NCBI RefSeq assembly: GCF_000002985.6
Contig: NC_003280.10
Coordinates: 4,646,501-4,710,500 of the forward strand
Direction: 5' to 3'
Source of the DNA: Caenorhabditis elegans
Taxonomy: Eukaryota; Nematoda; Chromadorea; Rhabditida; Rhabditidae
Length of the DNA stretch: 64,000 nt
Shown: piece by piece, positions 1 through 64,000 of the stretch
Layout: each line of letters begins with the position of its first letter
Position numbering within the stretch: the stretch's first letter is position 1
Made by a program: the position numbers and the translations under genes
The notes under the pieces: model-generated
The model's input: the letters and a program-made list of their open reading frames with translations, nothing else
Databases searched by the model: none
What the model was told of the DNA's origin: nothing

Positions 1-2677
1 GGAACAAAGCATCATGATTATTTAAATAAGTGACGAGAATATTCCTGAAGAATCGGCTTAATGAGCAGCAGAAAAAACTTTTGAAAATAGTTTTTTATAA
101 ACTAGAACGATTTTTTTTTCAGAATTGCAAATGTAAAATTCCAGAATTTTAATACCGTTTCTAGACTCTCTTTGGCCCAGACACCAGACATATTTTGTAG
201 AACTTCAAACGTAAGTTTGCATAATTTCAGAAGCTTCAAGATTGTCAAGACAAGTGACCAATTTTGACATTGGTTTCTGTAAGTAAGTGAGTTCTGAAAA
301 TTATCCCAATTCGTATAACCCATCAAGTCCCTTTCTAGATTCCCGAGGAAAGTCGATTCAGTTTTTATAAAATGCATGATCCTATTAAATGAAATTTTGA
401 TATTCAACCAACAAAGAATGTTTTTGACATTGAGAGTTTACTGTAATCTTCGACTTTTTCCACAAGGGAAATTTATAATCGCATGTTCAAATTAAATACA
501 ATTTTTTGAAAATACCTTGCCCACTCTTTCAGCACTGTAAATTCAGAACTTTTTAATTGTATTTATGCATTGTTCTTGTTTTCAAATTGGAAAACGTTTT
601 TAGGTAGACGGGTAGGCACGCATTTTTGCATACATTTAGGTGTTTCAAAAATGGTCGACGTTATATAAAAAAAAATTCTACCTGTAAACTCATCACAGTA
701 TGCTATCCAAATAGCATGGGCATCATATCTAGCGTTTTCAAATTCAATTCACCTCTCAAATTTAAAAATAAAATAATTTAATAGATCCCTTTTAACCAAA
801 CAATCACAAAACTACCATTAGACACAATGTCAAAGTATGTTATGTGTCACTGAATAGAAATAATAATTGGCCTAGTTACTGATCCTCATTTCACTGTCAA
901 AAGTGTGCCCCATTTTCATTCGCTCCTCATCTTGTCCCCGTCCCGAAAAACGAACCTAGTCGTTTATTTAACCTTCGTCCTCGGAGGAAAAAAGTCTTTC
1001 ACAAGCGAAAACCGCAATCTTTTCTTCAGTTTTATTCTATAGAAATTCGACCGGAGAGAGAAAATGGGGTAGAAAAACGAATGGGCGGTCAGTTCAAGAT
1101 CAGTGGACACGCCCTTTTTCTGTGGTATGTTGTTTTGTTACTGGGAAGTCGGTGAAGCCATAACTTTTAGCTAGTCTCTTTTTTGTCGATATTTTATCAG
1201 TATACCAGAATAGCTGAATGTAGGAACAGATGTAGGTATAGACTTAGGTATAGGTATAGGTATAGGTATAGGCATAGGTATAGGTATAGGCAAAGCTCTG
1301 ATCGGCACATAATTCTGCTCCATACCTACCGTGTAGCCATAAGGCAGGCGTAGGCATTCTGAACGCAGAATTTTTTTTTTCAAATATAAATAAAAAATAT
1401 TTCCTTTCCAATTATGACAAACATCTCTTTTTTTCGTTATTCAAGTTCTCTCAATTTGAGCACTTTTTCGAGAGCTTTTCCGCTTTTCACCGCAAAACAA
1501 GTGAGTGGTGGTCAGTTTTGAGTCCCAGTCTGAGAGCATTTAATGTTTGCATTCGGTTTTTGCTCCGCTTGTTGAACTTTTAAATTCCGTCAATTACACA
1601 AACTTCCTAAATTTGTTATAAAAATTTAAATAATTAGCATAGCATAGGCACCGATCCATCTTCAGAATGAGCAAAAGTTCGTTCTGTCGTGAGAGACTGG
1701 TGTTGTTTTGTATGCAAACACAAGCACTTTTGTAGGGGGATAAAAAGAAGGGAATCCCAATTGTCAATAAAACTCATCAAACACACGTTTTTCTTCTGCT
1801 CTTGCGATTTAGAAAAACTACTTCATTACTTTAAAGGTACAAAATATATTAACATTTCCAGTTCTAAGAAACTTTAGTTACTTGAATTACTCGGAAGTTG
1901 TTCAACATTTGGATAACTTTTCAATATATGAATTCATACGCCTGAATGTAAAATATAGTTTTTTTTCGGAAAAGTGTGACGTCACACGCAGTCGTGAATT
2001 TTTGCAGCCACGGTCCACATACTACCGCAGGAAAAATAATTTTTGACCAACATGAAAAATGGTAAATTTCCCTTCAATTTATCGAATAATCAAGCGCCCC
2101 CTGAGAGACTGAATCTTTTAAGATTAGCCAGGACAATACATATGTAGACACCAGTATGTTTTATGACATGCTAAATATGATTATATTAGTTTTTATTATT
2201 AAAATCTTTTGAATATTAAACTTTAAAATAATTTTTTTTTTAATGGGGCTTAGAAAAAACTCATAACATGTTTCTCTACAACTATGTAAATTTTTAAAAC
2301 AATGTTTTAATTCATAAAAATTGTAAAATCTTATCTCGTAATCATTAAAAAACTTGACTAATAGCACCGATTTCATCCCCTGTCTCCCCCTCATTCAATC
2401 CGTCAAAACAGCAATCAAAAACTGGTAGTACTTGATTGAGGGATACGTGGTGCGGGTGGTTGTGGTCAAGTGCATTTTCGCACCTGTTCCCGTTTCTCCC
2501 ACTATTTACTGTCCTCCTGTGACTCCTCCCATCCCGTCCGCTTCGTCCCCAAGCCGAATCGGGGGGAGGGTAGGAAAACAAATATTTTTGTTCTTTCTTC
2601 GCTCAGAACCAGCAACTCGCCTTCGTCGTCCCCCGACAGAACTGGAGACACAGAGCGCCAGTTGACCAGGACAAGAA
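1..2677. other. Intergenic region upstream of the channel gene
   Basis: No coding region is supported. The open frames here are short, AT-rich, and have no recognisable domain or splice pattern. The stretch holds a hexamer repeat near 1232-1290 and one dispersed TAGGTAG/TAGGCA-type motif near 600-620. A pyrimidine- and C-rich block at about 2380-2640 lies directly in front of the channel start codon and could be its promoter and 5' leader. That role is inferred from position only. Confidence 0.5.
1232..1290. repeat. TAGGTA hexamer microsatellite
   Basis: About nine imperfect copies of the hexamer TATAGG lie head to tail, interrupted by GACTTAGG and GGCATAGG variants. The unit is close to, but not the same as, the nematode telomere unit TTAGGC, so I do not call it an interstitial telomere. 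Confidence 0.8.
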
Positions 2678-5600
2678 ATGGTAGAAGCTCGATGGATTTC
2701 ACTTCTACTTTCACTGGTCACACTTTCAGTTGCCGCTTATGATATCGATTGCAAATGGAAAAGCAATATTACAGGTTGGTGCTCAAACAATTATGTTACA
2801 TAAATGGTTCTCGACACGACAATTTCTGTTAGATGCGAAAACAAGTGCGCCAAAATTTGTTCTTTCGTGTTTCTGAAATTACAGTACTCCCTCGATTTTA
2901 GTGCTCACTTTGTAAGTTAAAAAAAACAATATTACAAGAATTGAATTTTTGAAAAAAAAAAGTTTTTAAACGGCAACTGCAGATACGGGATTCAGGCGTA
3001 CATACCTTCCTACCGACTTTTTTTTTTATTTTTAACGAGACGCAGGTCTCTTTGAAGGCAGACATCTTTGTGCCTACGCAGAATCTTTGTTAAGAAAACG
3101 AATCAGAAATTGTTAGGGAATTTTTCTTTCACCACTTAATTTGAATATCTGGGTCAGGTGGGTACTTAACCTCCAAATCGATTATTGCTAATCCTATAGA
3201 CTTTTGATCATTTACTTTTTTTGAGTTTTACTTGTAAAATTTATATATTAATTGTTCGTGTTCTAGCTATTTTTATATCCACTTCTTTTGAACAAAAGTT
3301 CTAGATATTTTTGCTCGTCCAGAAATGTAGGTCCTAAAGACGCGACCCACAATCACATATTCCGGTAACCGTTTCTCAAAGTATTCTTCCACCTCCCCCC
3401 TCCGCTCTAAAGTCCTAAATCCTATTCAATATCCATAATTGGGCATAATCTGTCGTCCGTGTCCTTATTTATAGGGTAACGAGGTTACCATCCGAAATGT
3501 AACACTTTGACCCCCTTTTACAACAAAAAGGGGGGATTCGATTCTTTCTCCTCTCAATATAAGGGCGATTGCAATTGAACCGCAAAACAAACATTATCAG
3601 GAGGCAGAAGCCGAGAGAGGAAATTGAGATGTGGGAGTTGACAGAGGGTTCATTTGTTGAACACCTGTTCCGTCAGACTATTTATTTGACCTTCACGAAA
3701 CGGAGAAGAAATAAATACTACGCACTTTGAAACGATAATTGACCATTAACACTTTTTTTTAGAAAAAAAAACACTAAAAATTAGCACTGGTCGGGTATTC
3801 AAGGCAGGAAAACATCTGCATCAGAGGAGGTTAAATTAGAGTTTTTGTAGATTGCCTACCTACCTACCTCGTTGCTGACTGTACCTAAGTGCGTTGAGTT
3901 TTTATTTCATAGTTAAAGTTAATAGTTAATAGTTATAGTTAATAGTTAAAGTACATTCGTTAATGCTAAAATGCCAAAATAGTATAGTAAATCAGAGTAA
4001 AAAAATTATTTCTACAAATTTTGTACAATGATTGCGTTTCAATTATTGGTATTCAAACATTCTATGTATTAGTTCAAATTTGCAGAAATGCTCGGAATTG
4101 CGCAAAAACCCCACATTTTTTGTACTATAATCAGACGTGAAACCTGCCTGACCTGTAATTTAACTGTAAAAAACCCTAAAATTTAATATAATTTGATGTA
4201 CCGGGATTTCAACTTGCCAGCAGAACAACTTCATTCACTATTCTATGTATATTTCCAATTTTCAGACATTGAAGACGTCGCGCATCACAAGTATCAAGTT
4301 CTTGAAGAATGTCTGTTCTACAAGCTAACCAGCGATGCGGATCGTATGCAAGGTACTTTTTTTGAAAGAAGGATTATACGACTTTAGTCGTTCAGAAGAA
4401 GATCTGAATGTTATACGGGAAAAGTAAAACAGACTGGTTTTAAATGGAAGGAGTAAATGTAGTTTGAAAATTGATTTTATAAAGAGTTGGAAATTAAAAT
4501 TTGAAATAAGTATAACAGAAAAATTGAACAAACAGTTTTACAGACAAGAGCAATGCTCTGATGATGCTTCCACCCACCGTTGCAGCCGGTGAGACTCTTG
4601 AAGTTCAAGTACTTGATGGATCCATCACGGAGATGTGGATGAATGAGGTGTTCAAGGAGATGAATATCAATGGATTCTTGAAACTGGTGAGCTTAAAGAT
4701 TTTTTAAAATTATCATTTACTATATATAAAGCGCTTATTCCGTTTGTCCATAGTTTTTAGTCTTTGTAGTCTTTGTAGTCTGCAAAGTTTTAGCTTCTGG
4801 AGGGATAGTGAGTTGGGTTAGTGTAGGGATATAGTCGGGGTACTGTAGTGGTACAATAGTGGTACGGTAGGAGTACTGTAGGATTACGGTAGTTTCAGAA
4901 AAAATAGTTTTCAGCTCTAGAAGTCGGGGGCCGCGCCGGAGGTGCGGTTTACGGCTGGTTACAACATAAAATATTTAAATTTTTTCAGTCGTGGAAAGAC
5001 CGTCGCCTTCGTTGGAATCCAGAAGAATGGAAGACCGAGGTGCTTCGATTGAAATCCATGGGAAGATTGTGGTCACCAGATATCAACTCGGATAAGTAAG
5101 TCCCTAATGTGAGTAAAATGAGTATATATTTTGTGTTTTAGGCTCCAAACAGGATCCCAGTCCACAGATTTTGTCAACTACCATGATATTCAATCAAACT
5201 ACAATGGAAATGTGACGGCAAGGCTTGAGTTCAGAATGAAGGCTCAATGTCAGATTGATTATACTGAATATCCAAATGTAAGTCTTATTTTGGAACATTT
5301 CGCCTAAAAATTTTGTTAACTTATTGAAAAAAAATGAGCAGCTTTTGAAAGTTTCTAAAATTTTTTCAAAATTTTTTAACTGAAAAAAAAAGTTCCAGGA
5401 CCGTAAACATTGCTGTTTCAACTTGCAATCAAACCTCTATAAAAGATATGTAAGATTCATAATGGAACACGAAGGAGCACATGAGATGTTGAATACGAAG
5501 AATACTAAAACTAATTGGCATATTGATCCAATGTACACTTGGATTTCAAAAATGAATCAGGAAAATGACAATAGGTAATTTTGCATTTTAATTTAAAGAA

Positions 5601-6666
5601 ATTTTTAAAAAAATCTATTAAAAATGTATTGAATTCTTTCAGAGCCGAACGTCTCGAAGTGTGTGTTGGAGTAGTCCGCAAGTCATCAACCCTTGCCGTT
5701 GAACTCACTCTCCCGGTTCTCATTTCTGCATTGATTCTTTTGTTGGCTCCATTCTTTGGAAAGTTCAACCAGCAAATTTATGTGAAAATGTTCGCTCTTT
5801 TGCTTCAATTCCTGAGCTTCCAATTCTTGGCAGAGAAGACTCCACAACTTGGATTTGGAGACAATATTCCGAAGATTTGTGAGTTTTATTACTTAAAAAA
5901 ATTAAAATATTTAATTTTAAAAATTTATGTAAATATAATAAAAACATTTAAAATTACAGACGTCTTCTACGCGTTCACAATCGGAATGACTGTTCTCAGT
6001 CTTATTGCAACTGTAATGATCTCTGCAATGAGTCGAGTAAAGAGAAAGGTTCCACCAGCACACAGATATACCCTTCTTGCTTCACTTCTTAATGCCAATT
6101 TGTGTTGTGGTTCTGAAGAGGAACCAACTACTGATGGGACTTCTTCAAAGGTGAGATAAAAGGTTTTATTGGAAATTAATCTGGGGAACTTCTAGAACAA
6201 GTGAAAATTAACGGCGGAATTAACAAAGCTTAATATATGTATTTTTTTTAAATAATTTAAAAAATTGGCAGTTTCCAAAATATTAAAATTTCCAAAAAAG
6301 GTTAATTCTAGCTAACTTATTGTTAAAATCAAATGTAAAAAAAATTGAGAATTTTGAGCAAATTTTATTACTCTAAAACTATAATTAAATTTTTTTGATA
6401 GATACCTTTGGTAGGATATGTATATGGAAATACCAAAACCCCATAATTTTAAACATTGCTAACAAAGTTATTTAAATTTATTATTCTTTTCACACCCACT
6501 CAACTCAAGCAGACAATGCTTTCACTCCCAATTCGAATTAAAAATCTTAAAGATGTCTCAGGACGCAACATCGGATTGGCTTCAAGTTCATTCGGCTCTC
6601 AACAATCTCTCATCAATTCTTCTCATTTTCATCTACATCATTGGTGCTATTGTCATTGCTTTCTAG
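2678..6666 (+). CDS. Divergent Cys-loop ligand-gated ion channel subunit
   Basis: Nine exons read in one frame to 428 aa: 2678-2774, 4266-4352, 4544-4686, 4989-5095, 5142-5277, 5399-5574, 5643-5878, 5960-6150, 6553-6666. A signal peptide (residues 1-20) leads into an extracellular ligand-binding domain with the typical W-x-D-x-R-L-x-W segment. The Cys-loop is CQIDYTEYPNDRKHC, with exactly 13 residues between the cysteines. M1 is about LAVELTLPVLISALILLLAP, then M2 and M3, a short cytoplasmic loop, and a terminal M4 ending GAIVIAF. No adjacent Cys pair of the nicotinic alpha type is seen, so it is probably a non-alpha or orphan subunit of the worm LGC/ACR class. The last exon start at 6553 was chosen because only that phase gives an M4 helix; its acceptor is not the usual TTTCAG. 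Intron 1 is long (1.5 kb). The exact family symbol is not known to me. Confidence 0.85.
3511..3534. repeat. Perfect 9-bp stem hairpin in intron 1 of the channel gene
   Basis: CCCCCTTTT at 3511-3519 is followed by a 6-nt loop and AAAAGGGGG at 3526-3534. It lies in the more GC-rich middle of the long first intron, beside short blocks that look less random than the rest of the intron. An intronic enhancer or an internal promoter is possible but not shown. Confidence 0.5.
4737..4957 (+). mobile_element. Helitron-like non-autonomous element in intron 3 of the channel gene
   Basis: The 3' end has a GC-rich hairpin (CCGCGCC at 4931-4937, GGTGCGG at 4941-4947, one wobble) followed seven bases later by CTGG and then T. 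That is the terminal layout of Helitrons (hairpin, then CTRR, inserted before T). The left end carries repeated TAGTCTTTG units, which also occur at the left end of the larger element at 37.7 kb. The 5' boundary is approximate. The inside is GTACTGTAG-like low-complexity sequence without coding potential. Confidence 0.55.
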
Positions 6667-6760
6667 ACACACAGAAATCATTAATAATTTATTGGTATTT
6701 TTTCCCGTAAAAACTCAAAGCTTGTAATTGTTGTAAAAAGTCTAAAAACACATAAATGTA

Positions 6761-6766
6761 AATAAA
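6761..6766 (+). terminator. Polyadenylation signal of the channel gene
   Basis: AATAAA lies 95 bp after the stop codon, in an AT-rich 3' region. The convergent fucosyltransferase gene ends at 6888. Confidence 0.6.
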
Positions 6767-6887
6767 TTCGTTTGAAATCATCACATCTATCAAAATTATC
6801 ACATTTCAGTTCCTTAAAACCCGTAAAAACCCCAGTTTCGAATAAATATGAAAATAATTAAATTAATATAAAATAGAATAAAAACAA

Positions 6888-9432
6888 CTACAAATATTTC
6901 GAAGCTATCTGATTATTGCACATTTCGAATGAATGCCACCATGCAACATCCTTGTAAGATTTCGGATTTTTCAAAATGTAGTCTTTGTCCTGAAGTTTGT
7001 TGCAAAGTGTGCACCAGCCGGAGAAGCCACTTCCAATTATTACTCTGAAATTTACTTTTTTCTCACAATCTACATCAAAAGGCTTGTGATAAACTGAGTA
7101 AGCTTTGTGGGCCAATCAGCGAATCGCGAATGGCGTGGTCAACATCGCTGATTGATCAGCCCCCCCCCCCCCCCAGTTGACGGGACGTCAAAATTTGAAT
7201 GAGTGGCTTGAATATTTTCTATATTTTTGGCAAAAATGAATTATTTCAAATAAACTTTTTCATATTTTTGATTGTTTTTTCGAGCTTACTTCCATTCTTT
7301 CCTCCATTGATGGTAACTCAAAAACAGATCCTTCTCCTTATTCACTTTCTTGACATGAGCAAGAAACTCATCTAAAGTTGCGTAGTCATCCACAGCAATG
7401 TACGCAGAGTCCGGGACCTGAGAATATTTAATGTAAGTATTAACTCTGAAAGCTTTATTTAAAAAAAACAACTCACTCCCAAATCCTTATAGTACTTCCT
7501 CGCAAGGACAATTGGAATTGTCATTCGATCGTTTAAAGCTTTCCAGAATTTCTCAGTAACGTAATCCTTACAATTAGAGTTTTCCATAGAAATGTAAAAC
7601 TTGTAAGGTCTGAAAAATAATTAGTGTGGAAGAAAAATTACAAAAAGAAAATTACTTGATCAATTCCAACACGCAAGGCGATTCCTGGTTGTCCACTCCA
7701 GCGCATTGGGAGACTTGTTTTCCACAATTGCCCCAAATATCAATCTGCAATTTTTTGAACTACTGATTTGAAGAAAATAAATGAATAAACCTTAAAAACA
7801 AAACCTACACAATTTAAAAGCCTAATTTTAGCTTATCAACGCAAAAAATTTCAGCGGCAGAACATTAAAACAGTTCCAGCTTTTTAATAAAGTTTATAGA
7901 GGTTTTCAGATCTAGTATCATGGGTAATTCCATTCATCTTGTAGGTATATACAAAATTTTCAGTCGAAAAAATTATCAGACATTTTTTTGTAAGGTGACA
8001 TGCAACACTAATCAAAAACAAATCAAAAGTATTTTTTAAAAACTCACTTCAAATCCATTATCAATAATTTTCTTGATCAAATCGAACCGATGATTTTGAG
8101 TAATACAGTTTGAAGCAAGCCACGTGGCAGTTTTTGTTTTTCCCTCCCAAATTGCATTCAGGTCAACTTCCACTGAAACAATCCAAGTAAAAAATTAGAG
8201 AACAAAACAAAAAACCTGGATTTTTCAGCTTCACAATTGTACCATATGGTGCCCAGACATCGGAATCAGTTCTGTAGGTCATTGTCCAATTGATCATGTC
8301 TTAAAAATTGGAGTTTCTAATAAACTCTATTTTATAGAAAAAATTTACTCACGACTATCCGGACGGAACATGTCATTGGTCGGACTTTCGAGAGACCATA
8401 GCACATATGGAACTCCTGGTTTTCGTTGGGATTTCATCTTTTTGAATTTATCCGTCTGAAATGTTCAGAATCCTTACTCCATAATCAAAATTTTAATCAA
8501 CTCACACTGCCACGATAATCTGCATTATGAAATAGCACAGCATCAGCATTATCGAATTCTGATTCTTCTTGTGTTATTCGACAGTAATTCTGGAAAAAAA
8601 GGTTAGTGAAATTCAAGTGAAATCTGTTAGTACCTGAACATCAGGGCAAGTCGCAAGGAACCTCTCAGTGGTAATTGGGTGTCCGAAGAATTTCGTTGCA
8701 GCGTAGATAACTACATTTTTGGTATGTACAGGAATTAAAGCAGTGGCGGGGTCTGCATTATTGTTGTTAATTGCAATGGAATCTGGAATAATTTTTTAAT
8801 TAACTTATTTATTTTTTAGTTTTGGGTTTTAAAAGTTTTTTTTTCAAAATTAAGTATCGTTATGAATTTTGAAAAATGCGCTAGTTCATTTTTTTTAACT
8901 TTTCATAAATTGGAGCAAATTGAAGCACCGGGCTTATTTTAAAAATGCATTAAATCATTCAAGCTTCATTTTTACAGAACCTTACACCGCACAGGCCAGC
9001 TTCTGCTACACGATCCGGAAAAATAAAAAAATCTACCTCTGATTAATCTTTGATTCTTATTTTACAGAATTTTTTGAAACATCTTAATTTTGTGCACCCG
9101 TTTTCCGAGAAAATGCTCTTTATATAAAATTGGCCAACGTAAATTTTTCAAGAAAAAATTGACAAACAACTTTTCGGCACATTTTTTAGAATTTTATGTT
9201 ATTTTTAAAATTTATTTAGAATCCGAAATAAGCTCATTTTCAGTCAGCTGTAAGGTATAAAATTACATTTTTCCATTTCAGTTTTCCTTATATTTTTAAA
9301 CTAACCTTTATGTTTACTCCTTGTTGGGACCAGTGTATACCATACAAATAATGCAACAGATGCATAAATTCCAAGTGTCACAAATCGGCCTAAATACCTC
9401 CAAGTACACGTGGCACCGCCTATTTGAGACAT
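6888..9432 (-). CDS. fut-5: Alpha-1,3-fucosyltransferase (GT10), Golgi type II membrane protein
   Basis: Ten exons give 392 aa: 9306-9432, 8634-8782, 8506-8589, 8353-8455, 8216-8299, 8048-8172, 7656-7744, 7477-7609, 7290-7417, 6888-7044. The N-terminus is short and cytosolic, followed by one membrane anchor (about residues 15-38) and then the luminal catalytic domain. The stretch NWTMTYRTDSDV..PYG and the GT10 signature (MENSNCKDYVTEKFW, then VP/IPIV) are present. A cysteine-rich tail (WCTLCNKL) follows. The family transfers fucose from GDP-fucose to N-glycans. A close paralogue lies at 19.4-21.1 kb on the same strand. C. elegans fut-5 and fut-6 are the known pair in this region. Which copy carries which symbol is inferred from remembered clone numbering and may be swapped. 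Confidence 0.85.
7160..7174 (+). repeat. C15 homopolymer (G tract on the minus strand)
   Basis: Fifteen consecutive C lie within the last intron of the fucosyltransferase, so the pre-mRNA carries G15. It is one of four such tracts in the window. Confidence 0.9.
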
Positions 9433-12400
9433 TTCTGGAGAAGGTGGTCGTTTGTGAATGTACATTATTTTCATTAGAAACGTGGTAACACGGTGAAACG
9501 TGGAACGTGGTTTTTATTATCAAGATTTAAAAAGTTAAAAGTTCAAATTACTAGAGTAGTAGAATATGAGAATTGGGCAATAATAGTGGGAGGGGAGGAG
9601 TAGTGGAATTTGAAACGAAAAACGGATATGAATTTCAGGGGGACAGGAAGAGAAAAAAGGACAAAAGAAGAGAGGGAGAATTAGAGAAAATATAGATGTA
9701 ACTATGGAGACATGGAGATTCCACAACTTATTGAAAAAAAAGGAACATGGAGAAGGGGAGGGAGAGGTGGAAATTGTGAGAATTTTTTTGTTTTTAGCGC
9801 CTTGTCGGACAACTTATGATGTATTGGAATGGAAAAAAAGAGTCATAGAAGCCAAAGAATTATAAAAAGAGGAAATTAATTATTTTGGTAGTTTTATTAG
9901 TGATAATCTAGAAGAATTTGATTTTTTGAACTTTTCAATGAAACTTTTTCAGATTTTTCAGATTGTATCTTATTTTTTAAGAGTACTTTCCAAATTTAAA
10001 AAAAATTTGGTTGAAATTTTTTTTTAGAATGTTCCTGTTTTAAAAGCGGAGTCATGCTGTGAATTTTATATTTAAAAAATGTTAAACTCTGAAATATTCC
10101 AATAAATGTAATTTTAAGCTCGGACATTTTGAGCCAATTTTCATTTTTCCTTTTAAAAAATTATTTATGGCGGTTTAAAAAATTTCAAGAAAAAATTCTG
10201 ATACATATTAATTTAAATCTCCAATTTTGCAAACCTGTTTTTGCAAATTCATTCAGCTTTTTTCGTTTTTCATCATTTTCGGTTAAAAAAATCACAAAAT
10301 TGGTAACTTTTATTTAATTATTTCTGACAAAAAACGAGCGAATTTGAAGATTTTTTCTACATTGAGCCTTTGGTTTTTTAAGATAATGTTGGGGAATTTA
10401 GAGCAAAATTGTTGATTGCATTTTATAAACGGATTAACAAAAAAAACAAAATTGAGAAAACAAAAATAAAAAATATAATTTTTTCACAATTAAAAAAAAT
10501 TGTTTTCTGTGCTCAATTTGAAACACCTTATCTGTTAAAATTTAGCAATCGATAAGGAAAAGGCGTTTTTCAGCAGAGAAGGAGGGGGCATTTAGCATTC
10601 GAAATATTCATCTATGTTCCATTTATAAAGCTTTAAACAAAAGTTGAACCATGTCGTACGCTTGTAAACTCCGCCAGCCTCTGCGGAACTAAAAAGTACA
10701 AGGATCGATTGATAAATTTCGAGAGTATCTGTTAAAATTTCGTAACTTAAATTTTAATTCATCATGAATTCGTCATTGGTATTTTTCTAAACTATTCACC
10801 TAGATTGACAAGTAACGTTATTGTACATAGAAACAGCCTGAAAAGATTGTGTATTCTGAAATCAAACAAAAACGATTTTTTCCCAATCGGTTTATCATTG
10901 AATTATTTTCATGATTTTGATGGCTGGGAAAGATAACATTGGGATTTTTTGTTTTCAAATATTTAAAGGCACCTAGTATTTTAATTTCAGAGTTAGAAAA
11001 ATGATAAGAAGGCAAATTGGCAAGAAAACATAACAAAAATTCTCATCACGGAAACGCCCTAGGAAAATAATCTTGCAATTATTCTTTATCACTTGACAAA
11101 ACGTCATAAGAACTTATATTTGAATTTTAGAGTGCATACGAAAAAGCAGTAAATATCAGAAATATGAAAAAAGAACTGTGAAAAAATTGTGAATGAGTAA
11201 ACATGACGAACACATTAAACTGAATAGGAACGCAATTGGTGATGAACATTTTTTTGAGGTACTATAAATACTTCCAATGAGAATATATATATATATATAT
11301 ATATAAATGAAAATCAGGAAAGATAGATTTTAAAAAAAATTAATTGCACGTGTTTGATTATGTTTTTGTATATATATGTTCTGATACAAAGATACAAAGA
11401 AGCTGGTGATAGAATGTTGAAAAATATTTGCTTTTTCGGGAAATAGAATGTATTATAGTTGAAGCTATTAGAAAAATGCTCAAAAATTGCTGGCAAGTTT
11501 CGAAGTTTTTACCAGCAATGTCCAGAATGTTTCTACTGAAATAAAAAGTTACGTTCAGATAAAACAAATAGTTTTCTATGAGGATTAAATATTTTTATCG
11601 AATTAAAATTAAGATAAACGTGATCAAGTGATCACAAATCACTTTTAAATTCAAATAAAAAATGTGGGAAAGTCTACTTACGTTCTATCATATAGGAACT
11701 TTGAACTATGTTTTTCTGTGCTCTGACAAACATCAGAAACATTTAAAATTCCATAGTAAAACTTCCCTAAATTAGCACCTTTTTTTCTCAAAACCAAAGA
11801 AAAAACCAGAATCAATCACAATTTGATGTCACATTCGGATGGGATAATCCGAAAAAGATACAAAAAAAGCGAATTTCCATTGTGAAAAGGACACATCCCC
11901 CTCTAAACGTTTCAATATGCGGAGTAGAGAAAAAGAAAAATGAGTATTGGGAAAAAAGAAACAGATGAACAAATATATTTCGATTTGATTCTCTCATCAG
12001 GTTTGGTACGTTTGAAATTGTAATATGCTCCACATTTATTTAATTTCCCGAATGAATTTGTCTGTAAGAGAAGAAATTTTAATTCATGAATAAAGTGAAG
12101 TGTATAATTTTTTTAAAAATTTTATTGGATTTTTAGAAAGTTTAAATTTTCATAAAGCAGATCATAAAGTAGACCAAAGAAAAAAAAAAAAAAAACTTCA
12201 AAACCTTCAACACGAATATTTCGATCCCTTTTAGAGTCATAAAATTTTGGTGAAAGAAAAAAGAACTGAACAATAAAAATGCAGCGCAATGTTTTATGTC
12301 AGTTGCCACATATGAAAACTTATTTGAAATTTTTTTTAACATGCCAGTTTGAAAAAAAAACCACTAAAGTTTATCGAATCATCATGAGACAATTACAATT

Positions 12401-12784
12401 TTTTTTGTTGGATCTATTCATATTCCGACTTTTTCTTTTGTTTAATTAATATTTTTATTGTACATATTATATAACAGTAAAAAAATAAATTAATTGGTTA
12501 GGGATGGATTGTTAAACACCCTGAAATGACCAAATATTATTGTAAAACTTGGAGTTTTTGCTTGCTTTATTTTTTATTTTTAGAAAGTTCACATTTCTTG
12601 TATGTTTAAAAATTTAAAATTTTATCAAAACTTTGACTGGGAGTTTAAAAAAAAACTTGGAGTGTTTTATAATGACAACAAGTATGTATATTAATAATTT
12701 TATATATTCAAACATGCAAAAATAAACAATTTAAAAGTCTAGAAGGAAATGTATGTAAATAACTTAAAGGTAAACTTTAAAAAC
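9433..12784. other. Gene-free AT-rich stretch
   Basis: I see no supported gene in 3.3 kb. There is a purine-rich block at about 9590-9780, an AT dinucleotide run at about 11284-11304, and many A and T runs. The short open frames lack domains and sensible splice partners. The first few hundred bases presumably contain the promoter of the minus-strand fucosyltransferase. Confidence 0.5.
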
Positions 12785-14878
12785 TCAAACAAATATTAAT
12801 TTGCCAGCTTTTGATTTCTCAAGTTCTTGGCAAATCCTGCAGCCTTCAATGTGTTCCGGAGTGATAAACTTTCTCGCCGAAGCAGAATACACGTTTCGAC
12901 CGATTGTACCGTGATAATATTTTAAGAAAGGCTTCTCCTCAACCAGAAGGGCTATATTCTGCACACGGTTTAACGACTGATTCTTGACGGACAAGTACAT
13001 ATCCATCCATGGGCCATCGGGAGTCTCATGAAAGTTCGGGTTTCGATGTTCTTCACGTGATCCGTCTTCCACTTTCAACCATCTTGTTGTTTGACCATCA
13101 ATGTAGCGAATGTTTTTGAAAAGTTTCATTGATTCATTTCTTGAAGGAATAGTTGTGAAAATTATCACATCGACTTTGACAAATGTTGGCACAATCCTCC
13201 AAATTAGTGTTGTTATGTCAATAATATTACTTTCCGTTGAAGAAAGATTCCCAGACTTGATATTTTGAGTTTCGCCGTTGGGAATAAAAGTCTGGCACAA
13301 TTAATTATTCTACCATATTCTACTTCTTCTTTAACTACATTTGTCATATTAATGTGAAGAGACGAAAAGTTCAAATCCTGGAATCCTTCTCGTTCAAGTC
13401 CGTAGAAGTCTAGATCGTTGAAATGTCCACGATGATAGTTAAAATGGGTTAAGTGCAAATTGATGTCATCACTGATGGTTTCAAATTTCAATTCAATTGA
13501 TATTGGTTTCAACTTTCTCAAAAATTCGAATAAAATTTCACGCGGCACAGTGTGTATTCTTGAATTCTCTCTCATAAAAAATCGATGTTTTGGCTTGTGG
13601 AGTACAAGAATAAGATGATCACATGTGAAAGATGGAATAAAATCATGGGCATATTTCAGTACACTTTGTGACGTTTCCATTTTTTCAATTGATAGATCGG
13701 CAATGAAATGGAGCAGTCTGGAAAGTTGGTGTTTTTTTTCGGACACTGATTTTTATTGTATTTTTTAGAAAATTGTTTGAAGGAACTACTTGAGAAATAA
13801 ATAAACATTTATACACAATGTTTAAACTAACTTACTTATCAGAAATAATCAACTCCTTAAAATGTTTCTCGTTGACTCGGCTTTCAGTCATCATATGAAA
13901 TTGAAGTGGGCCATATTTTTGGCATTTTTCAGCTATCATTGTACAATGTTTGCATCCTCTCGGGCATAAACAGTCCATTCCAATGAATTCTGTGATTCTA
14001 CCACCTGAAACGAAAATTACACCAAATAATCAGATGAAGTTAGCAATTTTCAATTGAGTTTAAATTTTTCAGCCGACAAGTATTCTACAAGTAATTACAT
14101 ATTTCTAAAAACTTATAATCTCCAATGAGTTCTTCCATGATAATTTTATGAGCATTCGTAAGATCCCAGTGTTTCAAACTATTCATTTTCTTCACTTCGA
14201 GTTTTTTTACCCTCACATTGCACAAGGTTTTTAAGAACCTGGAAAAAATCCAATTTTATGAGTTTAGTTTTCAGAAAAAAACAACTAAATACTCAATAAA
14301 ACTTTATTCCAAAAAATTGGTTTTCCAAAAAAAGTATAGTTTTTTTTATATTTAAAAATAATCCAAAAATAAACCAAACTCGCTTTAAATGCTCATAAAA
14401 TTTATGTTCTGTACAATATTTTTTATTGACAGTAACCCCTTTATTCATTTTAATTTCATCCTCGTTGAAAAATATAAATGGGAATCGATTTTGTTCGTTT
14501 GCTTCAATTGTGACTTTTTCATGGGATTTTTGTAGTGCTGCTATGCATCCTTTATTGAACAATTTATTGACTAGCTGAAAATAGTTTATTAATAATGTTT
14601 TTAGAGCCAGTAAATGAAACAAACCTGACAACAAATTGTGTAATTGATTTTATGTTGTATTTGCTTTTACCAAAAACATTTTAACTGATCTACATTTTCC
14701 CTAATGAAAATTGTTGTTCAAATCAGGTCACAAACGACTGGAAAATGACGGAATATCATATAAAAAAACTTACTCGAAGTTCTTGAAAGTTATCAAAACT
14801 TTTTGTGTGCTGTATAATGTTATTCACAATTAATCCTATATGGAAAACTTTTTCCACAAGTTCTGTCGTGTCCTTCAT
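12785..14878 (-). pseudogene. Decayed paralogue of the F-box-like gene at 17.3-18.9 kb
   Basis: It aligns with the intact copy exon by exon: start at 14878, then about 14412-14575, 14112-14241, 13836-14004 and 12785-13717. Three defects are visible. In the last exon, about 10 bp are missing near 13240-13260 relative to the intact copy, so the frame changes after LLFPTAKLKISS and resumes at STESNIIDITTLIW. The exon 3 donor reads ATAAGT where the intact copy has GTAAGT. The exon 2 donor reads GTTTGG instead of GTAAGT. The protein family is nematode-specific, with an N-terminal F-box-like segment (NNIIQHTKSFDNFQELRLVN). Much sequence is still similar, so the inactivation need not be old. An unusual gene model that avoids the lesions cannot be fully excluded. 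Confidence 0.7.
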
Positions 14879-15708
14879 AACTATTGGTTCTTTATTGGGT
14901 CCTAAATAAAAACATTTTGAATCAAGAAAACTAAACGATTGTACAGAAATATGTGGGTGAGATGTGAAATCTAAAGCAAAAAAATATTGGTGAAGAGAAG
15001 AAACATCGATATGCACACCGGAATACCCAGAATCTTACACTAAATAGAGGTCAACTCAGCTGACCGCGCTTTGTGTAAAGCAGGGATGTGCGGCGATTGT
15101 TTTCGGCAAACGCACAAAACGGTTTATTTAAATAATTTAATCTAACTTTTTTTAATCCAAAATTAATATAGAAATGTAGAAAAAGGTTTGCTCCATCTTA
15201 AATTGAGAACAGATTTTGTTGAAAAGCTTCAAAAACGCCTCAAATGGTGCCTGAAAGTTGCTGGTTGCCGAAAAAGTATCGCTAAACGGCTTTGGCAAAA
15301 CTACGTTTAGTCACGAGACGTCTGCCTGTCTACAAGGTGGTGGATAGGCAGGCACATAGCCAGACATTGAAAGCCTACCTACCTGATATTAAATCTCATA
15401 TATGACAGCTAGAAAAGTATTCTTTATTAATTTTTCGAAAAACCTGCGCGAACAGGAGAAAATAATAAGATAGTGTAATTATGATAATGTGAAGCTAGTA
15501 TATTAGTACAAAAAGGGGAATAAAATTTTATGTACGTATTATATATAATATATGTATATAAAAGCTATGGTAAATAAAAGAACACAAAGAAAATAGAACA
15601 TATAAAAGGTACTGGTTAAATCATATTTTTCTAACTGCGATCTTATACAAGCAACGCAGAGGGATCTGCTAGAAAAATCGAGATAAATTGCTAATAGGCA
15701 AAAGGGAA
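14879..15708. other. Intergenic region with degenerate repeat
   Basis: No gene is seen. At 15080-15380 there is GGCGGCGATTG/CGGCAAA sequence similar to the hAT-like MITE in the window (32.2 kb), and a TAGGCAGGCA...CCTACCTACC pair that could fold back. These look like repeat fossils. Confidence 0.45.
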
Positions 15709-16776
15709 CTATTTAATACTGCTCCAACAAATCTTCGGTCTTGACTGTGCAGCGTTTTCGAAGTACTTGTAAGAAAATATGCGTTTTTGACTCTTAACAG
15801 TCACACTTTCATCCATAACTTTTGGAAACAAATGCTCAATGGTGTATGAATCCTTCACCGATTCATTTATAGTTTTTCGGAGGATATCCAGCAACGTGAA
15901 GGTTATGATATGATTGATCGGAATATTATATTGAATTACAAGAAATGGTGATGAAGGATTTGAACCAAAGGTGAAGGTTTCATCGTCTGGAATTAAATTA
16001 AATTTATAAATAGTCAGCTGATTATTTCATAATCATAGTGTTTCACTCACTGAACAAAATGTCATAGAGTTTTGTCAAATACTCCGTGCCGGGAGCTTGT
16101 CCCATCCATAAATGAAAGGTGTAACTGACAATGATCCTAGCTGAAGGAATTCATTTTTTGGGAATGTTGTACACTAGTACTTACACTTTGAAGACAGAAG
16201 TGGTGCTTTGAATCTCAAGACTCTTTTCGTATAGAACATCATATTGACCCGAGACTCGCAAGATATTATAAACTTTCCACACTTGTAAATACCATCGTCT
16301 TCTGGAATTGTAGGAAAATAGAAATTGTCCTCTCCTTGAGTGCCGCTGATTGTCACGATCATTCGAATATCATTGTCGTACATCATTTGCCAATAACTTT
16401 GTTCTTGTTCAATCCATGCGAAAACACAGCCGTTGTATTTTGGACCTAGAGACGGAAATCCCACAAATGTTCCATACATGAATTTGTATTTAATCTCTCT
16501 TTTTGAATGCGCAGAACCATCATTTGGTAACACTGGAAAAATCTGAATTCGGAACTCACTAATTTTGTGTCCAGCCAAAGAGGTGCAATCCACATTTTGC
16601 AGAATGAATTTCCATAATTTCAAATTAATTGATCCCCCCTCTAATATTTAGCATTTCAGCAACCACAACTACTGTATATAAAAATTGAAAAATTATAAAT
16701 TTCACCTACTTGGAAAATCATTATGTATTTTATTAATTCCGATGGATGGACGAATTGCGCGTCTCCCTTGGGACAT
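15709..16776 (-). CDS. Protein tyrosine phosphatase-like protein lacking the catalytic signature
   Basis: Four exons give 296 aa: 16710-16776, 16185-16640, 16051-16140, 15709-15986. The fold is recognised from YNGCVFAWIEQEQSYWQMMY then DNDIRMIVTIS, which match the PTP segments around Q-x-P...T...FW-x-M-x-W/Y...I-V-M-L. A Y-K-C-G-K-F strand and a V-x-Y-T-F-H-L-W strand follow. The WPD loop position reads WMG. Where active enzymes have H-C-S-A-G-x-G-R-T-G, the sequence has QYNIPINHIITFTLL, with neither the nucleophile Cys nor the Arg. Expected length for a bare PTP domain is about 250-280 aa, so it is not a fragment. Role inferred: a pseudophosphatase, possibly a phosphotyrosine or protein binder. 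Nematodes have large families of such genes, many sperm-enriched. The start codon is the first ATG with a good downstream donor. Confidence 0.7.
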
Positions 16777-17336
16777 TGTCTGAAACAATCTGAATTTCTA
16801 TTCAATAAAAATGAAATCCTTATAGAAAATATTTCTACGGCAATATTTAGAAATATGTGGCTCTTCTAGACAAAAAAGTGGCAGAGCACAGTGATCCACC
16901 TCCTTTTATACTTTTCAATTATTCAATTATTCTAGGGGGTACTGTAGTGAGTAATAGGGTAGAGTCATAAGGATAAATGAAGACTCGCAGGCTATTTATT
17001 TTTGTGTCTTCTCTGAGAAAAATACACATTTTTGGACAATAACAATTAGGAGTCGCCATATTCTGTGATGTGAAGTTTTTTTTACATCGAAAAAAGGATT
17101 TATACATATATGTAGAGAAATATTGTTTTCATTAACAATTCATTGAAAAACTAATTTCGGAAAAACAATGGAAATCAAGTGCAATGGAGAACACGGCAAA
17201 ATTTACATCATGTTTAAAAAACCTTTAAAAATCATACTGAAACTATAAGAAAATTATGAAAAAATATTTGCTTTAAAGAACAAATAAATTCCAATTGTAT
17301 GTTTAAAGGTTAAAAATAAAATACACAAGAGGATGA
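16777..17336. other. Intergenic spacer between two minus-strand genes
   Basis: AT-rich, with no open frame that continues across splice sites. It probably holds the 3' region of the F-box-like gene (17337) and the promoter of the phosphatase-like gene. Confidence 0.4.
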
Positions 17337-18945
17337 TCAAGCGAATTCCCATTTGCTTTTGCTCTTATTCACGCCATGATGTCTATAACATCTCGTGCAA
17401 TTTGCAACATGTTCGGGAGTGATGAACTTTCTCGCCGAGGCAGAATATTCCTTTTGGTTAATTGTGCTATGGTAATATTTCCCGAAAGACTCTTCTTCCA
17501 CCAGAACAGCAATGTCAAGCATTCGATTTATTGATTTATCCTTAATTGTGAAATACATATCCATATATGGGCCTTCTGGTAGTCTTAGAAAATTTGCGCT
17601 TCTTCGCTCTTCTCGACTTTTCTCTTCAAGACGAAGCCATTTAACGGTTTGCCCATTTTCGATCCGAAGATTTTTGAAGAACTTCACTGTTTGAGTTGTC
17701 TTTGGAACCGTTGGAAATAGATGGAGATCGATTTTGATGTATTTTGGCACATTTCTCCAAATAAGCGGTATTAAGTCAATAACATTTCTTTCCATTGAAG
17801 CAAGATTTACAAGACAGCTTGGTAATGAAATCTTCAATTTCTCAGTGGGAAATAAACAGCTAGCATTATGGATTGTTACCGCACAATCTTCCTTTGATAA
17901 CCATTCCGAATTTCTCATATTAATGTGAAGATGTGATAAATTCCAATTATTGACAGGTGCATGTTGAGCCTCGTGTAATCTAATTGCGCCAAAACGCCCG
18001 ACTCGCAGTTCTACTGTTTTTGGGTTTAGTGCAGCCAGAAGTTCCATAGCAACATCGCGGGAAAATGAACTATTGAGTATGAGTATTAGATGGTCACATG
18101 TGAATGGCGGAATCAGATTTTGGAGATATGAAGCGTATTGTCTTCTTTTGTGTTGTTCGATCAATGAGAACAATCTGAAAAATAATTACTTTAATTTTAT
18201 GGATTCATGTTTTAAATTCCCACCTGTCACAAATGATTAATTCCTTAAAATGTGGATCGAGCCGACTTCGTATCACCATATGCAATTGTAGTGGACCATA
18301 TCTATTGCATTTATCTGCAATTTCGGTGCAACCTTCACATCCTTCTGGACAAATTGAACTCATTCCAATGAACTCTCGGATAGTATAACCTGGAAGAGGA
18401 AATAAAATTAAAGTACTTTATACGTATATTATCTAGTATGTATAAAAACTTACGACAATTTCCAATCAAGTCGTCCATAATAATTCTGTGAGTGTTCTGA
18501 AGATCCCAATGCTTTAGTTTATGGAGTTCCTTCACTTCAAAGTATTTTATCTTCACCCTACATTTGTTTTTCAAAAATCTAGGAAAATAGTATTAATATA
18601 AAGTTGAAAAATTTTGCATTCACTTACCTTATTCTTTTATGAAACGAGCTCTCTTTGCAAAACTTCCCATTGATCGTAACTCCTTCATCATCTGGTTTCA
18701 AATGAACTTCTGGTACTCTTGCTTCAATAAGTATTTTCTCATGGGATTGTCGAAGTACGTTGATGCATTCTTTGTTGAAAGATCGATTGACTAGCTGGAA
18801 AATTTTAGTTGAACAAAACAAAATAGAAATCCAAATTGAAAGTACTTACTCGAAGATCTGGAAAATTTTCAAAGGGGTAGGTGTGTTTGATTATGTTATT
18901 GATAACAATATCAATACTGAATATTTTCTCCATTGGATCGGACAT
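17337..18945 (-). CDS. F-box-like nematode-specific protein (intact copy)
   Basis: Five exons, all phases consistent, give 463 aa: 18850-18945, 18628-18794, 18454-18578, 18224-18389, 17337-18174. Residues about 5-50 resemble a degenerate F-box (IVINNIIKH...FPDLRLVNRSFNKECINVL). A Cys/His cluster follows (CPEGCEGCTEIADKC), then a long C-terminal region with FTCDHLILIL, ISLPSCLVNL and ARKFITPEHVANCTRC. F-box proteins usually recruit substrates to SCF ubiquitin ligases; here that is inference from weak N-terminal similarity. The gene lies 448 bp downstream of the fut-6 stop on the same strand. A decayed paralogue sits at 12.8-14.9 kb. Confidence 0.7.
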
Positions 18946-19392
18946 TGCTGCCTGTTTCTGAATTAAAAGAAAAACATATAGACTCTAGAAACATATAAAA
19001 CTTCAAAAAAAAACATAAGAAACACCTACTACAAGTTTTACCAAAATAAGAAAATGAAAGAAAAAAAAAGACAAACGAATCAGAACTGCCAAGAAGAAAT
19101 AGGAAAGTATCAAAACTCGAACTATAGATTAAGTTATATAATTGCATTTTGCGCAGCCAGATATCCCGAAACTTACACAAAACTGAGGTCGGGAGGTGGA
19201 ATATAAACGAAGGTTACACTTTAATCAGGGTTTGTGTTAAACTAAATGATTCACAGAATATCTCCAATCTTAATGAATTGCAAGTGAAATGTTTTGTATT
19301 TCCAAGTTTCCATCTCAAAAATGGGAAAATAGCATGAAATGTGTCCGAAACTGTTCGGGAAATAATTTAAATCTTTATTTTAACTTCAAAAA

Positions 19393-21088
19393 TCATAAAA
19401 ACCGAGTTGCAAACGAATTATCACAAGTCGAAGTGCTATGCCAAGAGTTTAAATTCTCGTAAACTTTGTGAGGTACCAGTTTTCTTTTGTAACCCGCCAG
19501 CTTTTGACACAATTGGCAAAACCCGATGTTTCCCTCATTGGTATCCACAATTCTGAAAATAGAAAGTATTCATATTTCAAGAACTCATTAATTACTTGAA
19601 TTGTTTTCTCCACTTATGATATTTCATATACTCCTCTTCATTAGATGTCACATTTTGGATATGATGCACAAATTCTTCAAGATTCGGGTAGTCATCAACT
19701 GCGATGTACATTGAATCTGGGATCTGAAATATTGAAATTTAACTATAAATTTAACATGAAAAACGGGAACTCACTCCAAGATCTCTATAAATTTTTCTAG
19801 ACATCACAATGGGAACTGTCTTGTAAATACCTGCTTTTTTCCAGAATTTCTCGGTCACGTAATCCTTGCAGTTACTGTTTTCAAAAGCGATGGCGAATTT
19901 GTAGGGTCTGAAACAATTTTTTTTGACAATCAAGTTTTAAAGGACTCACGAATGGAACTTCACATCACACCCGGGAGGACCTCTGCGCCTTGGACATTCA
20001 GCAGGTTCCTTTTTGTATAATTGTCCGTATAAATCAATACTCATTCCTTTTTTAATTAATTTTTCAACCAATTCCTTTCGTTTGTTCTGTGCATTTCCAT
20101 TTGAGACCATCCAGAGTGTTTCTTTTGTTTTCGAATTCCAGATTTCGCTGTAGTTCACTTCAGCTAAAATTATGGTAACATTAGCATTTTTGACAAATAC
20201 AAATAAAAATTCAGAACTGCATTCCCTATTAGATTTGCACCTCGTTCTACTTTGACAGTTGATATCTCGGTTGACTTCGGTTTTATCAAAGAATTGTCAA
20301 CTGATAAAATACGTGCAAAATGTTATTCTATATTAAGGTCGTTCAATATTTTTTGATAAAACTATATACAACCGAAAAAATACCATCAAAGTAGATCAAT
20401 GAGGGTGTGGGTCTGATATGGAAAATACAGTAAGTTTGAAAACCAACCTGGCACATAACTCTTCACAAATGCCCCATATGGATGGAAAATATCAGAATCG
20501 GTGCGATAAGTCATTGTCCAATTAAAAAAGTTATGATATACAGTTAAGCCAGCAAAAAATGGATTTTCCATAGCCATCATGATATATGGAATATCATATC
20601 GTCGATTTTTATTGAAAAATGAGAGTTTCTACAAAAAAAATTATTTTTAGTGGGTTGGAGGTTAATATTACCGTCTCATTGATATCCCGTGAGTGGAATA
20701 CAATGGCATCCGCAATTGGAAAAGTCTTATTATTGCTTGTAACAGTGCACGAGTTCTGAAAAAACCAATGGTTAAATTCTCGGTAACTTTCGAAGTACTT
20801 ACTTTAATTTTTTCAGAACAATCCCGTAAAATTGAATTTTCAATGGGTACATCGAAAAATGGAGTGGCAGTGTATATTACAACTTTTGGTACCTTTTTAA
20901 ATGTTATATTTCCTTTAAAAATTTCCTGATTAATACAATTTAGGCTGAAAAACTAGCAAACCTCCGTAAAAAATCCCCATTCTCTGATTATAATTGATTT
21001 GATACGAGTACCCGGCTATCATAATAAAAGTGCATATTCCGATGAAAAATGAGAATTGAAACACGGCTCGTAAAGTATTATGTTTCAT
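19393..21088 (-). CDS. fut-6: Alpha-1,3-fucosyltransferase (GT10), second paralogue
   Basis: Eight exons give 372 aa: 21012-21088, 20803-20944, 20672-20755, 20448-20628, 19950-20163, 19775-19907, 19596-19723, 19393-19552. A membrane anchor at residues 7-26 is followed by the luminal domain. KVVIYTATPFF, NWTMTYRTDSDIFHPYG and the donor-site signature FENSNCKDYVTEKFW then TVPIVMSR are all present. The tail has FCQLCQKL, parallel to WCTLCNKL in the other copy. Intron positions match the paralogue in several places, so the pair arose by duplication. Reaction: fucose from GDP-fucose onto N-glycans in the Golgi. The donor of exon 1 (GTACTC) is weak and was chosen by phase. The fut-6 versus fut-5 assignment rests on remembered clone order. 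Confidence 0.85.
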
Positions 21089-21790
21089 AAAGAATCTGTA
21101 AAATATAAAAAGTATAAAAATAGAGAAGTGTCCTCCCAAAAGAGGAAAATAATATAGAAGTTTCTATGGAAACTCCGAGAAATGAGAAAGACGTTTTATT
21201 TTTTCTGAATACAGACATGTCAGAATACGCAATTTTTTCTACTAAGTTGCAATATTAATTTTTTTTAGTGTCCTCAATTTAACTTTTTTCAAGAAATTGC
21301 GCCATTAAAAATAATTTGTATCTGAAGACCAGGTTTTTCAATGTGACAACTTTCAAATAATATCAGTAGAGTTTTCATAAGAGTAATATTTAAAACAAAA
21401 TGAGCATGTTTTAAAGCTTACCACTAAAAAAATGCAGAGCAAAACAGTAACAAAAAAAATATTTTTAAAAACTTATTTCAAACTGTTCTCTGTGCTGGGC
21501 GATGTGGTCCACGTGTTCAGATCGATGAAAAAATGGTTTACGTACAATATTTTAAGAAAAATACAAATTTTCCAAAATGGTCAATTTTTCCGACTGGAAA
21601 AAATTTTCTCATCTTTATTTCGAAGTTTTCAATAGGAAATTTTTATAGAAATTTAGAGGAATACTTGTATTATACTTTCTAAAAACAACTTTACTTTTAT
21701 ATAGAAAGCACAAGGATTTGTCTATATCTCTATATAACTTTCGAAAAAAAATAGCGAGAGAGTGTGGATTTTGTAAATGTGCCGCACAGG

Positions 21791-22003
21791 TAGGGGTGGC
21801 GATAGGTCGCAACAGGGCGCCCTCGCTATTTCACAGCAGCTTCACGAACAATCCAATCAGAATTTTGAAGATGAAAATTAAATTAGCATGGTTTACTTAT
21901 TACTCGAATTTTCTTTCGAGGTCGAAACTTTATTCATTGAGGTCGTTAGTAGGGGTGGCGTTAGGTCGCAACAGGGCGCCCTATCGCCACCCCTACGCAC
22001 AGG
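21791..22003. repeat. Duplicated palindromic repeat with GGCGCC core
   Basis: A unit of about 33 bp beginning TAGGGGTGGCG and ending CAGGGCGCCCT occurs at 21791-21823 and again at 21950-21982. The second copy is followed by CGCCACCCCTAC, so TAGGGGTGGCG...CGCCACCCCTA forms an inverted repeat around GGGCGCCC. GCACAGGTA occurs next to both outer edges. It looks like a small foldback element or its remnant, between the fut-6 promoter and the kinase gene's 3' end. Confidence 0.6.
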
Positions 22004-22217
22004 TACGCATAGAAATGAAAAATGGGTGGTAGGGACTGAAGCCTTTTTGCCAATCGTCTCAGTTTTGTAGAATCTTGTGAGATAATCTGCAAGAGGTCTG
22101 CTAGATGTTTCCATCGGAAAAACAAAAAATTAAAAGCCTGATAATGATTGCAAAATCATTTTATTCAATTACAAAACATTGCATTCTATTCAGAGCATCT
22201 ATTCAGAGCTACACGAG

Positions 22218-25200
22218 TTATTCTTCATCATCTCCAGTTCCCTTTTTTTCCGACTTCTCCGATTCACTGTCAAACTCCTTTTGCTTCAGTTTGCCCATCC
22301 AATCCAACTTCTTAGTGATCTTGGCACCTACATCATTGGCAGTTGTCTTGAGGAAGTTTAGAATGTACGAGTAGTCTGGAGTGGTGTCGTATTGCATGTC
22401 GTCGACGTACACGACCAAATCTTTCAAGCGTTTCAGAATATTTGAGAATTGGAAATTGTCGACTGAAACCAGATTATTTTCCTTGTTTTTACACTAAGAA
22501 AATAAAACTTACAGGTAGCAAAGAATGTGTTCTTCGACTTCAAAATCTCCCTGGGATCGCACAAAGCTCTCCAAGGCATTCCATGTGCTTCATCCATCAA
22601 ATCAAATACCAAGTAGATCCAAGTTTCCAAGTCATCCTTCCTTCCCTGTTCCTGCTGCATCATACATGCCCGACAAGCATATCTCAGCGTTCCCAGGAAC
22701 TTCACCTTCTTTCTTTTTATCTTGTGAACTCCATTCTCATCAACGTAAAGTTTGGCAATTCCAAAGTCGAGCATGTAGACTGTATCCTCACGTTCATCAA
22801 GACCAACTGCATAGTTTGCTGGTTTGATGTCTCGATGGAGATAGCCAAGTGAATGAAGATCCCGGAGAGCAGTGACAGTTTGGATGGCAACGTTGAATGA
22901 AGTGTGCTTTGAAAACGAGGCGAGGAGGTACTTGCGGCGAATGTCTTCAAGGGATGGTCCAACAAGACCCATCACAACAAACTTGCACTTGAGCTGCTCA
23001 CACTTTCCACGATCCACAAATTCAATGAAATTTTTGAACTTGTTATCCTTCTTCTTCTCGGCAGTCTTCATCATCACAGTCACCTCGACTTTCAGACGTA
23101 AGTATCGCTTCTCTCCCTCTTCACTTTCAGTCTTCAATGCGTAGCATTTGTTGGATGCCTGGCTCTCCCGATGCACTTTGTACACATCTCCAAATCCACC
23201 GGAACCGAGAAGATTCACTACTTTCCATCTGAAAATTGTTTGACTTTTCAGCAGGATCTATTTTCTTCAGTACTTACCCGTCTGTTGCTCCAACTCCCAA
23301 TATGACATCTCCAGATGACAACTTCTTTCTGGCTGGCTTTTTTGGCTTCTCACCTCGTGGAAGAAAGTCTCGTTCTCCTGTCACCTTGCAGTCGAAACTG
23401 CGTACCTGAAAACCTTTTGTTTAAAAGCTTTCTTGAATAAGTTATTTACCGTATCACCAGCGAGTTCGTCCACTCCAGCCTTTCCAAGCCAGTCACACGA
23501 CTTTTTGTTCAAGTTTTGAACGGTTTGGATGCCTTCCAAGCAGTTTCTGAAGACCTCATAGTCTGGAGCACTCGAAAATTCGTATCCATTGATGACTGAG
23601 AGAAGTGGTACCAAGTCGCGTGGAGCATGAGTGAACTGATCTTTCCCGTCTGAAAATTAAAAAATAAAATACACTGTTCAGAAAGATAAGCTGTCTTCTT
23701 ACTTCCGGCCATAAAAGCATCCTTCTGCTGAATTACCACTAGTGAATTGTTCTCCCGCTTCCAACTCAAAGATCCATTATCCATCAGATAGAACAAAGTG
23801 TACACCCAGCTTTCCAAGTCATCCTTTCGTCCCTGATCCTTGGATCCTTGGCAAGCTCTGTTCGCGAAGCGTCCACAACCGTACATCTTAACATTCGTTC
23901 TTGCAGTCACATGTTTCTTGTTTTCTTCGAACTTCCTAGCTTGACGGAAATCCTGCAAGAACAGAGTTGGCTCGTCCATTCCTAGCCCACAATGAAACGA
24001 TGCTGGACTAATGTTTCGGTGAATGTAGCCAATCGAATGCAGATTCTGAATTGCTCTGAGCATCTGGAGACCAACGACGAATGAGCAGTCCATTGAAAGT
24101 TGTCCCATCGTGGCCTTTTTCATTATTTCATTCAACGTGGCACCGTATGGAGAAACGATCAGAAACTCCACTTTGTCCTTCACAATACTGCCATACTCTA
24201 TCATTGATATGAAACATTTGTCACCAGGAATCTTCTCAAGACGTCGGAGAAGAGCTGCTTCAGTCTGAAATTGAAAATAAAATGTACATCCTTCCTGTTC
24301 TTCCAAAACTTCTCACCTTCAAAATCTGTGGATCCTTTCTCGCCACCTTCATTCTATAATCGTCTCCCGATTCCGTATCCTTCACCAAATAAACGTCGTA
24401 GTCCAGAAGCTTCGAACTTTTCCGCAGTTGCGATGTCACCTTGTACTGGTTAACTCCTTCCACAATCTCCCCACTCGCGAAGCACTTCATTGGTGAAGGT
24501 TTCTTGCGAGCACGACCCGAGTTATCCTTCTTCTTGTTTTTTCCACTCAGTGGACCTTTCGAATTTAACGAACTGACTCTACTTTTAGATTTACTCGATC
24601 TAAGATCACCGCCTGTGGTCTGAAAAATTTAGGTTTAATTGTGGATAGCACAAATTTTAGATTTTACAACACGGCTAAGCCAGTTTCAAGAATCATATCT
24701 TTAAGGCATTAAGGCAGGCAGAACCTAAGGCTTCCATGCAGACACCGAAAAGTTTGCCGTGGCCACCTGGAGGCGACCTTCGCCTGCCTCACATCGCGAC
24801 TCCTGCATCTTGTATAGTGTCACGATGAATCCAAAGTGTCAGACGTAAGAATCTTTGGTGCAAACACGAAGCATTTGATTGCATGTCACAATTGAGGCGA
24901 AGAGGGCGACGTGAGGTGGGCACGTTTCAGGCAGGCTCTGAAGCCACGCTTGCCGCTCGTGGAAGCCCTAGACAGAACCAAAAGTATCGAATGTCTCTTT
25001 TCACGTTAACCATTCTGACTCTCCAAACAAAAAAGTACAAATTTACGATAAAAACCGCATAACAAGCAACTCGAAATCTTTATTAAAACAGATGCGCCAA
25101 CATTCTCCAAACTTACATTCGGCTTCTTCCCTCGAAAAGACAAAAATCCGCCGTTCGGTTTTGAGCCAGGCTTCCTTTTCTGTGTTGATTGCATTGTTGA

Positions 25201-25239
25201 GAGTTTTGATTGTTTTGCCGTCTCATCCGCTGTACCCAT
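22218..25239 (-). CDS. Tandem pseudokinase-kinase of the tau-tubulin kinase (CK1) family
   Basis: Seven exons give 758 aa: 25117-25239, 24317-24619, 23703-24264, 23450-23649, 23278-23405, 22513-23228, 22218-22462. There is a basic N-terminus (about 1-85), then a first kinase-like domain (about 95-390) and a second (about 435-690). In the second, the Gly loop GSGGFGDVY, HRDIKPAN and LDFG are intact, as are the TTBK traits YALKTE and GRKDDLETW. In the first, the Gly loop is gone (RKSSKLLDYDVY), the HRD Asp is Asn (HRNISPAS) and DFG is DFR. GRKDDLESW is kept. So one polypeptide carries a dead domain followed by a probably active one. A KKPARKK linker joins them, and the C-terminus is acidic. No stop or splice break separates the domains. 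Nematodes have many TTBK-like genes, often germline expressed. Confidence 0.85.
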
Positions 25240-26585
25240 TTTGAAGTGCAATTTTGCCCCAACTCTCGTTCAGATGGTATGATCGCCAAATTGAAAAATA
25301 AATTTGAAACTGGCCGAGGTGGGAGGATTCCCGTGATTTGTTTTTTTTTGTTCTTCCACGGACAAATTTTTGGGGAAAGGTCGGGTCTTGTTGTCACGTA
25401 GAAAAGTTGTGAATTTAATTTTTTTGTAATTGGAAAATTTTTGAATATTATTTTCTCACATGTTATTTTTTGTATTTTTATTTGAGCATTATACAAGAAT
25501 TTCCCAGTTACAAAAAAAATTTACCTAATTTCAAAAATTGTTGAAATTGGTTAAAAGTTTTTAAATTTAAAAAATTCTATGGATAGTTCCAGAATAACTG
25601 TTTTTTAAGGTAGAGTAGCAAAATTTGTGCTCAAATTTAAAACAAAAACGTACAGTATCGGCCAAAACTCTTCTCGTTTTCAGTTTTTTTATGTGATTGT
25701 GCTTGAGTTGTTCAAACACGCATAACTGAAAAACTATGATATTAGCAAAATATTTTCAACTAAGAAAATGTTGCCAATTACTTGTTTTACATGTTTCCTA
25801 GTATCAAAATTATAAAACTTCATTTCAAAGAATTTTACAGCAGCTGACATCAGGTGGGTCTATTTTTTATAGTGACCCACATCTAGGGATTTTTTTGAAG
25901 CAAAGTTAATCCACAGATTTTTCTACATCGTCCAATTTATTTCTCTGTCACAACCAGGAACATTTATACTTAACATTAAACAAACATAACGTCAGAATCA
26001 AGTGTCTCGTTTTTTCCAGTTTTCCCATGATGCCTATAACCTTTCTTAGGATCTCACTGGCATGTTGCCAAGACGCAGCTGTTTGAATGTTAAAAACGAT
26101 ACAATCTGCCTATTTATTTTCCATGCACACATCGTCACGACATTAGAACATCTGTTTGTCCATTGTTTCCAAATTATGTATCGATTTAATTTCTAATCCC
26201 TCCTCCAAGGGCCCCACACACATTCTCGCTCTAATAATTGCTTACTCATTTTTTTTTTGCAGTGTGACACATTCTCCCCTCTTTACTCCTCTTCGCTCTT
26301 TCCCATGTTCGAGGTCAGCACGCTCGTTTGGTGTCCCAAACGCCTGCGTCTCTCGCACGCGACCGAGTTTTGAATTTAATTCTAAACCGCAGCGCGACCG
26401 CGTCGCTCTAACGAACGGATCTCTCCGTATCTAGTTCAGGGAGTTTTTCTGACATTTGCTTGTTTGTCTCACACCAGTTTCATACGATATTTGAATTGGT
26501 CTCTGGATTTTTTTGAAAATTTTTTTCTTTTACTTTTTTATTTTTTGCTTTGTATTTATATTATAAAAATGTATAAATTTTCAGA
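25240..26585. promoter_or_regulatory. Divergent intergenic region: kinase gene and hmg-11
   Basis: The two genes point away from each other, so both promoters should be here. A hairpin GTGGGTC...GACCCAC occurs near 25853-25883. A CT-rich and CG-rich block at about 26260-26430, containing several CGCTC/CGCG motifs, lies in front of hmg-11. TTTTCAG ends two bases before the hmg-11 ATG and is a plausible trans-splice acceptor. Promoter function is inferred from position. Confidence 0.45.
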
Positions 26586-27101
26586 ATGAGTGGAGAAGTT
26601 GGATCCAACGAATGCCTTGTTTCTACCAATGAAGTTCAAGAAGATTCTCCAGCTGTGACCGAGTCATCAAGTACGTTTTTTTTTGCCTTTTAAATTGTAG
26701 TATTATTCAAGATAATTTCAGTTTTTAGAATCCAATAAATCTGACTAATTCATTAAAAATTATCTTTTTCAGGCGCCAACGGATCTTCACCAGTTCGTCG
26801 CGGACGCGGACGTCCACCAAAGGGAACCAAGGTCCCAAAAGTCAAGCCGGCTCCAAAGCCGTATTCTGGAGCACCACGTGGCCGCCCACGCAAGTCTGAC
26901 CAAGTTGCCAAGTCTCCAGTTGCCAAGTCGCCAGTTGCTTCATCGTCCGCCGATGCTTCTCCAAAGCGTTCTCGTGGAGCACCAAAGAGCTACGCTGAGG
27001 ATGTTGCTGCAACGAAGCCAGCCAAGACTGATGTCGCCACACCGGCTCTTGCTGCTTTGACTGGAGAGAAGAAGGGACGTGGACGCCCAAAGAAGAATTA
27101 G
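26586..27101 (+). CDS. hmg-11: AT-hook HMGA-like chromatin protein
   Basis: Two exons (26586-26670, 26773-27101) give 137 aa. AT-hook cores: RGRGRPPKG at 38-46, RGRPRK at 64-69, and GRGRPKK at 130-136. A degenerate KRSRGAPK lies at 93-100. The rest is low complexity, with KSPVAKSPVA repeats that could be phosphorylation sites. AT-hooks bind the minor groove of AT-rich DNA, so the protein should be nuclear and architectural. The acidic N-terminal exon has no known domain. The symbol is from memory of the C. elegans HMGA-like genes in this region; hmg-12 is the alternative. Confidence 0.85.
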
Positions 27102-27225
27102 ATCCAAGGATCTTCATTAACGGTCTCCTCTTCGTCTCATTTTAAGATACTCCGACCTTTTCACTTTTAATTTCCTGAGCCATTATTTATGTATTTATGA
27201 TTTTTGAACGTCAAGTGAGTGTGAA

Positions 27226-27235
27226 AATAAATAAA
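27226..27235 (+). terminator. Polyadenylation signals of hmg-11
   Basis: Two overlapping AATAAA motifs lie 125-134 bp after the stop codon. Confidence 0.65.
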
Positions 27236-27317
27236 ATTAAATTTTCAATGCAATTCGATCTCAAAGACCTCTTATCAACCAAAATGATTTCGAGCAAGTC
27301 AAAATGAGCAGCTTCAA

Positions 27318-27460
27318 GTGGTGTCAGGCTGTCCCATCGCCCCACTGCACACAAACAGCGGGAAATAGTTCTTCAACTTTTGTGACGTCACAGCGCAATT
27401 TTGAATATGTATTCTCCCGCCTTTCGTGTGCAGTGGAGCGATGTGACAGTCTGACACCAC
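27318..27460. mobile_element. Foldback MITE downstream of hmg-11
   Basis: The ends form an imperfect inverted repeat of about 40 bp: GTGGTGTCAGGCTGTCCCAT on the left, ending ACAGTCTGACACCAC on the right. The middle contains TGACGTCA. Size and layout fit a short non-autonomous DNA transposon. No target duplication was established. Confidence 0.65.
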
Positions 27461-27972
27461 GTGAACGGAGGAATACGGTGCCCCGATTCGAAACGAATAA
27501 AATTTTGTAGCTACCGTAAGGTTATATATTTTTTCTATTTTTTGGTGGGGTTTGCCAGGCGTAAAGACAAATCAACTAATTATTTTCACTCGAATTTGGA
27601 ACTAACAATTTATGTAGATTTTCCAAATTTTGAAAGCTTCCATAACCACCGAGTGCAAGCAGAAACAGTGTATTTTCAGTCATACCTTTTATGAAACATT
27701 TTGAGATTGAATGGAACTGACCATTATATATATTTCTGCGTTTTTTTGAAATTTTCATTTTTCGGTGAGGTTTGCCGGGTATAAAAACTAATCAACTAAT
27801 TATTATCACTTGAATTTCAGAAATTATCAAAAACTTAATGGGTGTGTCCATCAGCAAATTTCATAATCTCTTTTGTAGCCGAACTTATGTTATCAGTTCT
27901 TCCGTACTTTCCCGATGCCATTATTTAAACTAATCAGTCGCTGATAGTTTGCTAGTTTACTCAATTTGTGAA

Positions 27973-29748
27973 ATGCACTTTTCCTTCATTTTCCTGGTAC
28001 TGGTGTACCTGACATTTGCCTTTGGTGACTCTTTGATCTGTAACAACGGATTTACTGTAGTAAACTCTAACAAGTGCTTGAAGCTGTTTAGCTCAGCGGT
28101 GAAGCACCGGACAGCTGAAGCCAACTGCGCATCTTATGGAGGAACTCTAGTGAATATTAGAAATTCTATTGTGAGTTGATTTACTAAAATCATACTTTTT
28201 TTGTGACCAAATTAAAAAAAATCTCTCGATATCCAGGATAACCGAGCAGTCACCCAGTTTGTTGGAAATATTGGCTTGAGCTTCTGGATTGGTGTCTACT
28301 GCCTGGAATCCAATAATCCATCTTCTTGCTATTTTGATGATGACCTAGGAACTGATACCGCTTTCAACAATTTTGCAAAAGGATTTCCAAATACCGATAT
28401 TGGAGGATGTGTCTACAGTGCAACTAGTGGGTCTTTGGCTGGACAATGGATTAGTTCAGAGTGTGATAATGTGGAAATGGCATATGTTTGTGAAATTCCG
28501 ATGACAAGAGCAGGTAATTGTGACTTCATAGTAAAAATTATTTTAAGCAACAATAAATTTGATTTAGTTTCGAAATTTTGATAAGACAGAAACGTGACTT
28601 CTTGGAAGAGTACAAGAGTTTATTGAGAACTTATTGGGCTTCAGGAGTTGATCACAAACTGTCAATTGTGCTCAAAAAGTGAGACCGACCCTTTTCTATA
28701 TTTTAGTAACACTTTTAGTACCTGATTCCGATAAGGATATATCTAATTATGAAATGTGTTTCTAAGAAGACCCACATTTGGCCACGGACTTGTTCCAATC
28801 GGTCATCTTAAATTGTTTCTTCCTCCCCCACTATTCAATCGTTTGTTTTATATTTTGATTTTTGTCTGTAATTGATTGCTTTTTTTGAAATTTTGAATGG
28901 TTGAGAAGAAATAAACAAATATAATATAAAAAAGATAAACCACCTCTCTACTTCTCATTTAATCTTCCAGAATTTCAGATTCCTGCGCTCACAATTACAA
29001 TGGCTACTGCTACATAATGTCTCATGAAAACTCGACATCTCCCATCCTTTCATTCAATGATGCCTACAAATCCTGTCAAGACAACTGTGCAAACCTGGTC
29101 TCTATTCACTCGAGAAGAGAGCTCAGCTACATTCAAGGAATCTACAGCCCATTCAATATATCGAGTGTTACAATTGGCGGTCTATCAACGGCTCCCATGG
29201 CTCCATATTGGTCTGATCTTAGCCACTGAGACTTTGCTCACATAAACCCTCGTACTGGAACCACTGGAAACTGCTTTCAAATGGCAGTTAAAACTGATTT
29301 AACTTGGTCAAAATCTGATTGTGCAGCGACTCAGTATTTCCTGTGTAAACGTCCAACTGGTATAACCTGTGGACCACCAACGCCAGCCCCTCCTGTGATT
29401 ATCACACCAGCGCCAACGAATCCATCAGGATGTAACTCAACTGCTCTTTTTGATGCCGGAACAATTACTTCGCCCAATTATCCTAGTACTTTTCCAATCC
29501 CCTCATATTGTGTTTATAAGTTGACAACTCTTGGTGCATACCGTATTGGCATATATTTCTCGGATCTCTCCATGTCCCAAAATTCATACGTTCTAGTGTA
29601 TGACTCAAATGGATCACTGATTGTTTCTCTGACGCGATCTTCATCGTTGGGAAACTATTACAGCAGCTCCAACACAATGACTGTCTCTTTCACAAGTGGG
29701 AATTATAATGGATATCGTGGATTTTCAGCAAAATTTTTATCCTTCTAA
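27973..29748 (+). pseudogene. C-type lectin / CUB secreted protein gene with in-frame stop
   Basis: Exons are 27973-28170, 28237-28513 and 28979-29748. A signal peptide (MHFSFIFLVLVYLTFAFG) leads a complete first C-type lectin domain (CNNGF...CLKLF...FWIGVYC...CVYS...YVCEIP). The second lectin domain starts DSCAHNYNGYCY. It is interrupted by TGA at 29227-29229, after PYWSDLSH, where worm homologues have Trp (W-D-F/Y). The same frame then continues without a break (DFAHINP...TGNCFQM...YFLCKRP) through a Pro/Thr linker into an intact CUB domain (CNSTALFDAGTITSPNYP), ending at 29748. Layout CTLD-CTLD-CUB is a common C. elegans clec type. I found no splice choice that skips the stop and keeps frame. 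It is either a pseudogene, a truncated single-lectin protein, or a strain difference. Confidence 0.75.
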
Positions 29749-31717
29749 CTAAAAAATCATAAAATAATAAATCATTGGAATTATTTTTAAGAGTTTTCCA
29801 CAAAGAAGCTTCAGAGTTTTGAAAAAAAAAGTCACGAGAATCGTATCTTTTTGATCCGCAATCATATTGGACCAACAAGTAGGTACCCAGACTCATTGAC
29901 TCATCTTCACGAGTGCACAAGCAGCTGACTACCAATCACTTGTCACCGTAAATTCTCGTTCTCTAAACTTCTGGTCTATGATTGCATCGGCTATGATCAT
30001 GATCAACATCAAGTTTACAAGTTATTATATTATTTACTAATGTGTTTTTTGGATTTTTGGCTTTAGAAAATAACAATTTTGAGCACTTGTGGGTATTTTG
30101 CTCTGCATCAAAAAAACCTTTAAACCGATCTTTAGTTGGAAAAATTGATTTGAAATATTTAAAAATGAGTCGACAGAATTTTGTGACTTTGGGGGCTGAA
30201 ATTTCGAATTTTTGAAAGAAAATAAAATGAGAAAGTGATAAAAATAATTAACCCAAAAATTCCCGCGGACATCAATTCCAAGTTAGTTCACACCAAATTG
30301 GTAATCGTTGACAAGCATTTTTACGAAATGAGCCAATATTTGTTATTAAAATTTAGTTACAGAGTCTAGAAAAAACATTTGCTTTAATTTCAGTTGGAAC
30401 AGTTTTAAAAAATGCTCAAAAATTGTCTGAAAGTCGGAAGTTACAGGAAAAAATGTCGCATTATTTGTCAATTTTTTCCATCAATTTTCAACTTTCAAAC
30501 TATACGTGAGCGTTTTTCAAAATTTTCAACTGAAGTTAAAGCTATCAAATGTTTTTTAATGCTCTATCAATAAATTAAAATGAAATAGTCCAATTTCAAT
30601 TCATTTTTTCAAATTCAAATTTCTTATTGAAATCTTATTCACTTTTTCTCGAATTCCCCAATAACTGGTTTTTATCAGAAATCAAGAATGATATCACTTT
30701 CAATTGACAAATGAGACAATTGACGACGGCAGAAATTGTGAGGTCATTGGTTTTTGGCAGGAAATCTAATTTTTAACAAATAAAATTCTATAGTCTATTG
30801 TTACAGAGAACACATTAACTAGTATTCGAGTAGTTTGGACCCATTGATAAACAATATTGATAAGGTTTTCGCGATCTGTTCATTTTGCATGTAGATATTG
30901 TCTTGATATTTACTAGGTTTATATAATGCGATTTTCAAACATTTGTGAAAATATTTTTCTTTAATCCTTTAACCATGATCCGTTTGCTAAAAAATAGCTG
31001 TGAACCTCAGCAATTGACCATGTTTTTCCGTAGTTTTTTGAAACTTCACCAACGTCACGAATTGTTTGTTTTTGTAGGAGTCTTGGCCATTTGAACATAT
31101 TGGTTAGCGGAATAACACAAAAAACAGATAAATTATCTAATCTTGTATTTAGGTGGAGTGCTTTGTTTTGAAAACCTATCCGCCAACGTTTTTTTTTTAA
31201 ATTTCTATTTCACTTGCATTCAATGATATCCTATTCAAATAAAAACATTTTACACCAAAAATTAAACTGATGCAGTAGCATTTCTCTGAAATCTTTAGAT
31301 CAGAAAATGGTTTGTCAAAAATTATACCATTTTTCTAGATTGTATGACTTGGGCAACCAGCTATCCACCCCCATCTAAAAATTTGCATTAATTAGCATGT
31401 ATTTTTCCTCTCGTTCACAAAATCTGAATCGATTTCCTAGCGGGTCTAGTTTTATGTGTGCTAATAATTTTTGATCTACACATAAATTCGTTTTGATTTT
31501 TTGACCTTTTCTTCTTTTTCATTTTATGTTATTTGCCATAGAAAGTAAATTTGAAAATATTTTATCAAACCGAACATCAACCCTGCCTTTGACCGACGTT
31601 ATTTTAAATTGTAGCCTAAAAAACCAGATTTCCAAATATTTTTTCTCCCTTCGCGTTTCTCTATTTTCCATCTCAATTTTCTGGATCAATGATTTTTTTC
31701 AAGTTCCGAATTTTCAG
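29749..31717. other. Gene-free AT-rich stretch
   Basis: Two kilobases without a supported gene or a clear repeat. A trans-splice-like TTTTCAG abuts the next start codon at 31718. Confidence 0.5.
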
Positions 31718-33028
31718 ATGCGGTTAAGTATCCAAACCATTCTCTCAATAATTATTGTCACGTTATCATCTGGAATAAACTCATCAAAATGTCGGGATGG
31801 AGTGCATAATGTCATTACAGTGGATTCATATGGAAACGGTTAGTTTTTGAAAAGTTTTTACAGTCATTATTTCATCTGAAAAAAATTGAAATTTCAGAAA
31901 CTCTCCCAGTGGAAATTCGAAATATCCGAATCCATGTCTACGATCATGATATGAAGCCGTCGTGTTACAAGCGAAAAGTGAATGTGGTGATGCCAGGATG
32001 GTTTGTGATCAAGAGTGGAGAAGTAGATACATCTCGAGATTTCGATGTTGTCAAAGACGGAGCAGTGTCTGTCAGTGTCGCGTTGGATGGTGATCATATT
32101 TGTTTGAACGGACATTCAGATATGTTCATTGTTCCCGAGTCGTTGTGGTTGGTTTTTGCTTTTTTCTTTTGCTTAGATGAACACTTGAATCAGGGGTGGG
32201 CGGCAAACAATTTTTCGGCAAATCGGCAAATTTTTCCGATTTGCCTAAATTGTTGGATAAACGGCAATAGCCGAAAACTTTCGACTAATTGTGGTTTTGT
32301 ACTTTTTTTGGAAAATTCAGAATTTCAATTTTAATCGACAACATTGCACGCATCCTGAAATGAAACGTACTTTGAAAATTAAGCAAATTCTATCAAAATA
32401 TCGAGAAAAACGGCCAAAAACGGCAAATGCTGCCCACCCCTGGTTTGAATGACATCCTGAATGCAATTGCAATTTTCTGGAAATATTATAGTTGACAACT
32501 TTTTATACACTTCTGCCAGAAAATTGTCTTTGCAAATTTTTTCCTATTTACAGCATCTCGGAAAGTTTTTGACCCAATTTTTGGTACTATTTATTTACAG
32601 TACTAAAAAATTCCTAATTCTGTCTAATTTTTTTAAACATTTCAGCAACTTCGAGATGAGCTCATTTTTCCCGGTGGATATTTGTAAAACACTTCAACAA
32701 AAAGGACTTCATACATTGAAAGAGCTCGAGGTATTTTGGTTCTGATCGTATATTTAGGTTATTAATTTAACAATTTCAGACAAAAAATGCATTCAATGCC
32801 ACGTTGGAACTTCCTGCGTCTCCAAGCTTCTTAGGAATCTCATTGTTAGATGTGATGAAGGTTAGCTCTAGATTTTTGGCGAGTCTTCCCAAATTGAACT
32901 TTTTGCAGGGCAACTATCGAATCAAAATCTCTATCGCATCCGAGGGCAAGAAAATCGTTGAATTTGCCCTTCCAACGGGTTACACAGATCTCAAAATGGG
33001 GCTCAATGAGAAAGACGACGAAGATTAA
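31718..33028 (+). CDS. Secreted protein of unknown family
   Basis: Five exons give 218 aa: 31718-31838, 31898-32147, 32646-32730, 32780-32860, 32909-33028. The ATG directly follows TTTTCAG, suggesting trans-splicing. A signal peptide covers about residues 1-20. The mature part is beta-rich, with six Cys (after SSK, in KPSCYK, DHICLN, SLCNFE and PVDICK). It ends in GNYRIKISI...KKIVEFALP, and the C-terminus is acidic (EKDDED). The pattern of strands and cysteines faintly recalls ML-domain (NPC2/GM2-activator-like) lipid carriers, but I cannot support that firmly. Intron 2 hosts a hAT-like MITE. Confidence 0.7.
32191..32442. mobile_element. hAT-like MITE in intron 2 of the secreted-protein gene
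   Basis: The element begins CAGGGGTGGGCGGCAAA and ends with the complement (TGCCCACCCCTG). Flanks are ACTTGAAT on the left and GTTTGAAT on the right, an imperfect 8-bp target duplication, as expected for hAT transposons. The 250-bp inside repeats CGGCAAAT in both orientations and codes for nothing. Confidence 0.75.
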
Positions 33029-33249
33029 AGCTCAAGCTTGCATAAAAACTAATTTTCCTGTCAAAAATGCATATTCATATTTTACTAGCAACCATTGTTT
33101 TCGGGTATGTCTGTGAATAAAAGTGTAATCTTCCCTGGTTGTGAGATTTAAGCTTGAATTTTTTTAAATAACAAATTTATTGACTAGAAGAAAAATATAT
33201 ATTTACATTTAAAAAATAACCAAACCAGACTTTACAAAAACTCGAATAA

Positions 33250-34822
33250 TCATTTTCCATACATCTGATTCATCATCATCATGTTTGGTGGCATTCCATT
33301 TGGCAGGCACCTTCCAAATTGACAGATCATTCCCATTGGACAAGATATTAGGTTGTGGCAAGCTGAAATATTTTTAAAAATTTGAAATGGTTCTTTGGGG
33401 TTCTTGGTCAGGTTAGATCAAGTCTAGAGGCGTGATATACCTCAATAACTCAAACTTTCTAGTTGAAAAACCTTTAACAACTTACCAAATGTTGTAGACA
33501 TCGGATTTTGCACACAAATTCCACCGATACAATATTGACCCACTGGACACGTGGCACCGGTCATACAAGCTGGAATAATCAAATCAATTAAAATGAATTT
33601 CCTTCTACTCCAAACATACTGGTTTCCGATGGCATTACTTGACTTCCTTGAAAAGCGACATTACTCTTGCTGCAGTACCCGTTTACGCAGATTTGACCGT
33701 TGAAGCATTGTTGAACGAGCGAGCAAGGTTGCATTCCGCCAACAGTTGACGGAATAGGACCAGCAGCTAATGGAGCATTTGCAGCGTTTGCTCCATATGG
33801 GGTGACTCCAGTTGCAACGTTTCCGCCTACGGAGATACCTGGAAAAATGGGGGTTTAATGGTGGATGTCGTATGTGAAAACAAGTACATAACGTTGTAAA
33901 TCTACCCACCCCAGTTAGTTTCCTGTAGTTTCTTTTTTTGGAATTTACTTTAAATACACTTATGATAGTCCAAAACCAAATATCATATTAAAATATTCCA
34001 AAAATTTTTAGATTTCAAATCGTTTTGGTAAATTGCAAAATTCTTTGGTAAATTGTTTTGGTAGACGCCGAATTTCCTGTATAAATCTGGAATTTTTTGA
34101 GTAAATTCGTGTATTGCTGCAGAAAAAACCATTTATATTTTTGTCGATTTCCAAAATGGAAACAGGCAAAAACTGAAAATTTTGATTTCAAGTAAAAACA
34201 ATTTAAAAATATTTGTTTGAAAACTTTGTAACTTCAGCAATGAACTAGCTCTATTCCATCAAAGTACGTTCAAAAATAACTTTTCAAAAAAAAAGTCCAA
34301 CTTCCCAACCTCTACTAGCAGCTCCAAATCCTCCACCATATCCTCCCATCCCACCAAGCCCTGCTCCACCACCATAAAGAGCTGCTGCCGATGTCAAAGC
34401 TCCAAGACCTCCACCCATCATTCCCATTCCTGCAGGACCACCGTAGCCCAGAGCTCGAGATCCCATCATCGACGTGGTTCCACTTGAGAGACAGTTTCCA
34501 TTCCAACAGTATTGACCGAATGGGCAAGATATGTATCTAAAAGTTTGGTTGGGTTAGAATTGAAATCCAAGTTTTTGGAAAGAAAACCTGCACATGTCAT
34601 TATCGTTGTATCCGCCAAGGGCTCCATAGAGAGAACTTCCCAAGAATTGTAGATTTGTTAATCTGAAATTTATGAATCTTTTTAAAAATGAACAATGAGA
34701 AGTGTCATAGATAAATTATTTGGAAAAAAGTTTGATCAAAATTGCATACTTTAATTTAAAAGAACCTACCTGATAAAGCTTGTAACTGTCAAAAATTGAA
34801 AAACATTTTTCAATATTGGCAT
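33250..34822 (-). CDS. Cysteine-rich protein with four CxxGxxC-type modules and a Gly-rich insert
   Basis: Six exons give 256 aa: 34770-34822, 34588-34662, 34310-34536, 33620-33838, 33486-33569, 33250-33362. Four short six-Cys-like modules share the pattern C...CP-x-G-Q-x-C-x-x-G-x-C: [71 protein letters not shown]. Between the first and second is a Gly/Met/Ala-rich tract (about residues 60-115). The modules resemble nematode EB/ET-like disulphide modules of secreted proteins. The N-terminus is hydrophobic ([12 protein letters not shown]) but short, so the signal peptide is uncertain and an earlier exon could be missing. Function is unknown. Confidence 0.75.
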
Positions 34823-35263
34823 CCTTTCTTGAAATGTGTTTTTCTTGCTTCTCAATTAACTGACCAAATCTTGAGACCACGAGAGGTTCGAAAATAATTA
34901 CACCTCTTGAGAAAACGAAACCACAAAAAACACCAAATTTGTCGAAAATTATGGAGAAGAATTACGTAACCTCAACAAGAGAAACTTGTTGACAAGTGAG
35001 TAGTCGGAAAAGAGACAGAAAGTAACAGAATGACAGGCGAGAGCAATTATGTGACGAATCCGGTTAGGTTGTGGGAAGAGAATGAACAGGTGATGAACCG
35101 TAAATTGGGAAGAGATTCTCGGTGAAGTGTATCGAGAGTCATCCGACAGGATTTAGTAGATTTTCGGAGCTAATTTAGTTTTCATATTTCAAGTAAAAAT
35201 TGATTCTGAAAAGTCTTTATTCCCAAAAAGTAAATAAAAATGATTAGATAACATTTTATAATT

Positions 35264-37228
35264 TCACGCCCACGCTTTGCTCAATTGACTAAAATATTCT
35301 TCAGTATCCACATCAGTAGTTTTTGATCCTTTTATAACATCAACAATGGCAGATGACTTTGAAGTTTTAGGACACGAATGCCTAATATTCCCAAAGAATT
35401 TTCTCCTCCACACCGGCTCCAATGCGACTGTCAACGGGACTATTGCCACGGTGTTTCTGGAAAAAAGGTATGTAAAATCTGTGTGAAACAGAAAAAATTA
35501 TACAGGGCATGATAGGCACGCTCTTGTGCCTTTTTCCTGTTAACTACTTATGAGTAGTGAAAGATTTTGTTTAAATAATCTTATAATAATGAAAAATTGT
35601 CAAACATCATCAAATTAAAACACTTTCTAGCTTTTTGAAATTTTTCAGCCAACGCTATGATAAATTGCCAAATTTACAAAACATTTTGGGTTTTTGAAAA
35701 ACTTTGTCTACAATTTTTTTTCAGAGCTTCAGTGATGAAGTCACGGGAAAAGCTAGAGAACTCACCCCGCGTTAACCCAATCTATAGCATAGTATAAAAA
35801 TATTTCATATTCTTGAAAGAAGTTATAATATTGCAGAACAAATATTGTGCACTCGAAAAGCAACGCCATTGTTATTACAATGACGGCAAGCCTTGTAAAC
35901 TGAAACGAAAATCTTTTTTTCATAGATTTCCTCGATCCTCAACTTACTTCTAACCCCCTTGCATTTTCTCTTGCCTGAAATCTAGCCTGTAGTGTGTACT
36001 TTGACTGGGTCATAATTGAATTATCGTGGATTCGATGAACACGAATATTCCAGTACCAAATATAACCGAATAACTAAAAAAATGTTGCGTTAAAATTAAT
36101 AGATAGTGAAAACATACTCCAAAGTTAACAATTAGAAGAAGAATTCCGGTGAGAAGCCAAATGTAAACACTTAACCATAGGTTCCAGGCTGAATATGCAA
36201 CTAAGGCAGTGAAGGTTTGTATGAATACTATTGCAAATATGTAGACTCCGGGGCGATCTTTTTTTTCGTAATCACTGGAATTATTAAGCTGTTGACCAAT
36301 TCGTTAGATTTTTAAAAATATTTGGAAAAAAAATGTACATATGTACTACATCGCAACACAGATGAATTATTAATTAGTGAAAAAATCCGACATCCCATAA
36401 ACTAGAAAAACCAAACCAACTTTATCCAGTAAGTTGCCAAACTCCGTTCAAATGTGATTCCAATCATGCAAGTTACTGAAAATGCCATATAATGTGTTAA
36501 CATGACTGATCCGATGAAGAGATATGGAACATCCCACAATGTTTTTTCAATGATTATCATTTCTGATGTCGTGTTTGTCGTGAATTCGGAATAAATTTTC
36601 GTGTGGTCTGGAATATGCAAGTTTCGGCGTTTTGCAGGCTTTAAACTACACTGAAGAACTTGGCCTCACCTGTTTTTTGAATTTGTCATTTGTTCTCTAA
36701 AGTGAAGTTCACGGTACTGGATAAATATTTAAACTTAAAATTTAAAGGTTTTTATTTTGGTTCATTGAAAAAAGGAAATTTGGATCCGGGGAGCAGGGTT
36801 ATTTTCAGGTAGGCACAAAATGCCTGTCTTCAAAGCTATCTGCCTGGGTAGGCAGGCAGAGATAAGCCAGGCACATTGTGTTATATGCCTGCCCACCAGT
36901 TAAATATTTGTTATCAAAATTCAGTTGAATTACCATTTCCTGGTAGCAAAATCCATCCTTTTTGATAAGGCATTATCAACAATCTTCCAATCACATTTTC
37001 AAAAAATTGTAACAATATAGTGCATAAAATATAATTCAAATTTCGATTGAAAACTCGAGTTTCACTGATCACCATACATCCTCGAATAGTTAGTATTATT
37101 CCAAGCATGAAGCATAACATTTCCACGGTTAACATTAAAATTGCAAAAGGTCCCATGTCTCTTTTATAGTTCATTAGAAAAATTGGAAAGAAATAGGTTT
37201 CAGTGGAGTTATTGACAAGAAAGATCAT
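35264..37228 (-). CDS. Serpentine chemoreceptor, class epsilon (SRE)
   Basis: Six exons give 363 aa: 36934-37228, 36421-36607, 36118-36274, 35948-36073, 35766-35899, 35264-35456. Seven hydrophobic segments are visible. SRE-family features are the N-terminal NNST...FFPIF, the GRLLIMPYQKGW segment, the ITFERSLATYWI motif at the end of TM3, DYEKKDRPGV, and FQARENARGLE before TM6. The C-terminus EYFSQLSKAWA is diagnostic. Such receptors act in chemosensory neurons; the ligand is unknown. A related gene runs in the opposite direction from 40741. Intron positions correspond between the two, so this is an inverted paralogue pair. Confidence 0.9.
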
Positions 37229-37778
37229 GATGATGGTTATTGAAAAAAGTTTCAGAAAAAAACTAAGAAAAAAGAAATTACAGCGTGTTGGGAAGCTTAA
37301 TCACTGGGTTGTCAGGACTGATCATTTCACCTGCTCTACAGAAAAGCAGAAGTTTTATGAAGAAAATTGCCCTGATTTTGTTTAAATTATTTAGTCGAGC
37401 TAATTAGTTTTCTGTTGCGGCGTTTGGTAGGCAGGCAAAAATTTTTTGCCTAGGGACAGACAACCTAGGAAGGTAATGGGGTACCTGAAACCAAATGAAC
37501 ATAAATTGGAGAGTAAAATTTCATGCATAATTTTATTGATTACCTAATAAATAATTTTCCTGAATTTTTGTCTGAGGACAGAGAATAACTATGTTTTTAG
37601 TTTTTTTAAACACAAACAATTTTAAAAAAAATATTTTTTATCTCAAGGAAAAATAAATCATTAACTAGATATAAAAAAATACAGTTAGTCTGTCCGGAGT
37701 TTGTAGTCTTTGTAGTCTTTGTAGTCTGTGACGTCACACACAAAGTCACTGAGAATTGTGGGCGGGCCCCGTCTTCCT

Positions 37779-38490
37779 TCGTGGCGAGACCCAGCGTGGT
37801 GAGACCCATCGTGGCGAGACCCAGCGTGGTGAGACCCATCGTGGCGAGACCCAGCGTGGTGAGACCCATCGTGGCGAGACCCATCGTGGTGAGACCCATC
37901 GTGGTGAGACCCATAAGTTTTGGCGGGAATTCAAATTTTCTGTGAAAATTTTTTGGTGGGAATTCAAATTTTATGTGAAAAATTTTGGCGGCAATTCAAA
38001 TTTTATGTGAAAAATTTTGGCGGGAATTCAAATTTTCTGTGAAAAATTTCGGCGGGAAATTCAAATTTTCTGAGAAAAATTTTTGGCGGGAAATTAAAAT
38101 TTTCTTAGAAATAATTTTTGCCGGGAAATTGGTGAGACCCTTCGTGGTGAGACCCTTCGTGGTGAGACCCATCGTTGTGAGACCCTTCGTGGTGAGACCC
38201 TTAGTGGTGAGACCCATCGTTGTGAGACCTTTCGTGGTGAGACCCTTCGTGGTGAGACCCATCGTTGCGAGACCCAGTGTGGTGAGACCCTTCGTGGTGA
38301 GACCCTTCGTGGTGAGACCCATCGTTGTGAGACCCTTCGTGGTGAGACCCACCGTGGCGCGACCCATAAGTTTTGGCGAGAAATTCACATTTTCTGAGAA
38401 AAAAATTTCGGCTGGAAATTCAAATTTTCTGAGAAAAAATTTTGGCGGGAAATTCAAATTTTCAGAGAAATAATTTTTGTCGGGAAATTC
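37779..38490. repeat. Alternating 15-bp and about 30-bp minisatellites
   Basis: Unit A is CGTGGTGAGACCCAT (variants CGTGGCGAGACCCAG, CGTTGTGAGACCCTT). It runs nine times at about 37779-37912 and about sixteen times at 38131-38368. Unit B is about 30 bp, TTTTGGCGGGAAATTCAAAT then TTTCTGTGAAAAA, and fills 37918-38128 and 38370-38490. Because unit A is a multiple of three, it creates long open frames on both strands. These are not genes. Confidence 0.9.
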
Positions 38491-38498
38491 AAATTTGG

Positions 38499-38596
38499 TT
38501 CTAGAATCATCTGGACAATTCGAGAAAATTCTGGAATGTTCCAGAACCTTCTGGAAAATTCGAGAAAATTCTGGAATGTTCTAGAATCATCTGGAA
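38499..38596. promoter_or_regulatory. Phased heat-shock-element (HSF-1 site) array
   Basis: TTC and GAA alternate every five bases without error from 38519 to 38586: TTC at 38519, 38529, 38539, 38549, 38559, 38569, 38579 and GAA at 38524, 38534, 38544, 38554, 38564, 38574, 38584. That is fourteen contiguous nTTCnnGAAn half-sites. Further in-phase, partly degenerate half-sites start at 38499 and end at 38596. A functional HSF-1 element needs about three. It is part of the Helitron-like element; published work links C. elegans Helitrons to heat-shock elements. Confidence 0.8.
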
Positions 38597-38719
38597 ACTG
38601 AGAAAATTCTGAAATCATCTAGAATCGTCTAGAATAATATTTATGAGAAATTTTAAAATATGATTTTAATTTTGAGTAAGCCAGTCGGAGCACGCGCTTT
38701 AGCGCGTGCGAACGGCTGG

Positions 38720-40740
38720 TATGATATATTTTTCAGCGGATTTACACTAAAAACTTGATCTATTCAAATTCAGGACCCAGCTTTACCTATTGTGGCAGTT
38801 TCAGATGTTTAACAATGAAATTTAAACCAAAGTCCAAAGTCCTCGTGGTTCGAATTCGACGTAAAAGTGATCAGCTATACAATTCGGGTCACTCAATTCG
38901 TTTATTGGGCTAAATTATCTGATGTTTGAACTAATAAATTAGCCTAGTGGGCACGAAAATATGTTTCCCCATAAATAATTGTTTTTCCTGATGTGAGGAT
39001 TTTTTGATTTTCGAGTTTCGATTTATTAATTTTCCGCATTAACATTTTTTTATAAAATTGAAACGCCATAATTTACATTTTAGACAGAATTTTTACACAG
39101 CAAAAAAATTAGAAATTTCAGATTTTTAAATATTTTTTCAGGCGAGCAATCTGCAATGACGATAATATTCAATTTAGTTAATTGGTCTTCAGTCTCAAAA
39201 TGTGAGAAATTTTTTTGGAAAACACATTGTCGAAAAGTTAATTTATATTTTTAATGTTTGAGGGTTTTTATCTACAATTTATGGAGAAATATAATAAAAA
39301 AATGTTTTACTTGTTTTAAATAACTTTACATACAGGTGAAAGTTTCTAAAGTTGGTCAAGTTGGTTCGGTTCAATGTGTCCATCAGCTGATGACACTGCG
39401 CACATTGTGACCGTGAGCCAATTTTTGAGCACTTTCCCAAATCTCAATGAAAAAAATAAACTATTTCCAAGAAGTACAAGTAATTTTCTCAATTTCTATG
39501 TAAATTCCCGATTAAATACATTGGCATCACAATGAGAAAAATGGGATTTTCTGGAAAAACTCCAAAAAAAATTAGCGGAGTGCTGAAAGATAAAATTTTA
39601 ACTAAAGTCTATCAAAAAGTCTCGAGTGAATCAAAATATAATTTTGGCTTTAAAAATATTTAATTTGTTTAAACACGGTCATTAGTCTACACATGTATAT
39701 AATCTTTAACTAATTTCTTCCTTGTTTTGAGCTGGAAATTGGTGGTTTCCCTTCCCCCAGTAATGCTAGTACCCCCACGTTATTTATTCTTGAATAAATA
39801 TCAAATTCAATTTACTACGTCCCATTTGATTTAATCTGTCAAATCATATGAGATGCCTCCCATTTTACTCTGAAATGTTTCTTATTGAATAAAACACTTT
39901 TCTTATTTTCCGAAAGTTGTCAAAAACGTAGCTATTATTTTTGAAAGCGTGTTTTCGTTTAAGAATCAGGATAGGAGAACAGATGAAACTAAGCTTCTTC
40001 TGTTCATTTTCTATTCTGAGATACTACATATTGCTCACTGAGCCCTCAATATTTTCCACAAAGGCACTGATGTTTCCATGCAACATGTGCTTCAAGTTCT
40101 CGATGAATGAAACGCTAAAAACTAGTTTAAATATCAAAGTTCTTGCAAAGTTTTGAAGTTTTTTGGGGTACCTGAAATGTACATAGTTGTGGCCAGAAAA
40201 AGCTTTAGTTTCGCTGATTTTTGGCGGTGACGTTTTTGTTTTTTGGTTTGAGGTTCAGGAAAATTTTTACTTTTCCAATTGTAGATTCAAGAACTACTTA
40301 TTTTTCCCTCTATTGTAGATTTTGGAATTATGGAAGTCACATGTGTAGGTACAAGGCAGGCGGAGGCCCAGTTAAAATGCCTTAAACTTTTCTTTCTAAC
40401 AAGATCTTTGTACTTTCTCAAAATTTTCCCCGTTCACATTTGTAATTTGCCCTTTCAACACAACAACAAAAAATCAAAAGTTTTTCTAATTGCTAGATAC
40501 ATTTCAAAATTTCAAACCTATGATTTTCATTTTTCATGGAAATGTTCTGAAAATGTTGATTTTCAATATTTGATTTTCAACGTTTTGTTTCAAATTTGTA
40601 CTTTTCGTGGTTACTCTATGTATACCTATAATTAATTTATAGAGACTACAATTTCTCTTATTATTTCTTATTTAATTATTAAATCCAATTTTCCATACTA
40701 AAAATCAAATAAAGTTTCAGAACTCTGTTCAGTCAATGTT
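38720..40740. other. Intergenic region upstream of the plus-strand SRE gene
   Basis: No supported gene. It is AT-rich, with several isolated short open frames that lack domains. The 5' part could hold a promoter for the receptor at 40741. Confidence 0.45.
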
Positions 40741-42892
40741 ATGAACATATTTATTGGAAATTCCTCGAAATATTTCTTTCCAGTATTCACTTTAAATTCT
40801 GCATATTATTCGGATTACTACGCTATGCTTTTTATCATTATTCACATACTTTTGACATTTTTATGTTGTTTATTAACAATTCAAGTTTGTTTGATTATTA
40901 ATTCAGTTCGTGTTTTCCACAGTAACATGAGCATTATTATCACTGTCATTTTGGGACAATGGTTTGAAGTTTTAATTGCAAAAATCATCATATTTCCCTA
41001 TCAATCTGGATTTCTTACTGTAGGAAAAGGTGGACACAATTTATTTAATTTATTTGAGCCCCTTAATTTCAATTTTCAGACCGTGTATTTCAATCCTGGA
41101 TAACAGATAATCCATCAGAAATGCCACAGATTTCAAAACCATCTGAAATTGTTCCACTATTTGTTGGTGGAATTATGTTTTTGCATTACGCCTTCACACT
41201 CACTTTTAGTGTTTTTATATTGACTTGTGAACGGGCATGTGCAACGTTTTTTATCACGTAAGTTTTGTTTCTAAACTGCTGGAAAATTTTGATATACTGT
41301 TAAACCTATCTAATTTGAAAAAGAAATGTCAAAAAGGGGAGCTAAAAAAATTAGGAACTCTTCGAACTAGGAAAAAGTTTATTTGAAAATTCATAAGAAA
41401 AACTAAAACAAAGAGCAACCTTAATATACATAAGCTCCACCCATATCTTGGCTATTTCTAAGTTTTCTTGTATTTATCCGAACTTTTTTTTATATACTTT
41501 TACTAACTAATAGCATACTTATAAGTTGTATAGAAATTCCCACAAGAAAAAGACTACCTGAATTTTTACGAAACAATCTACATGTTTGCCACCTACATAT
41601 GTATATGTATGCCTGCCTAGTGCCTACATCTATGCCTATTACCAAACTACTGTGGATCGTTTTATGACTAGTAATGATGGAATACATTGGATCTGAAAAC
41701 GTACAAAAGTACTTCTAGATTTTGATAATTTCATAATTCTGATGCTAATTTAAAATCAGGTCGGTTTACCCAGAGCAAAGTCCACATTTGCAGAGATTAC
41801 GAGAAAAAATCGCGAGCATACATATGCACAACTCTATTACTCCTGACACACACAGCAACATTCCTATTATCCTGCCTAGCCACTTGTGAAATTTTGAACT
41901 TTACAACAGGTGTCGCTATTTCGGGAGTTTTCATCGTCGGCGCTGTAGTGGTAAGTGTTTAGTCTGATCAAAAATATATAGTTTTTAATTAGATTTACTT
42001 CATAATACTTCATATCAATATATCAATTCAAAAGCGACTAGACGATCACGATCAACAACAAAAATATTACTCTTTGGCAATTAGGTTTCAAGCGAAAGAA
42101 AATGCAAGATCTCTGCAATTGGCGAAGAAAGTTGTTCTATTTGCGGCGTTTGCGATTCTATGTGGAATGGGTTTATTGATATTAGCAGCTATGCATTGGA
42201 TTGATGATTATATAATTTATATTGTGACAGTTGCAGAAGCGGTTTTTAATTTGTAAGTTTATTTTTTTAATTTGACGCATAAGGTAACGAAATATTAAAT
42301 AAGTAAAATAAGTACAAACGTTTGCAAAAATCGTCTCCTCTCAAGTCGAGGCGAACTGGTCTAGTGATTTTTCCTCTGAAGGCGGTTTCCGGGCGATAGG
42401 AGGCGAGTGTTCAGCGGTAATTCTCCCGTGAGCTCTCATGAATCATCATGCACCTAGATGATACTTTATTGCTTGATAGAATAACCCAAACGCACTTGAA
42501 ATATGACATATGCTTGAAAAAATTAATCATGAACGAATAGAGATTGGTCGGTAAATTACTAGGTATTGAGAAAACATTTTTCGCAGGAATGAATTAACGT
42601 TTGTCAGCTGATTTTCACTAAAATCAAACAAGAAATGAAATTTGATCGAGTGTATCTCTAGAATTTGTAAAAAACATATATGTAATCTTCCAGAAATCCT
42701 CTCTTCATCGTGCCTATCGGAATGTATTCTGTGCCTGCCTGGCGTGACAGGTTCATCAAGAAAACGCCGTTTCTTCTCCGAATTCGGACGTTTTCCTCAA
42801 AGAATACATCGAAAATTGCAGTTGTTGAGGAGAATGAGGCCGCCAAGGAAACTGATATTTATTTTAATCGATTGAGTGAAGCGTGGAAGTGA
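40741..42892 (+). CDS. Serpentine chemoreceptor, class epsilon (SRE)
   Basis: Five exons give 346 aa: 40741-41029, 41080-41257, 41794-41950, 42035-42252, 42694-42892. SRE landmarks are NSSKYFFPVF, IIIFPYQSGF, FILTCERACATFFIT, DYEKKSRAYI, FQAKENARSLQLAKK and the terminal IYFNRLSEAWK. Seven hydrophobic segments are present. The third exon start (41794) is fixed by the in-frame DYEKK motif; an upstream AG at 41760 would shift the frame. Its last codons were copied along with the downstream F-box gene in a tandem duplication (second copy near 44076-44110). Confidence 0.9.
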
Positions 42893-43231
42893 ATTTGTAA
42901 ATACTTTTTTTAAAATTGATTTATGGTTTTATGCTTTCAACTTTTAAAAGTAAATTGATTTAAATTTAGTAGAACACCTCTCGGAATTTTCCACAGGGCG
43001 TACGAAGCGGAAAAAATAACCAAATACAATTATTACAGAAATGTATCGCTTTCCAACAAAAAACACCATTTTAAATATATTTCCGCAAAACCGTGCCACC
43101 CAACTTCCAAGCGAGAAGCGAGGCGGGAAGGGCGTCCAATTACGCCTCGCCAGTGAAATATCTAATTGTAGATCATAATGTGATTTTAAACCAAAAACTA
43201 ATTTAAGTTTTCACGTGTTCTATTTTTGTTT

Positions 43232-43251
43232 CCCCCCCCCCCCCCCCCCCC
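43232..43251 (+). repeat. C20 homopolymer upstream of F-box copy A
   Basis: Twenty consecutive C, 113 bp before the start codon. The matching tract in the second duplicated block is 22 C. Confidence 0.9.
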
Positions 43252-43363
43252 TTTAAAAATCCAACCTTATTAAAACACAAATCTACGTAGAAAGTTTTAT
43301 TATTTTTTTAACTGCTCTTTACAATCGAAAATCGGCAGGTCTTCGTTTTGAAGAGTTAATATA

Positions 43364-43911
43364 ATGGTGAGTTTATCCGTGTTCAAGCTCAATTACATTT
43401 CAATTTTTTGCAGATCAGTATCACACAAGATGCTCTGAAATTAGTCTCTGAGAAATTGTCTCCGACTTCTCGACTCAATATGGCTGCCGTTAATCAGAGA
43501 TGTTTTTATGCAGCAACAAAGTAAACAACTGACATGGGTTAATTTTTTAATTCGGAAATTCCAGGTGGCATGATGTCAAGACCATTGTGTTCGACAACGA
43601 GAATGTGACTATGGTCGGTGCGAATTTTGTGCACACTTTTGAAAATTCTTCGTTTGTTAGAGCCAATGGGAACAAGGTAAAGGCCTTCGTAGACTTATTG
43701 ACAGCAAAAAAAATAATATTTGTAACAATTTTGCTACGAGTACCAAAACGTGTTTTTTTATACTTTAGCTAAATTCTTTCAGATGGTCTCTAATGCTGAA
43801 GCAAAGGAAATCGTGCTCAAACTGTGTCCAGCTGTGAAGAAATTGATCACCATTGCTAGTTGCACCTCCTCCTCTCAATGGCCAGAACGACATCGACGAT
43901 GGTCCAGCTGA
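43364..43911 (+). pseudogene. F-box gene copy A, 3' part deleted
   Basis: Exons are 43364-43366, 43414-43520, 43565-43676 and 43783-43911. The first coding exon is the ATG alone, followed immediately by GTGAGT. The protein starts MISITQDALKLVSEKLSPTS and has the F-box feel of RLNMAAVNQRCFYAATKWHDV. After VKKLIT the sequence jumps to DNA matching the last exon of copy B (GTTGCACCTCCTCCTCTC), but in a different frame, and stops after 116 codons. The leucine-rich middle (about 1.3 kb in copy B) is missing. The frame to that stop is open, so a short F-box-only protein could still be made. Confidence 0.75.
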
Positions 43912-44594
43912 AAATGAAGATGAGCCCAGATCTTTTTGCTGTCTTCAATAAATCACTTAGTTTCTACTGATTACAAATAAAGTTATAATTTTTAAAAACA
44001 TGTCTTTATATATTTTATACATATTCTTGTAACAGCTTCATAAAGAAAGCACTGTTTCACTGATAACTATTAAATAGATTGAGTGAAGCGTGGAAGTGAT
44101 TTTGTAAATAAATTTAGTGATTGTTTGTATAGGTTTCAGGATTTTAACTTGAAAAAGAAAGTGGATTTGTTCCTGGTGCATGCAGATTTCAAAAAATGGC
44201 ATAGTGAATCCTCTTGGAATTCATTACAGGGCGTACACACAAGGCGATTGAAAGACCGTGAAGCGGGTATATCTTGTAGGAAAACTTAAGTGACGTCATA
44301 GTTCTGAAAAATCGCGCATGTTTCAGAGTATTCTACGGAACCGCGGCACACGCCCTCTAGACTGTCTTTGCCAGAAAAAAATTATTATTAAAGTATCATT
44401 TTCCCGTGCCACCCAACTTCACTACGGGAACCGAGGTAGGAATGTGGGCGAAGAGCGTCCAATTACGCCTCACCAGTGTCAAATGTGTGAATTAGAAATT
44501 AAAAAAATATTTATTTTTGCAAACTATCTAATTGTAGTCAATAATAATGTGATTTTAAAATTGATAATTTATTTAAATTTTCACCTGTTCTATT

Positions 44595-44616
44595 CCCCCC
44601 CCCCCCCCCCCCCCCC
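44595..44616 (+). repeat. C22 homopolymer upstream of F-box copy B
   Basis: Twenty-two consecutive C, 110 bp before the ATG, at the position equivalent to the tract upstream of copy A. Confidence 0.9.
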
Positions 44617-44726
44617 GCCTACCTTGTTAGAAAAAACAACTAACAAAAACTACCAATCGAAGAAAATAAATTTATTTCTCGGTTTACAATTTTTGATCGA
44701 CCAGCTTCTCTTCTGAACAAAAGATC

Positions 44727-46573
44727 ATGGTAAGCTTAACCGCGTTCAAGATCAATTTCTCATCTATTTTCTGCAGATCACATACGATACGTTGAAACTA
44801 GTCACCGAGCAGTTGTCTCCACCTTCTCGACTCAATATGGCGGCCATTTATCAGAGATGCTTCGATTTGGCGACAAAGTCAACAAACAACTGAAAATAAT
44901 TATTTTTATTTCTGAAATTACAGGTGGCATGATGTCAAGACCATTTTGTTCGACGGCGAGAATGTGACTATGGTCGGTGCGAATTTTGTGCACACGTTCC
45001 AGAACTCTTCCTTTGACGGAGCCAATAATAATAAGGTAAAGAGCTTCGTATAAGTATTGGAAGTAAGCCTTCAATGGGGGCGAGAAAATGGTACATTAGC
45101 TTGTCCTCCAACTCGGGCGGCCACACGCAAAAATAATAATATTCTGTTGCAATTTTGCTACAAGTACCAAAATGTTTTTTTATACTTTAGCAAAATGTGT
45201 CCAGCTGTGAAAAAGCTGATTATTCAGTCGAAATTATCTGACGTAGAAGCACAAAGACTCAACCAACTCAACTTGAAACTCACCAAGCTGTACATCAGCA
45301 ATGAAAACTTGGGGTAAGCCACAGTCAAGACAACAGTCACAAAATTACAATTTTTCGGTTTAATTAACTTTCCAAAGTTTGAAAGACTCCGGACTCTTCA
45401 TCTTGTGGTCGATTGCAACAAAAAACCGAAGATAGTGGATGTTGTTGAGCCCAGAGTTCTGACAGCTTGCTTCCCACAAACGCTTACTCGTGTATGTTTG
45501 ACAGGAATTTACCTGACTGAAAGCCTGATTGACCACATGGTTTCTCTGAAAAACTTGGCGAGCTTGGACATGGTTGGATGTTTGGTCGATACACGTGCCG
45601 GTGCCAAATATGTTCCAAAACTTGGTAAGCTTCAAACTATTTTAATTTAATACTGAATATCTATTTCAGAACAAATGAAAAACCTCGATGATCTGAGCAT
45701 CCCTCCATCGATGTTCTCTCTCACTTCAACAGCAAAGACATCAGTTGATTTTAACTTTCGTCAGCTGACAGTTTCGAAGATTTCGATTTTTATGGACCAG
45801 TTCGAGGATGTCACTTTTTACGATCAGATCAGACATTTTTTGCCGAAAAATCTCCAATGTCTTGTGATTTTTGGAAACTATGGTCCATTGAAGAAAAAGA
45901 ACCGATTGAACGCAGTCAAGAACTTTGTGGTATGCTTATTTTCTTGCAGTTGGGGAGTTTAGCATTGATATATTTCCAGATTCTCCTCGGTCCAAACGCT
46001 CCACTCAGTTCTTGTCCAAAGGAAAATCTGGCTAATGTGACCATTCTATCGCATTTGGTCCGTCGTCCACCATACATTCCGACGACAAATAGTTCAAACT
46101 TTTTAAGACGTCACGTGAGTACTCTAACTTTTTACTAGGTTTCAAGTCTTTATTCCAGGATGTCTCAGTTGGAAATCTATCCTGGCAGTTTAGCTTGGTT
46201 GAGTGGAAGAATAACAATGGAGCCAAGAAAGATGTGATGGCGTTGAGAACTCGTCTGAATGCGGCTCCAAATGAAGATTTGGTATTTGAGGGAGTCGTTA
46301 TTGCACCGCCCGTGATTCGTGAGAGATTGAGAGAGGTAAGTCGAGGATCCAAGGATCCTTATAAACACAATTCTAAGACAATGCACAAATCGCGAATAAA
46401 CTGTGAAACAAAAATTCTTTCAGAATCGTCGCATGCCGATGCAACACCTTGTGCTTCCAGTTACTCCTCCGTTCGATGAGCCTGATGATCCTGCTCCACC
46501 ATTGCCAGTTGCACCTCCTCCTCTCCATGGACCGAACAACAACGGCAATGGACCAGCTCAAAATGGAAACTAG
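44727..46573 (+). pseudogene. F-box / leucine-rich gene copy B, probably frame-broken
   Basis: Exons: ATG alone at 44727-44729, 44777-44877, 44924-45035, about 45191-45311, about 45386-45623, 45671-45929, 45980-46114, 46159-46335, 46423-46573. The F-box part (LKLVTEQLSPPSRLNMAAIY, then KWHDVKTILFDGENV) is followed by leucine-rich-like segments (LRTLHLVVDC, LTRVCLTGIYL, MKNLDDLSIPP, NLQCLVIFG) and a Pro-rich tail. Compared with copy A, about 50 bp spanning the exon 4 acceptor and its first codons are gone. The nearest AG (45190) joins in the wrong phase and gives a stop after about 16 codons. The exon 2 donor is GTCAAC, where copy A has GTAAAC. The downstream exons remain open, so the damage may be recent, or an alternative start may be used. 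Confidence 0.6.
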
Positions 46574-47006
46574 CACTGATTTTTTGTCATATTCAATAAA
46601 GCATTGAGAGCAGACAACGAGAAAAATGTGTGCATATTCAGTATCTACTGATTACAAATTAATAAGAAATTGATAAGAAAGTAGTGAGAATCAACGTTTT
46701 TTGGTAATTTCAAAAATCGAATTATTTTTCTTCAAATAGATTTTATTTGGTGAAAATCCACTTTCTATTTCCTCCTAGCCTAGAACCTCCTGGTTTTCTA
46801 AATCCATAGATCAAACCATGTTCAGCTGATGTCCTTTGTGTGTTCCTTTATTTCCCGTCTGCGTCTCTATACCATGCCACACAGTCTAGTTATTACACCA
46901 CCTGCGTCTCTAGGTACATTTTCCCTATCTCGCATGGCATCATTATTCCTAAACATTTTCGGGTTCAATCATTACATATCTGTATATATTGTATAATTTA
47001 TTCAAA

Positions 47007-49781
47007 ATGTCATGCTTCACCTGCTCATCGTTTTTTGGCAGACTACCAATGGAAACCGATGATCCGATACTAAAGCGATTGCCACGTGGCGCTAGACCGT
47101 GGGCGGTACTTGTAGGTGGTGTGATGTGTATGGTGACTTTTGGAATCGTTTATACTTGTGGTAGGTTTTAAATTGTTATAGAATCTAGAAAGATTTTGTG
47201 AGATCAAAACAAATTGGAGAGCAAATATTTCGGGAAAACTTCCAACATTTCTTATTAAAACTTTGTAACCGTGAGTAATAGGAAAAATTGTCAACTAGGA
47301 AAACAATTTTCAATTAATTCTAAATATTTTATCAGTTGACAGCTTCTCGATTATTTTCACAGTTGACAAATTATGGCGGTTTAAAAATTTAATGGGTGGG
47401 CGGCGAGCTTTCTCGGTCTCGGTTAATCTACAAAACTACCAATTTCGGTGTGATAATCCTTGTTTTCAAATTTAAATTTATTTTTATAATATAGAAAAAT
47501 ATTTTATTGATTGGAAATTATTAAAAAGTACCTCGAATACTACTTGAAAGTTGCCATTTGTTGGAAAAAACTGGGTTTTCTTTTGAAGAATTTTTAATTT
47601 TGGAAAATTTATGAATTAATCTGAACAATTTGAAGCATTTATAAAATTTCCAGGTAACCTTCTACCGTACCTTGTCTCGTATTTCCGATGGAAAATGTAT
47701 CCAGATATGAGGACGGGGCAATTGATTTGGTTGCAGACACTTTTGAGTTTGTTTTTTTCCATACTTTCAAGAAACCAGACATTTTGAAATTTCAGGCGGT
47801 CTCCCGATGGGAATGGTGATTGGTGGTCTTGTAGAGAGAAAGTTTGGTGGAAGAGCTGGTGCACTTTTAGGTTCAATTATTTATACGTGAGTTTAAAAAA
47901 AGTTACAGATCGCGATGCACCATGTGCTTAACAAAAAATGATCTGTATTGTTACAGAATTGGTGTTGGATCAACATTCTACTCAATTCAACACTCCTACG
48001 CCGCAACACTGCTTACGATGGGAGGCATCGCAAGCGTCGGAAGTAGCATTGCCTACAGTTCCATTTTGCCAACTGCTCAGAGGGTAATTTTTGAAATTTT
48101 TTGTTGTAAATCTTCAAATAAAGTCTTGATTTCCAAAATCTAATTTTTTTTTCAAAACCCCTAACCTCTGCTAATCTTCAAAATTTCAGTGGTTCCCTGA
48201 CAATGTCGGCCTAGCCGGAGGCATCATAATCGGTGGATATGGATGTGGTGCATTCATCCTGTCACCCCTTCAAACCACTTTTATCAATCCATTAGATTAT
48301 CGTGTCAACGATCAAGGATTCTTCACTCAAGAGGATCTTTTGGAACGGGTTCCCTACGTTTTCATCGTGATGTCCATCTTTTTTACGGTTTTTCAATCGA
48401 TTGGGCTCATTTTTATCGGGCAACCGGAAGGCGATATTCACGTTGAAACGGAGAATTTGATTGGGACGAACAGTGAAATTCGCGTGGAACAGGCGAGGGT
48501 TTGGCCGCAGTTACGGTAAGTCCTGCCGCGAGGCATTATACAGACAAATAACGGGTTTTTTTTTCAGAACCACAACTTTCCTAGTACTATTCCTGTCGTT
48601 GACATGCAATGCCGTTTGGGTCCAACTCACAAGTGGTCTCTACAAAGCTTATGGGCAACAATTTATCGATTCTGACTTCTTTTTGAGCTTGATCGGATCG
48701 ATATCCTCGATTTTCAACGCTGGGAGCAGAGTTTTTTGGGGTGCAATTGCGGATACGGTTATTTTATTATGGAGTCGCAGAAAAATTCGCGCTACGCCCC
48801 CAAGGGTCGGGTCTCGTTGGGTATTGGCGACAAAACAGTTAAACTCTAAAGAAATACCGAAAACATGTTTTTTAAAAATTCTTACCGCTAATACCTAACG
48901 AGACCCAACGTTTGAAGGCGGAGCGGTCTTGATTTTCCAATAATTAATTTCAAATCAAATTTTCAGACATCCTATCAATTTTCCATGTCGATTGTGTGCA
49001 GCCTGGGAGCAGTTTTGGCATTTTCGATGCCACTGGTGAAAATGGTATCCAATGATGTTCTGTTTTTGGCCACCGTTCGTTTTTTTCTTTTTTTTTCTCA
49101 TTGAAATTACAGTTTTTCAGGTTTGTCTGATGTTTTCCTGCATCGGAGGCACATTTTCAATCTTTCCTTACATCACGCACAAGTGTTTTAGTAAGGCGAA
49201 TTTCAGTGTTATGTATGGATTTTTGCAGTGTGCAGTGGTAAGTGGAACTTATTACCGGGATGCGAAATTTTCCGGTTTTTGTGAAAAAGCACCCGGTCTT
49301 GACACGACAAAATTTTGTTAAATGCAAAGGGATGTGCGCCTTTAAAGAGTACTGTACTTTCAAACTTGCGTCGATGCGGAATTTTTATAAATGAAATAAA
49401 ACATTTTAAACACATACATTTAAAAAAATGTGAGAAAAACGATGAAAATGTCGCAGTAGCGAAAGTTTGAAACTACAGTACACTTTAAAGGCGCTTACCT
49501 ATTTGTTTTTAACACAAATTTCTCGTTTCGAGACCGGGTACCGTATTCGCGAATACATGAATACATTTCAGAGTGTCGCCGGACTAATCGCTGGACTCAT
49601 TTCAACACATGCTCTTTCTGAAATCGGATTTGAATATCTTTTCATTGTTTGTGGATGCTTCATGTTGACCTCACTTTTCCTCACTTTTATCGTCCACAAA
49701 ACCGATTTAGCTCAGTTGTTGGTTTCTGCTGAACGAGAACATTTGGAAGAGGATGAGAATGGATATCAAGTTTATCAGTAA
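47007..49781 (+). CDS. Major facilitator superfamily transporter
   Basis: Nine exons, phases consistent, give about 475 aa: 47007-47160, 47654-47746, 47796-47886, 47957-48083, 48190-48515, 48568-48757, 48967-49074, 49121-49237, 49572-49781. About twelve membrane segments are visible. The MFS loop motif between TM2 and TM3 reads GGLVERKFGGRAG (G-x-x-x-D/E-R-x-G-x-R). TM4-5 has QRWFPDNVGLAGGIIIGGYG, typical of the oxalate-formate/monocarboxylate-like branch. The mirror motif SRVFWGAIAD lies between TM8 and TM9. The substrate cannot be told from the sequence. A second ATG at 47049 is an alternative start. Introns 6 and 8 carry foldback repeats. It ends 316 bp from the convergent rpn-5 stop. Confidence 0.85.
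48786..48930. mobile_element. Small foldback repeat in intron 6 of the transporter
   Basis: GCTACGCCCCCAAG...GGGTCTCGTTGGGTATT on the left is mirrored by TAATACCTAACGAGACCCAA...GGCGGAGCG on the right. It is short and AT-rich inside, with no coding potential. It shares the GAGACCC motif with other repeats in the window. Confidence 0.6.
49251..49560. mobile_element. Foldback MITE in intron 8 of the transporter
   Basis: Arms of about 100 bp are inverted copies. The left reads ACCCGGTCTTGACACGAC...GCGCCTTTAAAGAGTACTGT, the right TACACTTTAAAGGCGC...CTCGTTTCGAGACCGGGTAC. The sequence belongs to a high-copy C. elegans family that I recognise by sight but cannot name with certainty. Confidence 0.75.
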
Positions 49782-50097
49782 TTGGTGCACTCATGTTATA
49801 GCTTCTTATCAATTTCCTAGAAAATCAACTCAAACCTGTGATGATCCATTTGTTTCCCGTTACCTCTATCTTACAACTTGTTCCATAAAATTGTTTCTTC
49901 AAAAGCTAGTAATACACATTGAGCACGTATACGTTTACTATCAAACCGAAGAGTGAAAGGATGAAATCGATCGACAGTATTAATAAATTAATGATAAAAC
50001 CGGAGAAGGTGCACGAAAAAGAAGAAATTGGGGAGGGCGAACATCAATAAGAAAAATACACATGATGGCGGAATTATACACAAAAAAGTGGTTAAAT

Positions 50098-51792
50098 TTA
50101 TGCCCGTGGGGCCGCGAGATCCAAGTTCTTGTGAACCATTTGCTCTTTCAGAATGAGATGGGAAACTTTGTTCAATGTATCCGTCAGTTTGTGCACGTTG
50201 CTCGCCCATACATCCAATTGCTCAACATTTGCCTTTTTCAAACGAAGATTGACAATACGGGAAGGGCGATGAAGTTTTGCTCCGGTGATCTGACCGGTAA
50301 CAATGAGGTTACACACAAATGATTCCATTTCATCAACTGGGAAGTCGAGGAGCTCAGCGAGACGTTCGAAAGTGATTTGAGTATAGTACTTGGCAATCAT
50401 ACGCATGTTCTGTAAAAATACAAATAAAAATTTATAAATTTTAACAGGTTTTTAACTTATTAAAATTTTAACTTACGTGCTCTCCAACACGAAGGTGCAA
50501 ATCAGACCACCGCTTCTCTCCTTCAGTTGATTTGTCGAAAATTCCGGTGTCTGGTGAGCTAGTTGTTCCACGTCTTAAAAGCTTCTCGTACTTTGCGACA
50601 ATGGTTCCTTTGAAAGAAATGAGTTCTTGGTTGATGAAAAGATCCAGAATGATCTGAAAAGAAAACAATAATTAGATTAAATTCAAATCGCACAGCTTAC
50701 CTTGTAGTCTGGAACGGTTTCCAATTCTCTTTGAATGGCAATTCGGTTGAGGAGATCCCATTGCTCGTTTGTGTGCGGAGCCAAAAGACAGTAGACAATG
50801 GCAGAACGAAGATGTGAGGTCGCCTTGGCTGAATCAGCTTTAATCTTTTTCGTCTCATAAATTTCACGATGATGACGGCACACGTCCAGATAGTTTCCAT
50901 CGTGAAGTCCGATACGGATCATCGAATCGTAGTATTTCAGCTTCAGGTTCTGTACTTCATCTTCGTCTGACTTGTTGAAGAACTTGATATTGATTTTCTT
51001 AGAGATAATAGTGGCTCGCACAAAATCATTACGAACGAGAGAATATCTCATTTGCTCGAGAAGGTATTGCACCTTCTCTCGCATTTCCATGGAGCCATAT
51101 GTTTCCACTTGAAGTTCAAGAAGCATGGTTGCAGCTTCGTCAAGCTTTCCCTCTCTCTCCAACTTCTTCACAACCATCGAGGTGAGGCGAGCACGTTCCA
51201 CTTCCACATAGATCTTTCCAGCTGTAACAGTGCGAAGAGTTTCAATAAGCTTCATCTTGAGGTCCTCGGTTGGCATTTTGTCAATCATTGCGACAGCATC
51301 ACGGACCATCTTTGCGATAGCCATTTTGATGAGAAGTCTTTTCTTTGAAAGCGTCATGATTGTTTCCATAAGAAGATCCCATTTCTGCCCTTCGAAACAA
51401 AGCTTCGTCTGCAAATATCAGAATTAATATTTTTTTTTTAATTTGAAAAGTATTATCACCATATATTGAACAACGCGTGTATTGCTCTTCATGTCAGCTC
51501 CAAGACGAGTGAGCTTTTCGATGTTGTTCAGACTCTCTACAGCAGCAACAGCGTCCTTTTGAGCGATATCTCGGGCTTTCAGAAGTGCTTCGTCGACTTG
51601 TTTCGAGTAGTCCTGCTCCATTTTGAACAAACGACCATCTCCACCCTGAAAATCATTTAATGAAATCTACAGATAAATTCTCGAAAACGTTTTAAAACTT
51701 ACATGAGCGGCCAAATGAGCCAAATTGTCAAGTTCGCTTAGTTCTCCGACATCGACCGGGTCAACCGGGATCGGTTCGCGTCTGTCGGCCAT
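50098..51792 (-). CDS. rpn-5: 26S proteasome regulatory particle lid subunit RPN5 (PSMD12)
   Basis: Five exons give 490 aa: 51703-51792, 51460-51645, 50701-51408, 50477-50653, 50098-50409. The N-terminus MADRREPIPVDPVDVGELSE is followed by helical TPR-like repeats. The C-terminal PCI/winged-helix region shows MRMIAKYYTQITFERLAELL and DEMESFVCNLIVTGQI. The family builds the proteasome lid scaffold and contacts the deubiquitinase RPN-11. Length agrees with other animals (about 450-490 aa). It shares a 428-bp divergent promoter region with scc-1 and is expected to be constitutive. Confidence 0.95.
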
Positions 51793-52220
51793 ATCTGGAA
51801 TAACAATAATTAGAATATATAGTTCTGCTTTTTTAATTGAAAAATAACTTCAAAACCTATAAAAATATTACTTTTAAATGCACAAAAATTTTAAAGGTAG
51901 AGAGTAGAAAATAATTATTTCTTGAGTGACAATCCGCACAGCTGAAACGAGTGTTACCGTACCTCAAATCGCGGTAAGACCCAGGAGGAGGAAGACAAAA
52001 ATATTTGAAAACGATTTTTCGAGCGTTTTGTCTTCATCATCAGAAATTTACCGCATTTTCAATGTTTGCCTCATTTTAAAACTATTGCTTCTCTCATTGT
52101 GATCATTTGAACATACTTATTCTTCCAGTTTTTGCTCTTTTATCATGTTTTCTCAGGAATTTTCTAATCTATGATCTCTTTGACGTTAACAATCTATTGT
52201 TTATCTCATGCTATTTTCAG
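51793..52220. promoter_or_regulatory. Bidirectional promoter region of rpn-5 and scc-1
   Basis: The two start codons point away from each other, 428 bp apart. TTTTCAG directly precedes the scc-1 ATG and is the expected trans-splice acceptor. No further motif was identified with confidence. Confidence 0.5.
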
Positions 52221-54297
52221 ATGTTCTATGCACAGTTCGTTCTCGCCAAAAAGGGACCGTTGGCAAAAGTGTGGCTGGCAGCTCACTGGGAAAAAAAGCT
52301 GACAAAGGCGCAAATCTTCGAAACAGATGTTCCCCAAGCGATCGAGGAAGTCATTCGCCCCAAGGTTAAAATGGCGCTCCGAACAGTTGGACATCTTCTC
52401 CTTGGAATCGTGAGAATCTACTCGAAGAAGACACGATATCTTCTGGCTGATACAAATGAAGCGTATCAAAAGGTAATTAAAGATAATTTAGAACGACAAA
52501 AACAAAGTAAATTTTCAGATGAAGATTAACTTCCGCAACGGATTCAGTTTTGAAGTCGACATTCCAGAGAATGCAGAAATTGAAGAGGATTTCTCAAACT
52601 TCATTGATAAGTACAATATCACAGTGCCCGAGTTCCACGATGCCGACTACAATGAGCAGCTCATTATGGTGCGTTGTATTAAAAGCAATTCACATTCAAT
52701 TTAATCGCTGTTTCAGGCTAATGTGAGCCGTCGTGAAGACATCACCATGAAAGAAACCGTCAATTTCAATGTCGAGTTCAACATTGACGCAGATTTCGAT
52801 GGGTTCGGTGACGAAGGAGAATCTTGGCAACTCGATCATCTCTACGGATCGGTGGAACCTTTGTCTTTGCGCCCCACTCCTCAGCCAGAATCGTTGATGG
52901 AAGTCGAACGAGATCGTGATGTGGCTGCAAATGGAACGGAAATTTCCCGTATAGATGCGGATAGTGTGATTTTCTCCGAAGGACCAACACGTCCAAATCT
53001 TATTTTTGACAATCAGGAAGGCGGAAATTTCATGCCTGAAATGAACCTGAAGGTTGAGAATCAAACACTGGAAAACGATGGTGGTGTTGGGCCTGCTGAT
53101 ATGTTCAGCTCAATGATTCATCCCGTCAGAGAGCATGCTGTCGCAGATGTTCAAAACGACGATGGTATGGACTTTGACTATCAACCGTTCGAGCCTGAAA
53201 ACGTTGAGCCATCGAGACCACAAAGTCCCGAGTCATTTGCCCTGGAGCCTCTAGATGTGGAGCACATGGAAGGACGGAAAAAACGTCAGAGAAAAGCGAG
53301 AAAGCTGATTGTCGATGCTGAAACTATGATTTCAAACGACGCTTTCCGAGAGCAACAAGAAGACTTCTCCGATACGATGCGAGTAGTTGAAATGGCGCCT
53401 CCTACCAGAAAGATGTTCAATTTATGCGTCAGCGGAGATCTTCAACACCTCAGCCGTGAACCTGGATGCAAAATGTTCAACAGAGAACTCCTTCAAAGAT
53501 ACAGGAGATGTTTGGTCACCCGAGAGTTCGATCTCAATTACACCATGCAAGAGTTGAGCGATAGTTCGAGTTTCACTCCGTCAATGGAAGCTCAAGCTGA
53601 GCCATGGGAGGACTTGAACCTCAATGAGGACATTCAAGAAGATATTCAAGCGCAGGGACCAGCCGTTGATGAATTCTTTAATGATGTGCGCATGGATGAT
53701 GATGATGACAGACAACCAGCTCAGGAAATGGACTTTGGTGACAACTTCGATTTTCCACAAGAAGTAGAACATCAAGAGTGTGCTCCGATCCCTATCCAGA
53801 GTGGATTCGCTGGAGAGGTAATTTTTGGTGCGAATTTCAACTCTTAAAATATTATTTTACAGAACAAAGAGAACGAGGACGCAGAGGATTGGTCTGATCC
53901 GTTCGGTTCTTCAAATTCCAGCAGACGTGGCCAGCTTGAAGCCTATGGATTCGGAAATACTTCGACCTACAAGGAAGACGATGGCAAATGGGCGAAACGC
54001 GCCAAGCACATTCTAAAGAAAGTCTCCGCGGATATTGAGACTTCGGGACAAGCGGACTTCTCATCTGTCACAGCAACTGCCAAGAATCGCAAGCAAGCTG
54101 CAGAGCAATTTTATTCGTTGCTTACCCTGGCCAAGTCTCAAGCAATAAGTGTTGATCAATCAGAGCCATACGGAGAGATCGTAATTCGTCCAGGAGCCAA
54201 TTTCAAAGAAGCATGTCCACTGAGCTCTCCGAAACCGATGGGACTTGGAAATACAATGGAAAATTCCACTATGAGAACCCCAATGAGACCAGTTTAA
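52221..54297 (+). CDS. scc-1: Mitotic cohesin kleisin SCC1/RAD21
   Basis: Four exons (52221-52472, 52519-52668, 52717-53817, 53863-54297) give 645 aa. The Rad21/Rec8 N-terminal domain starts [20 protein letters not shown] and continues through [15 protein letters not shown] to [10 protein letters not shown]; it binds the SMC3 head. The middle is acidic and disordered. It contains an E-x-x-R site (EISR, near residue 208) that could be a separase cleavage site. The C-terminal winged helix, [18 protein letters not shown] followed by [18 protein letters not shown], binds the SMC1 head. The protein closes the cohesin ring for sister chromatid cohesion. The next gene, unc-85, is 1.27 kb downstream on the same strand, with a foldback transposon in between. 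Confidence 0.96.
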
Positions 54298-54471
54298 TCG
54301 TTTTAGCTTATTATTATTACTCGCCATGCATAGTTTAACCTCTTCATTGTATATGGTATCTCGATTTTCTTAAAAGCAAGTATTATTTTTATTCCACGAT
54401 TATTCATATACGGATATTATTTTTGCGGTATTATTTGTTCGAAAAGTACGAATGTACTATCTTTTTCTGTA

Positions 54472-54477
54472 AATAAA
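54472..54477 (+). terminator. Polyadenylation signal of scc-1
   Basis: AATAAA lies 175 bp after the stop codon. Confidence 0.6.
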
Positions 54478-54891
54478 AAGCATCACGGTTTTAATGTTCT
54501 TGTTAATTGCTCAGGTTCCGATTAGTCGAGAGAAGAATAGCGAAAAAAAAAAGATTAACTCGGCTCTACTCAACTTCAACGTTTCCGTGTACAATTTCAT
54601 TCATTCCATCTAGTTTCAAGTGATTTGAGATTCGCTTTCTTCGTATGAAAAAATGACTACATAATTATGAAACTTGGTGAATTTCATCTACAAACGCGTA
54701 AACGTTATTAAAAAAGCTGTTAAAATCTGGAAATTACATTTTTCCATAACTTTCAAGACAGGACACTCCGCTGCATTAGAAAATGTCTTCGAGACTAAAT
54801 GTACGGATTTTACTAAATTTTGAGGCAATTCCGAATAATTTTTGCATTTCAGGCCCACCGTGAAACATTCACGAGGGTACGCGCAGAAAGA

Positions 54892-55314
54892 GAAACGCAG
54901 AGGGGGTACGTTTTCGTAAGGGGATTTTTTCGTAAGGAACGCTTTCAGTAGGGCAATGTGCGGCGCGCCTTTTCGCAAGCCCGCCGCACAGTCCTTCGCA
55001 ATCGATTCGAAATCGATTGAAACCCGTTTTTGTCATCGAAAATTCTGAAAATATCCGTATTTAGCTCGAATAAAACTAATTAATTTCCATTAAAAATCCG
55101 TTTTTAATTGAATTCCGTTCGAAATTTCCTGTTGGAAAAATAAATAAATAAATACGAAGAAGCGTGCGGCGCATTGCAAAAAGCCGTGCGGCGCATTGCG
55201 AAGGACTGTGTGGCGGGCTTGCGAAAAGGCGCGCCGCACATTGCCCTACTGAAAGCGTTCCTTACGAAAAAATCCCCTTACGAAAACGTACCCCCTCGAA
55301 ACGCAGAGAACAAA
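54892..55314. mobile_element. MULE-like foldback element between scc-1 and unc-85
   Basis: Inverted arms of about 98 bp (54902-54999 and 55198-55295) match almost perfectly. The outer ends are GGGGGTACGTTTTCG and its complement. GAAACGCAGA is present just outside each arm, fitting a 10-bp target duplication, as for Mutator-type elements. The loop of about 200 bp is AT-rich and holds tandem GTGCGGCGCATTGC units next to the right arm. High arm identity suggests a young insertion. No transposase is present. Confidence 0.8.
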
Positions 55315-55568
55315 ATGCAAGCGCGCTCCACCGGTACGCGCCAATCGCCACCATTTTAACTTACATAATTGCGGGAATTTTTGATTTCTCATTTTTTCTC
55401 ATCATTTGCGGATTCATTTTTGCAATTTCATTTACCTAAAATTGATACACTTTTTGTTAAAAATGATTTTTTTTTCAGTTTTATTTTGTTTCATGCCAAT
55501 ACTGTTGTGAATTGTCTTTTATTTTGAAAAAGTGGGCTCCTAAATAATTAATTATATTTTTCTTTCAG

Positions 55569-56562
55569 ATGGCTTCCCGTGTCAACATTGTTCAAGTACA
55601 AATTCTCGACAATCCTGCGATGTTTGTCGACAAATTCAAGTTGGAGATCACATTTGAAGTTTTTGAGCACTTGCCGCATGGTAAGAAAGAGGAAAATATA
55701 AACTCATCGATAATAATGATAATTTTCAGATCTCGAATGGGAATTGGTCTACGTCGGATCCGGAACATCCCGAGACTTTGACCAAGTTCTCGATTCAGCG
55801 CTCGTTGGTCCAATTCCAGAAGGACGCCACAAGTTTGTGTTCGACGCGGATCATCCGGATATCTCGAAGATCCCAGTCGATGATATCGTCGGTGTCAGCG
55901 TACTTCTCCTGCGCTGCAAGTACAACGATCAGGAGTTTATCAATATGGGATGGTTCGTGGCAAATGAGTACACCGAGGAAGAGCTCAAAGAGAATCCCCC
56001 ATCGCAGCCACTCATCGAAAAGCTTTCCCGCAAAGTCGAAACTGAAGATCTTCGCATCACCACATTCCCGATTCGCTGGACTGATGAGGATCCGGTCGCA
56101 GAGCCTGTCGAGGATGAGGCTAACAGAGTATTCGCGGAAGATGACCTCATGCCTCTGAATGATGATGGCCAGGAAGATGACGATGAGGAGGAAGAGGTGA
56201 GAAAATGAATTTTACTTATTCAAAAATTAAATAATTTTATTCAGGATGATGACGAGATGGAGGCCAACGCTGAAGAAGTGGATTTGAACGAGAGCTTCAA
56301 TGAACGATTGGCCAATGCACTTGACGGGGCCGAACAGAAAGGCGCAGATGAGAAAATGGAGGACGATGGAGCAAATGAGGATGTTGATATGGCTGGTAAG
56401 TGTTACTTGGTTTCTCTAACCCCTTCTTGTTTCGTGATGTGTGCTTCTCACCCTGTAATTATAGATGACGAGCCTGGCGTTCAGATCAACACTGACACGA
56501 AAGTTCCGGAATCGATGGCGGAGCCACTCTCAGACAAGACAAACAACGAAATGGTCCAGTGA
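55569..56562 (+). CDS. unc-85: Histone H3-H4 chaperone ASF1
   Basis: Four exons (55569-55680, 55730-56196, 56245-56395, 56465-56562) give 275 aa. The conserved ASF1 core (about 1-155) has NIVQVQILDNPAMFVDKFKL, LEWELVYVGS, DQVLDSALVGPIPEGRHKFV, DDIVGVSVLLLRCKYNDQEF and GWFVANEY. These are the surfaces for histone H3-H4 and for B-domain partners. The tail is strongly acidic and not conserved, as in yeast and worm ASF1. Its start codon directly follows TCTTTCAG, so it is probably trans-spliced. In C. elegans unc-85 acts in post-embryonic neuroblast replication; a second gene, asfl-1, covers the germline. Confidence 0.96.
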
Positions 56563-56696
56563 TTTCACTTCCAGTTAATTTATATATTTTGAACTTATTT
56601 TTATTCCCACCCGATTTTCAGTGACTGTCAAAAATTCACATAATTCGTTCTTTCATTTTTTTTCTTTTCAAGAATTTTCACTTTGAATGTTTTCCG

Positions 56697-56702
56697 AATA
56701 AA
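56697..56702 (+). terminator. Polyadenylation signal of unc-85
   Basis: AATAAA lies 135 bp after the stop codon and before the convergent gene's end at 56984. Confidence 0.65.
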
Positions 56703-56983
56703 ACTGTACAGTGTCATTCATTCAATGTTTTTCTTAAAACAAACAACTGAATTATATAAAACTGGTTTATTGTGATTGTACTATATATATAATACACCGG
56801 AGTAAAATAAACAGGCAAATTGATATGACAGTTTGAACGTCAGCTTGATTTGTAGAGATCACACCGTTTCAGTAAAGAAATTGATTTAAAAAGAAAATAA
56901 CTGGAATTTTTAAAAATGTCTAGCGAGTTCTACTTTTGATTTTCCTCGATTTTTACTACATCCTATCCATTTTCTCGTCCGGT

Positions 56984-59862
56984 TCATCGCCGATTGGCGA
57001 AAAAAGCGAACAACTTGCTTTTGTATTCTGGTGTCTGACGAATGACCACATTGAAGAATTGATCCATTAGCTTTTCAAATTCTCGGAATTCCGGTAGAAA
57101 GTGCAATGTTTGTTTGACAGCCGGCTCTGAAACGGGCGAGGATTACGGTAGCTACGGGTGACCTGAAAAGTTAGATAATCCTCCAATGGGACGAGTGGGA
57201 ATCAATGAAAGACACGGGGGGAAGTATAACAGAGAATAATCGGCGTGTAGAAGAACCTATGTCGGATTCGTTGTATTTAAAAGCTTCGCGGAATAGGCCT
57301 TCGAGAAGTTGTGCTTGTTGTTCAGCATCAGTAACGTCGTGAAGATGAAGACTGAAAAAACTTTTGTTTAATAAACAATTTAAAACTTGAATAACTTACT
57401 GTTTACAATCCCGTGGCCGCTCACATCTTCCATTAAGTTCGAACTTGCACATTTTGAGTAACAATGTACGACATTGTTCGGGACGATCAGGTATAGATGA
57501 TGAGACCACTGACGTAACATCTGGACTATTTCTATAAAACATTAATTCATTAATTCAACGTTATTCGAAAAACTGCAACTTACCCAGTTCTTCCAAATTT
57601 GTCCAACAGACGTTTACGAAGTGACTGCTCTTTGTCTAAAGCAGCCTCTCGAGCAGCAGCTTGATTTACGATTGGATCACTGACAACATCGTTAAGAATC
57701 AAATCAGGAGTGGGATTTAGTGGAGTCGACGGGGGTTCTTCTACTTCTTCGTATTCATCTTCTCCTTCTACACTCTCATTTTGGATTTCATCGTCTGAAA
57801 AATAAAAGAATGAAATATTGAAGTTTCAGTAAACGCTCACTTTTATTCTCAACGACAACATCCGTCTCCTTCTTTTCCACGACTACCTCCGATTCGTTCA
57901 CCTCCTTCTCAATATTAATTGGCTCCACCGCTTGAGTTGGTGTATTTTCAGCTGGATCGGCTTTTGGTGTCGGACTTTCAATAATTCCAACTTTTTCATC
58001 TTTGACGAACTTTGTGGATTCAAGTTTAATCGAAGATATTATAATTTCCGGGAACCTGCAAAAAATAAATAAGATTTCAGTGAAATATTCTCCAATATTC
58101 AACTCACGCGTCATCATCCATCTCTTCCATGTCGTCTATATTCATCAAATCGATCTCGTTTTGAATCTTCTGCTTTTCAATAAGTATTCTTCTCATTTCG
58201 TCTTTTCCCAATTTAGTAGCATCCCTGCACGCATTTCGCATTTCAGTCGCCTTCTTGTTCATTTCTTCTGCTTTCTTAGCAAGTTCAGCGGCTTCCTGGG
58301 CCATTGCAACTGCTTCTCTACCTTGTTTATTCGCATTTTGAACTTTATCTCGCTCTTCTTCGAATTTAATACTTATTTCAGCTAGAAGTTGGTCCAGTTG
58401 AGCTCGCTTATCGACGCGAGATAGTTCGGATGATTTTTCAGATGGGGGAGCTTCAGTTTCAGCTGGAACAACTGTTTCCGAAGTTGTTGGTTCTAATGGA
58501 ACTTTCTGAGAATCTATAGAATTTACTTCTGGAGCAATTGAAAGGTTTGAAGTTTTCGTGGCTAATTTGACCTCGATCTTGGCAACGGGAACTTGTGGCG
58601 ATATCGCAACCGGAGCTTCAAATATGTTTTTCACCGAATTTGACAATCGTGAAGAGTTTTTCCGTACTCGTTTCGGTGTCTTTTCTTGAGACGACGACTT
58701 TTCCGCATTTCGTTTCTTACTCTGTTTCAATTGTGAAAGAAGCATCTCTCTCAGCGATGATTCGTCTTCAATTACTGCTTTGGAAGTTGACGGAAGTGAC
58801 ACTACTGCTTCCAAAGGTATTTGAATTGGTGGTTTGATAAATGGATCATTTGGAGATGGTTGTGGCTCGTCAGGCGATACAACTTCCATACTCACTTCAT
58901 CATAATTATCGTGAAAAGACGCTGGAAGAGGAGTTGGGGAGATCGGTTGAATGATTGGAGCTGGTGGAGGTGGTGGAAGCATCATTTGTTGGTGGAGATC
59001 CAGTGACATTAGTGACGGTGGTGGGGGATTGAAGAAGTGACACGGCTGAGATAATGGAATCGGTGGGTAGTGTTCTATATTCGAAGGATAGTAGTCCCTT
59101 GAATGGTGAACGAGACTTTGAAGACGAGCTATATCCGAATTGATGGCCTGAAATTTGAAAATTAATTCCAATATGAAAACACAATTTTTACAAACCTGCT
59201 GTCCATTGTTAATTCCAAATATAACTGCTTCTGACGGTGACGGCCTCATCTGTCGTTCTCCACCGTTTCCTGCAAGATAACATCAATCAATATAAGCTTT
59301 TGTACACTAGGAAATAGTTTCCAGTTTGAGACACACCACAAATGATATAGAAACGACCATGCGAGTGAGTGTAATTCACCATTCACTTTTTTAAAGGTAT
59401 TCTATTCAAAAATGAATAAACGTGATGATTTAAAAGAAAAACGGACCATTTGAGTGCCATGACGTTTCCATATTTCGGGAAGAGAATGACGGTTCGGAAG
59501 TTTCTTGACGTCTGAGGGTAGCTCGACGTTCTAAAGTAATTATATTATTAGAGTTCTTGCCAATACCAAAAAATTTACCACTTCTATTATTAGATCGTTT
59601 GCTGGTAGACGGAGGAGTTTTTACTTTTTGTGCGATTTCGTTCTGAACATTTAAATTGTTTGTTTTTAATTAACTTTGTGAAAACCTCTTTTTGCACGAT
59701 TTGATCTATCAAATCTTCATCATTGAAATCACCGGGACTAGGACTGACAGGCTTCGGACTTGGCTCACTGAAATACGTTTTTATCAACTAAAAAAATACA
59801 ATCTCCGATGAAACTTACGGGTCAGAAGCTATTTCACCGTCTTCTAGCACTCCAGCTGACAT
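56984..59862 (-). CDS. ZFC3H1/Red1-type zinc-finger protein (putative nuclear RNA decay adaptor)
   Basis: Eleven exons, all in phase, give 727 aa: 59819-59862, 59686-59767, 59579-59642, 59447-59530, 59196-59269, 58108-59147, 57841-58055, 57584-57794, 57400-57531, 57257-57351, 56984-57126. The N-terminus reads LEDGEIASD, as in ZFC3H1-like and other RNA-processing factors. A Pro-rich region (MMLPPPPPAP) and a long coiled coil (about 400-480, SIKFEEERDKVQNANKQG onward) follow. Near residue 650 is one compact finger, CKFELNGRCERPRDCKHLH (C-x7-C-x5-C-x3-H). That matches the putative zinc-finger family of human ZFC3H1 and fission yeast Red1. ZFC3H1 links the exosome helicase MTR4 to polyadenylated nuclear RNA. 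Orthology is inferred from this finger and the general layout. The worm protein is much shorter than the human one and lacks its long C-terminal repeat region. It faces tsn-1 across a 481-bp divergent promoter. Confidence 0.8.
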
Positions 59863-60343
59863 TTAAAAACAATTTTTCACAAATACACCTGAAACTTACA
59901 GAAAAACCTGGTAAAACTACGTCTTTTGTGACGTTTTCCTTCAAAAATGATTAAAAAAAGAATTTTTCATACGGTTCTTGCTGAAAGCGAGAGAGTGTGA
60001 AAACCACGGGGTGTGTTAGAGAAACAAACAAATCGTGGCGAGACCATGCAGTCTGCCTACGGTGGGTGGACGAGCGGAAAAATACTACATGCATTTTCTG
60101 AACCGCGGCACAGTTTTCCATATTTTCCATCATGACAAATTGTCATTTTAGTGATGAAATGAAGACATCAAACGTATATTTACGTTCTCACAGTGTTATA
60201 ATCATATTCTCCGTTATTTAAAGCTGAAATTTATCACATTTAGGAGTCTCTTTCATTTTGTCCCACTTTAATTCTCCCGATTGTCAATTTTAATCTGAAA
60301 ATTGAAATTTTCGTTTGCAGGGTTTTTGAAGCAACAAAAGAGA
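59863..60343. promoter_or_regulatory. Divergent promoter region of the zinc-finger gene and tsn-1
   Basis: Both genes start here in opposite directions. It contains TCGTGGCGAGACC at about 60033-60045, identical to the core of the 15-bp minisatellite at 37.8 kb, and CCGCGGCAC near 60104. A TTTGCAG at about 60315-60320 could be the tsn-1 trans-splice acceptor, 24 bp before the ATG. Confidence 0.45.
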
Positions 60344-63274
60344 ATGACTGACGCCGCCGCCGCTACCCCAACCGTTCCACCACCAGCCGCTTCCTCTGCC
60401 AATCCAGCAGTTCGTCGTGGTCTCGTCAAATCGGTACTTTCTGGAGACGCTGTCATTCTTCAAGGACAACCACATAATGGACCACCACCAGAGTGGACTG
60501 TCTACCTGAGCAATGTCACCGCTCCAAGACTCGGTCGTCGCCCAACCGATTCGGCTTCGGCAACTCCAGACGAGCCTTATGCTTGGGATTCACGAGAGTA
60601 CCTTCGTCAGAAACTTGTTGGACAATTCGTGACATTCGTCAGAGATTTCACTGCCACTTCAGGACGTGATCATGGAAGAATTTACCTCGGAGGTACCAGC
60701 CCAGCAGATGCAGAGAATGTTGCGGAAGGAGCAGTTTCTGCTGGTCTGCTTGAAGTTCGTCAAGGAAAAGTTGCTGAGTGAGTTTTTTTGTCTACATGCA
60801 ATTCAAAAAATCATTTAAAAAAATTTGTGTGTTTTATTCAATGATATTTTTCAGTGAATACTCTACCAAACTGTTGGAGCTTCAAGAACAAGCTAAGTCG
60901 GCAGGACGCGGAAAATGGAACTCAAATGCTGGAACTATTCGCGATATTCGTTGGGTTATCGACAATCCACGCGAGTTGGTAGACAAATATGCCCAGAAGC
61001 CAATTGACGCTGTAATTGAAATGGTTCGCGATGGATCCACAGTTCGTGCCTTCCTTCTTCCAAATTTCGAGTACATTACTCTTCAACTCTCTGGAGTTCG
61101 TGCTCCATCCACCAGAAATCCAAATGCCGCAGATTCTCGTGCCGAGGCGTTTTCGGAGGAAGCAAAGTTTTTCGCTGAGTCTCGCCTTCTTCAACGAGAT
61201 GTGCAGATCATTTTGGAATCAACATCTAATCAGAACTTTGTCGGATCGATTGTTCATCCAAAAGGAAATATTGCCGAGTCACTCCTTCGTGAAGGATACG
61301 CCAAATGTGTAGATTGGAGCATCGGATTGTGCACTGGTGGAGCACAAAAGCTTCGTGACGCTGAACGACAAGCTAAGGAAAAGAGACTTCGCTTGTGGAA
61401 GAGTTATCAGCCAACTTCATCAGCTTATTCTGGTGACCGAAAAGCTTTTACCGGAAAGGTTGTCGAGATTGTTCTCTCCGATGCTGTTGTAGTTCAAAAA
61501 GATGATGGATCTGAAGTGAAACTTCATCTCTCCTCAATCAGACTTCCAAGAGAATCCGGTGATGATAAGGCCACAGGAGGTCCAGGACGTCAGTTCCGTC
61601 CACTCTACGATATTCCATTCATGTTCCAAGCTCGTGAATTCCTTCGTAAACGACTTCTAGGAAAGAAGGTTCAAATCCAAATCGACTATGTTCAACCAAA
61701 GAGCGAAAACTTCCCAGAAAAGACTTGTGCCACCATCAAGATTGGAGATCAAAACATTGCCGAGGGACTTATTAGCCGTGGTCTCAGTAAAGTCGTTCGT
61801 CATCGTGCTGATGACGAGAACCGATCTTCCGAATACGATACTCTTCTGGCTGCCGAAGCTAATGCAGAAAAAGGAAAGAAGGGATTGTTCGCTGATAAGA
61901 CTGCTGAAAAGAAGGATACTCACAGAATTCAAGAAATCACTGGAGATCTTGCTAAGGCCAAGCAATTCCTGCCATATCTTCAAAGAGGAGGAAGGTAATA
62001 AACATAATAATAATGGTTAACAACTTTATAAAATTGTATTTTTTTTTTCAGAGCTGAAGGAGTTGTGGAGTTCCTATCAGGTGGATCTCGTCTTCGCATT
62101 TACATTCCAAAGGAGACTGTTCTTATCACGTTTTTGTTGGGAGGAATTAACTGCCCGAAGGGAGCTCGTGTTGGACCAGGAGGAGTATCGACTGGAGCCG
62201 CTGAGCCATTCGCCGATGAGGCTGCTGCATTCACCCGAAAGCTTGTCCTCCAACACGAGGTTCAACTAGAAGTAGAGAGCACCGATAAGAATGGAAACTT
62301 TGTTGGATACTTGTATGTGTCTCCAGATGGAAATACTTCACGAGCAATCAATCTAAGCGAAGCTCTTGTAGAGAATGGACTTGCTTCTCTTCACTTCACA
62401 GCTGAGCGAAGTGGGCATTACAACGCTCTTCTTTCCGCCGAAAACAAAGCTAAGAAAGCTAAGAAGAACATTTGGGCCAACTTCACGGAAGAGCAACACC
62501 AAGAGGAAGTTGAAGTACAACAGGCAGATACATCTGAGAGAAAGCAGAACTTCCGTCAAGTCGCTGTTACTGATATTGCTCCAGGAGCTCTTCGTTTCTC
62601 GGCTCAAAACATTGAAGATGGGCCAAAAATTGAAAAGATGACAACCGAGATGAGACAAGCTCTTGCCGAACATCCACCACTCGCTGGATCTTATACCACC
62701 AAGCGTGGAGATTTGTGCGTTGCCAAGTTCTCTCAGGATGGACAATGGTACCGTTGCAAGGTCGAGAGCGTTCGTGCTGGGCAAGCAGAGATTGTTTACA
62801 TTGATTACGGAAATCGTGAGACAATTGAGGCTGTCAAGCTTGCTCAAATTCCAGCAGGATTTGCCAATTTCCCAGCTGGAGTTAGAGAATATAACCTTGC
62901 TCTTGCTAAGCTTCCAAACGAGGATTACGTCCAACTCACTTCTGATGCTTTCGCCCAGTACTTGTTTGGTCACTCTTCGGTATTCATTAACAGTGAGTAC
63001 AAGGTCGGAACTTCAGAATATGTAACTGTAAGTTTTAATTTCTTTTTAATGTTCAAAATATTACAAAAAATTGTTTCAGGTTTATTACGACAGTGGAAAC
63101 AAGAAGGTCGACATCGGTAAATCTCTTATTGCTGAGGGACTCGCTCTTGCTGATCACCGCCGTGAGCCACGCCTGCAGACTCTTGTCAATGACTACAACA
63201 CTACCGAAGAAGTTGCTCGCAAGTCGAGAAAGAACATTTGGGAGTACGGAGATTTCACCGGAAATGATATCTAA
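60344..63274 (+). CDS. tsn-1: Tudor staphylococcal nuclease (SND1/p100)
   Basis: Four exons (60344-60777, 60855-61994, 62052-63027, 63080-63274) give 914 aa. Four staphylococcal-nuclease-like domains are in order: about 22-160 (RRGLVKSVLSGDAVILQGQP), 185-320, 335-490 (FTGKVVEIVLSDAVVVQ) and 520-650. Then comes a Tudor domain of about 715-775 (AKFSQDGQWYRCKVESVRAG, then YIDYGN), inserted into a fifth, split SN-like domain. Layout and length match SND1 of other animals. The family binds RNA, associates with RISC and spliceosomal proteins, and is found in the cytoplasm and stress granules. Confidence 0.97.
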
Positions 63275-63794
63275 ATGTCTACTCAGTATTTTATTCAATT
63301 CGAACCCTGCCCTGCCCCTCCCCCAACCAGAAAAGTTTTATCCTCACAACACATATTCTTTTTTATTAATGAGTGTAACTGTGATGTATTGTACCCGATT
63401 CTAGTTATTCAGAGATCGCCCCCGGTGGTGGTTTCTCTTGTTTCTTGTTCAATTACGTATCTTTTCGTTTTTCCTACTTTCCACCGGGTTCGACTTCTTC
63501 TCCCCCCCCCCCCCCCCTTTTCCCTTTTTGCACCACAATTTTGTTGGGTTTTTCGAGTACATATTCTGAAGAGTATTTATTTATATATATTTATTGCTCT
63601 AATTTATTGTTTTCCGGTTTAAAAAATTCACTGTTGTAATCTGCATGGAATGAATAATTTATTGCCTTGTAGTTTCAAAGTATTCAGGTTTTTTTGTCAG
63701 TTGGTGTTGGTTATTATTCCAGGTACTTAATTATGATTTATCTAAGTATTCTAAAGTAAAGGAAATTTAAATAAAGAAACAATTATTTACCAGA
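63275..63794. other. Spacer between tsn-1 and the TSR1-like gene
   Basis: Same-strand gap of 520 bp, holding the tsn-1 3' UTR with a C16 tract (63502-63517). TTACCAG immediately precedes the next ATG and looks like a trans-splice acceptor. The spacing is compatible with an operon with a long 3' UTR, but it is larger than the usual gap of about 100 bp. Confidence 0.5.
63502..63517 (+). repeat. C16 homopolymer in the tsn-1 3' region
   Basis: Sixteen consecutive C, followed by TTTTCCCTTTTT, in the transcribed 3' region of tsn-1. Confidence 0.9.
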
Positions 63795-64000
63795 TGAGTA
63801 CAACTGGCCATCGTGCGGGAGTGTTCAAGAAACCTTCAAAGCCCCACAAGTCTTGGAAAGGAAAACGGACGAAAGGAGAGATTACATCTGAAAATCGAGG
63901 TAATTACCGATTTTAAAAGTCCTTCAAATAGCTTCACAGGGATTTTTTCCCTATTAAACACTTATTTAAATTTATTTCGAATTTCAGGACGAGAAGGTGT
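63795..64000 (+). CDS. tag-151: TSR1-like ribosome biogenesis factor (5' end only)
   Basis: Exon 1 is 63795-63899 and exon 2 begins at 63988, running off the window. The N-terminus MSTTGHRAGVFKKPSKPHKS, followed by a Trp- and Lys-rich stretch and SENRGREGV, matches the basic start of TSR1/BMS1-type proteins (H-R-x-G-x-x-K...K-x-H-K). TSR1 acts in maturation of the 40S ribosomal subunit. The identity relies partly on memory that the neighbour of tsn-1 is tag-151, a TSR1 homologue. The rest of the gene lies outside. Confidence 0.75.

Follow-up and report, generated by a model that had tools for sequence, protein, structure and literature searches.

A predicted pseudokinase and a TTBK-like kinase joined in tandem in Caenorhabditis elegans, with two sister loci

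In this study, we found that one gene of C. elegans encodes, in a single reading frame, two domains of the CK1 group that both fall in its TTBK-like branch: a putative pseudokinase domain (D1, residues ~86-396), in which kinase homology persists with the catalytic residues lost, followed by a presumably active protein kinase domain (D2, residues ~425-738). Since this design is common to two sister genes, the tandem is real and conserved, and its general type is already well known. The gene lies on the minus strand at 22218-25239 of the stretch of 64,000 nucleotides that was analysed (hereafter the window; C2:4646501-4710500, where C2 corresponds to chromosome II), in a genome of 100,286,401 bases and 7 contigs.

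The seven exons of the gene join in phase, as the initial annotation had proposed, with all six introns being GT...AG (497, 52, 53, 44, 49, and 50 nt), and give one frame of 758 amino acids from ATG to TAA. The same protein was returned by a custom spliced aligner with the gene's own protein as query. Exon 1 (25117-25239) contains the start codon and a basic N-terminal region, the remainder of which is encoded by exon 2 (24317-24619) together with the start of the D1 N-lobe. Exon 3 (23703-24264) runs from the alphaC region of D1 up to a phase-1 intron at N330, and exon 4 (23450-23649) encodes the C-terminal part of D1 and ends in a KKSCDWLGK motif region. The linker between D1 and D2 is encoded by exon 5 (23278-23405), D2 up to another phase-1 intron at F678 by exon 6 (22513-23228), and the end of D2 (KKLDWMGK), an acidic tail, and the stop codon by exon 7 (22218-22462). 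An AATAAA, the likely poly(A) signal, is located 53 nt past the stop on the same minus strand (22160-22165).

Separate adjacent TTBK-like genes do occur in this genome, and one could therefore argue that D1 and D2 are two neighbouring genes wrongly joined in one model. A pair of adjacent live TTBK-like domains at C4:5257133-5259884 is an example, identified as two genes because its domains are separated by a stop, an AATAAA, and a new ATG. In contrast, the gene studied here has none of these; its introns are short, and its linker exon is in frame and under selection. When the gene strand was scanned from 22000 to 25300, no AATAAA was found between D1 and D2 (the only two were at 25084 in intron 1 and at 22165 past the stop), and the variant AATGAA occurred four times at 24124-24491, all within D1 or its N-terminal side. 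The lack of an inter-domain AATAAA, the purifying selection on the linker exon, and the recurrence of this layout at two further loci thus indicate one gene rather than two. Given the gene model, a linker under selection, and the pair on contig C4 for comparison, two separate genes are very unlikely, and we give a wrongly joined model next to no chance. The C4 pair itself has an opposite-strand copy at C4:5065901-5068539, ~190 kb away, and these opposite-strand pairs are arranged as would be expected after a large inverted duplication. An inverted repeat suspected in intron 1 of the tandem gene was searched for in that intron and was not found.

D2 contains all of the catalytic residues that were checked, namely the Gly loop (GSGGFG), the beta3 Lys (K471), the alphaC Glu (E487), the HRD Asp (D572, within HRDIKPAN), the catalytic Asn, and DFG (LDFG), in agreement with the motifs listed for it in the initial annotation. 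In D1, RKSSKLLD is found at the Gly loop (exon 2), and HRNISPAS and QDFRQ in exon 3 carry HRN for HRD (N226) and DFR for DFG (R249). The earlier reading that D1 lacks the Gly loop, the HRD Asp, and the DFG Gly was thus borne out, and the catalytic-loop Lys and the catalytic Asn are gone too, each being replaced by Ser. D1 still retains the beta3 Lys K132 (exon 2), the alphaC Glu E144 (exon 3), and the DFG Asp D247. Among solved structures, D1 matched TTBK2 first (E 4.9e-19), then TTBK1, and then CK1; D2 matched TTBK1 first (E 2.2e-37), then TTBK2, and then CK1. With the Pfam Pkinase cut-off at 31.7 bits, D2 scored above it (58.2 bits) and D1 below it (24.0 bits). The D2s of the tandems are 37-48% identical to TTBK1 exon by exon and 31-33% across the whole domain. 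The frame, the residues, and the top structure matches together confirm the proposal of a dead-then-live tandem of TTBK type. Human TTBK1 and TTBK2, the best solved-structure matches for both domains, have one catalytic kinase domain and are not known to contain a tandem. Judging by its homology, D1 probably still folds; an AlphaFold prediction of its main exon from a two-row alignment was uninformative (mean pLDDT 37.7).

A genome search gave at least 116 matches for D2 and at least 52 for D1, and the best 30 loci of each were cut out. Two further loci hold both domains in the same order and on the same strand. The first, T2 (contig C2, C2:5005137-5008009), has eight exons followed by a stop codon and aligns with the gene from end to end, with 580 of 756 residues identical; its D1 also reads HRN and DFR, and K132, E144, and D247 are kept there as well. 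The second, T3 (contig C1, C1:7976169-7972542), has ten exons encoding 736 amino acids uninterrupted by a stop; its D1 reads NRN and DYR, and its D2 reads HRD and DFG. The D1 of T3 is only ~30% identical to D1 of the gene and of T2. It has no clear beta3 Lys in a model whose N-lobe was built by hand in place of the tiny exons of the automatic model, and which is therefore less certain in that part. Outside the tandems, 21 loci were scored from 63, the others being duplicate hits to places already covered, parts of the tandems, or four Pkinase loci. These gave 21 distinct TTBK-like domains, all of which have the HRD Asp; one of them (L062) has a stop and lacks DFG. No fourth tandem was found among the 21 scored loci, nor by eye among the matches listed, the counts of which are lower bounds. 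In the accessible parts of two reports (PMC8527485, PMC12436626), TTBK-like and Worm6 kinases of C. elegans such as SPE-6 and SPE-60 are placed in the same expanded CK1 group. Unlike the tandem proteins, however, TTBK-like and Worm6 kinases are single-domain. The accessible parts of kinome papers also describe families of the CK1 group that are specific to C. elegans or to nematodes.

Despite the loss of its catalytic residues, D1 is kept. Between the gene and T2, pN/pS was 0.201 for D1 (bootstrap 0.149-0.274), 0.214 for linker exon 5 (0.104-0.353), and 0.142 for D2 (0.098-0.191), and since synonymous sites in these three parts are near saturation (pS 0.54-0.75), dN/dS is rough. Within D1, identity to T2 is 16/17 in alphaC, 26/29 in the activation segment, and 14/15 in alphaF, and 5/8 in the catalytic loop, whereas the D2 catalytic loop is identical at all eight positions. 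These values and regional identities indicate that D1 is kept as a protein part with constraint mostly outside its catalytic loop, and the purifying selection on D1 and the linker exon argues that D1 is a part in use. D1 could alternatively be a decaying relic without use, as its lost catalysis and its lower conservation (75% identity to T2, as compared to 87% for D2) might suggest. However, its pN/pS, with an upper bootstrap bound of 0.274, makes such a reading unlikely, and with an open frame also present in all three tandem genes we consider it highly improbable. The retention of K132, E144, and D247 in both the gene and T2 might instead mean that D1 still binds nucleotide or keeps some unusual residual catalysis. 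This seems improbable, considering that the Gly loop, the HRD Asp, the catalytic Lys and Asn, and the DFG Gly are lost, that the hand-made T3 model has no clear beta3 Lys, and that conservation within D1 is comparatively low in the catalytic loop. Catalysis is a poorer fit to this pattern of conservation than a surface or an allosteric role, and the selection on D1 is compatible with a regulatory or scaffolding role.

The origin of the tandems was addressed with a tree of 21 rows: the six tandem domains, 14 other TTBK-like domains, and human TTBK1. Seven of the scored loci were left out: L014, L018, and L062 because of coverage or a stop, and L020, L026, L032, and L034 because they were taken as near-copies of rows already included. 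The three D1s formed one branch (100/99), the three D2s another (82/51), and all six domains grouped together (93/83); only the first of these branches is firm. In an earlier tree with the automatic T3 model, the corresponding values were 100/99 for D1, 74/62 for D2, and 92/81 for all six. Independent fusions in the gene and T2 on one side and in T3 on the other, modelled by grouping D1 and D2 of the gene and T2 together without T3, were rejected by the AU test (p-AU 0.0003), in which long branches are in play.

The phase-1 introns at N330 and F678 occupy one homologous place in D1 and D2 of the gene, and the same is true of T2; in T3, both domains have phase-1 introns within about two residues of this place. 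This intron is not exclusive to the tandems, since L022 also has a phase-1 intron within two residues of it. Furthermore, D1 and D2 of T3 have in common a phase-0 intron in alphaE, which is present also in L023, L031, and L032. The intron pattern fits an intron-bearing unit that was duplicated in tandem and fused once, with introns lost later. The three D1s share R107, N226, and R249 (numbering of the gene), located in the Gly loop, HRD, and DFG, respectively. At only nine positions, these three among them, do all D1s agree on one residue and all D2s on another. Because Arg, Asn, and Arg are common to all three, the inactivation of D1 is most simply older than the split of the three loci. On the basis of the tree and the introns, one duplication and one inactivation behind the three tandems are favoured, and the pseudokinase-kinase architecture and its single origin, taken alone, can be held with high confidence.

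In JAK, which has a JH2 pseudokinase and a JH1 kinase, in GCN2, and in plant tandem kinase-pseudokinases, a dead kinase domain likewise stands beside a live one in one protein, and JAK JH2 controls JH1. These proteins belong to other kinase groups and their tandems have a separate origin; regulation is established there, whereas the tandem described here is known from sequence. The tree, the shared residues, and the introns support a history in which a TTBK-like ancestral unit was duplicated in tandem and fused in frame, with catalysis lost from the first copy before the three loci diverged; D1 has survived as a non-catalytic domain under selection. Most likely, D1 would pack on or tether D2 and act in cis to control how active D2 is or how substrates reach it, much as JH2 controls JH1, and D2 would phosphorylate Ser/Thr substrates. 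We give this explanation as a whole, from the single fusion to the cis-control, about an even chance. Cis-control appears to be the likeliest role of D1, with docking in trans a close second. In the latter case, D1 would mainly serve for docking or localisation, for instance to a substrate, a microtubule, or a membrane, with the catalysis of D2 unchanged. Such docking would equally produce the observed constraint on D1, and the Lys/Arg-rich N-terminus of all three tandem proteins is consistent with it. Most CK1-group kinases are moreover thought to be controlled by location via binding partners, according to the accessible part of one report (PMC8527485), and a built-in pseudokinase would be a mode of control unlike this. 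Nothing found here sets docking apart from cis-control, and we regard it as a possible reading that falls somewhat short of even. Whether the role of D1 lies in cis-control or elsewhere, a mechanism shared by all three tandems is not certain, because the D1 of T3 has diverged so far from the others. Three paralogues with one shared inactivation would be a small and convenient system in which to ask how a kinase domain, once dead, acquires a role.

The initial annotation knew of no described equivalent in the CK1/TTBK family, and this is not supported, since the accessible part of PMC4256087 (Table 1) lists a CK1-group family named 'Dual' with three members in C. elegans. One of the three, H05L14.1, is reported in the same source to have a kinase domain 40% identical to TTBK1/2. 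In a worm model, TDP-43 is reportedly not fully phosphorylated without H05L14.1; its deletion lowered TDP-43 S409/410 phosphorylation and improved the movement of TDP-43 worms. Like the tandems, the 'Dual' family is of the CK1 group, TTBK-like, and of three members. We infer that 'Dual' refers to two kinase domains and that the tandem gene is one of the three members. The three tandem loci would then be the three Dual members, a good match by count, so the architecture has probably been catalogued already. However, the accessible description of the family (PMC4256087) contains no statement of a dead first domain, such as the tandems have. Beyond the 'Dual' table entry, no description of a pseudokinase-kinase tandem in the CK1 group, or of D1 as an anciently dead and selected pseudokinase, was found among the literature matches listed, and the accessible part of an account of unusual kinases (PMC4177888) does not name the tandem gene. 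New here are the two sister tandems T2 and T3, with Arg, Asn, and Arg common to all three D1s, and the purifying selection on D1 and the linker. More tentatively, the anciently inactivated CK1-type D1 of this three-gene nematode family might control a TTBK-type kinase allosterically from within the same protein. The CK1 group would then have a JAK-like switch of its own, with TDP-43-type substrates in worm neurons as possible targets.

Near the gene, an open reading frame with several AT-hook-like motifs is located on the plus strand at 26757-27098, which we take to be hmg-11. In the accessible parts of PMC2323220 and PMC5104976, hmg-11 (T05A7.4) is grouped with HMG-box factors and predicted to bind DNA. 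With this neighbour, the tandem gene would be T05A7.6, which Table 1 of PMC9137885 gives as a predicted Ser/Thr kinase. In the same table, T05A7.6 is at 0.52-fold in ahr-1 mutants, as read from its table position, and both T05A7.6 and B0207.7 (spe-60) are in the ahr-1-lowered list, beside gcy-32 to gcy-37. Sperm enrichment is also reported for many kinases of the CK1 group in the accessible part of PMC8527485. The ahr-1 table and this enrichment offer thin hints as to where the tandem gene acts.

Several other features were noted in the window. Just downstream of the gene, at 21790-21996, a 21-base motif (GTAGGGGTGGCG...) is present in two direct copies and one inverted copy, which likely form a small foldback repeat. 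Tandem arrays at 37779-38634, in which 15-base units of the TCGTGGTGAGACCCA type (9 and 16 copies) alternate with units of 32-40 bases, yield long repetitive open frames on both strands. Two open reading frames on the minus strand, at 13219-13752 and 17343-18185, gave weak PHA-1 family matches below the cut-off. A clear ASF1 histone chaperone domain (165 bits) is encoded at 55723-56202, in a gene that is presumably unc-85.
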